A stretch of 61,953 bases of DNA from NCBI GenBank assembly GCA_902589175.1, contig CACIRX010000006.1, positions 1 to 61,953 of the forward strand, in the 5' to 3' direction. The notes under the pieces were generated by a model, which saw nothing but the letters and a program-made list of their open reading frames with translations, was not told where the DNA came from and searched no databases. Source of the DNA: an uncultured Pelagibacteraceae bacterium (GTDB taxonomy: Bacteria; Pseudomonadota; Alphaproteobacteria; Pelagibacterales; AG-422-B15). The position numbers were made by a program, and so were the translations under genes. Shown here one piece after another: positions 1 through 61,953 of the stretch (position 1 is its first letter; each line of letters begins with the position of its first letter).

Positions 1-253
1 CTTTATGGTGTCCATGGTGTAATACGATCTGATATCTTCTATACCACCCTTCTTTTTTTGAAAGTTCTCGGTGCAATTGGTACTTATGAACATACCACTC
101 GTAGAAAGGCGCTAAAATAATTGGAATAAAAAACCAAAATAAATAATCTGTTAATAGACTGTTCGAAGTAATAAAAAAGAGTCCCAAGGCTGCCATTAAG
201 AAGAAACCATAAATGGTGGAATGTGAGAAGTAGTTTTTAAATACGCTTAGCAT
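1..253 (-). CDS. Fatty acid hydroxylase / sterol desaturase-type membrane protein (5' part only, cut by window edge)
   Basis: Reading leftward from the ATG at 253-251, 84 codons stay open to the window edge, so only the N-terminus is present. A hydrophobic stretch at about residues 13-28 and a second at about 37-50 look like membrane spans. They are followed by a histidine cluster: EWYVH and QLH near residues 53-62, then LHHGHHK at the cut end. Spaced histidine boxes after a membrane hairpin are the di-iron ligand pattern of the fatty acid hydroxylase / sterol desaturase superfamily, for example carotenoid or sphingolipid hydroxylases. The substrate cannot be told from this fragment. It follows the formate dehydrogenase gene on the same strand but has its own likely promoter in the gap. 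The family call is fairly secure and the function is open. Confidence 0.6.
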   Translation of the reverse strand, partial: MLSVFKNYFSHSTIYGFFLMAALGLFFITSNSLLTDYLFWFFIPIILAPFYEWYVHKYQLHRELSKKEGWYRRYQIVLHHGHHK

Positions 254-259
254 ACTAGC

Positions 260-290
260 ATTATATAGGACGGATTTTACTCCGTCCCAA
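260..290 (-). promoter_or_regulatory. Candidate promoter of the fatty acid hydroxylase-like gene, possibly leaderless
   Basis: On the minus strand a perfect TATAAT lies at 265-260, only six bases before the ATG at 253. A transcript starting the usual distance downstream would begin at or next to the start codon, and no Shine-Dalgarno sequence is visible. A TTGGGA at 290-285 could be a weak -35 element, but the 19-base spacing is long. This is pattern matching only. Confidence 0.35.
268..287 (-). terminator. Hairpin downstream of formate dehydrogenase
   Basis: GGACGGA (268-274) and TCCGTCC (281-287) form a perfect 7-bp inverted repeat around a 6-base loop, 17 bases beyond the formate dehydrogenase stop. 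No clean U-run follows on the minus strand (TATATAA instead), so it is either a weak terminator or a 3'-end stabilising stem. It overlaps the candidate promoter of the next gene. Confidence 0.45.
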
Positions 291-303
291 TATAAAATTT
301 AGA

Positions 304-1503
304 CTATTTTCTTTGGTATTTTGCTGCTTCTTCTGAACCACTTGTAGCAGAACCTTCACTATAAGAGTGAGCGCCTGTTCCAGCAAGTGCACCATCTTTA
401 ACAATTGTGTATTCAGTTCTTTGATCTTCTCCAGCAAAGAAACATTCAAGAATTTCCCTTACTCCAGCTGCATATCTTGCTTGTGCTGAAAGTGATGTTC
501 CAGAAGTGTGAGGTGTCATACCGTGATTTGGCATCGTTCTCCATACATGATCATTAGGAGCTGGTTGTGGGAACCATACGTCGCCAGCATAGCCACTTAA
601 TTGACCTGACTCTAAGGCACGGGCAATTGCATCGCGATCACAAATTTTACCGCGAGCAGTATTTACAATATATGCTCCTTTTTTCATTTTTCCGATCATC
701 TCATCGTCAAAGAGATTTTCAGTTTCAGGGTGAAGTGGACAATTGATTGTAACAACGTCGCATACCGCAACCATTGACTCAACTGAATCATGAAAAGTCA
801 AATTCAATTCTTTTTCTACTGACTCTGGTAATCTATGCCTGTCAAAATAATGCATGTGAACATCAAAATGCTTAAGTTTTCTTAATGCATCCAAACCTAT
901 CCTTCCAGCTGCAACAGTACCTACATGCATGCCTTCAAGGTCGTACGATCTTTGTACTGCATCTGCTATATTCCATCCACCTTCATTAATAATTCGGTAT
1001 TGATTATGATAATCTCTTACCAAAGATAAAATCATCATTACAATATGCTCAGCTACAGACCTTGAATTACAGAAGGTAACTTCCATGACATCAATTTTAT
1101 TGTCCATGGCAGCTTGCAAATCAACATGGTCTGAACCTATACCGGCAGTTATGGCCATTTTTAAATTTTTAGCCATAGCAATACGTTCTTTTGTTAAATA
1201 GAATGGAAAGAAGGGTTGTGAAATTACTACATCAGCGTCTACGAGTTCTTTTTCCGCTACGCATCCAGGCGCATCTTTATCATTTGTAACAACCAAAGTA
1301 TGGCCAGCGTCCTTAAGAAATTTTCTTAGGCCTAGTTCGCCAGAAACACATCCAAGCAATTCACCAGGATTAAAATCTATCCCTTTTGGTGTTGGTAATG
1401 TTTGACCATCTGGATATTTTTCAATTTTTGGCAAAGTTTCTACTGGATAACTTGACGGCATTCCCCCTTTTGGATCATCGTATAAAATACACAATACTTT
1501 CAT
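304..1503 (-). CDS. fdh: NAD-dependent formate dehydrogenase
   Basis: This cytosolic D-2-hydroxyacid-dehydrogenase-fold enzyme oxidises formate to CO2 and reduces NAD+ to NADH. The 399-residue protein aligns without gaps to the numbering of the Pseudomonas sp. 101 enzyme. Formate-binding N146, the nucleotide loop GTVAAGRIG at 195-203, D221 (which selects NAD over NADP), R284 in NTARGK, Q313 and the catalytic H332 in TPHTSG all fall at the classical positions. The long N-terminal part and the glycine-rich C-terminal tail typical of bacterial FDHs are both present. The ATG follows a good AAGGAG at a six-base spacing. It lies 23 bases downstream of the aldolase-like gene, so it is probably the last gene of a glpK-aldolase-fdh operon. 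It would supply energy from C1 units and needs neither metal nor a membrane partner. Confidence 0.96.
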   Translation of the reverse strand: MKVLCILYDDPKGGMPSSYPVETLPKIEKYPDGQTLPTPKGIDFNPGELLGCVSGELGLRKFLKDAGHTLVVTNDKDAPGCVAEKELVDADVVISQPFFPFYLTKERIAMAKNLKMAITAGIGSDHVDLQAAMDNKIDVMEVTFCNSRSVAEHIVMMILSLVRDYHNQYRIINEGGWNIADAVQRSYDLEGMHVGTVAAGRIGLDALRKLKHFDVHMHYFDRHRLPESVEKELNLTFHDSVESMVAVCDVVTINCPLHPETENLFDDEMIGKMKKGAYIVNTARGKICDRDAIARALESGQLSGYAGDVWFPQPAPNDHVWRTMPNHGMTPHTSGTSLSAQARYAAGVREILECFFAGEDQRTEYTIVKDGALAGTGAHSYSEGSATSGSEEAAKYQRK

Positions 1504-1526
1504 CTATATCTCCTTATTTATTTTGA

Positions 1527-2273
1527 TTAACTAAGAAAAGATGAGTCTAATCGCTCCATCTTTCTTTTAACTGCAGGCCATAGTAAAGCCGCAGCCATTT
1601 CTCTTCCCTCACCTTGTTGTCTTGTTGTTTCAATTGATTCCTCTGAGGGGAAGTTCAATTCAAGATTTCCAGAAAGAGCTCTCACTTGATAAGAGCATGC
1701 TTTCTCTAAGAAATATATATTAGTGAATGCTTCTGCAACATTTTTACCTAAAGCTAATGTTCCATGATTTCTGAGTATCATTAAACGCGCATCACCAAGA
1801 TCCTTTACTAATCTTTCTTTTTCTTCTTCAAAAAGTGCAACTCCTTCATAATCGTGGTATGCGATTTGACTTCTAACTAACATTCCAGTTTGAGATAAAG
1901 GTAATAAACCATCTTTCAGTGATGCAACTGCTACGCCATCATTTGAGTGAAGATGAACAATACAATGTGCATCCTCTCTTTTCTCATGTATTGCACTATG
2001 AATGGTAAAACCTGCAGGATTTATAAAATTATTTGTGTCACTAAGTATTTTTCCCTTTAAGTTAACTTTCACCAAGTTTGAAGCAGTTATTTCATCAAAT
2101 AAAAAACCATAAGGGTTAATTAGGAATTCATCATCAGTTCCAGGAACTTTAGCAGAAATATGAGTAAAAATTAAATCATCCCAACCAAAATATGGAATTG
2201 TTCGATAGAATGCTGCCAAGTCTTGTCTTGTTACCCATTCTTCTTTTGAAACATTATTTTTTACATCAACCAT
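1527..2273 (-). CDS. Class II aldolase/adducin family protein
   Basis: The 248-residue protein has the class II aldolase/adducin fold. The zinc-binding signature HLHS occurs near residues 105-108 and RNHG near 168-171. An N-terminal WDDLIFTHISAK segment resembles the GNISAR-type phosphate loop of L-fuculose-phosphate aldolase relatives. Some family members are retro-aldolases or decarboxylases acting on phosphorylated sugars, and many homologues in marine alphaproteobacteria have no known substrate. The start codon overlaps the end of glpK by 8 bases, so translation is probably coupled. The position between glycerol kinase and formate dehydrogenase suggests a role with a small C3 or C4 compound, which is inference from context only. 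The family is sure and the reaction is not. Confidence 0.85.
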   Translation of the reverse strand: MVDVKNNVSKEEWVTRQDLAAFYRTIPYFGWDDLIFTHISAKVPGTDDEFLINPYGFLFDEITASNLVKVNLKGKILSDTNNFINPAGFTIHSAIHEKREDAHCIVHLHSNDGVAVASLKDGLLPLSQTGMLVRSQIAYHDYEGVALFEEEKERLVKDLGDARLMILRNHGTLALGKNVAEAFTNIYFLEKACSYQVRALSGNLELNFPSEESIETTRQQGEGREMAAALLWPAVKRKMERLDSSFLS

Positions 2274-3759
2274 TATTCATCAGTCCTTTTACAGTTTTTA
2301 ACCACCTATAATATTGTTGATCTGCCTCGTCCAACGAAATAGCAGGCTCAAATTTGCGGTCAGTCTTCCACAATTTCTCGACCTCTGCAACATCTTTGTA
2401 TACACCAGATTTCATTCCAGCTAAGTAAGCTGCACCCATAGCAGTCGACTCTTGATTCAAAGGCCTTTCAATTCTTACTTGGGTGATATTTGATAATAAT
2501 TGCATCATAAGATTATTTTTGGACATACCTCCATCAACACGAATAGTAAAATCATTTCTCTTTAGTTCTGTGTCGTTAAGCAAGCACTCGAGAAGATCCC
2601 TTGTTTGAAAACATATTGATTTTAATGCAGCCATGGCAATATCAGCCTTTGAAGTATCTCGAGTAATGCCTGTAATTTGACCCCTTACATCAGAATTCCA
2701 ATAAGGAGCACCCAAACCAGTAAAAGCAGGAATGAATTGTATTTCGTTAGTACTTTTATTTGCGAGCTCTTCAACCTTGCTTGCATCGTTAATGAAATTC
2801 ATTTCATCACGCATCCATTGAACAACAGTACCCGCATTGAAAATACTACCCTCTAAAGCAAAATCTTTTTTATCAAATATATTATAAGCTTTAGTGGACA
2901 ATAATTTGGACTCTGACTCTATAAATTTATTTCCAGTATTCATTAATAAAAAACAACCCGTACCATAAGTTGATTTAACCATTCCTTCCTTGAAACAAGC
3001 CTGTCCAATAGTAGCTGCCTGCTGATCACCGGCTACGCCGCCTATTAAAATTTTTTCTCCAAAGAAACTAGAATCTATTGATCCAAAATCATCAGCGCAA
3101 TTTTTTACATCAGGCAAAATATTTTTATTAATATTAAAAATATTTAATAATTCATCATCCCAACAATCTTCATTTATATTATAAAGCATTGTCCTTGATG
3201 CATTAGTAACATCAGTATAATGACATTCACCTTTTGTAAAATTCCAAATGAGCCAAGAATCAATAGTTCCAACTAATAAATTATTTTCACGAATTGATTT
3301 TTTTGCTTCTTCAATATTTTCAATAATCCATTTAATTTTTGTTGCTGAAAAGTAAGGATCAATTATGAGACCAGTCTTTGATTGAATTAGTTTTATTAAA
3401 TTATTCTCTCTTAATTTCTCACAAAAGTTTTCTGTTCGTCTGTCCTGCCACACAATAGCGTTGTAGACCGGCTTTCCAGTTACTTTATTCCATGCAACGA
3501 CCGTCTCTCTTTGATTTGTAATACCTGCAATATTAATATCTTTTGGGCTTATGTTAGTTTCTCCAATCACAAATTTAATAGCGTCTTGTGTTGTCTTTAA
3601 AATTTCTATTGGATCATGCTCAACCCAGCCATCATTCGGGAAATACTGTTTAAATTCAAAGTTTTTTTGACTAATAATATTTCCTTGAATATCTAAAATT
3701 AAGGCCCGTGAACTGGTTGTGCCTTGATCTATTGAGAGTAAATACCCATCTAAAGACAT
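2266..3759 (-). CDS. glpK: Glycerol kinase
   Basis: A FGGY-family kinase that phosphorylates glycerol to sn-glycerol 3-phosphate with ATP. The 497 residues match the usual family length. Visible marks are the phosphate-1 loop DQGTTSSR at 11-18, GWVEHDP at 44-50, TNQRETVVAW at 81-90, WQDRRT at 104-109, the catalytic-base context GDQQA with D245, and the late GLGAPYW and DGGMSKNN motifs. It is the first gene of a likely operon with the class II aldolase-like gene (8-base overlap) and formate dehydrogenase, and it diverges from nadK across an 80-base shared promoter region. No glycerol facilitator or glycerol-3-phosphate dehydrogenase lies nearby, so uptake and onward oxidation must be encoded elsewhere. 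Confidence 0.96.
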   Translation of the reverse strand: MSLDGYLLSIDQGTTSSRALILDIQGNIISQKNFEFKQYFPNDGWVEHDPIEILKTTQDAIKFVIGETNISPKDINIAGITNQRETVVAWNKVTGKPVYNAIVWQDRRTENFCEKLRENNLIKLIQSKTGLIIDPYFSATKIKWIIENIEEAKKSIRENNLLVGTIDSWLIWNFTKGECHYTDVTNASRTMLYNINEDCWDDELLNIFNINKNILPDVKNCADDFGSIDSSFFGEKILIGGVAGDQQAATIGQACFKEGMVKSTYGTGCFLLMNTGNKFIESESKLLSTKAYNIFDKKDFALEGSIFNAGTVVQWMRDEMNFINDASKVEELANKSTNEIQFIPAFTGLGAPYWNSDVRGQITGITRDTSKADIAMAALKSICFQTRDLLECLLNDTELKRNDFTIRVDGGMSKNNLMMQLLSNITQVRIERPLNQESTAMGAAYLAGMKSGVYKDVAEVEKLWKTDRKFEPAISLDEADQQYYRWLKTVKGLMNNG

Positions 3760-3768
3760 AAGATAAGA

Positions 3769-3784
3769 ATAATTAATTAATTAT
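3769..3784. promoter_or_regulatory. Palindrome in the glpK/nadK divergent promoter region
   Basis: The 80 bases between the divergent glpK and nadK starts contain a perfect 16-base palindrome, ATAATTAATTAATTAT. A TTGAAC on the minus strand (3790-3785) lies just upstream of it and could be a -35 element for glpK. The palindrome could be an operator, but such AT-only symmetry also arises by chance in AT-rich DNA. Neither gene shows a strong Shine-Dalgarno sequence. Confidence 0.25.
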
Positions 3785-3839
3785 GTTCAATTAAAAGGGA
3801 TTTTAGGATAAAGGAATACTTTTTTGTAGGTAAAAAACC

Positions 3840-4607
3840 ATGAATTTGAATAAACCAGTTTTTTTGGCTTCTAGTAGTGATGAGGCAAGTTCTCAGAAGA
3901 AGATTTTAGAAGACAAATTTGGCATAAATGACTTTGATAAAGCTGATGTAATAGTGGTCTTAGGTGGCGATGGTTTTATGCTTGAAGCTATAAAATCTCA
4001 CATGGATAAGCACTTGCCAATATTTGGTTTAAATTATGGTAGTGTTGGATTTTTGATGAACTCTTCAAATGAAAATGATTTGATAAATAGAATTAATCAA
4101 TCGCAATCAATTAAAATATCTCCGTTGATAATGAAAGCCGTTGGTGTCGATGGCTCCGTTCATGAAGCAATTGCTGTTAATGAAGTATCATTACTTAGAG
4201 AAACACATCAGGCATCAAAAATAAAAATTTCAGTTGATGGAAAAGTTAGGATAGATGAGCTTATTTGTGATGGTGTATTAATTTCAACGCCATCTGGAAG
4301 TACAGCTTACAATTTATCCGCTCACGGTCCAATTCTGCCAATAAATGCAGATGTTCTTGCATTAACTCCCATAAGTGCTTTTCGACCTAGAAGATGGAAA
4401 GGTGCGATATTAAATAATGAATCAAATGTAAAATTTGAAATTATTGAAAGCAAGAAAAGACCCGTAAGTGCCGTAGCTGATAGTGCCGAGTTTAGAGATA
4501 TCAGTTCTGTTGAAGTACATCAAAGTAAAGATCAAGTTGTAGAACTTTTATTCGATGAGGATCATTCTTTTGACGAACGAATCCTAAATGAACAATTTAA
4601 ATTTTAA
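3840..4607 (+). CDS. nadK: NAD kinase
   Basis: This enzyme phosphorylates NAD+ at the 2' position to make NADP+. The 255-residue protein has the diagnostic GGDG at residues 42-45 followed by FMLEAI, then NEVSLLRE, and a diglycine-like substrate segment TPSGSTAYN ahead of the HGPILP turn. The length is that of the short alphaproteobacterial form. It stands alone on the plus strand between a divergent glpK and a convergent secreted-protein gene whose stop lies only 2 bases away. The family call is firm. The weak AGGT ahead of the ATG is the only ribosome-binding hint. Confidence 0.94.
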   Translation: MNLNKPVFLASSSDEASSQKKILEDKFGINDFDKADVIVVLGGDGFMLEAIKSHMDKHLPIFGLNYGSVGFLMNSSNENDLINRINQSQSIKISPLIMKAVGVDGSVHEAIAVNEVSLLRETHQASKIKISVDGKVRIDELICDGVLISTPSGSTAYNLSAHGPILPINADVLALTPISAFRPRRWKGAILNNESNVKFEIIESKKRPVSAVADSAEFRDISSVEVHQSKDQVVELLFDEDHSFDERILNEQFKF

Positions 4608-4609
4608 TA

Positions 4610-5482
4610 CTAATCAGTTGATAAAATTGCCTGAAAAGGACCACTACCAAAAGTTAACTGATCTGAACCATCGTCATAAAGTGACATTCCCTCTCCGACA
4701 TTGAATGACATTGTTAGAGTAGTAGTTGCATCTGTAAAGCTTACCGCTGAGGCGAAGACTAGTGTCCCAATTAATTTATCTACATCAGCGTCGTTAACAG
4801 CCAAGTTTCCATCAGTATCTATCAAATAACCAGCTATTGAGGCGGAAGTTCCATTCAAATTGTCTGCAGTTACGTCTGCGTCAAAAGTGCCGCTGTCAAA
4901 ACTTGTTAGAGTTTCGACAAATTTTCCAGGCGTGATTGCTGAGGATCCACACGTTGAGCTAGCGGAAGGTATATTTCCACCCGAACCCATTGTTTCACTG
5001 CCAGCAACTGATGCACAAAAAATACCTGTTGTACCATCTTGTCCACCCATCGCACCATCAAACTGCATGGCCATTGTGATTCCAAATGTATTGTCAATTA
5101 ACATGACACCGTGAGTATAAGTTGCATTAGGTGGCCTTGACATAGAACCCGGCATGTCTATTGTTTGGTTTTGTTGAAGAGCGAGCGTTGTACCAGAGGA
5201 AGATTCCCAGTTTTTAAAACAATTATCTAATCCTATCGACGAAGATGTTGTGGGTGCAGTTGGAGCTGCTGTGCACAGATACATTTCATAAGCAACAATT
5301 TCATAAGAGTCTGGCGCGCTTGCACAATACTCATCGCCTGCATTATCTATTACTTGTGAGGCTGAAAATACTCCATTTGTAATTGTACAACTATCAACAT
5401 GACTATCAGCAAATAAGCTCGAAATAGGAGCAAAAATTAAAAATAAAAATGTATATATTTTGATTATTACTTTGAATTTCAT
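4610..5482 (-). CDS. Secreted protein with six cysteines and an EF-hand/dockerin-like loop, unknown function
   Basis: I do not recognise this 290-residue protein. Residues 1-25 form a clear signal peptide (basic start, long hydrophobic core, cleavage near FADS). The mature part is rich in Ser, Thr, Gly and Asp and has six cysteines (32, 53, 70, 88, 156, 178), an even number that would suit three disulphides in the periplasm or outside the cell. Residues 222-233 read DTDGNLAVNDAD with L at 237; the acidic and Asn residues at positions 1, 3, 5, 9 and 12 resemble a single dockerin or EF-hand calcium loop. Its start lies 3 bases after the stop of the beta-barrel gene, so the two are surely co-transcribed and may work together at the cell surface. 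That pairing is inference. Confidence 0.7.
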   Translation of the reverse strand: MKFKVIIKIYTFLFLIFAPISSLFADSHVDSCTITNGVFSASQVIDNAGDEYCASAPDSYEIVAYEMYLCTAAPTAPTTSSSIGLDNCFKNWESSSGTTLALQQNQTIDMPGSMSRPPNATYTHGVMLIDNTFGITMAMQFDGAMGGQDGTTGIFCASVAGSETMGSGGNIPSASSTCGSSAITPGKFVETLTSFDSGTFDADVTADNLNGTSASIAGYLIDTDGNLAVNDADVDKLIGTLVFASAVSFTDATTTLTMSFNVGEGMSLYDDGSDQLTFGSGPFQAILSTD

Positions 5483-5485
5483 TAT

Positions 5486-6373
5486 TTAAAACCCACTTGC
5501 TTTAATATTTAGTGTCGTAGAGACAACTCTAATCTTATTTTCACGTTTAACTGGTTCATACAATCTTTCAGCAACGGTTGTATACTCAAAATAATTAGAA
5601 GAGTTATTTTTAAAAGAACTATTACCTCTAAGAGGCACAACATAACTTATATTAGCAAATGTGCCATCACCTGTTCTATTGTCATCGATATATCCAATTT
5701 CTAAATCGAAGTCATTACCAATTAGATTAAGACCGTACTTCTCTCCCTCTAATTCATAGGAACCAGCCGCATTTTCAAATTCAAATAATCCTGCAAATAT
5801 TCTTGCATTTGCTTTAATTGGTAAATGATAATCAAGACGCAAATCCCATCCGTCCATTGCCTCTTCATCTTTACCTGTTGAAACTGTTTCAATACCAGAA
5901 GTAGCGTCATAGATATTGGATCTCAAGTCGAATACACTGCTTATAACCTCTAAGCCCGCTCCATTTCTCTGATGTGAGTCATCAAATGCATAATCAAAGA
6001 ATACATTCAATCCAAATAAAACTTTGTCATCATTAAGAAGAGTTCTATGTCCAAGTCCCAAGTTAATTGTTTGGTCATTGTTGTGAAGGTTCAAAGAGTT
6101 TTGGTTAAATATTGCGCTTTTACCATACTCAGAAATCATATTAACATTGGTGAGAGATATCGTTGGCTTTAAATGTTCTTGTACGCCCAAATTTAAATCG
6201 AGATACTTCACTCTACTATTTTCGCTCAATAATGATGAAATGCTATTACCAAAACTATTAGCTAAATCATTAAAATACGAGGTAACTCTATTTTCTAAAT
6301 TAGAGGCATTTGAAATACCTATCAGCAAGAAAATACCTATTATTGAATAAATGTAAGTCCTAAGAATTCTCAT
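5486..6373 (-). CDS. Inverse autotransporter-type (intimin/invasin) beta-barrel protein without passenger
   Basis: Residues 1-23 are a signal peptide. Residues about 55-250 look like the outer-membrane barrel of inverse autotransporters (the intimin/invasin/YchO barrel, PF11924-like). Marks are LNLGVQEHLKPTISL at 60-74, the strongly typical GLNVFFDYAFDDSHQRNGAG at 121-140 (compare the family's NVFFDQD..NHQRLG), and the post-barrel linker RLYEPVKRENKI at 270-281. In known members this linker leads into immunoglobulin-like passenger domains. Here the protein ends 14 residues later with a terminal Phe, so it is a barrel alone. The downstream secreted protein, 3 bases away, could be the separated partner. 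It sits between tRNA-Leu and that gene. The fold call is good and the role is unknown. Confidence 0.75.
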   Translation of the reverse strand: MRILRTYIYSIIGIFLLIGISNASNLENRVTSYFNDLANSFGNSISSLLSENSRVKYLDLNLGVQEHLKPTISLTNVNMISEYGKSAIFNQNSLNLHNNDQTINLGLGHRTLLNDDKVLFGLNVFFDYAFDDSHQRNGAGLEVISSVFDLRSNIYDATSGIETVSTGKDEEAMDGWDLRLDYHLPIKANARIFAGLFEFENAAGSYELEGEKYGLNLIGNDFDLEIGYIDDNRTGDGTFANISYVVPLRGNSSFKNNSSNYFEYTTVAERLYEPVKRENKIRVVSTTLNIKASGF

Positions 6374-6431
6374 CAGTATGATGATAGCAAAATAATGGGT
6401 TTATAGCACTGATAAAAATTATCTAATTATT

Positions 6432-6519
6432 TGGTGGCCTCACCCGGACTCGAACCGGGACGGGAATAAATCCCAAAGGATTTTAAGTCCTTTGCGTCTA
6501 CCAATTCCGCCATGAGGCC
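6432..6519 (-). tRNA. tRNA-Leu (anticodon UAA)
   Basis: The minus strand gives a complete class II tRNA of 88 bases. GGCCTCA (6519-6513) pairs perfectly with TGAGGCC (6442-6436), followed by discriminator A and an encoded CCA (6434-6432). The D-arm contains AATTGGTAGACGC. The anticodon stem AAGGA/TCCTT encloses CTTAAAA, giving anticodon TAA. There is a long variable arm and a T-arm with GGTTCGAGTCC. It is transcribed toward the beta-barrel gene. A possible -10 TATAAA lies at 6535-6530. Confidence 0.97.
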
Positions 6520-6575
6520 AATACAATAATTTATAACTCTATGTGTAATTAAGTTCCAGAACTTTAATGATGGAC

Positions 6576-6601
6576 AAAAAAAAGGGGCCCGAAGGCCCCT
6601 T
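6576..6601 (-). terminator. Strong rho-independent terminator of proteorhodopsin
   Basis: On the minus strand AAGGGGCC and GGCCCCTT form an 8-bp stem closed by a TTCG tetraloop of the extra-stable C(UUCG)G type, followed by an unbroken T-run (6583-6576). It lies 24 bases beyond the proteorhodopsin stop and ahead of tRNA-Leu. It is the only textbook terminator I see in the window, which suits a very highly expressed single gene. Confidence 0.95.
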
Positions 6602-6625
6602 CTTTATTATTTACTTTGCAGTTAA

Positions 6626-7318
6626 TTAGTTGCTGTCTGATACTGCAGCTACATAAATAGCCATACCAAATGCAATTTTATTAACAAAGTCTGCAAGGTT
6701 ATAGATTAAGTTCAATGAACCAGCGTCAACGCCGCCACCGAAGTAACCTACAGCATAACCGATTGGATAAATTGCCCATCCGACTGTAACAATTAATCTC
6801 AATGCGTTAAATGCAGTCTGACCAGCAGCGTTTCCACTACCAGCACTTGCCTTGCTTGCTTCACCTGCAAAAACCTCGTAGATGATATATAACCATCCAG
6901 CCATACCTATTACGAAGGCTAGAGTTACATTCATCGCTCCAGTTTCACCCATGTAACCGAAGACGAGCATAATAATTGATGCAATTAATAGTCTCCAGAA
7001 AAGGCTTGAAGCAACAGCAGTCATCGCTGCAAGAATTACATAGAATTCTACGATTTGTAGAGGCACAGTAATCAACCAGTCAATATAACGAAGGACTGTT
7101 GGTGAGTCACCTGTAGCAACCCATACGCCTCTCATGTAGAAGTAGTGCCACGCCGCAATACCAGTAACTAATCCAGCTACTGTAAGGGACGTTTTCCATT
7201 TAGCTGCTACACGATCTCTTTCAAGAAAGAAGAAAGCAGTAGCGGCAACCATGGCCATAGAGATCAACCAAAACGAAATCGCAACGTGATCTCCGGGATT
7301 TAGCATTAATACTTTCAT
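6626..7318 (-). CDS. Proteorhodopsin, blue-absorbing type
   Basis: A seven-helix inner-membrane light-driven proton pump that binds retinal. In the 230-residue protein the Schiff-base lysine is K214 (NLADFVNK). The proton acceptor D80 (RYIDW), T84 and the donor E91 form the DTE pump motif, and H58 is the partner histidine. The spectral-tuning site is Q88, equivalent to position 105 of the reference protein, where Gln gives blue absorption typical of clear open water and Leu gives green. The N-terminus starts directly before helix A without the signal peptide seen in the classical SAR86-type protein. A GGGGA Shine-Dalgarno sequence precedes the ATG. It is monocistronic, with its own terminator; no carotenoid or blh genes are nearby, so retinal synthesis must be encoded elsewhere. 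Confidence 0.98.
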   Translation of the reverse strand: MKVLMLNPGDHVAISFWLISMAMVAATAFFFLERDRVAAKWKTSLTVAGLVTGIAAWHYFYMRGVWVATGDSPTVLRYIDWLITVPLQIVEFYVILAAMTAVASSLFWRLLIASIIMLVFGYMGETGAMNVTLAFVIGMAGWLYIIYEVFAGEASKASAGSGNAAGQTAFNALRLIVTVGWAIYPIGYAVGYFGGGVDAGSLNLIYNLADFVNKIAFGMAIYVAAVSDSN

Positions 7319-7442
7319 GTTTATTTTCCCCTTAATTTTATAAAATTAGGCAATTATTATTGAGAATCCTTCTTAAGTAAATATTAAAAAAATAATAATA
7401 ATAAATAAAATCAATTACTTAGAGATTTGTGGATAAAAATTA

Positions 7443-8165
7443 TTAATACTTTGTATCATAATTTTTAACTAATTCCTTTAATTCTGTATCACATTTTGAC
7501 AACTGTTCATCGCTCGTTGAACGCATAACAATTGATGTTCCAAATCTATTTTCCTTGCTAAATGGATAACTGCCTATTTCAATAGAGCTGTATTTTGCCT
7601 GAAGGTTAGTAAGTATCTCGGCCACATTGCTTTCTGGGGTAAAAATATCGACTGATTTAGATTTTACTACATCCCCTTTCTTAAGGAATTGACGAGCTCC
7701 TTCCAACATACCTTGCATAATTCCTGGTATGCCTGCCAAGACAAATACATTGCCCATTTTAAACCCTGGCGCTCTGCTGACTGGATTTTCAATGAGCTCT
7801 GAGCCAACAGGCATTTTTGTCATCTTCATTCGAGCTTCTGTAAGCTCTCCGTCTTTATAATACTCTTTTAATATTGAGAGCGCTCCGTGGTTAATTTCCA
7901 AATCAACAGAAAATGCTTTAGCAATTGACTCTGAAGTGATGTCATCGTGCGTTGGCCCAATACCACCAGTAGTAAACACATAGTCATAAATTTTTCTTAA
8001 ATGGTTAACTGTCTCAACAATTACATCCTCTTCGTCACGGATTACCCTGACTTCTGTTAATTGAATACCTATTTCGTTCAACCAATTTGCAAGATATGAT
8101 AGATTCTTATCTTGTGTACGACCTGATAAAATTTCATTACCTATAATAATTAATGATGCTTTCAT
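7443..8165 (-). CDS. CinA-type molybdopterin-binding domain protein (COG1058)
   Basis: The 240-residue protein is the stand-alone MoaB/MogA-like domain found at the N-terminus of CinA. It opens with SLIIIGNEILSGRTQDKN and carries the diagnostic TTGGIGPTHDDIT near residues 65-77. Later EL-NPVSRAPGF and LAGIPGIM segments match family members. The C-terminal nicotinamide-nucleotide amidase domain of full CinA is absent. Alphaproteobacteria commonly carry this short form; a nucleotide pyrophosphatase activity has been shown for relatives, but the role here is not settled. It is divergent from sfsA with only 6 bases between the two starts, so both promoters must lie inside the neighbouring coding sequences or the genes are leaderless. 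Confidence 0.88.
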   Translation of the reverse strand: MKASLIIIGNEILSGRTQDKNLSYLANWLNEIGIQLTEVRVIRDEEDVIVETVNHLRKIYDYVFTTGGIGPTHDDITSESIAKAFSVDLEINHGALSILKEYYKDGELTEARMKMTKMPVGSELIENPVSRAPGFKMGNVFVLAGIPGIMQGMLEGARQFLKKGDVVKSKSVDIFTPESNVAEILTNLQAKYSSIEIGSYPFSKENRFGTSIVMRSTSDEQLSKCDTELKELVKNYDTKY

Positions 8166-8171
8166 AATCTT

Positions 8172-8873
8172 ATGTCAAAAAATTCTAAAAATTTCCTCAC
8201 TGGTAAACTCATAAAGAGATATAAGAGATTTTTTGTAGATGTTCAACTTGATAGTAAAAAAATTGTCACAGCTCATTGTCCTAATACAGGCTCTATGATG
8301 GGGCTGCTCGAAAAAGATAATTTAGTCTATTTAACAGAAGCAGATGACCCAAACCGAAAACTAAAATTTACTTTAGAGGCAATTCAATCAAACGGAGCAA
8401 TGGTCGGAGTAAATACTCATCGAGCTAATCGAATTGTTGAAGAGGCAATAAGCAATGGCAAAATTTCAGAGTTAGGAAAAATTACATCATTCAAAAGAGA
8501 AGTAAAGTATGGGCAAAATTCTAGAATTGACTTCTTAGTTCAAACAAAAAAAGAAGAAATATACATAGAAGTTAAAAATGTTACTTTATCGAGAGACAAA
8601 TCAATTGCAGAATTTCCTGATGCGATCACTGAGAGAGGGTTAAAACATTTAATAGAGCTATCCACTCTTCCAACCAAATCTGTAAGAGCGGTCATGCTTT
8701 TCTTAGTCCAAAGAGATGATTGCAGTAAGTTTAAGATCGCTGCAGATATTGATACTAAATATGCAGATACTTTTAAGAGGGTTAAAAAAATGGGTGTTGA
8801 GCATTTATGTTATGACTGTTCTTTTGGTAGAAATGGTATAAGTGTAAATAAAAAAATAAAGGTATTAAATTGA
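8172..8873 (+). CDS. sfsA: SfsA family DNA/RNA nuclease-like protein
   Basis: The 233-residue protein matches SfsA along its length: CPNTGSMMGL near 36-45, the PD-(D/E)XK-like core with RIDFLV and IEVKNVTL around 117-136, FPDAITERGLKHL, and the C-terminal VEHLCYDC. SfsA was named from a maltose-regulation phenotype in E. coli and is thought to be a nuclease with an OB-fold N-terminus; the physiological substrate is uncertain. It overlaps the next gene, map, by 4 bases, so the two are translationally coupled and are followed by purB in what looks like one transcription unit. Confidence 0.92.
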   Translation: MSKNSKNFLTGKLIKRYKRFFVDVQLDSKKIVTAHCPNTGSMMGLLEKDNLVYLTEADDPNRKLKFTLEAIQSNGAMVGVNTHRANRIVEEAISNGKISELGKITSFKREVKYGQNSRIDFLVQTKKEEIYIEVKNVTLSRDKSIAEFPDAITERGLKHLIELSTLPTKSVRAVMLFLVQRDDCSKFKIAADIDTKYADTFKRVKKMGVEHLCYDCSFGRNGISVNKKIKVLN

Positions 8874-9640
8874 ATAACACTATTCATAGTTCTGATGATT
8901 TTGAAGGGATGCGAAAAGCAGGTAATCTTGCAGCATCTACATTGGATCTACTTGTTGAAAAAGTAAAACCAGGTGTTTCCACCGAAGAGTTAGATAATAT
9001 TGCATTTGATTATATAGTCCGTCATGGAGGCCTTATTGCCCCTTTATTTTATAAGGGCTACCCTAAGTCAGTTTGTACTTCAATTAATCACGTAATATGT
9101 CATGGAATTCCTTCATCAAGAATTTTAGAAAATGGAGATATTGTGAATATCGATGTAACCGTAATTGTTGATGGTTGGCATGGCGATACTAGCCGCATGT
9201 TTCCTGTTGGCAAGATAAATGCCAAAGCACAAAAATTAATTGATTGCACTTTTCATGCAATGCATGAAGGCATCAATGCTGCTCAACCTGATGCAACATT
9301 AGGTGATATTGGTAGTGCAATTCAAACGTATGCTGAAAAACAAAATTACAGTGTTGTTCGTGATTTTTGTGGTCATGGACTAGGAAAAGTTTTTCATGAG
9401 TTTCCAAACATTCTTCACTACGGGGATAAAGGTAAAGGTGAAAGAATTGAACCAGGCATGTTTTTTACAGTGGAACCGATGATAAATTTTGGAAAATATG
9501 ATGTTAGAATGTTAGGCGATGGTTGGACGGCTGTTACAAAAGATAAAAGTTTGTCAGCACAATTTGAGCATAGTATTGGCATTACCAACGATGGTGTAGA
9601 AATTTTTACAAAATCACCCGCTGGGCTTGATAAACCGTAA
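8870..9640 (+). CDS. map: Methionine aminopeptidase, type I
   Basis: Removes the initiator methionine from nascent proteins using a dinuclear metal centre. All metal ligands are visible in their usual contexts: the two aspartates in NIDVTVIVDGWHGDTSRMF, the His of GHGLGKVFHE, the Glu of FTVEPMI and the Glu of AQFEHS. The 256 residues are normal for type Ia. The start is a TTG at 8870 that overlaps the sfsA TGA (TTGA, 4 bases); it gives the usual family N-terminus and no ATG is better placed. An AAGG lies about 8 bases upstream. It sits between sfsA and purB. Confidence 0.95.
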   Translation: MNNTIHSSDDFEGMRKAGNLAASTLDLLVEKVKPGVSTEELDNIAFDYIVRHGGLIAPLFYKGYPKSVCTSINHVICHGIPSSRILENGDIVNIDVTVIVDGWHGDTSRMFPVGKINAKAQKLIDCTFHAMHEGINAAQPDATLGDIGSAIQTYAEKQNYSVVRDFCGHGLGKVFHEFPNILHYGDKGKGERIEPGMFFTVEPMINFGKYDVRMLGDGWTAVTKDKSLSAQFEHSIGITNDGVEIFTKSPAGLDKP

Positions 9641-9664
9641 ATTAAAGATTAAAAACATACTTAT

Positions 9665-10957
9665 ATGATCCCTCGTTATTCTAGAGCCGAGATGACTGAC
9701 GTTTGGAGCTCTAACTCTAAATTTAAAATATGGCTTGATATTGAGCTCTACGCTTGTGAAGCCATGGAGAAATTAGGATCTGTTCCTAAGGGAACAAGTA
9801 AAAAAATTAGATCAAAAGCAAAGATTAATGAAAAGAGAATTGATCAAATTGAAAAAAAAGTGAAACACGATGTAATTGCTTTTTTGACAACAATTTCTGA
9901 ATACGCAGGTCCACCTGCAAGATTTCTTCACCAAGGTCTAACTTCTTCAGATATTTTAGATACGGCTTTTAATGTTCAACTAAAACAGTCCTCAGTCATT
10001 ATTGAGAAGGAACTACTAAATTTACTAAAATCACTAAAAAAAATTGCAATAAAACATAAGAACACACCTTGTATTGGAAGAAGTCATGGGATTCATGCGG
10101 AACCTACAACTTTTGGAGTTAAAATGGCATCTTTTTATGCAGAATTTCAAAGGAACCATAAGCGTTTTCTAAAAGCAATCGAAGAAATAAATATATGCGC
10201 GATTTCAGGCGCAGTCGGCAATTATGCAAATATTGATCCACGTGTTGAACAGTACGTCGCAAAAAAGTTGGGCATGAAAGCAGAAACGATTTCAACTCAA
10301 ATAATTCCAAGAGATCGTCACGCAATATATTTTAATACTCTTGCAGTAATTGCAAGTTCGATTGAACGTTTAGCTACTGAGATAAGACATTTACAAAGAA
10401 CTGAGGTTTTAGAAGTTGAAGAATTTTTTTCAAAAGGACAAAAAGGGTCATCAGCGATGCCTCACAAAAGAAATCCAGTTCTGACTGAGAATTTAACTGG
10501 ACTGGCAAGACTGATTAGAGGTTATACGGTTCCTGCTTTAGAAAATATTACTCTTTGGCATGAAAGAGACATATCGCATTCAAGTGTAGAGAGAATAATG
10601 GCGCCAGATGCAAATATTATAATCGACTTTGCACTTTCACGAATGAATAATGTGATATCAAATCTTGTTGTATATCCAAAAAATATGAAAACTAATTTAG
10701 ATAGATTAAAAAAACTGCCAATGTCAGAAGGTTTAATGCTCGCAATGACACAAAAAGGTTTATCGCGAGAAAATGCATACAAGATAGTTCAACGTAATGC
10801 AATGGAAGTATGGAAAACGAATACAGATTTTGAAGTAATACTTAACAAAGATGAAGAATTAAAAAAATACCTAAGCAAAAAAGAGATATCAAAAATTTTA
10901 GATTTAAAACACGCCGCTCGTAGAACTGACTATATTTTCAAAAAAGTTTTTAAGTAA
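9665..10957 (+). CDS. purB: Adenylosuccinate lyase
   Basis: Catalyses two fumarate-releasing steps of purine synthesis: SAICAR to AICAR and adenylosuccinate to AMP. The 430-residue protein belongs to the fumarase/aspartase superfamily. It shows the signature SSAMPHKRNP near residues 261-270, the substrate loop histidine in GRSHGIHAEPTTFG, and LWHERDISHSSVER further on. It starts MIPRYSRAEM, as the family usually does. It is the first purine gene here and lies upstream of purC, purS, purQ and purL, separated from them by two small genes on the other strand. Its 3' end lies one base from the convergent lysine-rich protein gene. Confidence 0.96.
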   Translation: MIPRYSRAEMTDVWSSNSKFKIWLDIELYACEAMEKLGSVPKGTSKKIRSKAKINEKRIDQIEKKVKHDVIAFLTTISEYAGPPARFLHQGLTSSDILDTAFNVQLKQSSVIIEKELLNLLKSLKKIAIKHKNTPCIGRSHGIHAEPTTFGVKMASFYAEFQRNHKRFLKAIEEINICAISGAVGNYANIDPRVEQYVAKKLGMKAETISTQIIPRDRHAIYFNTLAVIASSIERLATEIRHLQRTEVLEVEEFFSKGQKGSSAMPHKRNPVLTENLTGLARLIRGYTVPALENITLWHERDISHSSVERIMAPDANIIIDFALSRMNNVISNLVVYPKNMKTNLDRLKKLPMSEGLMLAMTQKGLSRENAYKIVQRNAMEVWKTNTDFEVILNKDEELKKYLSKKEISKILDLKHAARRTDYIFKKVFK

Positions 10958-10958
10958 T

Positions 10959-11198
10959 TTAATTTGAATAGTAAATTGCGACTGCAAATAAACCAAAAAT
11001 CAGCGCATAAGCTCCTGCATAGTAAAATACGACATAATTAGAACGATCAATCATATCCAATAAAGAAACTTTCTTTTTATTAACTGATTTTTTCTTTGTT
11101 GATTTCTTAACAATCCTTTTTTTAGTAACTTGCTTCTTTTTTTTGGTTACTTTCTTTTTTACCGACTTTTTCTTTTTTTGGGCAAACTGATACTTCAT
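10959..11198 (-). CDS. Lysine-rich tail-anchored small membrane protein, unknown function
   Basis: A 79-residue protein of two halves that I cannot assign. Residues 8-43 contain 21 lysines and one arginine in 36 positions, in a loose KKx(1-4)KK repeat recalling histone H1-like tails. Residues about 56-77 form one hydrophobic helix (VVFYYAGAYALIFGLFAVAIYY) split only by small residues, ending two residues before the C-terminus. This predicts a C-tail-anchored inner-membrane protein with a highly basic cytoplasmic arm that could bind nucleic acid, ribosomes or anionic lipid. Its ATG is 9 bases after the stop of the ATPase inhibitor zeta gene, so the two form a pair. The compositional bias is obvious; that it is a real gene follows from tight packing and clean boundaries. 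Confidence 0.65.
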   Translation of the reverse strand: MKYQFAQKKKKSVKKKVTKKKKQVTKKRIVKKSTKKKSVNKKKVSLLDMIDRSNYVVFYYAGAYALIFGLFAVAIYYSN

Positions 11199-11207
11199 AA
11201 AAAACTC

Positions 11208-11537
11208 TTATATGTTATCTTTGCCAATAATTTCTTCTTTTGCTTGAAGTAAAAATTGATCCATACTTTGTCTTAATTCGTCGTCTGAAATTGAAATACC
11301 TTTATCGTCAAAATCCTTTCTAACCTTTCTGAAAACATCCATATCCCCGTCTTCTTCAAGATCCGATTTTACAACCTCTGCAAAATATTCTTCAACGGCC
11401 GGGCCTGATATGCCTAATTTTTCAGCTGCCCACACACCTAAATACTTATTTCTACGGGCTAATATTTTAAACTCTAGTTCCTGATCACGAGCAAACTTAC
11501 CCTCGAAACCTTTTTTTCTCTCATCAAGTTTTTTCAT
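11208..11537 (-). CDS. F1-ATPase inhibitor zeta subunit (DUF1476)
   Basis: The 109-residue protein matches the alphaproteobacterial zeta subunit. Family marks are LDERKKGFEGKFARD at the N-terminus, FKILARRNKYLGVWAAEKLG in the middle, and VVKSDLEEDGDMDVFRKVRKD after it. In Paracoccus denitrificans zeta inserts its N-terminal segment into F1 and blocks ATP hydrolysis, doing the job of mitochondrial IF1, while in other alphaproteobacteria the inhibition is weaker. It is divergent from purC across 72 bases and heads a two-gene unit with the lysine-rich tail-anchored protein. DUF1476 proteins are confined to alphaproteobacteria as far as I know, which supports the taxonomic call. Confidence 0.9.
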   Translation of the reverse strand: MKKLDERKKGFEGKFARDQELEFKILARRNKYLGVWAAEKLGISGPAVEEYFAEVVKSDLEEDGDMDVFRKVRKDFDDKGISISDDELRQSMDQFLLQAKEEIIGKDNI

Positions 11538-11609
11538 GATTTTTTGTACTTTTGAATGAATTTAATTTAATTTAAGCACTTATCTTAACAAATATTTTTA
11601 TTACCTGCA

Positions 11610-12329
11610 ATGAGATCATCTAAAACTTTATATGAAGGTAAGGCTAAAAAAATTATTAAAGGGCCTAAAAAAAACACACTCATTCAAATTTTTAAAGACG
11701 ATGCTACAGCTTATAATAAAAAAAAACATAAAATTTTTAAAGGCAAAGGCGTACTAAACAATCATATTTCTGCTTTCATTATGCAGTACCTTAAGTCTAA
11801 ACGTATCCCAACACATTTTGAAGAAAAGCTGAATGACCGTGAGCAACTTATAAAAAAATGTGAAATTATTCCGATTGAATTTGTCGTAAGAAATATAACA
11901 GCTGGCTCTATTGCTAAAAAATTAGGGATTAAAGAAGGATTAAAACTCAAAAAACCCTTACTAGAATATTATTACAAAGAAGACAGTTTGGATGATCCAA
12001 TGATTTCAAGAGATCACCTTATCACTTTTGGTTGGGCAACTAACTCTGAGCTTAAAAAAATAAATAAAATGTCTCTCCAAATTAATAAGCACTTAAGAAA
12101 TCTTTTTCTCAAAAAGAATATCATACTTGTAGATTTCAAAATTGAATTCGGCAGACTCTCATCAAACCCCAAAAAAATTGTATTAGCTGATGAAATAAGT
12201 CCTGATTCTTGTCGATTATGGGATAAAAAAACTAATAAGAAACTTGATAAGGATGTGTTCAGAAGAAACCTCGGCAGTTTATTAAGTGCGTATGAGGAGG
12301 TTGCCTCAAGATTAGGAATCATGCATTAA
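11610..12329 (+). CDS. purC: Phosphoribosylaminoimidazole-succinocarboxamide synthase
   Basis: SAICAR synthetase joins aspartate to CAIR with ATP in purine synthesis. The 239 residues show the family pattern: LYEGKAKKI near 7-15, FKDDATAYN with the KGKG loop, FVVRNITAGSIAKKLG near 91-106, DDPMISRDH, and LVDFKIEFGR plus LADEISPDSCRLWD toward the end. It opens the purC-purS-purQ-purL operon, with purS starting 6 bases after its stop. There is no Shine-Dalgarno sequence ahead of the ATG (TACCTGCA), so translation may start on a short or leaderless transcript. The 72-base gap to the divergent zeta gene must hold both promoters. Confidence 0.96.
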   Translation: MRSSKTLYEGKAKKIIKGPKKNTLIQIFKDDATAYNKKKHKIFKGKGVLNNHISAFIMQYLKSKRIPTHFEEKLNDREQLIKKCEIIPIEFVVRNITAGSIAKKLGIKEGLKLKKPLLEYYYKEDSLDDPMISRDHLITFGWATNSELKKINKMSLQINKHLRNLFLKKNIILVDFKIEFGRLSSNPKKIVLADEISPDSCRLWDKKTNKKLDKDVFRRNLGSLLSAYEEVASRLGIMH

Positions 12330-12335
12330 AGTCTA

Positions 12336-12578
12336 ATGCTTGCCAAAATTCATATCACATTAAAAAAAGACGTACTTGATCCTCAAGGTTCAGTTATTGC
12401 AAATTCACTGAAATCTCTTGGATTCGACAACGTTAATGATGTCAGACAGGGAAAATTCATAGAACTCGAAATCAACAGTAACAGTAAAGAGGAAGCTGAG
12501 AAGCAGTGTAATGATATGTGTGAGAAATTATTGGCTAACTTAGTTATTGAAGACTACTCAGTAGAAATTGAAAATTAA
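12336..12578 (+). CDS. purS: FGAM synthase subunit PurS
   Basis: Small 80-residue bridging subunit of the three-part formylglycinamidine ribonucleotide synthase. It brings the glutaminase PurQ to the small-type PurL. Family marks are KIHITLKKDVLDPQG at the start, the SLGF-x-NVNDVRQGKF turn, and a Cys-containing amphipathic helix (EEAEKQCNDMCEKLLANLVIE) leading into the closing strand YSVEIE. Its TAA is followed directly by the ATG of purQ with no base between, which suggests coupled translation and matched stoichiometry. Confidence 0.95.
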   Translation: MLAKIHITLKKDVLDPQGSVIANSLKSLGFDNVNDVRQGKFIELEINSNSKEEAEKQCNDMCEKLLANLVIEDYSVEIEN

Positions 12579-13250
12579 ATGAAGACACATGTAATTGTTT
12601 TCCCGGGTTCGAATTGCGACAGAGATGTCGCTGTTGCAATTCAAAACATTATTGGCTCTTCACCTGAAATGGTTTGGCACAAAGACTCAACAATAAAAAG
12701 ATCAGATTTGATTGTTGTTCCAGGTGGATTTTCTTACGGTGATTATTTACGATGTGGTGCAATGGCGTCAACATCACCTATCATGAAAAGCGTGATTGAA
12801 AATGCAAATAAAGGTGTGCCAGTAATGGGCATTTGTAATGGATTTCAAATTCTAATTGAAAGTGGTCTTCTTCAAGGCGCGCTAATAAGGAACAGCAGTT
12901 TAAGCTTTATATGTCGCGATATAATAATCAAACCAACAAATACAAAAACCATATTTACTAATAAATCTAAAATTTCGAAAATGCCAATAGCTCACAATGA
13001 GGGAAATTACTTTGCAAACAGTAATCAAATAAAAGAAATTGAAGACAATGATCAAATTGCATTTCAATACTGTGACGAAAATGGAGATATCAATGCCCAT
13101 TCAAATCCAAATGGTTCAATAAATAATATTGCTGGGGTGTTCAACAAAAGCAAAAATGTACTAGGTATGATGCCTCACCCCGAAAGAGCAGCTGAAAGCA
13201 TTCATGGATGTGATGATGGAAGAAATATTTTTGAAAGTCTTCTAAGTTAA
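12579..13250 (+). CDS. purQ: FGAM synthase glutaminase subunit PurQ
   Basis: Class I glutamine amidotransferase that supplies ammonia to PurL. The nucleophile is C86 in GICNGFQIL and the other triad members are H200 and E202 in [19 protein letters not shown] and the [11 protein letters not shown] segment are typical of PurQ rather than other amidotransferases. The 223 residues are normal for the stand-alone subunit. It begins immediately after the purS stop and shares one base with the purL start (TAATG), so purS, purQ and purL are tightly coupled. Confidence 0.96.
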
Positions 13251-15448
13251 TGACCTCATCCAATTGGCAGTTTGATACAGAAAAATCACTTGTAGAAAGT
13301 CACGGTCTTAAGCTTGATGAGTTTGAAAAAATTGTTGAGGGCCTTGGGCGTGAACCTAATCTTACTGAACTTGGAATATTTAGTGCAATGTGGAATGAAC
13401 ATTGCTCCTATAAATCATCTAAATATTGGCTAAAAAAATTACCAACCTCAGGGGAACGAGTTATCCAAGGACCAGGTGAAAACGCAGGTGTGATTGATAT
13501 TGATGATGGAGATGTTGCTGTTTTCAAAATGGAAAGTCATAATCACCCTTCATTTCTAGAGCCTTACCAGGGAGCTGCAACTGGTGTAGGTGGTATTTTA
13601 AGAGATGTTTTTACTATGGGTGCAAGACCTGTAGCAAATATGAATGCACTTCGATTTGGAGATCCCAATCATCCAAAAACAAAGCATTTAGTCTCAGGCG
13701 TTGTCGGTGGTATCGGAGGTTATGGAAATTGTATTGGAATTCCAACTGTTGGAGGTGAAGTAAACTTTCATCCATCCTACAACGGCAATATATTGGTCAA
13801 TGCTATGACAGTTGGCATCGCGAAAAAAGATAAAATTTTCTATTCAGCGGCTGCAGGAATAGGAAATCCAGTAGTGTATGTTGGTTCAAAAACAGGTAGA
13901 GATGGTATTCATGGTGCAACTATGGCATCAGCAGAATTTGATGATGACTCTGAAGAAAAAAAACCCACTGTTCAAGTTGGTGATCCTTTTACTGAAAAAT
14001 TATTACTTGAGGCTTGTCTAGAACTTATGAAAGAGGATGCAATTATAGCAATTCAAGATATGGGAGCAGCAGGTTTAACTTCATCATCTATTGAGATGGC
14101 ATCCAAAGGAAATGTAGGGATTGATATAAATTTATCAAAGGTTCCTATGCGAGCAGCTAACATGACTGCCTACGAGCTCATGCTATCGGAGAGTCAGGAA
14201 AGAATGTTAATGGTTATTCAACCCAATAAAGAAGAGCTCGCCCGAAGCATTTTTAAAAAATGGGATCTTGAATTTGAAATAATTGGTGAGGTTACAGATA
14301 CAAAAAAATTAATATTACATATGGATGGTGAAGAGCAGGCAAGTATACCAATTAATATTTTGGTAGAAGATGCGCCAGAGTATCAGCGAGATTATATTGT
14401 CAATGACCCTTCTCCCCTAATTAGTTTCGAAAGTAAGGATTTTGAAGATAAAGATATCTTAAGCGATTTATTAAAAATGATCAGCCATCCAAATTTATGC
14501 AGCAGAAAATGGATATGGGAACAATATGATCACATGGTGATGGCAGATACAGTTGTACGACCTGGTTCTGATGCAGCTGTTGTCAGAGTGCATGGAACAA
14601 ACAAAGGAATAGCGATCAGTACAGACTGTTCACCAACATACTGCAGACATAATCCATATGAAGGAGGAAAGCATGCGGTTGTTGAAACTTGGCGTAATAT
14701 TGTTGCATCCGGAGCTGAACCAATTGCAATTACAGATTGTATGAATTTTGGAAATCCTGAAAAGCCAGAAATCATGGGACAATTTGTAGAATGCATTCGT
14801 GGCATGGGAGATGCTTGTAGTAAGCTTAATTATCCTGTCATTTCAGGGAATGTATCACTCTATAATGAAACTAATGGTGAAGGGATTTATCCTACTCCCG
14901 CTATTGGTGGAGTTGGACTAATTAGAGATCTATCTAATACAATGACAATAGATCTTAAAAATGAAGGTAATGTTTTATGCCTCATTGGGGAAAGCAATAA
15001 TCATTTAGGCAATAGTCATTATCTCTCAATTATACAAAATAAAGAAGACGGTGGTACCCCGTCAATTAATTTGGATGATGAATTAAAAAATGGAAAATTC
15101 ATTTTAGATTGCGTCGCTAACAAATTACTTAAATCTGTTCATGATGTTGGTGAAGGTGGTGTTCTTGTTGCAATTGCTGAAATGTGTATCTCAGGTATGC
15201 AAGGTATAAAAATTGATATAACAAAAGATTTTCTTCACGGATTCTTTTTTGGCGAAGATCAAGCTAGGTATCTGGTTGAGGTCTCACAAAATAAACTTGA
15301 ACAAATAGAAGCTGACGCAAGCAAGAGTGCAGTCAAAATAGAAAGAATTGGAGAAATTGGAGGAACATCTATATCAATTAATTCAATTGGAGAGATTGAA
15401 TTATCAAGCTTAATTGACCACCATGTAAAATGGTTCAATGAATTTTGA
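13250..15448 (+). CDS. purL: FGAM synthase subunit PurL (small type)
   Basis: ATP-dependent synthase subunit that converts FGAR to FGAM using ammonia delivered from PurQ. The 732 residues are the length of the small PurL of Bacillus and alphaproteobacteria, lacking the fused PurS-like and glutaminase domains of the enterobacterial enzyme. Marks include [12 protein letters not shown] near residue 45-56 with the catalytic His, [28 protein letters not shown], and the second AIR-synthase-like repeat with VHDVGEGG. It starts by overlapping purQ by one base. Downstream comes grxD after 57 bases; the bolA gene often found at this spot in alphaproteobacteria is not there. Confidence 0.97.
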
Positions 15449-15505
15449 CCTAAAGGGCTCAAAATTATTATTGAATAATTATAAAAAGCAGTTAATTCTT
15501 CATTC

Positions 15506-15835
15506 ATGACTGATAATGTACAAGATGAAATAAAAAACATTGTTGATCAAAACGATGTAGTTCTCTTCATGAAAGGAACAAAGGACCAGCCTCAATGCGG
15601 TTTTTCGAATGCTGTTGTAAATACTCTTTCTTTTATGAACGTAAATTATAAAGACGTAAATATTTTGGAAAGTGACGAACTAAGACAAGGTATAAAAGAT
15701 TTCACTAACTGGCCTACAATTCCACAACTTTACATTAAGGGCGAGTTTATTGGAGGATGCGATATTATTTTAGACATGCATAAAAGTGGAGAGTTAGCAT
15801 CAGTTTTTGATACAAAAGGAATTGCGCACGATTAG
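15506..15835 (+). CDS. grxD: Monothiol glutaredoxin (Grx4 type)
   Basis: A 109-residue CGFS glutaredoxin, with the motif at 31-34 after KGTKDQPQ. Glutathione-binding TIPQLYIKGEFIGGCDII follows. Such proteins bind a [2Fe-2S] cluster between two monomers with glutathione and serve iron-sulphur trafficking, usually with a BolA partner. It follows purL, as in many alphaproteobacteria, but without bolA between them. A short AT-only hairpin in the 57-base gap lacks a T-run, so read-through from the purine operon is likely. Its 3' end overlaps the convergent DUF2817 gene by 4 bases. Confidence 0.94.
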   Translation: MTDNVQDEIKNIVDQNDVVLFMKGTKDQPQCGFSNAVVNTLSFMNVNYKDVNILESDELRQGIKDFTNWPTIPQLYIKGEFIGGCDIILDMHKSGELASVFDTKGIAHD

Positions 15836-16938
15836 TCTATTGAAATAAGATATTCGACTGCTCTATTAAATACAATCTTTCCTCGCGCAATTAAACTTTC
15901 ATGCCATTTCCTATTGTCTGGATTAAATGTACGTAATAAATTATTTCTACTCCAATGTTCCATTATATCCATCGGATCATTAAGTTTATTATTTTGTGTC
16001 CATCTATTTTCAGCTCTTAAATTTTTAAAAACTGTTACAGGTCCATAAGTTCCAAATTCTTGTGTAATTGTAAGCCACTTAATAGATGGAAATTCAGATG
16101 AAATTCCAGAGTGAATGTCGCCTGTTACGTGATAGCCCACTCCCTTATTTGGATCCAACGGTGCTATATGACTTCCATATAAATTTTGCAGCAATTCATA
16201 ATCGACTTCATTAATTTGGTCTGAAATTAAAATAGTATCGTAACCAGATTTACCAAGCCCAGTGTGCAAATCGATACCAAATATCATTTGAGTTTCTTTT
16301 AAGTTTTCTCTCAACCAATCAATTAATAATTTAGGACCTTTTTGAAGTTTATCACCTCCATACTGCAGGCTGGATGGCCTTGTGTATTGACCTTGAGCAA
16401 ACCATTGCTTGAAATTAGTGAAACCATATTTCAAAATTAATTTTATTCCATCTATATAAAAAGATAATTCAAATTTTTTTGGTATTGAGTTTGGATTTAA
16501 AAATTTATCTATTTTTTTGTAACCATCGGGCTCACCGCTATGCGTATTAATAAAATTTCTATTCATATCAACATTGTTTTCATTGACTCTTCGGTGCCAA
16601 GCCATACCAAAAGGATTAATGATATGTACGAAAATTATGCAATAATCCTCAATTAGTTTTTGATTTTTTAACATATCAATAACTGATAGTTGTATAGCTG
16701 AACCGGCAAAACCCTCAACACCGTGTATACCAGAGGTATATAACAATAATTTATTACTCGTTAAAGATCCAAGAACTGCGATATCTATTGTGAGATCCTC
16801 TCCATCAGGACCTACTAAATCTAATGATAAGCTATCACGTTGAACTTGGTGACCCAGTGATTCTAGTTGGTTAACAGACTCATTAAACCGTTTCTTAGCT
16901 TCAGTATAAGATTTGGAAAACCAGTGCGATGCACTCAT
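15832..16938 (-). CDS. DUF2817 family protein (M14-like zinc carboxypeptidase fold)
   Basis: The 368-residue protein belongs to the DUF2817 group within the carboxypeptidase M14 superfamily. The likely zinc ligands are the His and Glu of SGIHGVEGFAGSA near 90-102 and the His of FGIDLHTGLGKSG near 222-234. NENNVDMNRNF is the arginine/asparagine-containing substrate segment of the M14 fold. No signal peptide is visible, so it is probably cytoplasmic. The substrate is unknown; relatives are annotated as peptidases or succinylglutamate-desuccinylase-like amidases. It starts 7 bases after the rpsD stop, an unexpected operon partner for a ribosomal protein, and its 3' end overlaps grxD. Confidence 0.85.
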   Translation of the reverse strand: MSASHWFSKSYTEAKKRFNESVNQLESLGHQVQRDSLSLDLVGPDGEDLTIDIAVLGSLTSNKLLLYTSGIHGVEGFAGSAIQLSVIDMLKNQKLIEDYCIIFVHIINPFGMAWHRRVNENNVDMNRNFINTHSGEPDGYKKIDKFLNPNSIPKKFELSFYIDGIKLILKYGFTNFKQWFAQGQYTRPSSLQYGGDKLQKGPKLLIDWLRENLKETQMIFGIDLHTGLGKSGYDTILISDQINEVDYELLQNLYGSHIAPLDPNKGVGYHVTGDIHSGISSEFPSIKWLTITQEFGTYGPVTVFKNLRAENRWTQNNKLNDPMDIMEHWSRNNLLRTFNPDNRKWHESLIARGKIVFNRAVEYLISID

Positions 16939-16945
16939 TTTAATA

Positions 16946-16968
16946 TTATCGAGAGTAATACTCGATAA
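16946..16968 (-). other. Perfect hairpin across the rpsD stop codon
   Basis: On the minus strand TTATCGAG and CTCGATAA form a perfect 8-bp stem with a 7-base loop. The stem encodes the last residues and the TAA stop of S4 and ends 7 bases before the ATG of the DUF2817 gene. No T-run follows, so it is not an ordinary terminator. It could hinder translation of the next gene or mark an RNA-processing or 3'-end site. Confidence 0.5.
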
Positions 16969-17563
16969 CTAGTTTCGGATCCATTTGAGTTGCATATGGA
17001 ACTTCAGCAAACTGAGGTGTCCTTACAAAAGTTGAAGAACATTTTTTTTCATCAACTGTGATGTATCCTGGGATGTCTCTTTCCTGGCTTTTCATTGACT
17101 CAACTACTAATGCCATCTCTTTAGATTTATCTTTTACTTCGACAACATCACCTTCTTTAAGAAGACAGCTCGCAATATTAACTCTTTTTCCATTAACTTT
17201 GACATGCCCATGATTAATAAATTGTCTAGCAGCAAATACAGTTGGTACAAACTTTGATCGATAAACAATAGTATCAAGTCTGCGTTCTAAAATAGCAATT
17301 AAGTTTTCACCTGAGTCACCTTTTTGTCTTATAGCCTCTTTATAACAATTACGGAATTGTCTTTCGTTGAGGTTTCCATAATAACCTTTTAGCTTTTGTT
17401 TAGCATTTAACTGAACACCATAATCAGACAATTTACCTGTATGCTTTTGTCCATGCTGGCCGGGTCTGTATTTTCTTAGGTTGAATGGGCTTTTTGGTCT
17501 GCCCCATAGGTTAACACTCAGACGTCTGTCTATTTTATGTTTTTGTGCAACTCTTTTTGTCAT
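16946..17563 (-). CDS. rpsD: 30S ribosomal protein S4
   Basis: Primary 16S rRNA-binding protein of the small-subunit body. The 205 residues match S4 throughout: an N-terminal [14 protein letters not shown], then [38 protein letters not shown], and the S4 RNA-binding core with [16 protein letters not shown]. The zinc-binding cysteines of C+ type S4 are absent, as in most proteobacteria. Here rpsD stands outside any ribosomal operon, next to trmJ, as in several alphaproteobacteria. A hairpin covers its stop codon and the DUF2817 gene starts 7 bases later. Confidence 0.98.
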
Positions 17564-17616
17564 ATTTGATGATCCGTGGTTTATACTGGTTTCCTCGCCA
17601 ATGTCAAACCTGAAAG

Positions 17617-18354
17617 CTAAATTTCCTTAGTTTTTCTATATTCTGTAAGCACTGTCACAACCCCTCTAAGTGTTGCTATCTCACGTTCACTGAGATCAGC
17701 ACGATGAAAGATATTTCTTAGGTTTTGCTTCATTTTTGGCATTTTTTCTTCAGGTTGAAAAAAACCTCTAGATTCAAGCTCTTCTTCTAAATGATCAAAA
17801 AAATACATCAGATCATTCTGACTTCCATGAGGCTCAGAATTCTTATCAACTAACTGCTCCGTTTTAAATACTTTAGAAAATAATGAATAACAAAATACAT
17901 TGACTGCATGAGATAAATTAAGAGATGAAAAATTTTCATGCGTATCAATGGTCACACATTTTGTTATAAGTGACAAATGATCATTTGTAAGTCCCGAAGC
18001 TTCGCCGCCAAAAACAACACCGATACTATCATTAATTTTTTGTTCTTTTATTTCACCGATAATTTTAGAATTGTCACTAAACTGTTTACTCATATCTCTT
18101 AGACGTGCTGTGTAGCCAATTGAATAATTGGAATCACTCAACGCCTCTCGAAGAGAGCTATATATGTTGATATTTTCAACTATGCTCTTAGCATCTACAG
18201 CTACAGCAAGTGCTTTTTCTGATGGCCATTCGAGTTTAGGTGATACCAGTTTTAAATTAGTGAAACCAAAATTATACATAGAGCGAGCAACAAGACCGAC
18301 ATTTTCAGGTAATTGAGTATCAACAAGAATAATTGAAATTTTATCAAAATTCAT
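17617..18354 (-). CDS. trmJ: tRNA 2'-O-methyltransferase TrmJ (SpoU family)
   Basis: SPOUT-class methyltransferase expected to methylate the ribose of position 32 of several tRNAs using S-adenosylmethionine. The 245 residues show the family signature [21 protein letters not shown] near 11-31, the SAM-binding knot segment [14 protein letters not shown] near 92-105, and [14 protein letters not shown] in the C-terminal part of the knot. A helical extension with the [15 protein letters not shown]-type tail, seen here as [19 protein letters not shown], is characteristic of TrmJ. The cimA gene lies 6 bases upstream and rpsD 53 bases downstream. The family is sure; the exact target base is inferred from the family. 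Confidence 0.9.
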
Positions 18355-18360
18355 TTGAAT

Positions 18361-19953
18361 TTAAACTTTTACTTGTTCTTTCATTAATTTAAATTCAACA
18401 CTATCAATAAGCGCTCTAAAAGATGCTTCAATAATATTTTCTGAAACACCTATCGTGTACCAACTTTTCTTATTTGCATCGGAACTTTCAATTGAAACTC
18501 GAGTTATCGCATCGGTACCCGTATTGAGAATTCGAACCTTATAATCAATTAATGATAAATCGTTTATGTACTCAGCGTAACGGCTTGACTTAAAATTATT
18601 TCGAAGGGCATTATCCAATGCATTGACTGGACCAACTCCTTTACCGGTACCAATAATTTCATCATTATCAATTTTTAATTTCACAGAAGCTTCTGACATG
18701 GTCTGCCCCTCTTCACCTGAATTTTGTACATTCACATTAAAACTAATCACTTCAAAATATTCTGGCATTTTGCCAAGTACTTTATTAACAAGAATTTCAA
18801 AAGAAGCATCGGCCCCATCGTAAGAGTATCCATTAAATTCTCTTTCTTTTACTCGATCTAAAATTTTTTGGATTGTCTTATCGTCTTCATTAACTTCTAT
18901 TCCTGCTGATTTTAACTTTGATAAAATATTAGATTTTCCTGATTGTTCAGAGATGATAATTTGCCTTTGATTGCCCACAAGTTCAGGATTGATGTGTTCG
19001 TAAGTCTTTGGATCTTTATTGACCGCAGAAACATGTAATCCACCCTTATGTGCAAAAGCGGAAGAGCCAACATAAGGCGCTGTTCGATTTGGAACTCTGT
19101 TTAAGATTTCATCAAGGAGCCTTGAAAGCTCAGTTAAAATATTAAGTTGTTGTTTATTAATTGATAAGTCAAATTTGTTTTCAAATTCATTTTTAAAAGC
19201 AAATGTTGGTAATAGTGAAATTAGATTAGCATTTCCACATCTTTCACCTAAACCATTTATCGTGCCCTGAACCTGTCTTGCACCTGCTCTTACAGCTGCA
19301 AGAGTGTTGGCGACTGCATTACCTGTGTCATTATGTGCATGAATTCCAAGATGATCTCCAGAAATTTCTTTAGAAACTTTTAATACGATATCTTCAACTT
19401 CATGCGGAAGAGTTCCTCCATTCGTATCACAAAGAACAAGCCAGCGTGCACCATTTGACTTTGCAGCTTTAAGACATTCAATTGCATAATTTGGATTAGA
19501 TTTATAACCATCAAAAAAATGTTCAGCATCGAAATGTACTTCTTTTTTCGTTTTTGCTAAAAATTTTACCGACTCTCCAATATTTTCTAAATTTTCCTCA
19601 TTGGTAATTCCCAGCGCAAGATCTACATGGAAATCCCAAGATTTTCCAACAACACATGCTGAAGGCGCATTAATATTTATCATTGCAGCCAAACCAGGAT
19701 CATTTTCTGCGCTGCGACCAGATTTTTTAGTCATACCAAACGCAGTAAACATTGAGTTTTTAAATTTTAAATCTTCATTAAAAAACTTAGTATCAGTTGA
19801 GTTTGCGCCTGGCCATCCACCCTCAATATAGTCAACACCAAGCTCATCTAATTTTTTTGCGAGAAGCTTTTTTTCATCAACATTAAAATCAACACCGTAA
19901 GTTTGAGCTCCGTCTCTAAGAGTTGTATCAAATATGTATAATTTTTCTTTCAC
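18361..19953 (-). CDS. cimA: Citramalate synthase
   Basis: Condenses pyruvate and acetyl-CoA to (R)-citramalate, the threonine-independent entry to isoleucine synthesis. The 530-residue protein begins IFDTTLRDGAQT, the metal-binding motif of the isopropylmalate synthase family. YIEGGWPGANSTDT and the HAHNDTGNAVANTLAAV segment fit the CimA/GSU1798 type better than LeuA. A C-terminal regulatory domain (about 400-525) ends in IDYKVRIL and a repeat of the LeuA dimer type. The start codon is GTG at 19953, placed directly after the in-frame TAA of cysS, so no earlier start is possible. It closes the zero-gap run nadE-gltX-cysS-cimA. Confidence 0.92.
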   Translation of the reverse strand: MKEKLYIFDTTLRDGAQTYGVDFNVDEKKLLAKKLDELGVDYIEGGWPGANSTDTKFFNEDLKFKNSMFTAFGMTKKSGRSAENDPGLAAMININAPSACVVGKSWDFHVDLALGITNEENLENIGESVKFLAKTKKEVHFDAEHFFDGYKSNPNYAIECLKAAKSNGARWLVLCDTNGGTLPHEVEDIVLKVSKEISGDHLGIHAHNDTGNAVANTLAAVRAGARQVQGTINGLGERCGNANLISLLPTFAFKNEFENKFDLSINKQQLNILTELSRLLDEILNRVPNRTAPYVGSSAFAHKGGLHVSAVNKDPKTYEHINPELVGNQRQIIISEQSGKSNILSKLKSAGIEVNEDDKTIQKILDRVKEREFNGYSYDGADASFEILVNKVLGKMPEYFEVISFNVNVQNSGEEGQTMSEASVKLKIDNDEIIGTGKGVGPVNALDNALRNNFKSSRYAEYINDLSLIDYKVRILNTGTDAITRVSIESSDANKKSWYTIGVSENIIEASFRALIDSVEFKLMKEQVKV

Positions 19954-21318
19954 TTACTTAACTTTCCAAGTTGTTTCACCACCTTGATCTTCAAGAATAA
20001 CTCCCATTTTTTCTAACTCATCTCGGATCCTATCAGCATCATCAAAGTTCTTGTTCGATCTTGCCTCATTTCTTTGAGCAATAAGCAACTCAACTTGAGC
20101 GGTATTAATTTTTAAATTTTCCTTTTTCCAAGAAAGCCATTCAGACGGTTTTTCATTTAAAAGTCCAAGCATATTTGCTGAATATAAAAAATTGCTCACT
20201 AAGACTTTATCTCCTGATTGGCAGTCTCTAAATTTTTGATGAAGCACACTAATAGCTTTAGGTGTATTCATATCATCCAAAAGTGTTTCCATAATTTCAT
20301 TATCATTACTTGCATCTTTTAATTCATCGTCATTAAAATTGCTCAAAAATGTGTACCATTTATCTAATGTTTTTTTACTTTCATTGAGGTTATCCTTGGT
20401 CCAATTCAGAGGTTGTCTGTAGTGAGTTGATATCATGGTTAGCCTAATAACTTCCCCTTGGAAACTGTCTTTTAACTCATTTACAGTTACAAAATTACCA
20501 TCAGACTTTGACATTTTATTACCTTCAACAGTGACAAAGCCATTGTGAACCCAATAATTTGCAAATTTGTTATTATTTGCACACTCACTTTGAGCAATTT
20601 CATTCTCATGATGTGGAAATATTAAATCTTGGCCTCCTCCATGAATGTCAAAATTTGCCCCTAAAAGTTTTTCACTCATTGCAGAGCACTCAATGTGCCA
20701 GCCAGGTCTCCCATCTCCCCATGGACTTTTCCAACTGGGCTCATCTTCTTTAGAGGGTTTCCATAATACAAAGTCAGATTCTTCTTTTTTATAACTTTCT
20801 ACACCTACACGCGAACCAGCAATCATTTCATCTAAATTCTTGCCAGAGAGTTTTCCATATTCTTTAAATTTATTTGAAGAAAAAAGAACATTACCATCCG
20901 CTACATATGCAAACTCTTTTGATATGAGTTTTTCAATCAACTCGATCATCTCAGGTATATGTTCAGTTGCTCTTGGCTCAAATGTAGGTTTTAAAGCACC
21001 AATATATTTCGCATCGTCATGAAAATAATTTATTGTCTTTTCTGTAAGTATTCCAATTTCTTCATTTTGATCATTTGCTGCGTGTATAATTTTATCATCA
21101 ACGTCAGTGATATTTCTTACATAAGTTACATTTTCACTGCCATAAATTTTTTGGAGTAATCGAAATAAAATATCAAACACTATAACTGGTCGAGCATTGC
21201 CGACATGCGCATAATCGTAAACAGTTGGCCCACAAACGTACATTCGCACATTATTTGGATCAATTGGTTCAAACTTCTTTTTTAAATTGGTAAATGTATC
21301 GTAAAGCATCAAGTCCAT
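19954..21318 (-). CDS. cysS: Cysteinyl-tRNA synthetase
   Basis: Class I synthetase that charges tRNA-Cys. The 454 residues show C29 of the zinc site in VCGPTVYDYAHVGNARP, with the HIGH-type motif HVGN at 38-41. IECSAMSEKLLGANFDIHGGG carries the other zinc ligands, and NKMSKSDGN is the KMSKS loop. The anticodon-binding C-terminal domain carries the NKNFDDADRIRDELEKMGVILED ending. Its ATG follows the TAA of gltX with no base between and in the same reading frame, and its own TAA is followed at once by the GTG of cimA. It is part of a tight four-gene array. Confidence 0.97.
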   Translation of the reverse strand: MDLMLYDTFTNLKKKFEPIDPNNVRMYVCGPTVYDYAHVGNARPVIVFDILFRLLQKIYGSENVTYVRNITDVDDKIIHAANDQNEEIGILTEKTINYFHDDAKYIGALKPTFEPRATEHIPEMIELIEKLISKEFAYVADGNVLFSSNKFKEYGKLSGKNLDEMIAGSRVGVESYKKEESDFVLWKPSKEDEPSWKSPWGDGRPGWHIECSAMSEKLLGANFDIHGGGQDLIFPHHENEIAQSECANNNKFANYWVHNGFVTVEGNKMSKSDGNFVTVNELKDSFQGEVIRLTMISTHYRQPLNWTKDNLNESKKTLDKWYTFLSNFNDDELKDASNDNEIMETLLDDMNTPKAISVLHQKFRDCQSGDKVLVSNFLYSANMLGLLNEKPSEWLSWKKENLKINTAQVELLIAQRNEARSNKNFDDADRIRDELEKMGVILEDQGGETTWKVK

Positions 21319-22647
21319 TTAAGTCTGTATCCTCTCAACAATTTTGTCTCTACCAATTAGTTGTATGAGAAGCTTCATTTCTGGACCATGTGTCAGTCCT
21401 GTGAATGCTACTCGCAATGGAAGAAACAGTTCTTTGCCCTTACGTCCTGTTTTTTCTTTTATGGCATTCGTCCAAGTGGTCCAAGTATCATCATCCCACG
21501 GTTCCTCTGGCATTAACTCTAATGCTAATTTTATATAATCTTTATCATCAGACTCAGCAGGCTTGCTGTTAAATACAATGTCAGTCCAAGAAGATATTTC
21601 TTCAACAGTTTCCAGATTCCCTTTTATGGTGTCCCAAAACTTTTTATCAACATTTTCATCAATCTCAGTAAGTCTTGATTGAATTTCCTCATAATCAAAT
21701 TTTTGAACTTGTTTTTTGTTAAGCGCCTTTAGGACATCAATTTCGATACGTCCTGGTGATGTTGAAATTGTCTCAAGTTTAAATTCTTCGATGATTTGTT
21801 TTATCCCACTCTTTAATTCAATTGAATTTGAAGTTCCAATCGTTGCTAGTAAGCTTAGAATTGAGATGGGCTCAATATTATCTTTTCTGAAACTATCGAT
21901 TGATATTACATTGTCTCTTTTTGATAGTTTGTCTCCTGTTGATGCCTTTAAAAGGGCATGATGTGCAAATGAAATTTTATTTTCATCCAATGCATTTATG
22001 ATTTCAATTTGTACAGCAGTATTGCTAGTGTGATCATCCCCTCTAATTACATTAGTAATATTGTAATCAACATCATCTACAGCAGAACTAAATGTATAAA
22101 GTGGAACACCATCTTCTCGAAATAAAACTGGATCTGATAAGCTTGTCAAATCAATATCAATTTCACCCTTTAATAAATCATTCCATTTCATGCGTTCTGT
22201 TTGAAGAAGAAATCGCCAATGAGGCTTTCTTCCATCATTCTCATAATCTTTTATTTGTTGCTCCGTTAATTTTAATGCAGAACGGTCATACACTTGCTTT
22301 CCACCGGCAGCCATCTGAAGCTTTCTTTTTCTCTCAAGTTCTTCAGGAGTTTCATAGCAGGCATATATCCTGCCATCAGATTTTAATTTTTCGAATTGTT
22401 CTTTATATCTTTCAAATCTAGAAGATTGATTAAAAGTCTCGTCATAGTCTATTCCCAGCCACTCCAAATCATATTTTATTTGAGAAATGTATTCATCTTT
22501 TGACCTCTCTTGATCGGTATCATCAATTCGAAGAATAAATTTTCCACCATTATTTTTTGCATACAACCAATTTATTAGGGCTGTTCTGATATTACCCAAG
22601 TGCAATAATCCCGTTGGACTAGGCGCAAATCTTGTTGTCGTTGTCAT
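21319..22647 (-). CDS. gltX: Glutamyl-tRNA synthetase
   Basis: Class Ib synthetase for tRNA-Glu and, in organisms that use the GatCAB amidotransferase, possibly also tRNA-Gln. The 442 residues show RFAPSPTGLLHLGN with the HIGH-type HLGN at 16-19, the KLSKR loop at 240-244, and DDVDYNITNVIRGDDH between them. The length is that of the shorter GltX2-like form found beside a second gltX in many alphaproteobacteria; whether a second copy exists lies outside this window. The ATG comes directly after the nadE TAG, with AAGGA about 8 bases upstream inside nadE. Confidence 0.95.
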   Translation of the reverse strand: MTTTTRFAPSPTGLLHLGNIRTALINWLYAKNNGGKFILRIDDTDQERSKDEYISQIKYDLEWLGIDYDETFNQSSRFERYKEQFEKLKSDGRIYACYETPEELERKRKLQMAAGGKQVYDRSALKLTEQQIKDYENDGRKPHWRFLLQTERMKWNDLLKGEIDIDLTSLSDPVLFREDGVPLYTFSSAVDDVDYNITNVIRGDDHTSNTAVQIEIINALDENKISFAHHALLKASTGDKLSKRDNVISIDSFRKDNIEPISILSLLATIGTSNSIELKSGIKQIIEEFKLETISTSPGRIEIDVLKALNKKQVQKFDYEEIQSRLTEIDENVDKKFWDTIKGNLETVEEISSWTDIVFNSKPAESDDKDYIKLALELMPEEPWDDDTWTTWTNAIKEKTGRKGKELFLPLRVAFTGLTHGPEMKLLIQLIGRDKIVERIQT

Positions 22648-24297
22648 CTATTTTTCCTTATCTCTAAATGCATTTGTAATTGGGTATCGTCTGTCATACC
22701 CAAAATTTCTCTCTGAAATTTTTACACCCGGAGCAGCTTGTCGTCTTTTATATTCAGAATTATAAAGCAAATTCTGAACTTTTGTAACCAAGCTTGGCTC
22801 ATAACCTTTCGAAATAATCTCGTTAATTGAACTTTCTTTCTCAACAAGTAAGTACAAAATTTTATCCAAGACATCATAAGGCGGAAGGGAGTCGCTATCT
22901 TTCTGATCCTCTTTAAGTTCAGCAGTGGGCTCTTTTGTTATAATATTTTTAGGAATAACTTCCTTTGCTTTAATTGCTGAAAAAGATGGAAGATTTTCGT
23001 TTCTCCATTCGGAAAGTTTATATAAATCAGATTTATAAATATCCTTAACTACTGAAAACCCCCCACACATATCTCCGTATAAAGTTGAATACCCAACTGA
23101 GACTTCTGATTTATTACCATTAGTAACTACCATATGGCCAAACTTGTTTGAATAGGCCATCAATATTGCGCCTCTGGTTCTTGATTGAATATTTTCTTCA
23201 GTAATATCTTTTTCTTTGCCCGCGAATAAATTTGAGAGAGTGCTATCGTATGAATTCACGATATCTTTTATAGAAACACTTATTAACTCGATACCTAATT
23301 TTTTGCCTAGCTGATTTGCATCCTCATTACTTTCCTCGCTTGTAAACTGAGATGGCATTAAAATACCTTTTACTCTATCAGGTCCTAGTGCATCGGTTGC
23401 GACAACCGCGCTAAATGCACTATCTATGCCTCCTGAAATGCCAATAACAACTCCTGGAAATTTATTTTTTTCAACATAGTCTCTTAGCCCAAGCATAAGA
23501 TTGGAATAGACAATATCGTGCTTGTCACTACTGAGAGGTGCCTCTTCTTCAATATCAAAAGTCTTAGTATTGAGGTTGAATGTATATTCCCTGCTTTCTT
23601 CAACGCAGTACTTAAATTTAGAAATTACCTTTTTTTGATCACATAAGAAGGAAGATCCGTCAAAAACGATCTCATCTTGACCTCCAACTTGATTTACATA
23701 AATCAAAGGAGCATCAATAGAATTTGCAAAACCAAGTGCTTTTTTTTCTCTTTCCTCAATTTTATTTATATCAAATGGGGATGCATTTAATGATACCGCC
23801 AAATCAATTTCATTTTTATCAATCTCAACAATTGTATCGTTCACCCATATGTCCTCACAAATAAATAGACCCAATTTAATTCCATTGAATTCGATTATGC
23901 TGATTTGCTCTCCATTTGAGAAAATTCTTTTTTCATCAAATACTCCATAGTTTGGCAAAGCCATTTTATGATGTTTATGTAAGATCTTACCCTTTTTAAT
24001 TACTAGAGCTGTATTGAACAGTTTGTTCTCTTCCAAAAAAGGAGTGCCTATGATTATTGTTGAATTACTATTTTTAGAACAATTCAAAATATCTGAAATT
24101 GCATTATTAACTTTTTCCATAAAAGCTGGTTTTAAAACCAAATCTTCTGGTGGGTAACCTGTGAGCATCAATTCAGAGAAAATTATGAGATCAGATTTAT
24201 TGCTTTCAATATGATCAATCACAATTTGCTTATTCTTATCAATGTTTCCCACTTGTGGGTTGGACTGAACAATTAATATGGAGGTTTTTTTTGTCAT
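22648..24297 (-). CDS. nadE: Glutamine-dependent NAD+ synthetase
   Basis: Final step of NAD synthesis, amidating nicotinic acid adenine dinucleotide with ammonia from glutamine. The 549-residue protein has two domains. An N-terminal nitrilase-type glutaminase (about 1-265) carries the triad Glu in FSELMLTGYPPEDL, Lys in HHKMALPNYG and Cys in LFICEDIW. The C-terminal synthetase has the PP-loop VIGISGGIDSAFSA near 285-298 and VGYSTLYGDMCGGFSVVKD. It is first in the zero-gap array with gltX, cysS and cimA, 35 bases downstream of the class II DAHP synthase. A C6 run at 23059-23064 encodes its glycine pair. Confidence 0.96.
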   Translation of the reverse strand: MTKKTSILIVQSNPQVGNIDKNKQIVIDHIESNKSDLIIFSELMLTGYPPEDLVLKPAFMEKVNNAISDILNCSKNSNSTIIIGTPFLEENKLFNTALVIKKGKILHKHHKMALPNYGVFDEKRIFSNGEQISIIEFNGIKLGLFICEDIWVNDTIVEIDKNEIDLAVSLNASPFDINKIEEREKKALGFANSIDAPLIYVNQVGGQDEIVFDGSSFLCDQKKVISKFKYCVEESREYTFNLNTKTFDIEEEAPLSSDKHDIVYSNLMLGLRDYVEKNKFPGVVIGISGGIDSAFSAVVATDALGPDRVKGILMPSQFTSEESNEDANQLGKKLGIELISVSIKDIVNSYDSTLSNLFAGKEKDITEENIQSRTRGAILMAYSNKFGHMVVTNGNKSEVSVGYSTLYGDMCGGFSVVKDIYKSDLYKLSEWRNENLPSFSAIKAKEVIPKNIITKEPTAELKEDQKDSDSLPPYDVLDKILYLLVEKESSINEIISKGYEPSLVTKVQNLLYNSEYKRRQAAPGVKISERNFGYDRRYPITNAFRDKEK

Positions 24298-24332
24298 TTG
24301 ACTGATCTTACAACTAAATAATTTAGTCGCAA

Positions 24333-25712
24333 TTACTTAGCAATCGTAATCTTTGAATTATTTGACTCTTGAGACTCTCTGAGCTTGTCAGATATTAAAA
24401 ATGCAAGTTCAAGTGCTTGATTTGCATTCAGCCTTGGGTCGCAGTGGGTATGATATCTAGCTGAAAGATCTTCATCCTTAATGGCTTGAGCGCCACCAAT
24501 ACATTCAGTTACATTTTGACCTGTCATTTCCAAATGAACTCCACCTGGGTATGTTCCCATTTGATGATGAATATCAAAAAATGTCTCAACTTCTTTAAGA
24601 ACACTTTCAAATGGCCTTGTTTTAAAGCCTGAATTAGCTTTCATAGTGTTACCGTGCATTGGATCACAAGACCAAACTAAATTGTGATCTGAATTTAAAA
24701 AAGGTTGTATAAGCTTTGGTAACTTTTCATTTATAGTCTCAGAACCAAATCGACAAATTAATGTTATTTTTCCAGCCTCATTCTCGGGGTTCAGAATATC
24801 AAGAAGCCTTTTCAATTCCTCAGGATCTAAAGATGGTCCACATTTTATTCCAATTGGATTTTTAATCCCTCTGCAAAATTCTACATGTGCTCCGTCAGGC
24901 TGTCTGGTGCGATCACCGATCCAAACCATATGAGCTGATGTGTCGTAAACTTCACCTGATGTACTATCAAGTCGCGTCAGACATTCTTCATAAGGAAGCA
25001 ATAGAGCTTCGTGACTTGTAAAGAAGTCAACGCTTCTTAAACGTTTTGTGTTTCTTGATGAAATTCCAATAGCTTCCATAAAAGAAAGTGTGTCCGAGAT
25101 TTTATTCGCTAGTTCTCTAAATTTCTTTCCTTGAGAACTTTCATCTACAAATCCCATATTCCATTGATGAACTTTATTCAAATCTGAAAATCCACCTTTA
25201 GCAAAAGCTCTTAATAAATTAAGTGTTGCAGCTGATTGTGTGTATGCTCTGATCATTCGATCAGGATCAGGAACTCTCGCATCTTCAGTAAAGTCCATAT
25301 CATTTATAATGTCACCCTTATAGCTATCTAACTCAACACCATCTATTTCTTCTTTAGGTGCACTTCGTGGTTTTGCAAATTGGCCTGCCATTCTTCCAAC
25401 TTTTACGACAGGGCAATTACCTGCAGCAGTTAATGTAACTGACATTTGCAATAATACTTTAAATGTATCTCTTATATAATCTGCATTGAAATCATCAAAA
25501 CTTTCTGCACAATCACCACCTTGCAGCAAAAATGCTTTACCTACTGAAACTTTGGCAAGATTCCTTTTTAAATCCCTTGCTTCACCTGCAAAAACAAGTG
25601 GTGGATAAGATCTTAACTGATCCTCAGTTTTTTCTAATTTCTTTTCATCTGGATACTCCGGCAAATGCTTAGCCTCGTAATTTCTCCAACTGTTAACAGA
25701 CCATTTCTTCAT
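24333..25712 (-). CDS. aroG: 3-deoxy-7-phosphoheptulonate synthase, class II
   Basis: First enzyme of the shikimate pathway, joining phosphoenolpyruvate and erythrose 4-phosphate. The 459 residues are the plant/Mycobacterium-type class II enzyme: an N-terminal [14 protein letters not shown], then [15 protein letters not shown] with the metal cysteine, [33 protein letters not shown], and the metal site [15 protein letters not shown] near the end. In this class feedback inhibition by aromatic amino acids acts through extra N-terminal and helical elements. An 83-base upstream region carries repeated AGTAAAATAC motifs that could be operator sites. Confidence 0.96.
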
Positions 25713-25755
25713 ATTTTTTAAATATTCGTTTTGCGGGCTTTATAGTACTAAATAA

Positions 25756-25796
25756 AGTAAAATACTAGAGTTTCAGTAAAATACATTGATTTTACT
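25756..25796. promoter_or_regulatory. Repeated AGTAAAATAC motifs upstream of the DAHP synthase gene
   Basis: AGTAAAATAC occurs at 25756-25765 and again at 25775-25784, with a 19-base period (about two helical turns), and an inverted eight-base copy ATTTTACT lies at 25789-25796. The array fills the gap ahead of the DAHP synthase start at 25712 and resembles a multi-site operator. A TATAAA on the minus strand nearby could be the -10. The regulator is unknown. Confidence 0.35.
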
Positions 25797-26476
25797 TAGT
25801 TTATTGCTCCTAAGGTATCTATCCCAGCACTTATTTTTGCTGCTACATCTTCCTGGTCGAGTTTTTTGGTTTGCTGATATTGTGGATGAGCGAGTGTTGC
25901 CAAATCTTTTGCTTTAGCCAATGCAAGGTCCATTAACTTTTCATGTTCAGTCACTTCATCTAAATAACCTGGAGCAATAGCATCTTCTATTGAATACATT
26001 TCTGCATTTAAGAGCGCTCTCTGCTTGTGCGGTTTTGTCAATTTAAATTTTGCAAGTTCAAGTATTGGTGTTGGAATAATCATATTATTTCGTAATTCGT
26101 TAGCTCCAATTTTAAAGTCACCTTTAATTCCTATACGGTGATCACAGCTACAAAGTAAAAAAGCACCAAGTGCGATTGCGTGTCCGCTGCAAGCCGCAAC
26201 AATCGGTCTTGGAAAAGTAAAAATTTTTAATAATAAATTAAAACCACTTTTAACCATATCAGCTGCATTTTCTGGACTAGACATCATAACTTTTAAATCA
26301 AACCCAGCAGAAAACATTCCTTCTCGACCTGCTATTAAAATAGACCCTTTGTCAGAGGGGACTTGATCTAATATTTCACTAAAATTTTTTATCATATCAG
26401 GAGAGAATACGTTAACTTTTCCATCATCCATTTGAATGATCGAAACATCTCCATCTGATCTTAAAGTTACTGTCAT
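25796..26476 (-). CDS. Enoyl-CoA hydratase/isomerase family protein (crotonase)
   Basis: The 226-residue protein has the crotonase fold. The first oxyanion-hole region is MFSAGFDLKVM near 54-64 and the second CSGHAIALGAFLL near 95-107, followed by CDHRIG. The segment GANELRNNMIIPTP holds a glutamate at the position of the first catalytic residue. The C-terminal trimerisation part is shorter than in typical 255-265 residue enzymes. The exact reaction (hydration, isomerisation or hydrolysis of an acyl-CoA) cannot be read. It stands between the DAHP synthase and the secreted hydrolase gene, with 54 bases upstream for its own promoter, and may serve the acyl-CoA dehydrogenases encoded further right. 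Confidence 0.85.
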   Translation of the reverse strand: MTVTLRSDGDVSIIQMDDGKVNVFSPDMIKNFSEILDQVPSDKGSILIAGREGMFSAGFDLKVMMSSPENAADMVKSGFNLLLKIFTFPRPIVAACSGHAIALGAFLLCSCDHRIGIKGDFKIGANELRNNMIIPTPILELAKFKLTKPHKQRALLNAEMYSIEDAIAPGYLDEVTEHEKLMDLALAKAKDLATLAHPQYQQTKKLDQEDVAAKISAGIDTLGAIN

Positions 26477-26530
26477 ATATTTAATTTTAAATAAAAGTTT
26501 AATTTATAATAGGTATAAATTTTATATTTT

Positions 26531-27601
26531 CTAGTTTTTTAGAATAAAATCATTTATTAAGTTTGCTAGTTCAGGACCAGCCTCTTCTTGGCAGAAATGT
26601 CCAACTCCTTCCAAGGTAACAACAGTCGGGTTCGGTATCCTAGTCAAAAAATCTTCCTTCATAGTTAATGTTATTCGTTCATTACCTCCAAAAGCCACAA
26701 GAAAAGGTTTATCCCATTTTTCATAAACATCTTTCCAGTATTTCTCATTCTCGGATAATTGTGTTGGTATAAAATAAGCCATGACATGAGCTCCTGCTTT
26801 ATATTGACCTGAAGGATACGGAGCCTCATAAGCTCTGATTTGCTCATCAGATAGCTCTAAACGCCCGAAGGTAGAAATAATTCCTGATACATCCATATCA
26901 TCCGAGTAATACGAATGTGCAATCCATTTTGAAAACATTCTCATACCTTCAAGTGGTGATGGCTCTTCCAACATTAGTGCTTTATCGGCGGCTGTCTTAA
27001 GTTCCTCAAAAGTGACCTCCCCATTCCACCAGACCATAAATTTTACAAAATTCTCAAATAGCCATGCAGTTATTCCATCTCTAGCAGCCATGCCTGTATT
27101 TGAAACAACAACTCTTGCAAAACGATTAGGCATCTCAGCTACAACCCGAAGTCCGATCATGCCTCCCCAATCTTGTCCAAAGAATGTAGCTTCTCTTAAA
27201 TCAAGTTGCACCACCAAAGCCTTCATAGTGTTGATATGAAACTCATAACTATAGTCATATTTAGATATAAATTTATCTGACTTTCCAAATCCTACTAAGT
27301 CAGGAACAATGACTCTATGACCTGCGTCAGTTAATACCGGTATCATTGTTCGAAATAGATAACTCCAAGTTGGTAAGCCATGAAGAAGAAAAATTGGATC
27401 ACCATCTTTAGGTCCTTCATCGAGATAGTGAATTCTTAGACCGTCAATTTCAATATAATTTGGCTCAAATGGATAATCTTCTAGATTTTCAAATTGTGTA
27501 TCGGGCGTTCTCAAAATACCAGGTGAAACTTCATATGCATGAATGAAACTTATTGCATTAAAAAAAAATAAAAAAATAAGAATGCTTATTTTTGCCAACA
27601 T
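26531..27601 (-). CDS. Exported alpha/beta hydrolase, haloalkane dehalogenase-like
   Basis: Residues 1-22 are a signal peptide (MLAKISILIF start, cleavage near IHA), so the 356-residue enzyme should be periplasmic. The fold is that of haloalkane dehalogenases of subfamily I: HGLPTWSYLFR near 74-84 with the oxyanion loop, the nucleophile D144 followed by W145 in GQDWGGMIG, and H335 in EGVGHFCQEE. The triad acid should sit after strand 7, where relatives have Asp; here the aligned position in AFGGNERIT appears to be E308. This change and the lack of a proven halide-binding second Trp leave open dehalogenase, epoxide hydrolase or esterase activity. It has its own upstream gap of 41 bases. Confidence 0.78.
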   Translation of the reverse strand: MLAKISILIFLFFFNAISFIHAYEVSPGILRTPDTQFENLEDYPFEPNYIEIDGLRIHYLDEGPKDGDPIFLLHGLPTWSYLFRTMIPVLTDAGHRVIVPDLVGFGKSDKFISKYDYSYEFHINTMKALVVQLDLREATFFGQDWGGMIGLRVVAEMPNRFARVVVSNTGMAARDGITAWLFENFVKFMVWWNGEVTFEELKTAADKALMLEEPSPLEGMRMFSKWIAHSYYSDDMDVSGIISTFGRLELSDEQIRAYEAPYPSGQYKAGAHVMAYFIPTQLSENEKYWKDVYEKWDKPFLVAFGGNERITLTMKEDFLTRIPNPTVVTLEGVGHFCQEEAGPELANLINDFILKN

Positions 27602-27642
27602 TTAAACAAAGATAATATGCTGTCAGTTTTTGTGTCAATAAA

Positions 27643-29466
27643 TTATTCTACAGTAACAGACTTAGCAAGATTTCTTGGCTGATCGACATCATTGCCAAGC
27701 TCAACTGCTGTGTAATACGCAAGCATATGAATGGGAACTGAATAAACAATTGCTTCAATTGATTTGGGACATTTTGGTAAACGAAAAACTTCCCAAATAT
27801 TTTCAGAGTTTGACTCCAATGTTTCATCGTCTGTTATCATTAGTATTTTACCTCCACGAGCAATAACTTCTTGTATGTTTGAAATTGTTTTATGAAATAG
27901 CGGACCTGGTGGAACAATACAGACAACTGGCAAATCTTTTTCTATTAAAGCAAGTGGACCATGTTTCATTTCACCTGCAGGATATCCCTCTGCGTGAATA
28001 TATGATATTTCTTTAAACTTTAATGCTCCTTCCAGTGCCAATGGAAACGCAGTACCACGGCCAAGATACATTACACCCTTAGCATTTATAATTGCTTTTG
28101 CCGTGTCTTTTAGTGAATAAGATCTCTCAATTGCTTTTTCAAGCAATAGAGGTGCTTGCATAATCTCATTGCATAATTTTGTATTTTCCTCAATAGACAT
28201 GAATTTTTTTTCTGATGCTAAATGAATTGATAAAGATAAAAGTGCTGATAATTGAGCGGTAAACGCTTTCGTTGACGCAACCCCTATTTCTGCTCCTGCT
28301 TTAGTATAAATACAGTGATCACTATCTCTTGCTATTGAGCTATTTTTAACGTTTACAATACTCAATGTCTGAATTTTTTGCTTTCTACAATAATCTAATG
28401 CAGCTTTAGTATCGGCGGTTTCACCAGATTGAGAGACAAATATACATAATGCATTTAGATCAATTACTGGATCACGATAACGAAACTCTGATGCCATATC
28501 GCATTCAACTGGTGTCCTTGCATATTGTTCAAAATAATATTTTCCCACCAAACACGAGTAATAAGCTGTTCCGCAAGCAATCAGATAAATCTTTGAAATT
28601 TTATCAAAATTTAAATTAATATTTGAAATTGCGATTGTACCCTTATCGTAATCTACAAATTGTCGAAATGTTTCACCTACTGCATGAGGGTGCTCATGTA
28701 TTTCTTTCTCCATAAAATGATTATAAGGACCTTTTGAAACTTCTGACTCGTTTATTCCTATTTCAACAAATTCTCTATTCGCTCTTTCACCCTCCAAGTT
28801 ATAAATTTCTATACTTTCTTTGTTTAATACTGTTATATCCCCATCTTCCAAGTAACACACTTTATTGGCTACTGAACTTAATGCAATTGAGTCAGATCCT
28901 ATTGAATTGCCAACTCCATTTGTACCTGCAACAAGTGGGCTTCCGTTCTTAGCTCCATAAATAGTGTCTTCACTGTCACTAAAAATAATTGCTAGTGCAT
29001 ATGATCCCTCAAGAGAAGAAATTGTCTTTTGAACACTCTCAAGATGGCTCAGACCTTCCTTTAGATAAAACGTTAATAATGCAGTGATTACTTCAGAGTC
29101 AGTGTCAGATTCAAAATGGTAATCTTTAACCTCCTTTAATTTTTTTAATTCTGCAGCATTTTCAATTATTCCATTATGTACAAGCGATACCGAGGTTGAT
29201 GAATGGGGGTGAGCATTTTTATCAGAAGGTTCCCCATGAGTAGCCCAACGAGTATGACCTATTCCCGTATTGCCATCAAATTGATCTTTCTGAAGAGCGT
29301 AAATCAAATTATCAAGCTTGCCTTTTACTTTTCTTTGATTGATCTTATTGGCAGTATTTATTGCAATGCCAGCAGAGTCGTAACCACGATATTCTAATTT
29401 CCTTAATGCATTTATAATGTTCGAGGACACATTCTCTTTAGAAGCTATACCAATGATACCGCACAT
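27643..29466 (-). CDS. glmS: Glutamine-fructose-6-phosphate aminotransferase (isomerizing)
   Basis: Makes glucosamine 6-phosphate from fructose 6-phosphate and glutamine for peptidoglycan and lipopolysaccharide. The 607-residue protein begins MCGIIGIA with the N-terminal nucleophile C2. GHTRWATHGEPSDKNAHPH and NGIIEN complete the glutaminase domain. Two SIS sugar-isomerase domains follow, with CGTAYYSCLVG, SQSGETADT and the closing LAKSVTVE tail. It overlaps the glmU stop by one base, so glmU and glmS form one unit covering consecutive parts of UDP-GlcNAc supply. No glmS ribozyme or small-RNA target is visible, nor is there room for one. Confidence 0.97.
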   Translation of the reverse strand: MCGIIGIASKENVSSNIINALRKLEYRGYDSAGIAINTANKINQRKVKGKLDNLIYALQKDQFDGNTGIGHTRWATHGEPSDKNAHPHSSTSVSLVHNGIIENAAELKKLKEVKDYHFESDTDSEVITALLTFYLKEGLSHLESVQKTISSLEGSYALAIIFSDSEDTIYGAKNGSPLVAGTNGVGNSIGSDSIALSSVANKVCYLEDGDITVLNKESIEIYNLEGERANREFVEIGINESEVSKGPYNHFMEKEIHEHPHAVGETFRQFVDYDKGTIAISNINLNFDKISKIYLIACGTAYYSCLVGKYYFEQYARTPVECDMASEFRYRDPVIDLNALCIFVSQSGETADTKAALDYCRKQKIQTLSIVNVKNSSIARDSDHCIYTKAGAEIGVASTKAFTAQLSALLSLSIHLASEKKFMSIEENTKLCNEIMQAPLLLEKAIERSYSLKDTAKAIINAKGVMYLGRGTAFPLALEGALKFKEISYIHAEGYPAGEMKHGPLALIEKDLPVVCIVPPGPLFHKTISNIQEVIARGGKILMITDDETLESNSENIWEVFRLPKCPKSIEAIVYSVPIHMLAYYTAVELGNDVDQPRNLAKSVTVE

Positions 29467-30767
29467 TACTTTTTCCCTTTTTTATTTGACCAATTTTTTA
29501 CCATCTTTTGAGATGATCTTTCAACCGCAAGACTGTTCTCAACTACATGTTTAGTTATAGTTGAACCAGAACCAATATATGCATTCTTTCCTACAATTAA
29601 CGGGGCTACTAAAGATGAGTTTGAGCCTATAAATGCTTTATCTTTGATAACTGTTTTAAATTTTGAGGTACCATCGTAATTGCAAGTAATAGTGCCAGCT
29701 CCCACATTAACTTTTTTACCTATTTCTGTGTCACCTATATATGACAAATGATTAACTTTTGACCCCTTATCTATTTTTGAATTTTTGATCTCTACAAAAT
29801 TACCAACCTTAGCATTATCAGATATTTTTGTGGCTGGTCTTATTCTTGCATAAGGTCCAATACTGACCTCATTTCCGATTTTACAATCTTCAATATGACT
29901 GAATGCGTGAATTTCAGTATTATTGCCAATAACGACGTTTTTGCCGATGATCACAAATGGATGAATTGTAACGTCTTTTCCAATTTTAGTATCTTTGGAT
30001 AAATAAACAGTATCAGGATCTCTCATGGTCACTCCTGCAGTAAGGTGCTTGGATCTCAATTCATTTTGGATTACTTTTTCAGCCATCGCTAAATCATTTT
30101 TGTCATTTACGCCCATAACTTCTGTCTCAGATGTTTCTATCGGATTAACTTTTACACCTTTTCTAAATGCCAGATTAAATATATCAGTTAAATAAAATTC
30201 TTTCTTCTTATTATTATTATTTAATTTAGGCAACAAAGAGCCTAATAGCTTTGTCTCGATAGCAAAGACTCCTGAATTGCATAAGTAGTAATTTTCGTTT
30301 TTCTTTAGCTCTTTTTGCTCAACCACTTGACTGATCAAGCCATCTGTACCTAATATAACTTTACCGTAGTTATTTCTTTCTTCTTTATTGAAACATAATA
30401 AGTTAACTTTATTGGTCTTGATTTTTGAGACATTAAGAATGGTTTTATATTTTATAAGAGGGACGTCGCCATAAAGAACTAGAGTAACTGAATCTTTTTT
30501 AAGACTTTTTATAGCAGACTTTATTGCATCGCCTGTACCATTCTGTTTTTTTTGAATAACAATATTTAAATTGTTATAGTTTTTAAAATTGTCTTTAATT
30601 TGGTTGTTTACAACAAGATGAATTCTTTTTGGCTTCAATCTATTTGATGCTTCAATCACATAATCAATTATTTGCTTACCACCCAATTCGTGAAGTATTT
30701 TGGGTTTGTTTGATTTCATCCTTGTGCCTTTACCTGCGGCAAGTATTATAATCTCTAAATTTTTCAT
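29466..30767 (-). CDS. glmU: Bifunctional GlcNAc-1-P uridyltransferase / GlcN-1-P acetyltransferase
   Basis: Two-domain enzyme for the last steps to UDP-N-acetylglucosamine. Residues 1 to about 225 are the pyrophosphorylase, with LAAGKGTRMKSNKPK at 11-25 and LYGDVPL. From about 245 a left-handed beta-helix of hexapeptide repeats forms the acetyltransferase, with GAGTITCNYDGTSKFKT and the IGSNSSLVAPL coil. The 433 residues are slightly shorter than in E. coli. A lineage-specific NNNNKKK insert near residue 185 comes from an AAT-rich stretch. The gene overlaps glmS by one base and is divergent from gph, with 70 bases between the starts. Confidence 0.96.
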   Translation of the reverse strand: MKNLEIIILAAGKGTRMKSNKPKILHELGGKQIIDYVIEASNRLKPKRIHLVVNNQIKDNFKNYNNLNIVIQKKQNGTGDAIKSAIKSLKKDSVTLVLYGDVPLIKYKTILNVSKIKTNKVNLLCFNKEERNNYGKVILGTDGLISQVVEQKELKKNENYYLCNSGVFAIETKLLGSLLPKLNNNNKKKEFYLTDIFNLAFRKGVKVNPIETSETEVMGVNDKNDLAMAEKVIQNELRSKHLTAGVTMRDPDTVYLSKDTKIGKDVTIHPFVIIGKNVVIGNNTEIHAFSHIEDCKIGNEVSIGPYARIRPATKISDNAKVGNFVEIKNSKIDKGSKVNHLSYIGDTEIGKKVNVGAGTITCNYDGTSKFKTVIKDKAFIGSNSSLVAPLIVGKNAYIGSGSTITKHVVENSLAVERSSQKMVKNWSNKKGKK

Positions 30768-30837
30768 TGAATTTTTTTTGGAAAATAACCAATATGCCTT
30801 TAATTGTATCGTAAAATTTTATTTCAGAGATTTACTC

Positions 30838-31509
30838 ATGAAAATGAATTTAAAAAATAAGAAACTCTTCATATTTGACCTGGATGGAACTCTAGTTGAT
30901 ACAGCTCCAGATTTTAAGAACTCACTGAATTATATGCTTTCAGAGCTGAATGAACCACTAGTCACATTGGAGGAAATAAGGAATTTAGTTGGTTATGGAG
31001 CTCGAGAATTAATAAGAAGAACTGTGGTAACAAAAAATATTTCTCATGATGATAATAAACTTAATGAGATGTTAAAAATATTTCTGCTTCACTATACTCA
31101 CAATATTGATGACGATAGTGTATTATTTGAAAATGTTGAAACGGTATTAAAGCTCATAAAATCTAAAAAATTAAAGTTGGCAGTTTGTACAAATAAAATG
31201 GAAAAGCTCAGCAATATGTTATTAGAAAAACTTGGAGTCTTGCATTACTTTGACTATCTAGTTGGTGGAGATACGTTTGCAAAAAGTAAGCCTGACCCAT
31301 TTCCATTGATTGAAATATGTAAAAAATTAGATGTAAGTGAAAATGAGTCAATAATGATTGGAGATAGTGCAACAGACTTAAATGCTGGTCATAATGCAAA
31401 TATGCCAGTTGTTTTGGTGGGTTATGGATATACTGATAATAAAAATATTTACAATGATGCTGATTTAGTTATAAACAATTTTTCTCAATTAACGGAATTA
31501 ATCGAATAG
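30838..31509 (+). CDS. gph: Phosphoglycolate phosphatase-like HAD hydrolase
   Basis: A 223-residue HAD-superfamily phosphatase. Motif I is FDLDGTLVDT near 11-20, motif II is the CTNKMEKL threonine, motif III is the Lys of KSKPDPFPL, and motif IV is MIGDSATDLNAG. The cap of about 60 residues after motif I fits the Gph group, which removes 2-phosphoglycolate made in DNA repair; other small phosphorylated substrates are possible. The start is placed at the ATG of 30838 (MKMNLKNKK), because the frame stays open upstream to 30700 but that would overlap the divergent glmU gene and add residues foreign to the family. The SDR gene follows after 9 bases. Confidence 0.85.
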   Translation: MKMNLKNKKLFIFDLDGTLVDTAPDFKNSLNYMLSELNEPLVTLEEIRNLVGYGARELIRRTVVTKNISHDDNKLNEMLKIFLLHYTHNIDDDSVLFENVETVLKLIKSKKLKLAVCTNKMEKLSNMLLEKLGVLHYFDYLVGGDTFAKSKPDPFPLIEICKKLDVSENESIMIGDSATDLNAGHNANMPVVLVGYGYTDNKNIYNDADLVINNFSQLTELIE

Positions 31510-31518
31510 GAGTTATAC

Positions 31519-32421
31519 ATGACAATTAGTTTTAACGATAAAGTTGCAATAGTCACAGGCGCAGGTGGTGGTCTTGGAAGATGTCACGCATTAGAATTTG
31601 CAAAAAGAGGAGCTAAAGTTGTCGTAAATGACTTAGGTGGTTCTGTTGATGGTACTGGTGGATCAAGTGAAGCTGCTGATAAAGTAGTTGATGAAATAAA
31701 AGCCATGGGCGGTGAGGCAATTTCTAACGGATCAAGTGTAACTGACAAAGCAGGAGTGAAAAAATTAGTTGATGATACAATGGCTGCCTTTGGCCGTATT
31801 GATATTTTAGTTAATAATGCAGGTGTTCTTAGAGATAAATCGTTTGCAAAAGTAACTCTTGATGATTTTGAGTTTGTAGTGAATGTACATATGATGGGTT
31901 CTGTCTATTGTACAAAAGCGGTTTGGCCAATTATGACAGAACAAAACTATGGAAGAATAATCATGACTTCTTCATCTTCTGGTGTGTTTGGAAATTTTGG
32001 ACAATCAAATTATGGTGCAGCTAAAATGGGAGTTGTTGGGCTGATGAATACTCTTAAAATTGAAGGAATGAAATATAACATTAGAGTAAATTCCTTAATT
32101 CCTGTGGCAGCGACACGAATGACAGAAAATTTAGGAATGCCAGATGCAGTTTTTGATAGTTTGAAACCAGAAACTGTTTCACCTGCAGTCATGTTTATGG
32201 CATCAGAAGATGCGCCGAATGGTGCGATGATATCAGCCGGTGCTGGTGTATTTGCTTCTGCGGAAATAGTTCATTCACAAGGTGTTGCTCTTAAAGGCGA
32301 TGAGCTTAATGCGGATATGTTAGCTGAAAAGTGGACTGAAGCATCTAATATGGATGGTGGTAAGGCGCTTAAAACAGGTGCAGAGCATACCGCTCACATA
32401 TTTAAAAAACTGGCTGAATAA
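31519..32421 (+). CDS. Short-chain dehydrogenase (peroxisomal-type 3-hydroxyacyl-CoA dehydrogenase-like)
   Basis: The 300-residue protein is an SDR with the glycine motif VTGAGGGLGRCHALEFAKRGA near 13-33, NDLGG..DG for cofactor binding, NNAGVLRDKSF, and the catalytic Ser of MTSSSS with Tyr and Lys of SNYGAAKMG. The combination VVNDLGG, DGTGGSSEAAD and NNAGVLRDKSF is diagnostic of the HSD17B4/MFE-2 dehydrogenase group, which acts on 3-hydroxyacyl-CoA. The extra C-terminal part (after about 240) is the linker region of that group. An AGGAG precedes the ATG. It is convergent with an acyl-CoA dehydrogenase pair 7 bases away, which fits a beta-oxidation-like role. Confidence 0.88.
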   Translation: MTISFNDKVAIVTGAGGGLGRCHALEFAKRGAKVVVNDLGGSVDGTGGSSEAADKVVDEIKAMGGEAISNGSSVTDKAGVKKLVDDTMAAFGRIDILVNNAGVLRDKSFAKVTLDDFEFVVNVHMMGSVYCTKAVWPIMTEQNYGRIIMTSSSSGVFGNFGQSNYGAAKMGVVGLMNTLKIEGMKYNIRVNSLIPVAATRMTENLGMPDAVFDSLKPETVSPAVMFMASEDAPNGAMISAGAGVFASAEIVHSQGVALKGDELNADMLAEKWTEASNMDGGKALKTGAEHTAHIFKKLAE

Positions 32422-32428
32422 AATATAT

Positions 32429-33607
32429 TTAAGTAACGCTAACTGAAATAGCTTCGTCAGATGATGAAATGCCTGATTGAGTAAGTGTCATATATCTTTT
32501 CATATGATAATCAGTATTTCCAAATAATACTCCAATCATTGTCGCCCTTTTAAAATAGTGACTTACCATATACTCATCAACAACACCCATTCCGCCATGC
32601 AATTGAATAGCGCTTTCGCCTACAAACTTTATTGCTTTACCTATACGCGCTTTGGCGGCTGACACGACTTTTTTTCTTTCATCTGAACTACTCAAATCCG
32701 CTGTCACTGCCATGTAAAGAATTGACTTAGCCTGTTCATACTCAATCATCATATCCACAAGACGGTGCTGTATAACCTGATTTTTAGCAATTGACTGTCC
32801 GAATTGTTTCCGGTTTTTGCAATATTCAGTTGTAGAGTCTTTTAATACTTGCAGAATACCAACTGCTTCAGAGCATGCAGCAATAGTGCTGATATCTACA
32901 ATTTCCTCGATGGCATCGTAAGCCATGTTAACCTTTCCTAATACATTGTCTTTTGAAACTTTTAAATTCTCTATAATAACTTCAGAGGCTCTATACTCAT
33001 CTATTGTTGGATAATTTTGCAGCGTAAGTCCCTCGGACTTAGTATCAACAATAAATAATGTAATTCCAGACTCAGACCTTTGATCTCCGTCAGTTCTTGC
33101 AGAAATAATAAGGTGTGAAGCCATGCCCGCTCCAAATACCACTGACTTAAAACCATTTAATACATAGTCATCTCCATTAAGTACAGCTGACGTTTTTACA
33201 TCATTTAAATCAAATCTACTTTGTGGTTCAGCATATGCAAACGCACATCTTATATTGCCTGAGATTATTTCTGGTATAATCGAATTCTTTTGTTCCTCTG
33301 TTCCAAGTTTTGATATCAATCCTCCAGCTAATATTACAGTTGGTAAATATGGTTCAACAACCAGACCTTTTCCAAATTGTTCCATTACAATCATTAAATC
33401 AGTAGATTTTCCACCAAGTCCTCCATAAGCTTCATCAAATGGAACGCCTAAAAGACCAAGTTCAGCAAATTGTTTCCAATTTTCTGCTTTCCATCCCTCT
33501 TCTGATTTGACTATATTGCAGCGAGTGTCCCAATCATAATTATCTCTTACAAAAGAAGTAACCATGTTGTCCAGCAAGGTCTGTTCCTCGGTGTAATCAA
33601 AATTCAT
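32429..33607 (-). CDS. Acyl-CoA dehydrogenase family protein, small-subunit type (pair 1)
   Basis: A 392-residue member of the acyl-CoA dehydrogenase family, with LGVPFDEAYGGLGG near 53-66 and RKQFGQSIAKNQVIQHRLVDM in the FAD-binding C-terminal half. IQLHGGMGVVDEYMVSHYFKR comes near the end. At the place where medium-chain enzymes have the catalytic Glu (YEGT) this protein reads FGNT. It resembles PimD-like small subunits that pair with a larger partner. The gene starts 43 bases after the stop of its 400-residue neighbour, so the two probably form a heteromeric enzyme. The substrate is unknown. It is convergent with the SDR gene. Confidence 0.87.
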   Translation of the reverse strand: MNFDYTEEQTLLDNMVTSFVRDNYDWDTRCNIVKSEEGWKAENWKQFAELGLLGVPFDEAYGGLGGKSTDLMIVMEQFGKGLVVEPYLPTVILAGGLISKLGTEEQKNSIIPEIISGNIRCAFAYAEPQSRFDLNDVKTSAVLNGDDYVLNGFKSVVFGAGMASHLIISARTDGDQRSESGITLFIVDTKSEGLTLQNYPTIDEYRASEVIIENLKVSKDNVLGKVNMAYDAIEEIVDISTIAACSEAVGILQVLKDSTTEYCKNRKQFGQSIAKNQVIQHRLVDMMIEYEQAKSILYMAVTADLSSSDERKKVVSAAKARIGKAIKFVGESAIQLHGGMGVVDEYMVSHYFKRATMIGVLFGNTDYHMKRYMTLTQSGISSSDEAISVSVT

Positions 33608-33650
33608 AAAAAAGCGTTATAAGTTATGACAGTAAATATGTCAAAAGGTA

Positions 33651-34853
33651 CTAAAGTCCTAAGACCATTTTAGCTATGATATTTCTTTGAATTTCGTTAG
33701 ATCCTCCATAAATGGATGCTTTACGAAAGTTAAAATATGTTCCTGATAGGTTCGTAGCATAGTCTGGACCGACATATTCATTACTCAAAGTTGTACCAAG
33801 GTGAGGATTTGCATAATATCCAACAGCCTCCATAGCCAACTCAGTAACAGCTTGCTGAATATCTGTTCCTTTAATCTTTAGAAGAGAAGATTCTGGCCCA
33901 GGACCTTTTCCAGCAGAGTCTTTTGCAAGCGTTCTTAATTCAGTGTATTCAAGTGCTGATAATTCTAATTCTGCAGCTGCTATTTTTGCTTTGAATGCTG
34001 GATCTTGAATTAAAGGTTCGCCATATGACATTTCAGAGCTTGCAATCTGCTTAATTCTTTCGATAGCTTTTTTTGACCTTGCAACACCAGCAATTCCTGA
34101 TCTTTCGTGGGCTAATAAGAATTTTGCATATGTCCAACCCATGTTTTCTTGACCAATTAAATTTTCTACTGGAACTTTAACATTATCAAACCAAGTTTCA
34201 TTCACCTCATGCGATCCATCCATAAGCTTGATTGGTCTAATTGTTACACCAGGAGTTTTCATATCAATCAAAAGAAACGAAATGCCTTGTTGAGGTTTTT
34301 CAGCTTCGGGATTTGTTCTTACTAAACAGAATATCCAATCTGCATACTGCGCCATAGTAGTCCAAGTTTTTTGACCATTTACAATATAATAGTCCCCCTC
34401 TTTTACTGCGCTAGTCTTGAGTGAAGCTAGATCAGAACCTGAACCAGGTTCAGAATATCCCTGACACCAAAAAACTTCACCACTTAAAATTCCAGGTAAG
34501 TGTTGCGCTTTTTGCTCTTCATTTCCAAAAGTATAAATTACAGGACCAACCATATTTATTCCAAATGGCATAATATATTGACACTCAGCTTTTGCGCATT
34601 CTTGCTCGAAAATATATTTTTGTGTAGGTGTAAATTCTGCACCCCCATATTGTTTAGGCCAACTTGGTGCTGACCAACCGTTGTGCTTTCCTAAAATCTT
34701 ATGCCAAGCTGTAAGATCTTCTCTCGAGAGTTCTTTACCTAGTTTTCTTTTTGAATTGATTGAGTCTCTAAGCTCTTGTGGGTAATTTGTTTTAATAAAA
34801 TCCCTTATTTCACTTTGAAACTTTAAATCTTCATTTGAAAACGCGATGTCCAT
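33651..34853 (-). CDS. Acyl-CoA dehydrogenase family protein, large-subunit type (pair 1)
   Basis: A 400-residue acyl-CoA dehydrogenase with SAPSWPKQYGGAEFT near 76-90, FAD and substrate segments CQGYSEPGSGSDLASL near 130-145 and NGQKTWTTMAQYADW, and the C-terminal YGGSNEIQRNIIAKMVLGL. The canonical catalytic Glu of YEGT is Gly here (YGGS), so the base must come from another helix as in isovaleryl-CoA dehydrogenase, or from the partner. It resembles PimC-like large subunits. It is the first gene of pair 1 and has a 63-base upstream gap before the DUF6580-type gene. Substrates might be branched, dicarboxylic or cyclic acyl-CoAs. Confidence 0.87.
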   Translation of the reverse strand: MDIAFSNEDLKFQSEIRDFIKTNYPQELRDSINSKRKLGKELSREDLTAWHKILGKHNGWSAPSWPKQYGGAEFTPTQKYIFEQECAKAECQYIMPFGINMVGPVIYTFGNEEQKAQHLPGILSGEVFWCQGYSEPGSGSDLASLKTSAVKEGDYYIVNGQKTWTTMAQYADWIFCLVRTNPEAEKPQQGISFLLIDMKTPGVTIRPIKLMDGSHEVNETWFDNVKVPVENLIGQENMGWTYAKFLLAHERSGIAGVARSKKAIERIKQIASSEMSYGEPLIQDPAFKAKIAAAELELSALEYTELRTLAKDSAGKGPGPESSLLKIKGTDIQQAVTELAMEAVGYYANPHLGTTLSNEYVGPDYATNLSGTYFNFRKASIYGGSNEIQRNIIAKMVLGL

Positions 34854-34916
34854 AAGAATCTCCTAAAAGTATTTGTAAAATATATAATGTCTAAAAATTG
34901 AGTTTTCAACAAACTT

Positions 34917-35441
34917 TTAGGCGCTTTTTGGCCTAAAATTTATATATTTTTCAGCCAAAAGATAGGCTCCAAATGCAGCTATTCCATAAATTGCACTTGA
35001 TAATATGGTATTCTGCAAAAATGGCAGGGCCATTATATAGCATGTTATTAAACCGTTAAAATCTAACGCGTACATTCCGGAGCCATACCATACCGCAAAA
35101 TTAGTAATCAAGTAGAAAGATAGGACGCCTCCACTTATTCCAATAACACCATTCAAAATACTCAGCTTATTTTGAATAAATGTTCCAAATAATACACAAA
35201 TACTGAGAGCAAAATAAACAACAAATATGCTTGAATGAAACCCAATAAATAAATCGCTCAGTATCATTGCAGATAATGTAATAATATATGCGAAAATCTT
35301 TTTGTCTAATACAGCTCCTGCAAAAAATCCCATAGCAAGAATTGGTGTAAAGTTTGGTGGATGGGGTAACAACCTGCTTAAAGCTAAAATTAAAATAATT
35401 GAAATACCAAATAGTAAATTTTTATTTATTTTCATTTTCAT
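34917..35441 (-). CDS. DUF6580-type multispanning membrane protein, candidate vitamin B12 transporter component
   Basis: A small (174-residue) integral membrane protein with about five or six helices. After the first helix comes the recognisable block RLLPHPPNFTPILAMGFFAGA, then LSDLFIGFH, which I associate with the DUF6580 family, proteins resembling the substrate-binding S components of ECF transporters. It lies 18-24 bases downstream of the TonB receptor, both under one cobalamin riboswitch, so it is a good candidate for moving B12 or a precursor across the inner membrane. The start is ambiguous: ATGAAA is repeated so that ATGs occur at 35447, 35441 and 35435; the AAGG touching the first ATG is best spaced for 35441. 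Function is inference from context. Confidence 0.7.
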   Translation of the reverse strand: MKMKINKNLLFGISIILILALSRLLPHPPNFTPILAMGFFAGAVLDKKIFAYIITLSAMILSDLFIGFHSSIFVVYFALSICVLFGTFIQNKLSILNGVIGISGGVLSFYLITNFAVWYGSGMYALDFNGLITCYIMALPFLQNTILSSAIYGIAAFGAYLLAEKYINFRPKSA

Positions 35442-35465
35442 TTTCATCCTTATATATCTAATAAA

Positions 35466-37712
35466 TTAAAATGTATATTTAAAATCGACAAAGTAATTTC
35501 TTTCTGGCAAAGGGTATACATTTGACAGTCCATAATGGGCATCGTCATGAAACGTGCTTGATATAGCATAGTCATAATATTTTTCATTAGTTAGGTTATT
35601 TATCCCTATCTTATAATTGTATGGACCACTGGTTTTACTAAGAGAAGTGTTAATTAGGTAATAGTCAGGTATTTTTGGTTCAATATTTTCTTGATCGTTT
35701 GAAACATATTTCTCATCGACATATTTAATTCCAAAATTGAAAGATGTACTGTTGTCTATCTGTCTGTCATAATCAATACTAAAAGTAAGTGGAGGAACTA
35801 AGGGTACTTTACGCCCTGCTAAGTTTACTGATTGATTTGCAGTACCGTCTGAACCTAGGTAGTTTATTGCTGTATTTGTGCCATACCCATAAGTTTCGTT
35901 ACCAAGGTAATAAATGATTCCCTCAAATTCAGTGGTGCCAGTACCCATGGATAGCGAGCCACTTGTAAACTCTGCTTCTGTAACATTTATTGATGCCGAA
36001 ATATTCTGTCTCTGATCGATTATATAATTAAAATCAACGTTTATTCCTTCACGCTCAATTGGATCAAGGTTTGTATTGACTGATTGATCGTACTGTATTT
36101 CATTTTTTGTATCCATTTGATAATAACTAGCATTTAAATTCAAAGTCTCATTTTGATACAGAATTCCCAGTTCCACACCCTCGGACTCTTGATCTTCCAA
36201 ATGGAAAGATCCTGAAGTTGTAGCTTTAATATTCTCATCAATATTTGGGATCCTAAATGACTCAGAATAATTACCATAAAAAGATAAGTTTTTATTTAGC
36301 CCTTTTTCAAATCCAAAATTATAGGCATAGTTATTTCTACTGTTATCGTAAGTATCATGATCAATTGTCGTATAAATACTCTCAAACCCTGCGACTGATC
36401 TATACACTTCGTCTCTGGCATCTGTTTCAGATCTCTCTTGTCTTGCACCAAATGAAAGGGCTAGGTCATATTGATTATAGAAAATCGTATTTTGTATTAA
36501 AAATGCTCTTGTTTTAGAACTGGCATGATATTTATGACCAAGTGCTTCATTTTCTTTTCTGTATCTCTTAGAATTATAAAATGCATGACCTATTTCAAAA
36601 CCCAAGTTTAATATGTTTGAAAAATCGGTTTCAACATGTCTATTTTCATATCGAAAATTAAATGAATTGCTATCAGTTTCTGTCTTTAAATATCTGTCGC
36701 CAGCTACTGGTGTATCGATTGTATTTTCATTACCTGCAAGAAAGGCTTTATCAAGCCTATCTCTATAACCAAGGTTAATAAATATATTATTTAAAGAATT
36801 TATTTCATATTCAACATTGGCATTGACTCGAATGTTGTCTGCATCTGCGTAGTCATCTCTTTGATTTGTATTACATGTGTTTCCATTTTTATCTGTAGAG
36901 CCTCCAATGTGCTTTGCAGTTCTGCTATTCTCGTAACGATTGCAATAATGATAATTATACACCGCCCCACCTTTCACTCGAGGTCCAGGCAATTCTTGCT
37001 CTTTGAATGATGAAAAAAGATCTAAGTTAACTACAGTGTCTTTAATTTTATTCATATAATTGACAACAAAATTTTGATTTTCGTAATCAGCTGCGTCTCT
37101 GTAAGTATCACTAGAATTAGCAGAAGCAGAAAAAGATATGGAGCTGTTGTTATCTATTTTTGTACCAGTATTAACGTTAAGCTTTTGTGTATTGTAAGAG
37201 CCATATGAGAAACCAACATTATTCTCAGCTATATCATTTTTTGTAACAACATTAATAGATCCCCCTACAGCGCCCGAGCCATAAAGAGTAGCTGATGAGC
37301 CGCCTCTCACAATTTCAATCCTATCAATTGAAGTTAAGGGTATATTGGAAAAACTGATGTTAGACATATCTATTTCATTTAACCTAATTCCATTCACAAG
37401 AATTAAGACATTTGATTTAGATGCCTCCCCAAAACCTCTCATATCAATCGAAGAATTTGTACCTTCAACGCCATCAAAAAGTCTCCTTATTTCTATACCA
37501 GAATACATCTCTAATATTTGGGGAAGATTTTTATCGTAATTATTTTTGAGTTCAGACTCATCAATAATTGTAATGTTTGATCCGGCTAGTCCTGAAGAAA
37601 GTCTTGTATATTGATCATTACTGGGCTTAATTAATATCTCAGGAACATCTGCAAAAGCGCAAAATACCAGTAATAAGTATGTTATTAAAAGCGTATTTAA
37701 TTTTTTAATCAT
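35466..37712 (-). CDS. TonB-dependent outer-membrane receptor, probably for cobalamin (BtuB-like)
   Basis: A 748-residue TonB-dependent receptor. Residues 1-21 form a signal peptide (MIKKLNTLLITYLLLV). The plug domain follows, with LPQILEMYSGIEI near 62-74, IDMRGFGE, NVLILVNGIRLNEIDM and DRIEIVRGGSSATLYGSGAVGGSINVVT around 130-158. A 22-strand barrel follows, ending in YFVDFKYTF with a terminal Phe. The start at 37712 is chosen because GGAGA lies 7 bases upstream and the signal peptide begins there; an ATG 33 bases earlier adds a non-signal extension. A cobalamin riboswitch lies directly upstream, which makes B12 the likely ligand. The inner-membrane partner is probably the DUF6580 protein downstream. 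Confidence 0.93.
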   Translation of the reverse strand: MIKKLNTLLITYLLLVFCAFADVPEILIKPSNDQYTRLSSGLAGSNITIIDESELKNNYDKNLPQILEMYSGIEIRRLFDGVEGTNSSIDMRGFGEASKSNVLILVNGIRLNEIDMSNISFSNIPLTSIDRIEIVRGGSSATLYGSGAVGGSINVVTKNDIAENNVGFSYGSYNTQKLNVNTGTKIDNNSSISFSASANSSDTYRDAADYENQNFVVNYMNKIKDTVVNLDLFSSFKEQELPGPRVKGGAVYNYHYCNRYENSRTAKHIGGSTDKNGNTCNTNQRDDYADADNIRVNANVEYEINSLNNIFINLGYRDRLDKAFLAGNENTIDTPVAGDRYLKTETDSNSFNFRYENRHVETDFSNILNLGFEIGHAFYNSKRYRKENEALGHKYHASSKTRAFLIQNTIFYNQYDLALSFGARQERSETDARDEVYRSVAGFESIYTTIDHDTYDNSRNNYAYNFGFEKGLNKNLSFYGNYSESFRIPNIDENIKATTSGSFHLEDQESEGVELGILYQNETLNLNASYYQMDTKNEIQYDQSVNTNLDPIEREGINVDFNYIIDQRQNISASINVTEAEFTSGSLSMGTGTTEFEGIIYYLGNETYGYGTNTAINYLGSDGTANQSVNLAGRKVPLVPPLTFSIDYDRQIDNSTSFNFGIKYVDEKYVSNDQENIEPKIPDYYLINTSLSKTSGPYNYKIGINNLTNEKYYDYAISSTFHDDAHYGLSNVYPLPERNYFVDFKYTF

Positions 37713-37784
37713 AATTTGTCTCCAGTTTGAAGTCACCGCAAACAAATTTTGTCCAAATGATTATCCCGATCATCTGTGGATGAC

Positions 37785-37945
37785 TATGTTTTGTTGGTAG
37801 GTCTCCTGACTTCTATTTCAACATTTAAATACACCTTCCCGAAGATTCAGTGGTATCTGTATTTAAACTCTTTAGTTACAGTTGCGGGTACAGTTGAAGC
37901 TTTTAACTTCATTCCCTGTTATTCACTTTACGTGAACCAACATAA
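37785..37945 (-). ncRNA. Cobalamin (B12) riboswitch
   Basis: Read on the minus strand, the conserved core elements appear in order: ACAGGGAA near 37924, CCCGCAACTG at 37888-37879, ACCACTG, GGGAAGGTG, and the B12 box AGTCAGGAGACCTACC within 37813-37796. This is the class I cobalamin aptamer. About 75 bases separate it from the TonB receptor start and hold an ATGAT/ATCAT hairpin and the GGAGA ribosome-binding site but no T-run, so control is probably at translation. B12 binding should shut off the receptor and the DUF6580 gene. The promoter of the divergent phosphohexomutase gene lies next to its 5' end. Confidence 0.95.
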
Positions 37946-37983
37946 AAACTATTGTATATTTGAAATTACAAATCAAGCTAAAA

Positions 37984-39492
37984 ATGGATATTTTTGATAA
38001 TCAAAAGCCTCTTACATTTAATTTTCGTGAAGAATTGGAAGCTCACTTAATATCTCCAAATGGTTTTAGAGAGTATGACGTCCGTTGGCTTTATCCAGAT
38101 GAAATCAATAAAAAAGGTCTAGAAATATTTGGTTTTAGTCTTGGAAAATATATTTCCCAAAAAAAAGGGGAAGGCTCTTCAATTGTTGTAGGTCATGATT
38201 ATAGATCGTACAGCAGTGAAGTTAAATATCACGTAGCAAAAGGACTTATAACAAGTGGGTTAAATGTCATTGACATAGGCTTAGCACTATCGCCAATGGT
38301 TTATTATGCGCAGCACTACCTGAACACTGATAGTCTTGCAATGATAACGGCGAGCCATAATGAAAATGGTTGGACTGGTATAAAATGTGGGATTGAAAAG
38401 TCACTTACATTCGGTCCTGATGAAGTAAAAGAAATAAAAGGCATTGTTGATAATTCAAATGATTTTAAGGCAGAAGAAAATGGAAATTATGAATTTAGAG
38501 CAAGTGTACGCGAGATATACTTGGAATATCTTAAAAGTAACCAAACAACAAATAGAAAGATAAAAGTTGTAATTGCTTGTGGCAATGGAACTGCTGGTGC
38601 ATTCGCTCCTGAATTATTAAGAAGTCTTGGTTGTGAGGTGGTTGAGCTGCATTGTGATCTGGACTTTAATTTTCCAAATTATAATCCTAATCCGGAAGAC
38701 TTAATTATGCTTAATGATCTGTCAAAAAATGTAAAAGAAAACGATGCGGATGTTGGATTTGCTTTTGACGGCGATGGCGATCGGTTTGGAGTTGTTGATG
38801 ATAAAGGGAATGAAATATTTTCTGATAAGATAGGTTTAATGTTAGCCGAATATTTGTCTGAGAAACATGCTAACTCCAAGTTTGTTATTGATGTAAAATC
38901 GACTGGTTTATTTTTTAATAATGAAATTTTGAAAAAAAATAATTGTATTGTTGATATGTGGAAGACTGGTCACTCACATATGAAAAGACGAGTTAATGAA
39001 ATAAATGCTTTATGTGGTTTTGAAAAAAGTGGTCATTTTTTCATTGGTAAACCTCTAGGACTGGGCTTTGATGATGGTTTGAGGTCAGCTTCTATGATGA
39101 TTGAATATTTAGATCACCATAAAGATAAAAGTATGTCGGAACTATATTTAAAGTTGAATACTTCCTATCAATCTCCAACTATGGCGCCTTTCTGCAAGGA
39201 TGAGGAAAAATATGCGATCGTAGATGAAATAACAGAAAAAATAATTCAAGACCAAAAAAATAAAACAAAAGTTACCGATTGTGAAATTGTTGAAACAAAT
39301 ACGGTAAATGGTATCAGGTTTAGTTTATCCAATGGTTCATGGGGATTAATCAGAGCATCATCAAATAAGCCATCTTTAGTTATAGTTATTGAGAGCCTTG
39401 TTTCAAATGAAGAAGTAGAAATGATTTTTAAATACATAAACACACTTTTAAATGAAACTGGTAAAGTTGGAGAATTTGACCAAAAACTATGA
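37984..39492 (+). CDS. Phosphomannomutase/phosphoglucomutase
   Basis: Alpha-D-phosphohexomutase of 502 residues that interconverts hexose 1- and 6-phosphates for polysaccharide and nucleotide-sugar synthesis. S124 in ITASHNENGW is the phospho-carrier serine, DGDGDR at 262-267 binds the metal, FEKSGHFF is the sugar loop (usual GEMSGH) and SNTSPLI-type contacts are replaced by ASSNKPSL in the last domain. The consensus TASHNP reads TASHNE here. The start is taken as the ATG at 37984; a TTG at 37960 would add eight residues inside the region next to the riboswitch. The 3' end overlaps the TauE gene by 6 bases. Confidence 0.88.
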   Translation: MDIFDNQKPLTFNFREELEAHLISPNGFREYDVRWLYPDEINKKGLEIFGFSLGKYISQKKGEGSSIVVGHDYRSYSSEVKYHVAKGLITSGLNVIDIGLALSPMVYYAQHYLNTDSLAMITASHNENGWTGIKCGIEKSLTFGPDEVKEIKGIVDNSNDFKAEENGNYEFRASVREIYLEYLKSNQTTNRKIKVVIACGNGTAGAFAPELLRSLGCEVVELHCDLDFNFPNYNPNPEDLIMLNDLSKNVKENDADVGFAFDGDGDRFGVVDDKGNEIFSDKIGLMLAEYLSEKHANSKFVIDVKSTGLFFNNEILKKNNCIVDMWKTGHSHMKRRVNEINALCGFEKSGHFFIGKPLGLGFDDGLRSASMMIEYLDHHKDKSMSELYLKLNTSYQSPTMAPFCKDEEKYAIVDEITEKIIQDQKNKTKVTDCEIVETNTVNGIRFSLSNGSWGLIRASSNKPSLVIVIESLVSNEEVEMIFKYINTLLNETGKVGEFDQKL

Positions 39493-40338
39493 TGTTAGTG
39501 ATGTCCATTCAATAAAGAAGCGAATGGACATAAATAAGATAAATAAACCAAAAATAAAACTTAATTTACCTTTGGAAAGATAATGGGCAAATCTTACTCC
39601 TAAAGGGGCGCCAATAATTGTCATGGGCGTTATTAAAATTAAACCTACTAAACTTACGTATCCATAAGTAAGAGGTAACGATACATTGTTTTGAATTCCC
39701 GCTATGATGAAACCAATTGTACCAGGAACAGCAATTATTGTTCCAATACCAGCAGCGGTTCCAATGGCACGGTGTATATCGAAGTTATAAAGTTTTAAGA
39801 TGGGTATACTTATTGAGCCGCCACCAACACCTATTATTACGGATAAAAAACCAATTGTTGATCCATACCCATGACCTTTTAAATTGTTTGGAAATTTATC
39901 TGCAAATCTCCATTCATCTTTCCAAAAGAAAAATTGAAGAGCAACAAAAAATAAAATTATAGAATAAATTAGTATTAGGCTGCTGCCTTTAAGAAATGAT
40001 ACTGCTATCGAACCAAAAATCACTCCGATCAATAATGACAAAAAAATAAATTTTAAAAAATCTAAATTGACTGAACCTCTTCTGTGATGATTTATGGCTG
40101 ATATAATTGAAATTGGTACAATATTTGCAAGAGAAGTTCCAACAGCTAAATGCATCCTTATACTCTCATCTACTTCTGCCAGTGTGTAGATATAGTATAG
40201 AGCAGGCACAACAACTACACCTCCTCCAATTCCAAAGAGTCCTGCAATAAATCCAGCAAAAATACCAGTACTTACCAATAACATTACAGAAAATAGCAAG
40301 TCGCCAGAGGCAACATTGCTAAATATCGTTGTAAACAC
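39487..40338 (-). CDS. TauE/SafE family permease
   Basis: A 283-residue inner-membrane protein with eight or so hydrophobic helices. The two-fold repeat of the TSUP family is visible: FIAGLFGIGGGVVVVPALYY near 30-49 and VIIGVGGGSISIPILKLYNFDIHRAIGTAAG near 160-190. Family members export sulphite or sulphoacetate or import related organic anions. Which anion is carried here is unknown; no sulphur-compound enzymes lie nearby. It is separated from the acyl-CoA dehydrogenase pair 2 by 7 bases on the same strand and could belong to that unit, taking substrate in or product out. Confidence 0.88.
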   Translation of the reverse strand: MFTTIFSNVASGDLLFSVMLLVSTGIFAGFIAGLFGIGGGVVVVPALYYIYTLAEVDESIRMHLAVGTSLANIVPISIISAINHHRRGSVNLDFLKFIFLSLLIGVIFGSIAVSFLKGSSLILIYSIILFFVALQFFFWKDEWRFADKFPNNLKGHGYGSTIGFLSVIIGVGGGSISIPILKLYNFDIHRAIGTAAGIGTIIAVPGTIGFIIAGIQNNVSLPLTYGYVSLVGLILITPMTIIGAPLGVRFAHYLSKGKLSFIFGLFILFMSIRFFIEWTSLTS

Positions 40339-40345
40339 TTAGAGC

Positions 40346-41629
40346 TTAGTTTTTGCCAGAAGGAAGTTCGTTAAAAGGAACTTTTTTATCAGCTCTATCA
40401 TCCTGTGGTAAACCGAGAACGCGCTCTGCAATGATATTTCGAAGAACTTCATCTGTACCGCCAGCAATTCTCATTGCCGCAGAGAAAAAGTATCCATTTT
40501 GAAACAAGTTCTTTAATACAGGGTTTTGATCGTGATGAACCATTCCTGCTGAGTCCATTAATTCAAGTGCATAGGCTGAAACATCTTGCATTTTTGATGC
40601 TGTAACAAGTTTGCTTATTGATAGCTCTGGGCCAGGTGTTTGGCCTTTTGATAAAGCGGTAATACTTCTAAATTTTGTGTATTGCAAACCACGAGATTGA
40701 ACATACCAGTCAGCCATTTTTTGTCTTACTTCACTATTCTTAATTGCAAGACCATCCTCCACTTCTAATTCCTTCGTTGCTTCAAATATTTGATCAAAGT
40801 CAAGCCCAGGAGGGTCGCCTACTGCCAGTCTTTCATTCATTAATGTAGTAAGCGCAACTTTCCAGCCTTCACCTTCTCCACCTAATCTTTGACTATCAGG
40901 AATTCTTACATCATTAAAAAAGACTTCGTTAAAATTTGAAGTGCCTGAAATTTGCTTGATTGGTCTTACTTCTATTCCAGGTGTTTTCATATCTAAATAA
41001 AAATAAGTAAGGCCTTTATGCTTTAACGCAGATGGATCAGATCTGGCAACTATCATTCCATAATCAGCAAAATGCGCCCCAGATGTCCAGACCTTTTGCC
41101 CATTTAAAACCCATTCATCGCCATCCTTTTCTGCCTTCATTTTTATTCCAGCTAAATCCGATCCTGCTGATGGCTCTGAAAATAGTTGGCACCATATTTC
41201 TTCACCTGTAATCATTTTAGGTAAGTATCTTTTTTTATCTTCATCTTTACCCCACACCATCATTGTCGGGCCAAGCATGCCAATTCCAATTTCAAAATAA
41301 CCAGAAGGTACTAAATAATCATGTTCCTCTTGAGAATAGATAACTTGCTGTATAGGCGAACCACCATATCCACCAAACTCTTTTGGCCATAAAATAGCAG
41401 CAAACCCTGCTTCAGCTTTTTTCTTTTGCCATACTTTAGCTCGCTCTAAGGCCTCCTGAGCTGCTTCTTTACCACCCTTTACTGTTTCAGGAGCTCCTGC
41501 AACAGCAATCTGAGGACTTTTATCATTAGGCTTATCAGAAATTATTGATCTTTTTTCTGCATTTGCCTCAAGAAAGTCCCTCGCTTCTTTTCTAAATGCA
41601 GCTTCCTGCTGTGAATCATTAAAGTCCAT
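40346..41629 (-). CDS. Acyl-CoA dehydrogenase family protein, large-subunit type (pair 2)
   Basis: A 427-residue acyl-CoA dehydrogenase close to pimeloyl-CoA dehydrogenase large subunits. Marks are LWPKEFGGYGGSPIQQVIYSQEE near 99-121, LFSEPSAGSDLAGIKMKAEKDGD near 153-175, NGQKVWTSGAHFADYG, and the C-terminal AGGTDEVLRNIIAERVLGLPQD. The catalytic YEGT Glu of medium-chain enzymes is Gly (AGGT). An insert of charged residues near 25-65 lengthens the N-terminal domain. Two bases separate it from its small-subunit partner upstream, so a heteromeric enzyme is likely. It may act on dicarboxylic or branched acyl-CoAs. Confidence 0.87.
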   Translation of the reverse strand: MDFNDSQQEAAFRKEARDFLEANAEKRSIISDKPNDKSPQIAVAGAPETVKGGKEAAQEALERAKVWQKKKAEAGFAAILWPKEFGGYGGSPIQQVIYSQEEHDYLVPSGYFEIGIGMLGPTMMVWGKDEDKKRYLPKMITGEEIWCQLFSEPSAGSDLAGIKMKAEKDGDEWVLNGQKVWTSGAHFADYGMIVARSDPSALKHKGLTYFYLDMKTPGIEVRPIKQISGTSNFNEVFFNDVRIPDSQRLGGEGEGWKVALTTLMNERLAVGDPPGLDFDQIFEATKELEVEDGLAIKNSEVRQKMADWYVQSRGLQYTKFRSITALSKGQTPGPELSISKLVTASKMQDVSAYALELMDSAGMVHHDQNPVLKNLFQNGYFFSAAMRIAGGTDEVLRNIIAERVLGLPQDDRADKKVPFNELPSGKN

Positions 41630-41631
41630 AA

Positions 41632-42762
41632 CTAAACTATATTCCTTTTCTCAAGATTTGAAATTAAATTTTCTTTCCATTGTCTTGTACTGCCAATATT
41701 TAAAGAAAGTAGTTTTGATCTACGATAAAACAAGTGGCAATCATAATCCCAGGTAAAGCCAACTCCTCCATGAATCTGAATATTCTCTTTTGCAGCATAA
41801 TTAAAGGCATCAGAGGCGCTGACTCTAGCTCCAGCTGCCGCAACTGGCAATTCATTGGAGTCAGTGCTCAAAGCCCATGCCCCATAGTATGCATTTGATC
41901 TAGCTAATTCAATTTTAACATACATATCTGCCATTTTATGCTTTAAAGCCTGAAATGAACCAATCTGTCTTCCAAAAGCAAATCTTTCCATTGAATACTT
42001 TTTTGCTTCATCCAGAGAAACCTGCGCTCCTCCTACTTGCTCAAAAGAATACAAAACTGCCGCTCTATTGAATATATTTTCTGTCATATCCCATGCCATA
42101 CCTTGCTCACCGAGCAATTCGGCTTTTACATTTTCAAATTTAATACTGCACGCAGGTCGCGTCGGATCAATTGTTTCAAGGCTTGTTTTGCTTACTCCAT
42201 CTTGATGTAAATCAACTATGTATAATGAAAGTGAATTTCTATTTCCTTTATTATCGCTGTTGGCAGCAATTATTAGATAATCAGCGGTCTCTCCATCACT
42301 TACAGGTGATTTGTAGCCATTAATTTTTTCTGATGAATATTCTGTTTTTACATTTGATGGTTTTGGAGTCCCATTTGTTTCGGATAGGGCAAACGTACCT
42401 ATTTTTTCACCTGATGCAATCAAAGGTAAGAATTTTTTCTTTTGATCTTCAGATCCATAGTTTTTAATAAATTCTGCAAATAAATATATTGAGGATGAGA
42501 ATGGTGTGGGTGCTAGAGATCTTCCTAATTCTTCTGCTATGACGCATAGTTCCAACATACCGAGACCAAGTCCACCATATTCCTCTGGAATTGCAGTTCC
42601 AGTCCAACCCATTTCAGATATTTGTGACCATAGTTCTTTATGATAATGCAGTTGATCGTCATCAAGAATTGTTCTTACTGATTTACGGTCACACTTATCG
42701 AATAAAAATTTTCTAGCTTGATCACGTAGAAGTTTTTGATCATCTGAAAAATCAAAATTCAT
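41632..42762 (-). CDS. Acyl-CoA dehydrogenase family protein, small-subunit type (pair 2)
   Basis: A 376-residue protein of the acyl-CoA dehydrogenase family, similar to pimeloyl-CoA dehydrogenase small subunits. GTAIPEEYGGLGLGMLE lies near 54-70 and ALSETNGTPK replaces the usual SEPGAGSD. FGRQIGSFQALKHKMADMYV follows, and IQIHGGVGFTWDYDCHLFYRR is near the end. The position of the canonical catalytic Glu reads IGST. The weakened substrate segment suggests that this subunit may not catalyse by itself. It starts 8 bases after the stop of the omega-subunit gene and lies 2 bases before its large partner. Confidence 0.86.
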   Translation of the reverse strand: MNFDFSDDQKLLRDQARKFLFDKCDRKSVRTILDDDQLHYHKELWSQISEMGWTGTAIPEEYGGLGLGMLELCVIAEELGRSLAPTPFSSSIYLFAEFIKNYGSEDQKKKFLPLIASGEKIGTFALSETNGTPKPSNVKTEYSSEKINGYKSPVSDGETADYLIIAANSDNKGNRNSLSLYIVDLHQDGVSKTSLETIDPTRPACSIKFENVKAELLGEQGMAWDMTENIFNRAAVLYSFEQVGGAQVSLDEAKKYSMERFAFGRQIGSFQALKHKMADMYVKIELARSNAYYGAWALSTDSNELPVAAAGARVSASDAFNYAAKENIQIHGGVGFTWDYDCHLFYRRSKLLSLNIGSTRQWKENLISNLEKRNIV

Positions 42763-42770
42763 TTTAGCTA

Positions 42771-43427
42771 CTAATCTTTTGTACCGTTTTCTTCTTGAGC
42801 TACTGTCTCAGTTTCAGGAGCTATATCGATACTTTCTGAAACCTCTTCTGCTTCAATGCTGTTGACTTCAGTTTCCTCAACCTCAGATACATTCATGGAC
42901 TCACTTGGTGATGTAGGCTCTTCTGTTGACGCTGAACTTTCTACATCATTCATCATATCAATTTCAGAATTTTCTTGTTCAATTTTTTCAAGTTCATCAT
43001 CGCTTGGAACTATTTCATCAGAGGATGGTTGTGGTTGAATAACTTCTTCAATTGGCTTTGCTCTAGTTTCTACTCTTGGTGAACGAGCAGTAAATTTTCT
43101 CGTAGCCGATTTTTCCATTTCTGACTTTGATAAACCACCTTGATACATTTGTCTGAAAGTATCATTATCAACTTCTTCTAGCTCTTCCTCTTCTTCATAA
43201 TCAGGTATTTGTCTAAGCTTCGAAACAATACTTTCCTCTAACTCTTCAGCAGTTATTTTTGACTCTCCAATTTCTCGAAGAGCAATAACAGGTTTTTTAT
43301 CATTTTCAGGATCAACAGCTGGGGCAGCTCCTCTACCTAATTGAACAGCTCTTTCCTTAGCTAATATGACTAAATCGTATTGGTTATTCACCAACTTTAT
43401 ACAATCTTCAACAGTAATTCGTGCCAT
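42771..43427 (-). CDS. rpoZ: RNA polymerase omega subunit with long acidic C-terminal tail
   Basis: Residues 1-75 are a normal omega subunit: MARITVEDCIKLVNNQYDLV, then LAKERAVQLGRGA, DPENDKKPVIALREI and the EELEESIV helix. A short segment with FRQMYQGGLSKSEM around 91-104 recalls the alphaproteobacterial omega tail. The protein then runs on to 218 residues, about 90 longer than usual. Residues 121-218 hold about 31 Asp/Glu against four Lys/Arg, with many Ser, Thr, Pro and Gln, so they should be disordered and strongly negative. Omega helps RNA polymerase assembly and, in some bacteria, ppGpp sensing. The spoT gene often beside rpoZ is absent here; the next genes encode acyl-CoA dehydrogenases. 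Confidence 0.9.
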   Translation of the reverse strand: MARITVEDCIKLVNNQYDLVILAKERAVQLGRGAAPAVDPENDKKPVIALREIGESKITAEELEESIVSKLRQIPDYEEEEELEEVDNDTFRQMYQGGLSKSEMEKSATRKFTARSPRVETRAKPIEEVIQPQPSSDEIVPSDDELEKIEQENSEIDMMNDVESSASTEEPTSPSESMNVSEVEETEVNSIEAEEVSESIDIAPETETVAQEENGTKD

Positions 43428-43504
43428 AAGAATATTTGGAATTGATGTTGCTTTTTATTGAAATATATAAATAAATCAAGCTGAAAGTGTAATTTATTAA
43501 GCAA

Positions 43505-43720
43505 ATGGCCCAATTTAAAGAAAACACTGAATATATAGGTAGTCCATGTGTAAAAATTTGTAAGTATAAAAAAGACTTCATGGATGGGAACGTTTGCATT
43601 GGTTGTTTTAGGGAACGGTTTGAAATAACCAATTGGGTAAAAATGAGCAACTCTGAAAAGCAGTTAGTAATAGAAGATACTATAGAAAGAAAAAAAAAAT
43701 TTTTAAAAAATCATGTTTGA
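43505..43720 (+). CDS. DUF1289 family small cysteine protein
   Basis: A 71-residue protein of the DUF1289 family. The family pattern is SPCVKICKYKK at about 13-23, then GNVCIGCFRERFEITNW. Four conserved cysteines in a CxxxC and CxxC arrangement suggest a zinc or iron-sulphur knot. The function is unknown, although family members are widespread in proteobacteria. An A10 tract (43690-43699) lies just before its end, encoding the ERKKKFLK tail. Its last 8 bases overlap the next membrane-protein gene, so the two are coupled. It is divergent from rpoZ over 77 bases. Confidence 0.88.
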   Translation: MAQFKENTEYIGSPCVKICKYKKDFMDGNVCIGCFRERFEITNWVKMSNSEKQLVIEDTIERKKKFLKNHV

Positions 43721-44138
43721 TATTAGCTGGACGTGTAAAAATACTTGGCAGAAAGCAAGCTATAATACAATGTGGTGTTTAATAGGCTGCAGCATTGGTG
43801 ACTTTGGAACAATTTATTACTTTCAAATCATTGATCACTCTTTATCTATATATGTGGTGATGTTGCTTGCAATAGTAAATGGTTTAATTACAAGCATTAT
43901 ATTAGAAACCTTAATTCTAATGAGAACATTTGTTTTTGCCGAAGCAATTAGTATTGCATTTAAAATGAGTTTCATCAGCATGCTTAGTATGGAAATAGCT
44001 ATGAATGCTACAGACTTAATATTTGCTGGCGGAGTTCTCACTATTACAATAATTCCTTTTATGCTGCTTGTGGGTTTTATTACCCCGCTTCCATATAATT
44101 ATTACAGACTCAAAAAATATAACGAGTCATGTCACTAA
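43713..44138 (+). CDS. DUF4396-like membrane protein
   Basis: A 141-residue protein with about four hydrophobic helices. The pattern WQKASYNTMWCLIGCSIGDFGT near 12-33, SMLSMEIAMNATDL near 90-104 and the ending GFITPLPYNYYRLKKYNESCH match what I remember of DUF4396 proteins, whose conserved Cys, Met and final Cys-His residues suggest metal handling, possibly copper. That link is inference, not shown. It overlaps the DUF1289 gene by 8 bases and precedes an alpha/beta hydrolase whose preferred start comes 4 bases after its stop, giving a compact three-gene unit. Confidence 0.65.
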   Translation: MFDISWTCKNTWQKASYNTMWCLIGCSIGDFGTIYYFQIIDHSLSIYVVMLLAIVNGLITSIILETLILMRTFVFAEAISIAFKMSFISMLSMEIAMNATDLIFAGGVLTITIIPFMLLVGFITPLPYNYYRLKKYNESCH

Positions 44139-44142
44139 AATA

Positions 44143-45006
44143 ATGATAAAAGAAAATGTCAAAATTGACACTGGTAAGATCGTAACCTACAGAAGATCAA
44201 AAAAAACAAATGATATACTATATTTTTCTCATGCTAATGGTTTCTGTGGACAAGTATATACTGACCTTTTAAATAAAATTGATAGTTCATACGAGGTCAT
44301 TACATATGATATGCGTGGTCATGGTGAAACCGATTTAATTGCAGATTCTAGGAAACTAAAATCATGGTATACTTTCAGAGATGATTTAGAACAATTGGTA
44401 CAAAAACATAATAAGCCGGTGACTTTGTCAGGCCATTCAATGGGGGGTACTGCAAGTTTGCTGCTCGCTCTCTCAAAACCTAAATTAGTAAAGAAACTAA
44501 TTCTCATAGATCCAGTGGTATTACCACTACGTTATATCATTTCATATAAGCTTTTGCAGATTGTTAATCTTGCTCATTTAGCAAGTCCTCTTTCAAAAAA
44601 TGCTTTGATTAGACGTAATTTGTGGGATAGCGAAGCCGAAGCTCATAAGTATTTTTCTAGTAAACCTCTTTTTAAAAATATCAGTGGAAAGATAATAACA
44701 GACTATGTGCAACATGGACTTAAAAAAAATGGCCAAAATAAATATGTATTAAAATGTGACCCACACTGGGAGTCAGCTTGCTTTAAGCTTACCTCGCACG
44801 AGGTTTGGTTTGATTTAAAGAAAATAAATATTCCAATTAAGATTATACTCACACCTAACAGTATTGTCTGTAATGAGACAAGTCAGAATAGAATTAAAAA
44901 ATTAAATCCTCAAACTGAAATTTGTTTTATTGATGAAACATCCCATATGCTCCCACTTGAAAAAACTGAGGATGTTGCAAGTGAAATTAATAATTTTCTC
45001 ACCTAA
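44143..45006 (+). CDS. Alpha/beta hydrolase
   Basis: A 287-residue cytoplasmic alpha/beta-hydrolase. HANGFCGQVY near 29-38 is the oxyanion region, YDMRGHGETDL follows, the nucleophile serine sits in SGHSMGGTAS near 105-114, LIDPVVLP follows, and the triad His is in DETSHMLPLE near the end. The substrate is unknown; the sequence recalls the broad esterase/acyltransferase group. The start is taken at 44143 because the frame is open to 44068 but that would overlap the preceding gene by 71 bases and add residues with no relation to the fold. It is the third gene of the DUF1289-DUF4396 unit. Confidence 0.85.
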   Translation: MIKENVKIDTGKIVTYRRSKKTNDILYFSHANGFCGQVYTDLLNKIDSSYEVITYDMRGHGETDLIADSRKLKSWYTFRDDLEQLVQKHNKPVTLSGHSMGGTASLLLALSKPKLVKKLILIDPVVLPLRYIISYKLLQIVNLAHLASPLSKNALIRRNLWDSEAEAHKYFSSKPLFKNISGKIITDYVQHGLKKNGQNKYVLKCDPHWESACFKLTSHEVWFDLKKINIPIKIILTPNSIVCNETSQNRIKKLNPQTEICFIDETSHMLPLEKTEDVASEINNFLT

Positions 45007-45048
45007 CTAAATCTGTTCTTAACAAAACAAATAAGGTATGTTTAGTAA

Positions 45049-46131
45049 ATGGAAAATTTTGTAAATTTAGTATCATCCGTATGGAACCAAGGGGTTTTTG
45101 GTATCGATCTGAACAATATTTTAGTTGCAATAGTAATACTCTTAATTTTTATAATTTTGAGATCAGTTTTTTCAAAAATTGTGATAGGTAGATTGAAAGT
45201 TCTTGTAAAAAAATCTAAGACTAAGATAGATGATGCAATGCTTGAGGCTTTTGATGGCCCTCTCAGATTTTTTCCTGTAGTAATCGGTGTCTACATAAGC
45301 ACTCAGTATTTAAATTTAAATACAACTCTTGAACTGTTTGCTGCGAATTTAAATCGTTCACTCATAACAATTCAAATATTTTGGTTTTTATACAAAATTA
45401 TTGATCCGATTTCATCATTTGTTCACAAATTGGGAGAATTGCTAACAAATGATCTTATAGATTGGGGAGTAAGAATTTTAAAATTCTTCATATTTGTGAT
45501 TGGGGCAGCTGCGGTTTTAGAAATATGGGGAATAAAGGTTGGACCAATTTTAGCTGGACTTGGACTTCTTAGTGTAGCTGTGGCTTTAGGTGCCCAAGAT
45601 TTGTTTAAAAATCTAATATCAGGGATTTTAATTTTATTAGAGAAACGATTCCAAAATGGAGATTGGATTAAAGTTGAAAACATTGTTGAAGGGGTAGTAG
45701 AAAAAATAGGTTTTCGATCCACATTAGTTAGAAGATTTGATTCTTCACCTGTTATGGTTCCAAATTTTAATTTTGCTGAAAATGCTGTCACAAATTTCAG
45801 CAATATGAAAAGTAGGCGTATATATTGGAATATTGGCTTAGAATACAGGACAACACGTGACCAATTAAGAAAAATTAGAGACGAGATAGATGACTATATC
45901 ACAAGCGATGGTAATTTTGTTAAATCTTCCGAACAGCCATTGTTCATAAGAATTGAAAAGTTTTCAGATAGCTCAATTGATTTGTTAATTTACTGTTTTG
46001 CAACAACTACAAATTGGGGTGAGTGGTTAGAGATCAAAGAAAAATTAGCTTTAGAAATAAAAGAAATTGTTGAAAAAAATGGCGCTGGCTTCGCTTTCCC
46101 TTCTCAATCAATTTATATTGAGAAAAATTAA
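45049..46131 (+). CDS. MscS-type mechanosensitive channel
   Basis: A 360-residue small-conductance mechanosensitive channel. Several N-terminal membrane helices (about residues 20-40, 70-90, 105-122 and 140-160) lead to the pore helix with GLGLLSVAVALGAQDLFKNLISG near 172-194 and the beta domain FQNGDWIKVENIVEGVVEKIGFRSTLVRRFD. The closing cytoplasmic domain ends in FPSQSIYIEKN. Such channels release solutes on hypo-osmotic shock. It stands alone on the plus strand with 42 bases upstream, and its 3' end overlaps gshA by 4 bases. Confidence 0.93.
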   Translation: MENFVNLVSSVWNQGVFGIDLNNILVAIVILLIFIILRSVFSKIVIGRLKVLVKKSKTKIDDAMLEAFDGPLRFFPVVIGVYISTQYLNLNTTLELFAANLNRSLITIQIFWFLYKIIDPISSFVHKLGELLTNDLIDWGVRILKFFIFVIGAAAVLEIWGIKVGPILAGLGLLSVAVALGAQDLFKNLISGILILLEKRFQNGDWIKVENIVEGVVEKIGFRSTLVRRFDSSPVMVPNFNFAENAVTNFSNMKSRRIYWNIGLEYRTTRDQLRKIRDEIDDYITSDGNFVKSSEQPLFIRIEKFSDSSIDLLIYCFATTTNWGEWLEIKEKLALEIKEIVEKNGAGFAFPSQSIYIEKN

Positions 46132-47462
46132 AAAGATTCGCCTTCGAAAAGCTTCTGGGTATTCAATTTATCATTTTGAAAATATATTTTTTTGGCTTTT
46201 TCTGCTGCAGTTTCCTTTCTATCAATTACTTGAAATAAGTAATCTAAGTGAACGGTTTCATCATCTCCATATAAATTTTTCTTAGATCTTCTCTTGAGTC
46301 CCTCAAATGAAATATTTAGAAGTTTCTCTGCTAATTCCCAGCCAGTTTTATTTTTGTATGTAGAATTGAGTCCATTTGATAGAACATCACTCCTAAATTT
46401 AATTAAATCGTCATATTCAAATTCACTAATCAATTTGAAAGTTTCTTCTAATGAGTCTTCTTGATATAAGATACCCGACCAAAAAGCTGGTAAAGCACAG
46501 AGCGTGTCGTAACTTCCTGCATCAGCACCTCTCATTTCAATAAAAGTTTTTAATCTCACCTCAGTAAAGATAGTAGAGATATGATTTATCCAATCTTCAA
46601 TTAAAATATCATCGGGAGCAAATTGATTATTTTTTCCATCTAAAAGGTTTTGGAATGTATATTTTGTACAATTATGATAATTATTATTTCTGATAATTGC
46701 GTATACGGGAATTTGCAAAGCATAATCGACGTATTCCTCAAAGCTCAAAGTTTCTTCAGTCAAAAACTTTGGAATACCAGTTCTGTCTGCATCAGTTTTT
46801 GTCCAAACATACCCTCTATAAGTTTCAAAACCAGAAAGCTTTCCATTTTTAAATGGAGAATTTGAAAATAATCCTGTAACAATTGGCTGAACGAATGCTG
46901 ATACATTAATTTTTCTTTGCATATCACTTTCTGAAATATAGTCGAAATTTGCTTGAACTGTTGCCGACTGATACATCATTTCTAGACCTAGTCCAGATAG
47001 AGATTTCATATAAGGAGTCATAATTTCTGAATATCTTTTCTTTGGAACCATTGGCACATCTTTTAGCTCACCAATTGGAAAGAAGCCCAGTCCTAAAAAG
47101 CCAATATTATATTTTTCTTCTAATTTTTTTGTAAATGCGAGGTGATTATTTATTTCCTTACAAGTTTCGTGGATCGTTTTAAGGGGTGCTCCAGATAATT
47201 CAAATTGACCGCCAGGCTCAAGTGTTATACTTGCCTTATCTTTATTGAGTGCAATAATATTTTCATTCTCTTTTACTGGTGTCCAACCATCCATCATAAA
47301 GTCGTCAAAAATTGATTTAATACTTACATCGCCGCTGTAGGAAACTAAACTAAGATCACTTTTGTGATAAATAAATTTCTCATGTTCGGTACCTATTTTA
47401 ATTTCAGAGGTGTTCTTAATACCGTTTTCAAAATATTTTATCAGATCACTTTTGTTAAGCAT
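46128..47462 (-). CDS. gshA: Glutamate-cysteine ligase (plant/alphaproteobacterial type)
   Basis: First enzyme of glutathione synthesis, joining glutamate and cysteine with ATP. The 444 residues match the GCS2-type ligase shared by plants and alphaproteobacteria: IGTEHEKFIY near 22-31, ITLEPGGQFELSGAPL near 79-94, MYQSATVQANFDYISESDM near 159-177, and ANSPFKNGK-like FSNSPFKNGKLSGFETYRG. IEMRGADAGSYDT near the C-terminal third binds substrate. It overlaps the end of rsmE by 8 bases, an arrangement that couples the two. The glutaredoxin earlier in the window would use its product. Confidence 0.94.
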   Translation of the reverse strand: MLNKSDLIKYFENGIKNTSEIKIGTEHEKFIYHKSDLSLVSYSGDVSIKSIFDDFMMDGWTPVKENENIIALNKDKASITLEPGGQFELSGAPLKTIHETCKEINNHLAFTKKLEEKYNIGFLGLGFFPIGELKDVPMVPKKRYSEIMTPYMKSLSGLGLEMMYQSATVQANFDYISESDMQRKINVSAFVQPIVTGLFSNSPFKNGKLSGFETYRGYVWTKTDADRTGIPKFLTEETLSFEEYVDYALQIPVYAIIRNNNYHNCTKYTFQNLLDGKNNQFAPDDILIEDWINHISTIFTEVRLKTFIEMRGADAGSYDTLCALPAFWSGILYQEDSLEETFKLISEFEYDDLIKFRSDVLSNGLNSTYKNKTGWELAEKLLNISFEGLKRRSKKNLYGDDETVHLDYLFQVIDRKETAAEKAKKIYFQNDKLNTQKLFEGESF

Positions 47463-48174
47463 TATAAATTTTGTCCATAATAATTGAAGTCGCGGTAATT
47501 GCAGCAGTTTCTGATTTTAAAATATTTGGCCCAAGTGTAACACCAATAAATTTTTTCTTTGATTTTAAACTTTCATACTCTTTAGCTGAAAAATCTCCTT
47601 CAGGTCCTATGATTATACCAATTGCTTCATTTTTGGTCAGTTTTCTATTCTTTATTTTTTCTTCATTATTATCTAACGAGCAATATAAATAATCTGCTAA
47701 AGAGTTATCATTAATCATAGTGGTAAATGATATAGGTTTATTAATTTCTGGTATCTTATTACGATTAGACTGCTCACACGCTTCAACAGCAATAAGTCTC
47801 ATTCTTTCAAAATTTATATTCTTCATATTAGTTCTTTCCATAATTACTGGTTGAAAAATTGAAATTCCGATTTCTGAGCACTTTTGTATCATTATTTCAA
47901 GAGGTGTACGTTTTATAGGAGAAAAAAATAGAGTTATATTATGATCTTCACTTTCGATTTTTTTTTGATCAATTATTTCTAATTCACATGTATTTTTTGT
48001 AATATTGATAACTTTTGTTAAACAAAGTAGCTCACGATTGAAAACTGAAACATAGTCACTTTTTTTTGTTCTCAAAACACTCTTTAAATAGTGTATCTGG
48101 TTAGCATCAAGAATGATTTGATCGTTCGAATTTATTTTTTTATCTACAAAAATTCTGTTTTTAATTTTTTTCAT
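47455..48174 (-). CDS. rsmE: 16S rRNA m3U1498 methyltransferase
   Basis: SPOUT-family methyltransferase that makes N3-methyluridine at position 1498 of 16S rRNA. With the chosen ATG at 48174 the protein has 239 residues and begins MKKIKNRIFVD, as the family does. HYLKSVLRTKK is the N-terminal PUA-like part. KCSEIGISIFQPV, IGPEGDFSAKEYESL and LGPNILKSETAAITA form the SAM knot. The frame is open further upstream, but a start at 48231 would overlap the divergent ubiA gene and give no family-like residues. gshA follows with an 8-base overlap. Confidence 0.93.
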   Translation of the reverse strand: MKKIKNRIFVDKKINSNDQIILDANQIHYLKSVLRTKKSDYVSVFNRELLCLTKVINITKNTCELEIIDQKKIESEDHNITLFFSPIKRTPLEIMIQKCSEIGISIFQPVIMERTNMKNINFERMRLIAVEACEQSNRNKIPEINKPISFTTMINDNSLADYLYCSLDNNEEKIKNRKLTKNEAIGIIIGPEGDFSAKEYESLKSKKKFIGVTLGPNILKSETAAITATSIIMDKIYNA

Positions 48175-48215
48175 ATATATATTGGTTATAACACTATTTA
48201 TTTTATAAAGATAAG

Positions 48216-49067
48216 TTGAAAAAATATTCACAATTATTGCGATTAGAGCAGCCCGTTGGTTTTTTTCTGCTAATGTTGCCGTGTTTTTGGGGCGTGCTCG
48301 CTGCCTCGAATTCCTATCAACACTTATGGAGCAATATTTACTTATTTCTTATTTTTGCAATTGGATCAATTGTTATGAGATCGGCTGGATGTATCATAAA
48401 TGATTTTTTTGATAAAGATTTAGATAAGCATGTATCTAGAACATCTCAAAGACCACTCGCTAGTGATGCAATTTCTTCTTTTGAAGCCTTCATAATTTTT
48501 TCAATACTTAATTTGATTGGTCTGGCTATATTACTATCTCTAAATTTGCTCGCCATTATTATTGGTTTAATTGCTTTTATGTTATTTATTTTTTATCCTT
48601 TAATGAAAAGAATAACGTATTGGCCTCAACTTTTTTTAGGCATAACTTTTAATATTGGCTGTTTGATAGGATATGCTGCAATTGAAAATCAATTAAATTT
48701 TCAAATTATGATTTTATATCTCTCTGGTATTTTTTGGACTTTAGGCTATGACACAATATATGCTCACCAGGATCGTGAGGATGATTTAAATATTGGAATA
48801 AAATCGACTGCAATTTTATTCGGTAATAATACAAAACAATGGATCATTATTTTCTATAGCTTGATGGTATTGTGCTTGATATTATTTGGTTTATTGCATG
48901 ATCAAAATATTTACTATTTTATTTTATTGATATTCGTTAGTACCCATTTGTTTTACCAGATAAAAAGACTAGATATAGAAAACAAGGACAATTGTTTAAA
49001 TATTTTTAAAAGTAACCAATACTTAGGTTTGATGGTTGCCCTGACTTTATTTATAGGTATTTTATAA
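48216..49067 (+). CDS. ubiA: 4-hydroxybenzoate polyprenyltransferase
   Basis: Inner-membrane prenyltransferase that attaches the polyprenyl tail to 4-hydroxybenzoate in ubiquinone synthesis. The 283-residue protein has eight or nine helices, the first Asp-rich motif NDFFDKDLDKHVSRTSQRPLA near 66-86, YPLMKRITYWPQ near 128-139, and the second motif DTIYAHQDREDDLNIGIKSTA near 179-199. A TTG at 48216 is the likely start; the next Met comes after the conserved LRLEQPVGF. A patch at 48247-48310 is richer in G+C than its surroundings. pmbA follows 2 bases later. Confidence 0.93.
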   Translation: MKKYSQLLRLEQPVGFFLLMLPCFWGVLAASNSYQHLWSNIYLFLIFAIGSIVMRSAGCIINDFFDKDLDKHVSRTSQRPLASDAISSFEAFIIFSILNLIGLAILLSLNLLAIIIGLIAFMLFIFYPLMKRITYWPQLFLGITFNIGCLIGYAAIENQLNFQIMILYLSGIFWTLGYDTIYAHQDREDDLNIGIKSTAILFGNNTKQWIIIFYSLMVLCLILFGLLHDQNIYYFILLIFVSTHLFYQIKRLDIENKDNCLNIFKSNQYLGLMVALTLFIGIL

Positions 49068-49069
49068 AA

Positions 49070-50401
49070 ATGAATTTTGAAGAAACTGCTCAAAATATAA
49101 TAGATTTAACTCTTAAAGCAGGCGCATCAGATTGCGATGTTGTTCTTGCTAAGTCCTATGGTAAGTCAATAAGTTGTAGATTTCAAAAAATAGAAGATTT
49201 AGATGAGTCCAATGAAAAAACAATAGGTATTAGAGCATTAGTTGATCAACGCCAAGCGTTTGTTTCATCGTCAGATATTGAGACTGGAAATATTGATAAA
49301 CTTGTTTCAAAATGTGTTGAAATGGCAAAATTGGCTCCAATTGATGATACTGCTGTACTTGGAGACAGTTCTATGTTTGAACACGATGCAATTGATTTAG
49401 ATTTATTTGAAAAAGACGAAGTAAATACTGAAAAACTTATTGATGCTGTCAAGGAGTGTGAAGATGCAGCTTTGTCAGTAAAAGGTATTACAAATTCAGA
49501 GGGAGCTGGGGCTTCTAGTTCCAAGGGAGAGTTCTATCTTGCTACAAGTAATGGTTTTCAAGGTGGATATCAATCATCAAGCAGTTCGGTATCTTGTTCA
49601 GTTCTCGCTGGACAGGGTCAGGACATGGAGAGAGATTACGAATATGCTGTGAAAAGACACTCAAGTGATTTACCAAGTGCAAACGAAATAGGATTATCTG
49701 CTGCAAAAAAAACTCTCAAAAGGCTTAACGCCAAAAAAATCAGTTCAACAAAATTGCCTGTTGTTTTTGATAAACGAATAAGTAATGACTTATTGGGCTA
49801 TCTAGCAAGTTCAATATCAGGTACTTCAATAGCTAGAGGTACAAGTTTTCTAAAAGATAGTTTAGGAAAACAAATATTTAATAAAGACGTAACAATCATA
49901 GATGATCCAGCGATTAATAGAGGGCTTGGATCAAAACCATTTGATGGTGAAGGTATTAAAGTGAAGAAAAGAGAGTTAGTTACAAACGGCAAACTCAATA
50001 CTTGGATTTTAAATACATCAACTGCAAAAAAATTAGGATTAAAAACTACTGGAAACGCATCAAGATCAGTTGGTTCACCACCAGGTGTATCAACCTCTAA
50101 TTTATACATGACAAATGGTTTAAAAAGTTACGATGATATTTTATCCTCTATTAGTTATGGTTTTTATGCGACTGAATTGATTGGTATGGGAGTTAATTTA
50201 GTAACTGGCGATTACAGCATGGGGGCGAGCGGTATGCTTATTGAAAAAGGAGAAATTACGCATGCAGTAAGCGAAGTAACAATTGCTTCAAATCTAAAAG
50301 AAATATTTATGAATTTATCAGCAGCAAACGATTTAGAATTCAAATACCGCACCAATGCCCCAACAGTACTTATCGAGAGTATGACTTTAGCTGGAAAATA
50401 A
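49070..50401 (+). CDS. pmbA: TldD/PmbA family protein, PmbA (TldE) type
   Basis: The 443 residues match the PmbA/TldE half of the TldD-TldE peptidase, which degrades or matures small peptides such as microcin B17 and CcdA in E. coli. Typical segments are GASDCDVVLAKSYGKS near 18-33, TIGIRALVDQRQAFVSSSD, GGYQSSSSSVSCSV and GNASRSVGSPPGVSTSNLYM near 330-349. ELIGMGVNLVTGDYSMGASGMLIEKGE follows. The HExxxH zinc motif of TldD is absent, so it is the non-catalytic partner. No tldD is in the window. It follows ubiA by 2 bases and precedes the lipid A genes. Confidence 0.92.
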   Translation: MNFEETAQNIIDLTLKAGASDCDVVLAKSYGKSISCRFQKIEDLDESNEKTIGIRALVDQRQAFVSSSDIETGNIDKLVSKCVEMAKLAPIDDTAVLGDSSMFEHDAIDLDLFEKDEVNTEKLIDAVKECEDAALSVKGITNSEGAGASSSKGEFYLATSNGFQGGYQSSSSSVSCSVLAGQGQDMERDYEYAVKRHSSDLPSANEIGLSAAKKTLKRLNAKKISSTKLPVVFDKRISNDLLGYLASSISGTSIARGTSFLKDSLGKQIFNKDVTIIDDPAINRGLGSKPFDGEGIKVKKRELVTNGKLNTWILNTSTAKKLGLKTTGNASRSVGSPPGVSTSNLYMTNGLKSYDDILSSISYGFYATELIGMGVNLVTGDYSMGASGMLIEKGEITHAVSEVTIASNLKEIFMNLSAANDLEFKYRTNAPTVLIESMTLAGK

Positions 50402-50466
50402 GAGTTTTAGCCATTTATCAATATTTAGATTTAAATTTTTGATAATAGTATTATGAATACCTCTTC

Positions 50467-52197
50467 ATGACAGGATCGCAAATACTAATCAGGCTGTTTA
50501 AGGATAGTATTAAACCCTATACAATTAGACTGTTCAGTTCTCTATTTTTTATGGTCATCATAGCACTTGCAACTGGAGCAACTGCTTGGCTTTTGGATCC
50601 TGCAATTGATAAAATTTTTCTGGATAAAGATGAGTCAATGCTCTTATTAATTCCGATTGCAATAATATTAACCCTATTTATTAAGAGTGTAGCTACTTAC
50701 ATACAAATAATATTATTGAATGGAGTTGCTCAGAATATTATTGCTGATACACAAATAAAACTTTTTAAGAAAATTATAAATGCAGATCTTGCCTGGTTGC
50801 ATAAAATTCATTCAGCTAAAATAATATCGAATTTCTTATACGATGTTACATTGTTACAAGATTCTGTAAGTAGTAGTTTGGCAAATGGAGTAAAAGATAT
50901 ACTCACATTGATTTGTCTGGTTGGTGTTATGTATTATCAAGATTGGCAGCTAGCAACAATCTCAATAATTGCTTTTCCGTTGGTTGGGATACTCACTAGA
51001 CGTTTAGGAAAAAGAATAAAAAAAGCCTCAACAGAAACACAAGAGGAAACTGGTGTTCTTGCTTCTATATTATCTGAAAATCTAGATGGAACAAGAATTG
51101 TAAAAGCCTATCAACAGGAAACTCAGGAAATAGAAAAGCTTAGTAAATCCGTATTTCGAAGAATGCAAAAAATTTTGAAAGGTATTAATGCAAGAGGTGC
51201 TGCATCTCCATTTGCAGAATTTCTGGCAGGTTTCGGTATCGCTGGCGCACTCTACTATGCAGGTTTAAGAGGACTGCAAGGTGAATTGGCTTTAAACGAA
51301 TTTGTATCATTTTTGGGAGCAATGATGCTCGCTTTTCAACCTCTAAGACGCCTAGCTCAAATAAATGCAACCTTGCAAGAGGGATTTGCAGCAGCAATTA
51401 GAGTGTTTGGACTACTTGACCAAAAAAGCTACATTAATGAGAAGCCCAACGCATCTGATCTATCTCTCAGTAAATCAGATGTATCTTTTGAAAATGTAAC
51501 TTTATCCTATGAAGGGCAAAAAAACTCAGCTTTGAAAGAAATTAGCTTAAAAGTCCCACACGGTAAAACAACCGCTTTGGTTGGACCAAGTGGATCAGGC
51601 AAATCATCAATTCTAAATCTTATACCAAGATTTTATGACCCTGATACAGGAAGTGTAAAAATTGATAACCAAGATATAAAAGAATTATCAATTGCATCAG
51701 TAAGATCTTCTATCGCATTAGTAAGTCAAGAGCCTATTTTATTTGATATGTCTATTCATGATAATATTTTATATGGTAAGCCAGACTCTTCTGATGATGA
51801 AGTCATCAAGGCTGCAAAAGCAGCTGCGGCGGACGATTTTATCAATGAGCTTCCAGATAAATATAAAACTGTAGTAGGTGAAAAAGGTTATAGTTTATCG
51901 GGTGGGCAAAAACAGAGGATTTCAATTGCAAGAGCCTTTCTAAAAGACGCACCAATACTTTTACTCGATGAGGCTACCTCAAGTCTTGATACAGAATCTG
52001 AACATCTAGTTCAAAAAGCGATAAGTATACTCATGAAGGATAGAACTACTCTCGTAATAGCTCATAGACTCAGTACGATTATAAATTCAGATCAAATAAT
52101 TGTTTTGGATTCAGGTAAGGTTATAGAAACTGGTACTCATGAAGAATTATTAAATAAAGATGGCATTTATAAAAAATTATATGAGCGCGAATTTTAA
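50467..52197 (+). CDS. msbA: ABC transporter, lipid A flippase MsbA-like
   Basis: A 576-residue half-transporter. The membrane domain (about 1-320) has six helices. The ATPase domain carries the Walker A loop VGPSGSGKSS near 375-384, the Q-loop in VSQEPILFD, the signature LSGGQKQR and Walker B LLLDEATSSLD, with the switch His in IAHRLS. ABC exporters of this form include MsbA, which flips lipid A-core to the periplasmic face. The run of lipid A genes directly behind it (DUF374, waaA, lpxK and lpxL-like) makes MsbA the best reading. The 65 bases upstream probably hold the promoter of the block, as pmbA ends before them. Confidence 0.9.
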   Translation: MTGSQILIRLFKDSIKPYTIRLFSSLFFMVIIALATGATAWLLDPAIDKIFLDKDESMLLLIPIAIILTLFIKSVATYIQIILLNGVAQNIIADTQIKLFKKIINADLAWLHKIHSAKIISNFLYDVTLLQDSVSSSLANGVKDILTLICLVGVMYYQDWQLATISIIAFPLVGILTRRLGKRIKKASTETQEETGVLASILSENLDGTRIVKAYQQETQEIEKLSKSVFRRMQKILKGINARGAASPFAEFLAGFGIAGALYYAGLRGLQGELALNEFVSFLGAMMLAFQPLRRLAQINATLQEGFAAAIRVFGLLDQKSYINEKPNASDLSLSKSDVSFENVTLSYEGQKNSALKEISLKVPHGKTTALVGPSGSGKSSILNLIPRFYDPDTGSVKIDNQDIKELSIASVRSSIALVSQEPILFDMSIHDNILYGKPDSSDDEVIKAAKAAAADDFINELPDKYKTVVGEKGYSLSGGQKQRISIARAFLKDAPILLLDEATSSLDTESEHLVQKAISILMKDRTTLVIAHRLSTIINSDQIIVLDSGKVIETGTHEELLNKDGIYKKLYEREF

Positions 52198-52203
52198 AAG
52201 CTG

Positions 52204-52881
52204 ATGATAAAATATATTGCTGGATTTAAATTAACCCAATTATTAATCTCCTTGTTTGGATCACTATACGTATTATTTGTTTATAAGACATCAACAATCA
52301 ATTTAAAGAATAGAAAAAATATTGATAGGTTATTTAAAAAAAATGAGTCATTCATTTATGCATTTTGGCATGATCAACTTTTAATTTGTCCTCTTACATG
52401 GCAAAGTGAATTTGAGATAAAAGTATTAATCTCTAAGCACAGAGACGGCGATATAATAGCTAAATTAATATCAAAACTTGGATTTAAGGCTATTAGAGGA
52501 TCGACCCACAAATCTGGTAAAACTAAGAATAAAGGTGGTCTGACATCAGCGCGCCAAATGATAAAATCTCTTAAAAACGGTATTTCAATTGGAATCTCGC
52601 CCGACGGTCCTAAAGGGCCACGCCACAAGGTCAGCGACGGCATCCTGAGCATCTCCCGTCTAAGTAATTCATCGATACTTCCTGTAGGAATAGGTTTTAA
52701 AAAAAAATGGGTACTGAATACTTGGGATAAATTTATTATACCGAAACCATTTAATCAAATCACGATAATCTGGGGTGAAGCAATTCCAGCCATAAAAAAT
52801 GAAAAAAGTATTAATCAGACTAAGAATAAATTAGAAAGTAAAATGGAAAATTTAACCAAAAGAGCAAATAGAAATAATTAA
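52204..52881 (+). CDS. DUF374 acyltransferase, LpxJ-like
   Basis: A 225-residue membrane-associated acyltransferase of the DUF374 family. One N-terminal hydrophobic helix (about 10-28) is followed by FWHDQLL near 58-64, LISKHRDGDIIAKL near 77-90, GSTHKSG and SPDGPKGPRHKVSDGI near 131-146. In Campylobacter and Helicobacter a DUF374 protein, LpxJ, adds a secondary acyl chain to lipid A without needing Kdo. Its place between msbA and waaA supports a similar role here. Bases 52595-52660, coding for the SPDGPKGPRHK region, are strikingly G+C-rich with foreign codon use. The next gene starts 2 bases after its stop. Confidence 0.85.
   Translation: MIKYIAGFKLTQLLISLFGSLYVLFVYKTSTINLKNRKNIDRLFKKNESFIYAFWHDQLLICPLTWQSEFEIKVLISKHRDGDIIAKLISKLGFKAIRGSTHKSGKTKNKGGLTSARQMIKSLKNGISIGISPDGPKGPRHKVSDGILSISRLSNSSILPVGIGFKKKWVLNTWDKFIIPKPFNQITIIWGEAIPAIKNEKSINQTKNKLESKMENLTKRANRNN
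52595..52660. other. Short G+C-rich patch inside the DUF374 gene
   Basis: 43 of 66 bases (65%) are G or C, against roughly one third around it. The reading frame is kept, and codons such as CCC, GAC, CGC, GTC, AGC, GGC, ATC and CTG, uncommon in neighbouring genes, fill it. The patch covers the most conserved motif of the protein, so a short recombination tract from a G+C-rich relative is possible; a chimeric assembly join is the main alternative. Confidence 0.8.
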
Positions 52882-52883
52882 TA

Positions 52884-54131
52884 ATGCTACCTTATTATAG
52901 TTATAAGTTAATTACGACACTCATAAGACCATTTATTGTTTTCTATATTCTTATTAGAATTTCAAAGGGTAAAGAAGATAGATTAAGGGTAACAGAAAGA
53001 TATGGAATAAGTAATATTGAGAGAAAAGACGGTAAAGTCATATGGTTTCATGCCGCTAGTATTGGAGAAAGTTTATCAATATTACCTTTACTAAAAAAAT
53101 TAAACGCTGATAAATCCATTGATCAAATAATTCTTACTACCGGGACACTTACTTCTGCAAACATCCTCAAAGATAAATTATCAAAAAAAATTGTACATCA
53201 ATTTATGCCATTTGATATTCCATCTTATATACATAAGTTTCTAAATCACTGGAACCCTTCTTTGGCTGTATTTGTCGAGTCTGAAATTTGGCCTAACTTT
53301 CTAACTGAGCTTAAAAAAAGAAATGTATGTTCTCTAATTGTTAATGGAAGAATGACAATTAAAAGTTTTAAGAGATGGTCAATGCTCAGTGGATCATCAA
53401 AAAATCTATTTTCTAAAATTACTGCATGTTGTACTCAAAACAGTGATAGTGCTTTTTTTTATGAGAAGTTAGGTATTAAAAATACTATTAATACAGGAAA
53501 TCTTAAATTTGCCTATAAACCTGATGAAATTATTTCAGATGAACTAAAAAAACTGAAATCCTTTACAAAGAAACGTAAAATATTTCTTGCAGCCAGTACA
53601 CATCCTGGAGAGGAAGAAATAATTAAAAACATTACACTTAATTTAAAAAAAACCGTAAAAGACCTTCTAACAATTATTGTGCCCAGACACGTAACTAGAA
53701 AATCATTTTTTTCATCATCTAAAGGACTTGGCTTATCAATCAGATCAAAGAAAGAAAAGATCAATGATCGAACATATTTATATCTTGCTGATACAATAGG
53801 AGAATTGAACATATTTTATAGTTTAGCAAATATCGTTTTTATTGGAGGCAGTTTAGTGCCACATGGCGGACAAAATCCTATAGAAGCTGCTTATTTAGGT
53901 AAAAAAATATATCATGGCAAAAATATAGAGAATTTCATTGATGTTTACGATGTTCTTAATCAATTAAAATTTACTCAACAGGTAGAAAATGAACGACAGC
54001 TAGAGCATTACGTTAAAGAAGCGTTAGCTAACCCAAAGTCTATAAATAAGGATATTAATATAAATAGACTAAAAAAAGAAGGTGATGATACAGTAAGTAA
54101 AGTACTGGACGTTATTTATCAATATTTATAG
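52884..54131 (+). CDS. waaA: 3-deoxy-D-manno-octulosonic acid transferase
   Basis: Transfers Kdo from CMP-Kdo to lipid IVA at the inner face of the inner membrane. The 415-residue GT-B glycosyltransferase has an N-terminal membrane helix (about 8-25), IWFHAASIGESLSILPLL near 52-69 with the catalytic Glu, FVESEIWPNFLTELKKR near 130-146 and INTGNLKFAYKP. The C-terminal donor half shows FLAASTHPGEEE, IVPRH and FIGGSLVPHGGQNPIEAA. Whether it adds one or two sugars cannot be read. The lpxK gene follows at once, with a TTG directly after the TAG and an ATG 6 bases on. Confidence 0.95.
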   Translation: MLPYYSYKLITTLIRPFIVFYILIRISKGKEDRLRVTERYGISNIERKDGKVIWFHAASIGESLSILPLLKKLNADKSIDQIILTTGTLTSANILKDKLSKKIVHQFMPFDIPSYIHKFLNHWNPSLAVFVESEIWPNFLTELKKRNVCSLIVNGRMTIKSFKRWSMLSGSSKNLFSKITACCTQNSDSAFFYEKLGIKNTINTGNLKFAYKPDEIISDELKKLKSFTKKRKIFLAASTHPGEEEIIKNITLNLKKTVKDLLTIIVPRHVTRKSFFSSSKGLGLSIRSKKEKINDRTYLYLADTIGELNIFYSLANIVFIGGSLVPHGGQNPIEAAYLGKKIYHGKNIENFIDVYDVLNQLKFTQQVENERQLEHYVKEALANPKSINKDININRLKKEGDDTVSKVLDVIYQYL

Positions 54132-54137
54132 TTGCGC

Positions 54138-55109
54138 ATGGAAAAAATAATATTGAATATATGGTATTCCAATCAAATTTTTTATAGATTGGTATCGTAC
54201 GTACTTATTCCAATATCTTTATTATATATATTAATCTTTTATTTAATCAGAGTTTTCAAAACTGAATACAAAATTGATATCCCAATTATATGTATTGGTA
54301 ATATAAACTTGGGTGGCACTGGAAAGACCTCAACTCTTTTAGAAATTATTAAACATTTCAAAATTAATAACAAAAATATTTGTGTATTATTAAAAGGATA
54401 TGGCGGTAAAAAAACAATGTTTAAAAAAGTATCACCAGATGAGTCAGCGGTCCTAGTGGGTGATGAGGCAATTCTCTATTCAAATCATGTACCTACTTAT
54501 ATTTCGACGAACCGTAAGTTAGCTGTGAAAAAAATTTTAGATGATGTTAAACCTGATTTTATTTTACTTGATGATGGTTTCCAAGATAAGTCTCTTTTTA
54601 AAGATAAAAACATTTTGATGGTAAATGGGGAACGTGGTTTTGGAAACGGATTATGTTTGCCAGCTGGACCATTAAGAGAATTAATTAAGCCTGCGTTAAA
54701 AAAAGCCCAGTTTTTAATTATTGTTGGCGATGATAAAACAAAAATTAAAAGTATGTATAAAAATATAAATATTGATACCCTTACTGCTTCGATAAAACCA
54801 TTATATGTCGACAAAAATAAAGAATATTTAGCTTTTAGCGGTATTGGAAACAATCAAAGCTTCTTTAATACACTTATCGATAATAATTGCAACGTACTTA
54901 AAACAGTTGAATTTCCAGATCATCACTTTTTTTCTGAAAATGATCTTAACAAACTTAAAAAAACTGCATCAGAAAGAAATCTTTCACTTATTACGACTGA
55001 AAAAGATTTAGTTAGAATTCCTAAAGAAAAAAGGGGGGGGATTGAATGTTTAAGAGTGGAGATAAAATTACATAATATGGACGAATTTATGAATAAACTG
55101 GTTAACTAA
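54138..55109 (+). CDS. lpxK: Tetraacyldisaccharide 4'-kinase
   Basis: Adds the 4'-phosphate of lipid A. With the ATG at 54138 the protein has 323 residues; a TTG at 54132, directly after the waaA stop, would add two. The N-terminal helix (about 15-36) anchors it. The P-loop region is IGNINLGGTGKTS near 54-66. Later come LLKGYGGK, DEAIL, DFILLDDGFQDKSL near 138-151 and GPLRELIKPAL. TTEKDLVRIP is the C-terminal motif. An A6G8 tract near the end (55027-55040) encodes KRGG and is a candidate slippage site. The lpxL-like gene follows after 5 bases. Confidence 0.94.
   Translation: MEKIILNIWYSNQIFYRLVSYVLIPISLLYILIFYLIRVFKTEYKIDIPIICIGNINLGGTGKTSTLLEIIKHFKINNKNICVLLKGYGGKKTMFKKVSPDESAVLVGDEAILYSNHVPTYISTNRKLAVKKILDDVKPDFILLDDGFQDKSLFKDKNILMVNGERGFGNGLCLPAGPLRELIKPALKKAQFLIIVGDDKTKIKSMYKNINIDTLTASIKPLYVDKNKEYLAFSGIGNNQSFFNTLIDNNCNVLKTVEFPDHHFFSENDLNKLKKTASERNLSLITTEKDLVRIPKEKRGGIECLRVEIKLHNMDEFMNKLVN
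55027..55040 (+). repeat. A6G8 homopolymer tract inside lpxK
   Basis: Six A followed by eight G, the longest G or C run I see in this AT-rich window (the next is a C6 in nadE). It lies about 25 codons before the lpxK stop, downstream of the TTEKD motif. Gain or loss of one G would replace only the C-terminal tail. It may be a phase-variation tract or a place where a read or assembly error is likely. Confidence 0.85.
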
Positions 55110-55114
55110 CTCTT

Positions 55115-55993
55115 ATGAAGATTTTTCTAAAAAGATATATTCGATATCCCTCCGAATTTATTCTATTTGTTTTTTTCTATTTTTTATTCAAATTACTACC
55201 TCTTTCCATTGCTAGAAAACTAGGAGTTAGTATAACGACAAGCTTAGGCCCCTTATTTACAATTAATAAATTAGTTAAAAAAAATTTAAGAATTGCTTTT
55301 AAGGATAAAGATGAAAAATGGATTAATACTAAAGCAAAAAAAGTATGGGAAAATTTAGGGCATACAATAGCTGAATACTCACATCTCAAAAAAATATTAA
55401 AAGATAAAATTAATGTAATTGAAAATGATCTTTATAGAGAAGCCTTCTCGGGTAGCGAAAGATCAATCATCATATCTGCTCATAATTCAAATTGGGAAAT
55501 ACCAGGAATGTCCATAAGAAAAACAATGCATCGAGCATCTGCGATTGTTAGAGAACCTAACAATCCTCTAATTAATTTTGTTTTAAAGCAACTTAGAGAC
55601 AAATATAGTCTTAGATGTTTGAGTAAAAACAGAATAGGCACAAAACAGTTACTTAATAATTTTAAAAATGGTGAGTCAATTGCCCTGTTAGCTGATCTTC
55701 AGTTATCGTCAGGTATTAACCTTAATTTTTTTGGAAAAAGAATGAAGTTTTCATCTTTACCTGCGCAACTTGCCCTAAAATCTGGATGTAAAATATTTTT
55801 AGGATGGCCTATAAGAAAAAATGATGGAAAATTTGAATTTGAAATTCATCAATCAATACATGCCAGCGATTATATAGATTCTTTAGATAACGTGGAGAAA
55901 ATATCGAAAATTATTATTACTTATTATGAAAGCATGATTAAGAAATACCCTGAACAATATTTTTGGTTTCATAATAGGTGGAAACTGGACTGA
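55115..55993 (+). CDS. Lipid A late acyltransferase (LpxL/HtrB family)
   Basis: A 292-residue member of the LpxL/LpxM family, which adds secondary acyl chains to Kdo-lipid A from acyl-ACP. An N-terminal membrane helix spans about residues 14-32. The HX4E catalytic motif is seen in IISAHNSNWEIPG near 119-131, followed by REPNNPLIN, LLADLQLSSGINLNFFGKRM and the ending YPEQYFWFHNRWK. It closes the msbA-DUF374-waaA-lpxK block, 5 bases after lpxK, and is convergent with the M23 peptidase gene 7 bases further. Which acyl chain and position it uses is unknown. Confidence 0.92.
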   Translation: MKIFLKRYIRYPSEFILFVFFYFLFKLLPLSIARKLGVSITTSLGPLFTINKLVKKNLRIAFKDKDEKWINTKAKKVWENLGHTIAEYSHLKKILKDKINVIENDLYREAFSGSERSIIISAHNSNWEIPGMSIRKTMHRASAIVREPNNPLINFVLKQLRDKYSLRCLSKNRIGTKQLLNNFKNGESIALLADLQLSSGINLNFFGKRMKFSSLPAQLALKSGCKIFLGWPIRKNDGKFEFEIHQSIHASDYIDSLDNVEKISKIIITYYESMIKKYPEQYFWFHNRWKLD

Positions 55994-56000
55994 TTTTTAT

Positions 56001-56804
56001 TTAATTTTCTAATAACAAAAGTGGATCAACATAAGTATTAAAAACCATCACACCCCAATGTAGATGTGGTCCGGTTGACCTGCCTGTTGATCCTACTTTG
56101 CCTATTATATCTTTTTTGCTAACTTTTTGATTCACTGCAACATTTACGGAAGACAAGTGGGCGTAAATAGATTTTACTCCATGTCCATGATCAATGATTA
56201 TTGTGCCTCCGGTATAATATAAATCACTTTCGGCATGAATAACTATTCCTTCATTACAAGACATTACTGGTGTTCCTTCATCAGCAGCAATATCAATACC
56301 CCTATGTGGGCTTTTTGCTTTACCATTAAGAATTCTCTGGCTGCCAAAAACTCCACTGATAATGCCAGTTGTTGGTTGAATAAATTCTTCCTTAAAATAT
56401 GTCAAATCCATGTCTAATTTCTTCGCTTCTTTTATTACTTCATTTTCAGCAATAATTCGCTTTATGATATTATCATCAAGAGGCGTAACCATCTGTTCAG
56501 GTAAGCCATCAATTCTTTGAATATCATAATCTTTTTTTTCGATAGATATTTGGTGGATTAAGAAAATACCATCACTGTTGCTGTACGTAACATTTATTGG
56601 CTCTATCTGCTCTCGAGATATTGGGAAAACATAGTATCCATCATGACTGATTTTAATCGGCTGTCCATCAACAAAGATCTCATTTGCTTCATTATTTTGA
56701 CCTATAACAAGACTTCCTTGTGGAAAACTTTTAGAAAGTTCAGATGAAAACGCGCATACGTTAAAACAAAATAAAAGAAGAAAAACTCTATTTATTAAGA
56801 CCAT
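56001..56804 (-). CDS. M23 family metallopeptidase (exported)
   Basis: A 267-residue exported LytM-type peptidase. The chosen ATG at 56804 follows AAGAG by about 5 bases and opens a signal peptide (MVLINRVFLLLFCFNVCAFS). The frame is open to an ATG at 56846 but that adds a non-signal stretch overlapping the DUF2093 gene. The C-terminal domain has the zinc His and Asp of SPHRGIDIAADEGTPV, YAHLSSVNVAVNQKV and GSTGRSTGPHLHWGV. It probably cuts peptidoglycan peptides or activates amidases during growth or division. The 59-residue region before the domain looks like a linker with beta-structure. Confidence 0.9.
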   Translation of the reverse strand: MVLINRVFLLLFCFNVCAFSSELSKSFPQGSLVIGQNNEANEIFVDGQPIKISHDGYYVFPISREQIEPINVTYSNSDGIFLIHQISIEKKDYDIQRIDGLPEQMVTPLDDNIIKRIIAENEVIKEAKKLDMDLTYFKEEFIQPTTGIISGVFGSQRILNGKAKSPHRGIDIAADEGTPVMSCNEGIVIHAESDLYYTGGTIIIDHGHGVKSIYAHLSSVNVAVNQKVSKKDIIGKVGSTGRSTGPHLHWGVMVFNTYVDPLLLLEN

Positions 56805-56997
56805 TAAGCTCTTTATATCTGTTAAGCGCAACTTCAGGAGATGCATAGACTTCTTGAAGCTCTACGTTCCAATACTTAAGATTTTCAAGTGTAATTTTTT
56901 CTCCCGTTATTGAACATTCCACAAAATCACCGAGTGTCTTAACTTGAAAATGACCATGATTAAGAACAATTTCAGCTTTTGTCCCAAAATTATTCAT
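56788..56997 (-). CDS. DUF2093 family protein
   Basis: A 69-residue protein of the alphaproteobacterial DUF2093 family. The pattern reads AEIVLNHGHFQVKTLGDFVECSITGEKITLENLKYWNVELQEVYASPEVALNRY when split into its parts: VxCxxTGExIxLxxLRYW and QExYASPExxxxR are the conserved features. One Cys may coordinate metal, otherwise nothing is known. It overlaps the end of xseA by 8 bases and the M23 start by 17. DUF2093 beside xseA is a usual alphaproteobacterial arrangement, as I recall. Confidence 0.88.
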   Translation of the reverse strand: MNNFGTKAEIVLNHGHFQVKTLGDFVECSITGEKITLENLKYWNVELQEVYASPEVALNRYKELNGLNK

Positions 56998-58294
56998 CTT
57001 TAATTTCCTTCACTTCAGCAGAAATTTTTGCAAAGCTTGTTTCAATAATTATGTTTGTATCGTTTTCTATATCTTTTTTAGATTTAATAACTTTATTTTT
57101 TAAGTTTTTTGTAACAGAGTACCCTCGATTTAAGACTGACTTATAGCTCATACTTTCTAATAACTTTTCATTATAATTAATTTGATTGCGCATATTTTCT
57201 AAAAATAAGTTTGTAGAACTATTTAATTTATCAAATTTTGAAATCAGTTTTTGTTGAAAATTATTTACTTGTTCCTCTAAAATACGATAGTTAAGTGACT
57301 GAGTAATTTCTTTAAATTCTGATAACAGGCTTTTTATAAATAATTTCAAAGAGACTGGCAACTTATCACTTAGATTTTTAAATGAACTTAATTTATTTTC
57401 TAAATTACTATTAATTGAATCACGAAGGTCTTTTTGAAGGTCTTTTAAATTGATTAAAAGCTCATCTTTATTAGGTGTACACAACTCTGCTGCCGCAGTT
57501 GGAGTTGGCGCTCTGAGATCAGACACAAAATCAATAAGCGTCGTGTCTGTTTCATGTCCAACAGCTGATAAAACAGGTATTTCACTGGCGAATACAGCTC
57601 TTACAACAATTTCCTCATTAAATGCCCAGAGATCTTCTATGCTCCCTCCACCTCGGGCTACAATAATTAAATCTGGAACTTTAAATTCGCTCCCTTTTAG
57701 AGAATTATTAAACCCATTTAAAGCATCTGCTATTAAATGCGCGGCATCATCTCCTTGAACAGGAACTGGCCAAAGAATAACATCACACGGAAATCTATCT
57801 TCAAGTCTATGAATAATATCTTTTATAACTGCTCCTGTTGGTGAAGTAATAATACCAATTGTTTCAGGATACAATGGAAGAGGCTTTTTGTGATCTTGAT
57901 CAAAAGTACCTTCAGACATTAATTTTTTCTTTCTTTGTTCAAGCAATGCCATTAGTGCACCCTCTCCCGCTGGTACAATTGAATCTATAATAATAGAATA
58001 ATCCGATCTTCCAGGGTATCTATCAGAATACCCAGTTGTAAGTCTCCCTGAGCAAATTACTTCAAGGCCTTCATCTGGCATAAAGCTTAGTTTTGCCACA
58101 GTGCTTCTCCATGCAATCGCTTTTATAATTGCATTCTCATCTTTAAGGTTAAGATATACATGGCCTGATGCTGGCTTGCTTAAACCAGATACTTCTCCAC
58201 GAACTTTCACATAGCCAAAGTTATCCTCAAGGGTCTCTTTAATTGAGGCTGAAATTTCAGTAACTGTATATTCTTTGATGTTCTCTCTTACCAT
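56990..58294 (-). CDS. xseA: Exodeoxyribonuclease VII large subunit
   Basis: Large subunit of the single-strand nuclease that works in mismatch repair and other pathways. The 434 residues start with the OB-fold (YTVTEISASIKETLEDNFGYVKVRGEVSG is the family opening, quoted here as separate parts YTVTEISA and VRGEVSG). The catalytic domain has GIITSPTGAVIKDI near 149-162, RGGGSIEDLWAFN near 236-248, VGHETDTTLIDFVSDLRAPTPTAAAE and a long coiled-coil region from about 290 to 380. RGYSVTK lies near the end. No xseB is seen in the window. It diverges from purD over 52 bases. Confidence 0.95.
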   Translation of the reverse strand: MVRENIKEYTVTEISASIKETLEDNFGYVKVRGEVSGLSKPASGHVYLNLKDENAIIKAIAWRSTVAKLSFMPDEGLEVICSGRLTTGYSDRYPGRSDYSIIIDSIVPAGEGALMALLEQRKKKLMSEGTFDQDHKKPLPLYPETIGIITSPTGAVIKDIIHRLEDRFPCDVILWPVPVQGDDAAHLIADALNGFNNSLKGSEFKVPDLIIVARGGGSIEDLWAFNEEIVVRAVFASEIPVLSAVGHETDTTLIDFVSDLRAPTPTAAAELCTPNKDELLINLKDLQKDLRDSINSNLENKLSSFKNLSDKLPVSLKLFIKSLLSEFKEITQSLNYRILEEQVNNFQQKLISKFDKLNSSTNLFLENMRNQINYNEKLLESMSYKSVLNRGYSVTKNLKNKVIKSKKDIENDTNIIIETSFAKISAEVKEIKDE

Positions 58295-58346
58295 TTAATT
58301 AAAATATTAATGTGCTAATATAACAAGAAAATCAAAAATATACTTT

Positions 58347-59609
58347 ATGAAAATTTTAGTGATTGGCAGTGGGGCTCGTGAGCATGCATTATGTTACTTG
58401 ATATCTAAGAGCTCTCTGGTTTCATCTATTTATGCAATACCTGGAAACTACGGAATAAGTCAACTTGCTAAATGTGAACAAATTGATCAAACAGATTTTG
58501 AGAAAATATACGACTTCTGTAAAAGTAAAATGATAGAATTAGTCATTGTTGGCCCCGAAGTACCATTAGTTGCAGGAATTGTTGATTTTTTTAGAGAGAC
58601 AGAAATAAAAATCTTTGGACCTGATAAGTATGCATCGCAGTTAGAAGGATCTAAAGGCTTTATGAAAGATCTTTGCAAACAAAATAGGATACCAACAGCT
58701 GATTATGCTCGATTTGATAATAAAGAAGAAGCTATAAACTATTTAAATGCACAGCCTTTACCTATTGTAATTAAAGCTGATGGTCTAGCGGCTGGAAAAG
58801 GCGTCACTGTTGCGGACACAAAGAAAATGGCAGAACAAGCAATAAATGATATTTTTGATGAGAAGTTTGGGGCAAATATGGATGTAGTTATTGAAGAATT
58901 TATGGATGGTGAAGAAGCGAGTTATTTTGTTTGTTGTGATGGTGAAGATTTTGTTTCATTAGAAAGTGCTCAAGATCATAAAAGAATAGGTGAAAATGAT
59001 ACGGGGCCTAACACTGGCGGAATGGGAGCATATTCACCTGCGCCAATATTTACACCTAAAATAAAAGAACAAGTAGACAGGGAAATTATTACACCCACTC
59101 TAAAAGCTCTTAAAAAAAATGGACATCCTTATAAAGGTATTCTCTATGCTGGATTAATGATTAAAGATGGTTATGCCCGATTGGTTGAATATAATATTAG
59201 ATTTGGTGATCCAGAGTGTCAGGTATTAATGCTTAGAATGAAAAATGATTTAATTAAATTAATTCTTAATTGCTTGGAAGGTAGTCTAAGTAATACTAAA
59301 TTGGAATGGGAAGATGATAATTGTGCTACAGTGGTTGTGGCGGCAAAAGGTTATCCAGGCGACTATAAAAAAAATACAAAAATTATTGGCTATGAAAATT
59401 TTGAGAGTAATGATCTATTTCAAGTATTCCACGCAGGAACAAAACATGATGGAAATAACCTTCTAGCGAACGGAGGTAGAGTTCTTTCCGTAACAGCAAA
59501 AAATAAAAATCTAAGAGATGCTCTTAATATGATTTATGCTTACATCGGTAAGCTGGATTGGCCAGATGGTTATTACAGAAGAGATATAGGAAAAAAGGCA
59601 ATTAAATGA
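58347..59609 (+). CDS. purD: Phosphoribosylamine-glycine ligase
   Basis: ATP-grasp enzyme for the second step of purine synthesis, joining glycine to phosphoribosylamine. The 420 residues show VIGSGAREHALCYLI near 4-18, FGPDKYASQLEGSKGFMKDL, KADGLAAGKGVTVAD near 147-161, the metal ligands in QDHKRIGENDTGPNTGGMGAYSPAP, and NIRFGDPECQVLM near 289-301. It is away from the other purine genes of the window but next to xseA, as in other alphaproteobacteria. The APH-type gene starts within its stop codon (ATGA), so the two are coupled. Confidence 0.97.
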   Translation: MKILVIGSGAREHALCYLISKSSLVSSIYAIPGNYGISQLAKCEQIDQTDFEKIYDFCKSKMIELVIVGPEVPLVAGIVDFFRETEIKIFGPDKYASQLEGSKGFMKDLCKQNRIPTADYARFDNKEEAINYLNAQPLPIVIKADGLAAGKGVTVADTKKMAEQAINDIFDEKFGANMDVVIEEFMDGEEASYFVCCDGEDFVSLESAQDHKRIGENDTGPNTGGMGAYSPAPIFTPKIKEQVDREIITPTLKALKKNGHPYKGILYAGLMIKDGYARLVEYNIRFGDPECQVLMLRMKNDLIKLILNCLEGSLSNTKLEWEDDNCATVVVAAKGYPGDYKKNTKIIGYENFESNDLFQVFHAGTKHDGNNLLANGGRVLSVTAKNKNLRDALNMIYAYIGKLDWPDGYYRRDIGKKAIK

Positions 59610-60673
59610 CAACTCGTGACGAAATATTTTCTGGTACTAAGGAGGTTGACGAAAAGTTAGTTTTTAATAGTGATAATCTCAATGATTACTTAAAAAAAAT
59701 AATTGGAAGTGAGTTTGATATTGTAAGTATAAAGCAATTTAAAGGCGGGCAATCCAATCCTACTTATTTGATTGAGGATAAAACAAAAAACTATGTGTTA
59801 AGGCGTAAACCTCCTGGAAAATTACTAAAATCTGCACATGCGGTAGACAGAGAATATAAAGTCATCACTGCACTTGGCAAGACTGATGTACCGGTTCCTG
59901 AAACTTATTGTTTTTGTGAAGATGAAAACGTCATTGGAACACAATTTTTTTTAATGGATCATGTTGATGGGAACATATATTGGGAACTTTTATTGCCAGA
60001 TACAGATAATAATCAACGCCGTGAAATTTACCTATCAATGAATGATACGATTGCAAAACTTCATAACGTTGATTTTCAGAAAATTGGGCTAGGTGATTAT
60101 GGAAAACACGAAAATTACATGGCAAGACAAATTCATCGTTGGACCAAACAGTATAAAGACTCTGAAACACAAAAAATCAATGAAATGGATAATTTAATAG
60201 AATGGTTGCCAATAAATATTCCTGAAGATAATGAAACTACAATTGTACATGGAGACTTTCGTCTTGATAATATGATATTTGATAAACAAAATAATAAAGT
60301 TATGGCTATACTTGATTGGGAGCTATCTACACTCGGCAATCCTATAGCGGATTTTACTTATCACATGATGTCATGGCGACTGCCTGCTGCAGCAAAGGGT
60401 CTTGGAATGATGGGATCAAACTTAGAAGAGCTTAATATTCCCTCTGAACATGAGTACGCTGAAATGTATTACAAAAAAACAGGCAGAAGTAAAATTGAAA
60501 ACTGGGATTTTTATATGGCATATAACATTTTCCGCTTGGCTGGCATTGCGCAAGGAATTGTTGGTAGAGTTAGAGATGGGACAGCCTCTAGTTCAGAGGC
60601 TAAAAACTACGAGAGCTTTGTTCCAATATTAGGAAAGTTAGGCTGGAATATTGTGGAAGAGGCAGCAAAATAA
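59606..60673 (+). CDS. APH-fold phosphotransferase family protein (ACAD10/11 kinase-domain type)
   Basis: A 355-residue kinase-like protein of the aminoglycoside phosphotransferase/choline kinase fold. QFKGGQSNPTYLIEDKTKNYVLRRKPPG near the N-terminus is the nucleotide lobe, the catalytic loop HGDFRLDNMIFD is near 213-224, and the metal-binding DWELSTLGNPIADFTY near 235-250. This pattern, with YVLRRKPPGKLL and SAHAVDREYKV, is that of the kinase domain fused to acyl-CoA dehydrogenases in animal ACAD10/11, which phosphorylates 4-hydroxyacyl-CoAs for breakdown. Here it stands free, overlapping purD by 4 bases, and acyl-CoA dehydrogenases lie elsewhere in the window. The substrate is inferred only. 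Confidence 0.85.
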   Translation: MTTRDEIFSGTKEVDEKLVFNSDNLNDYLKKIIGSEFDIVSIKQFKGGQSNPTYLIEDKTKNYVLRRKPPGKLLKSAHAVDREYKVITALGKTDVPVPETYCFCEDENVIGTQFFLMDHVDGNIYWELLLPDTDNNQRREIYLSMNDTIAKLHNVDFQKIGLGDYGKHENYMARQIHRWTKQYKDSETQKINEMDNLIEWLPINIPEDNETTIVHGDFRLDNMIFDKQNNKVMAILDWELSTLGNPIADFTYHMMSWRLPAAAKGLGMMGSNLEELNIPSEHEYAEMYYKKTGRSKIENWDFYMAYNIFRLAGIAQGIVGRVRDGTASSSEAKNYESFVPILGKLGWNIVEEAAK

Positions 60674-60678
60674 TTAAT

Positions 60679-61917
60679 ATGACAAAGCTGGATATAGATT
60701 TTGTAAGAGAACAATTCCCTGTTTTTCAAAACCCTAAAACTTCAAACTTTGCATTTTTTGAGAATGCTGGTGGTACGTATGTGCCAAAACAGGTTATTGA
60801 AAAGTTAAATGATTTTATGACGACTAAAAAAGTACAGCCTTATGGCGACTTTGGTCCGTCGATTGAAGCAGGTAACGAAATGGATAATAGTATAAGCAAA
60901 ATTGCTGAACTCCTAAATATCAATAATGATGAATTTATGATTGGACCATCTACAACTATGAACATGTTTTTACTATCTAATGCTGTGAGATCGTGGCTTA
61001 ACGATGGGGATGAAATCATAGTCACAAATCAAGATCATGAAGCAAATATTGGTGCATGGAGAAAATTATCAGAACACGGTATCAAAATAAATGAATGGAA
61101 GTTTAACCCTGACTCTGCTGAACTAGAATTGGATGAATTAAAAAATCTCATAACAGAAAAAACAAAATTTATCTGTGTCTGTCATACATCTAATGTTGTT
61201 GCGTCAATTAATAATCTAAAAGATATCATTACATTGGCGCATCAGAATAATATCAAAGTTGTTGGAGACGGTGTAGCTTACATGGCACATGATATTGCGG
61301 ATTTAAAAGATCTCGATATAGATTTCTATGGTTTTAGCTTATACAAAACTTATGGACCACATTTAGCACTATTATATGGTAAGAGAGATTTATTACTTGA
61401 AACAAAAAATCTTAATCATGAATTCTTGGAAGGAAGTGTTCCATATACTCTTAATCCAGGTGGTCCTAATCATGAGGAACTTGGATGTTTGTCAGGTATA
61501 ACTGACTACTACGAAACTTTATATGATCATCATTTTGGCGAAAATAATTTAGATCTTCATCGCAAAGGTAAAAAAGTTTTTGAATTGGTATCCAAACATG
61601 AAGAGGTATTAATGAAAGAACTGATTGATTTCCTCAAAACAAAAAAAAATATAAGAATGATTGGCAAACAAACACATGCTAGATGTGATCGTATGCCAAC
61701 TGTATCATTCACTGTTAAAGATAAAAGCTCATTGCATGTAGCCCAGGAGGCTGGAAGAAATAATATTGGCATTAGAAATGGTGAATTTTATGCCTGGAGA
61801 TGTTTGCAGGGTTTGGGCATTGAGCCAAATGATGGGGTAGTTAGAGTCTCTATGGTTCATTACAATAGCATAGAAGAGGTAAGAAAATTAATAGGGTTTT
61901 TGGATAAGACTATTTAG
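60679..61917 (+). CDS. Class V aminotransferase (cysteine desulfurase-like)
   Basis: A 412-residue PLP enzyme of the class V aminotransferase group, close in form to SufS/CsdA-like proteins. NAGGTYVPKQVIEKL near 29-43 and GPSTTMNMFLLSNAV near 93-107 bind cofactor phosphate. NQDHEANIGAW and CHTSNVVASINNLKDI follow. The PLP lysine is in FYGFSLYKTYGPH near 217-229. The SufS loop with the active cysteine is not plainly visible near the C-terminal third (it reads IGIRNGEFYAWRCLQGLG), so desulfurase activity is doubtful. It follows the APH-type gene by 5 bases and is the last complete gene. Confidence 0.85.
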   Translation: MTKLDIDFVREQFPVFQNPKTSNFAFFENAGGTYVPKQVIEKLNDFMTTKKVQPYGDFGPSIEAGNEMDNSISKIAELLNINNDEFMIGPSTTMNMFLLSNAVRSWLNDGDEIIVTNQDHEANIGAWRKLSEHGIKINEWKFNPDSAELELDELKNLITEKTKFICVCHTSNVVASINNLKDIITLAHQNNIKVVGDGVAYMAHDIADLKDLDIDFYGFSLYKTYGPHLALLYGKRDLLLETKNLNHEFLEGSVPYTLNPGGPNHEELGCLSGITDYYETLYDHHFGENNLDLHRKGKKVFELVSKHEEVLMKELIDFLKTKKNIRMIGKQTHARCDRMPTVSFTVKDKSSLHVAQEAGRNNIGIRNGEFYAWRCLQGLGIEPNDGVVRVSMVHYNSIEEVRKLIGFLDKTI

Positions 61918-61953
61918 AATTTTTTATTTTTTTTTCTCGCTCTTTCCTCTGTC

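Follow-up and report, generated by a model that had tools for sequence, protein, structure and literature searches.

An apparently fading island of G/C-ending codons in a Pelagibacteraceae DUF374 gene resembles the old scar of a possible tiny DNA exchange more than it does a newly transferred or functional element

The window analysed here, a stretch of 61,953 nucleotides from the genome of an uncultured Pelagibacteraceae bacterium, contains a lipid A gene cluster in the order msbA - DUF374 - waaA - lpxK - lpxL, and the second of these genes holds a short G+C-rich island. The features are listed below, with GC3 denoting the share of third codon positions that are G or C.

50467-52197, + strand: msbA-like lipid A exporter gene (Pfam ABC_membrane/ABC_tran), the centre of an allele-divergence peak that adjoins the island
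52204-52881, + strand: DUF374 (LpxJ-like lipid A acyltransferase) gene holding the island, an ORF of 225 amino acids (Pfam PF04028)
52597-52659, + strand: the whole G+C-rich stretch, codons 132-152, SPDGPKGPRHKVSDGILSISR (65% G+C, GC3 16/21)
52597-52620, + strand: the SPDGPKGP half, a conserved motif (ancestral GC3 0.41; G+C mainly through Pro and Gly codons)
52621-52659, + strand: the anomalous core (codons 140-152, RHKVSDGILSISR), with an ancestral GC3 reconstructed at 0.99 vs a background of 0.18
52884-54131, + strand: waaA/kdtA, 3' of the DUF374 gene (Pfam Glycos_transf_N, E 2e-52)
54132-55109, + strand: lpxK (Pfam LpxK, E 3.2e-75)
55115-55993, + strand: lpxL-type acyltransferase gene (Pfam Lip_A_acyltrans, E 5.7e-38)

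The host gene was assigned to DUF374 by its PF04028 profile match (E 9.4e-25, 86.4 bits vs a cut-off of 26.8), while NCBIfam profiles gave zero matches to the protein at E 0.001; for the upstream msbA-like gene, the best NCBIfam match was MsbA_lipidA at 538.6 bits, under its cut-off of 602. The DUF374 family, to which the island's host gene belongs, corresponds to the LpxJ late lipid A acyltransferases, for which passages of PMC6148475 give conserved residues in R. typhi LpxJ at W60/H61, H84/D86, D132, and W172/D173; unlike in the present gene, codon islands go unmentioned in those passages. When the two unaligned proteins are compared by order and spacing, the window's protein has FWH at 54-56, HRDGD at 79-83, PDGP at 133-136, and TWD at 173-175, that is, the same order at similar spacing. 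The product of the host gene is predicted, from gene context (msbA, waaA, lpxK, and lpxL-type neighbours), to carry out 3' secondary acylation of lipid A. A 50-residue region of DUF374/LpxJ found a match in 40 of 397 genomes of the order, all 40 of them in the window's own family.

Across codons 132-152, 41 of 63 bases are G or C (65%), as are 16 of 21 third positions (76%); the remainder of the DUF374 gene has 28% G+C and a GC3 of 0.22. Encoded with the codon preferences of this genome, the island peptide would have 43% G+C and a GC3 of 0.20, and the jump in G+C divides into roughly 15 points from amino-acid composition and 22 points from synonymous choice. A preliminary description, made from the letters of the window, had reported this stretch at 52595-52660 with 65% G+C and A+T-rich codons on both sides of an unbroken frame. 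The place and the G+C content were confirmed, but the limits overshoot the codon frame (52597-52659) by two bases at one end and one base at the other. It was also correct that codon usage shifts while the frame stays open: the edges are abrupt in the window, and outside the roughly 13 enriched codons the values are close to background.

The island is the strongest patch of its kind found in the genome. In a scan of 1,094,650 of the 1,116,728 genome bases (98%), the best 21-codon window by amino-acid-adjusted GC3 excess comprised codons 131-151, with z = 7.15 and rank 1 of 319,300. The runner-up (z 6.84) occupies the opening codons of a long ORF with a mechanically assigned start, and may lie upstream of the true start of that ORF; the third-ranked window reached z 5.72, and among the listed top 25 a single window besides the island exceeded 6. 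By plain G+C content over 66 bases, the island ties for second among separate places in the genome. Codons 140-151 form a run of 12 consecutive G/C-ending codons, the longest in the scanned genome (the next has 11); both Arg codons of the island are CGN, where AGA makes up 62% of Arg genome-wide, and its Leu codon is CTG (4.8%). A search of the same 1,094,650 bases for a second copy returned 12-base chance matches only. Chance clustering of G/C-ending codons on a Pro/Gly-rich peptide would agree with the roughly 15 points that stem from amino-acid composition, but it has to contend with the top z-score among all scanned windows and with the 12-codon run, and we consider it very improbable.

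Two other genes of unusual codon usage were observed in the course of this work. A TANGO2-family gene (PF05742; L136:5664-6416, - strand, genome contig C3) contains the 11-codon G/C-ending run that is the second longest found, and a Peptidase M24 gene (L033:10699-12066, - strand, genome contig C1), which may be a recent arrival, has a GC3 of 0.43 over its full length vs 0.23 genome-wide.

Comparison with the alleles of relatives showed that the island is old and graded, and not private to one genome. Island GC3 is 0.57-0.76 in group A (7/7 alleles, the window included; 95.6-100% protein identity), 0.43-0.52 in group B (7/7 alleles; 90-92%), 0.24 and 0.52 in the two alleles of group D (89%), and 0.24-0.48 in clade C (14/14 alleles; 69-71%), with the rest of the gene at 0.17-0.28 across these groups. 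In the nine sister alleles of groups B and D the island is eroded or nearly lost: eight of them keep a raised GC3, and in L015 most of the island is gone (GC3 0.24). Clade C has a GC3 of 0.25 in the core, near background, and of 0.45 in the SPDGPKGP half. Ten further members of the genus or family, which share 13-18 of the island's 21 residues, have an island GC3 of 0.10-0.29. Because the island is present in all seven of the closest alleles and partly in eight of the nine sisters, the event that gave rise to it must be old.

This distribution refutes a recent transfer, or an assembly or amplification chimera, confined to this one genome. Its abrupt edges in the window would suit such an origin, but six further genomes with near-identical alleles carry nearly the same codons and group B carries an eroded version, such that this explanation is practically out of the question; the assembly chimera that the preliminary description had put forward as a refuting alternative is thereby excluded. 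That description had also treated the presence of the same codons in close relatives as a sign of constraint instead of transfer. The codons are indeed shared, with small differences, by 7/7 group A alleles, yet this is no evidence of constraint: synonymous divergence within the island is not lowered. Synonymous difference between group A alleles is 0.109 inside the island vs 0.077 outside, and between groups A and B it is 0.467 inside vs 0.290 outside; the island thus departs from the reduced divergence that marks a constrained functional element.

Local selection on synonymous sites, acting on translation speed, co-translational folding, or an overlapping nucleic-acid signal, could nevertheless keep rare G/C-ending codons just after the catalytic motif. 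The raised GC3 in 7/7 group A and 8/9 sister alleles speaks for such selection, as do those clade C alleles that reach 0.48 over 21 codons, but the allele mostly devoid of the island (L015) speaks against it, and a synonymous divergence inside the island at least as high as outside, i.e., normal-to-fast change, would go unexplained. The candidate signals were likewise unfavourable. Single-strand RNA folds of 52590-52666 were no stronger than those of shuffled sequences on either strand (z +1.07 and +1.15), and Rfam gave zero matches to the island, its sole line being sub-threshold and outside it; a structured RNA element was rejected on these grounds. An antisense gene at 52374-52652 was rejected as well, given that it is intact with an ATG in only 4 of the 33 alleles checked, all in group A, and that this opposite-strand ORF has stops in every checked allele of groups B and D and clade C and in L006. 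Lastly, conserved sites in general have no GC3 excess, which removes general codon selection at such sites: the odds ratio was 0.98 for the window vs a clade C genome; against 800 kb from a distant alphaproteobacterium, where 409 of 1,029 ORFs found a match, it was 1.03 by amino acid and, once gene was also taken into account, 1.026. A GC3-rich motif at the N-terminus of purA, tried separately as a comparison, had a GC3 of 0.14-0.57 in the loci of 30 relatives and led nowhere.

We then compared maintained selection and decay using a two-state likelihood model (third base G/C vs A/T) on a single, midpoint-rooted tree of 16 alleles; the remainder of the gene supplied the rate and the equilibrium (pi 0.18). 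Only codons for an amino acid common to all 16 alleles were used, which left 19 of 21 usable in the island and 11 of 13 in the core. For the island, lnL was -110.8 under stationary neutrality, -101.1 under equilibrium selection, -99.2 under a jump at the root followed by neutral decay (root GC3 0.84), and -98.2 under a stationary model in which rate and composition were both left free, which has one more parameter than decay. Decay is weakly preferred over equilibrium selection across all 21 codons (an lnL advantage of 1.9), and on these fits the island as a whole cannot separate decay from a stationary high G+C content. That stationary models are not clearly worse here is a further point for local selection.

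The two halves of the island behaved differently under these models. For codons 140-152, lnL was -72.3 under stationary neutrality, -64.3 under equilibrium selection, -60.2 under the stationary model with free rate and composition (again with one more parameter than decay), and -58.5 under a root jump with neutral decay, the best of the four models, with a root GC3 of 0.99. For codons 132-139 the root GC3 was 0.41, with no clear ancestral excess, and equilibrium selection was slightly best (-36.5 vs -38.0 and -38.5). Equilibrium selection was also simulated, with the window sequence as the condition. An advantage of decay as large as the one observed arose in 1 of 300 replicates for the core and in 19 of 300 for the island; the limits of the core were set after the pattern was seen, and its result is to be read accordingly. 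Simulations of decay fell at or below the observed advantage in 159 of 300 (core) and 32 of 300 (whole island), the simulated advantage over 21 codons being mostly larger than the observed one. The core therefore fits decay better than maintained selection, and we regard local selection as a rather unlikely explanation. The real anomaly is codons 140-152, directly downstream of the conserved PDGPKGP motif. Accordingly, the preliminary equation of the anomaly with exactly SPDGPKGPRHKVSDGILSISR was too broad, as it captured the anomalous core (0.99) together with codons 132-139, which are not clearly anomalous (0.41), and the anomalous half lies beside the most conserved motif and not on it as had been supposed.

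To identify a possible source of these codons, we searched 385 genomes of the class, 398 of the phylum, and 397 of the order (overlapping samples, with phylum matches listed up to E 1e-9), and identified no donor among them. Searches of phages, plasmids, and viral contigs yielded nothing of weight, with one phage match at E 0.8. Matches in the class came from 217 genomes, from which 30 loci were fetched, the window's own included, and 29 compared. Of these 29 DUF374 loci, the ones with more than 50% G+C agree with the island at no more than 13 of its 21 residues, and the best overall agree at 14; hence we know of no donor that has both the peptide and the codons. The peptide RHKVSDGI belongs to the window's genus and its nearest neighbour and is missing from the sampled G+C-rich alphaproteobacteria, and because it is so limited among sampled loci, any donor is hypothetical.

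At the DNA level, the 385 class genomes returned the window itself and two short matches, both judged to be chance or motif similarity. One, of 22 bases (21 identical), lies in the DUF374 gene of a genome with 65% G+C, covers the PDGPKGP half only, and is followed by the residues RCRVKPGI; the other, of 29 bases (90%), lies in a G+C-rich genome of the class, outside any DUF374 gene as far as tblastn shows. A better match of the 66-base tract to a G+C-rich genome, the check proposed in the preliminary description, did not turn up in the genomes and collections searched, which are a partial sample. An exact-pattern scan of the genome collection, using the motif with several fixed G/C-ending codons, recovered only four SAR11 records, all Pelagibacteraceae (AG-895-F07, AG-896-A02, AG-919-C04, and AG-422-N09); the AG names presumably designate single-cell genomes, and we take Pelagibacteraceae here to be the SAR11 group. 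Literature searches of open-licence papers returned no mention of this island in their results.

Alleles of genomes that are otherwise alike diverge most at msbA, and DUF374 sits on the shoulder of this peak. Synonymous difference at msbA is 0.50 to genome G012 and 0.53 to G040, vs medians of 0.124 and 0.138, and over ten genes the difference between the window genome and G012 goes from 0.15 to 0.50 at msbA and back to 0.09. The msbA/DUF374 locus is exchange-prone between similar SAR11 genomes. The peak spans 47457-58294 of the window, with its centre at 50467-52197 and a gradual fall on both sides for G012, and the msbA protein is 74% identical to that of the otherwise close G040, below the 85% identity to the distant G038. 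A second variable spot was observed at 34919-37745, where two adjacent genes fall to 46-48% protein identity vs otherwise close genomes.

The position of the gene on this shoulder raises the possibility of a past local burst of GC-biased gene conversion, which would have acted in place, at a hot spot by the msbA peak, and would call for no foreign donor. This would agree with the local character of the peptide and with the outcome of the donor search, and PMC4450053 argues for GC-biased conversion in most bacteria; it could similarly raise GC3 locally in recombining genes. The effect described there, however, concerns whole genes, and the enrichment here is a patch of about 13 codons with near-background flanks, tighter than expected of a hot spot. 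In addition, the changes from AGA-type Arg to CGC and from Leu to CTG need more than one step each. We therefore consider in-place conversion distinctly unlikely, whereas the CGN and CTG codons are as expected if the tract came ready-made.

We tentatively favour, at somewhat less than even confidence, the reading that the island is the fading relic of an ancestral replacement by G/C-ending codons, which would most likely have been copied in by a single short conversion event from a G+C-richer relative outside the sampled genomes. The replacement of about 13 codons (140-152) by almost wholly G/C-ending synonyms would date to the common ancestor shared by groups A, B, and D, which comprise 16 genomes, once their sister clade C had split off. 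Since then the tract would have worn away through A+T-biased change at the ordinary neutral rate, remaining strong in the window genome, being about half gone in group B, and leaving almost nothing in L015. We infer both recombination as the cause and the existence of a donor, the likeliest source being a single very short gene-conversion tract from a relative with the same local peptide. The very short conversion from a G+C-rich donor proposed in the preliminary description is in part consistent with this, in that a one-time, unmaintained tract fits the decay of the core, but the event is old, and the searches above identified no donor. The weak preference over all 21 codons, the unsampled donor, and the use of only 16 alleles on one tree count against the relic reading.

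A tract of 39-66 bases is short for RecA-type exchange. MutS was sought in 52 genomes of the order and gave 0/52 matches, with the control positive in 11 of 14; given this lack of a match, a mismatched heteroduplex might not be rejected, and mismatch repair appears to be absent in the lineage. Allele exchange around msbA would further ease replacement of a short tract. According to PMC12374537, SAR11 subclades Ic and IIa.A lack mutS and mutL, and recombination in SAR11 is promiscuous, which resembles the present case in the lack of MutS and in the swapping of divergent alleles between similar genomes; the exchange described there is within and between SAR11 species and does not involve a G+C-rich micro-tract.

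Short tracts of homologous recombination produce mosaic genes that later ameliorate. Like such genes, the island is an in-frame, foreign-looking codon patch with sharp edges that drifts towards host composition, but its tract is shorter than usual, no donor was identified, and the peptide remains that of the local lineage. A broader proposal, which we advance as speculative and rather doubtful, is that in SAR11 lineages that seem to lack MutS, tracts of about 40-60 bases can be copied from much G+C-richer genomes into conserved coding regions and leave datable scars, of which this island, beside a lipid A locus that exchanges divergent msbA alleles, would be the clearest in the genome.

As an evolutionary curiosity the island is minor, and the decay that it predicts can be tested. 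Its site also marks a lipid A locus where SAR11 genomes that otherwise resemble one another trade divergent alleles. Were local selection the true cause, the island would clearly exemplify synonymous selection acting locally in a streamlined genome. If the island is instead a decaying relic, very short exchanges between compositionally distant genomes could go to fixation in a lineage where mismatch repair is not detectable, and their decay could serve to date them; in genomes of more usual composition, scars of this kind would easily escape notice.
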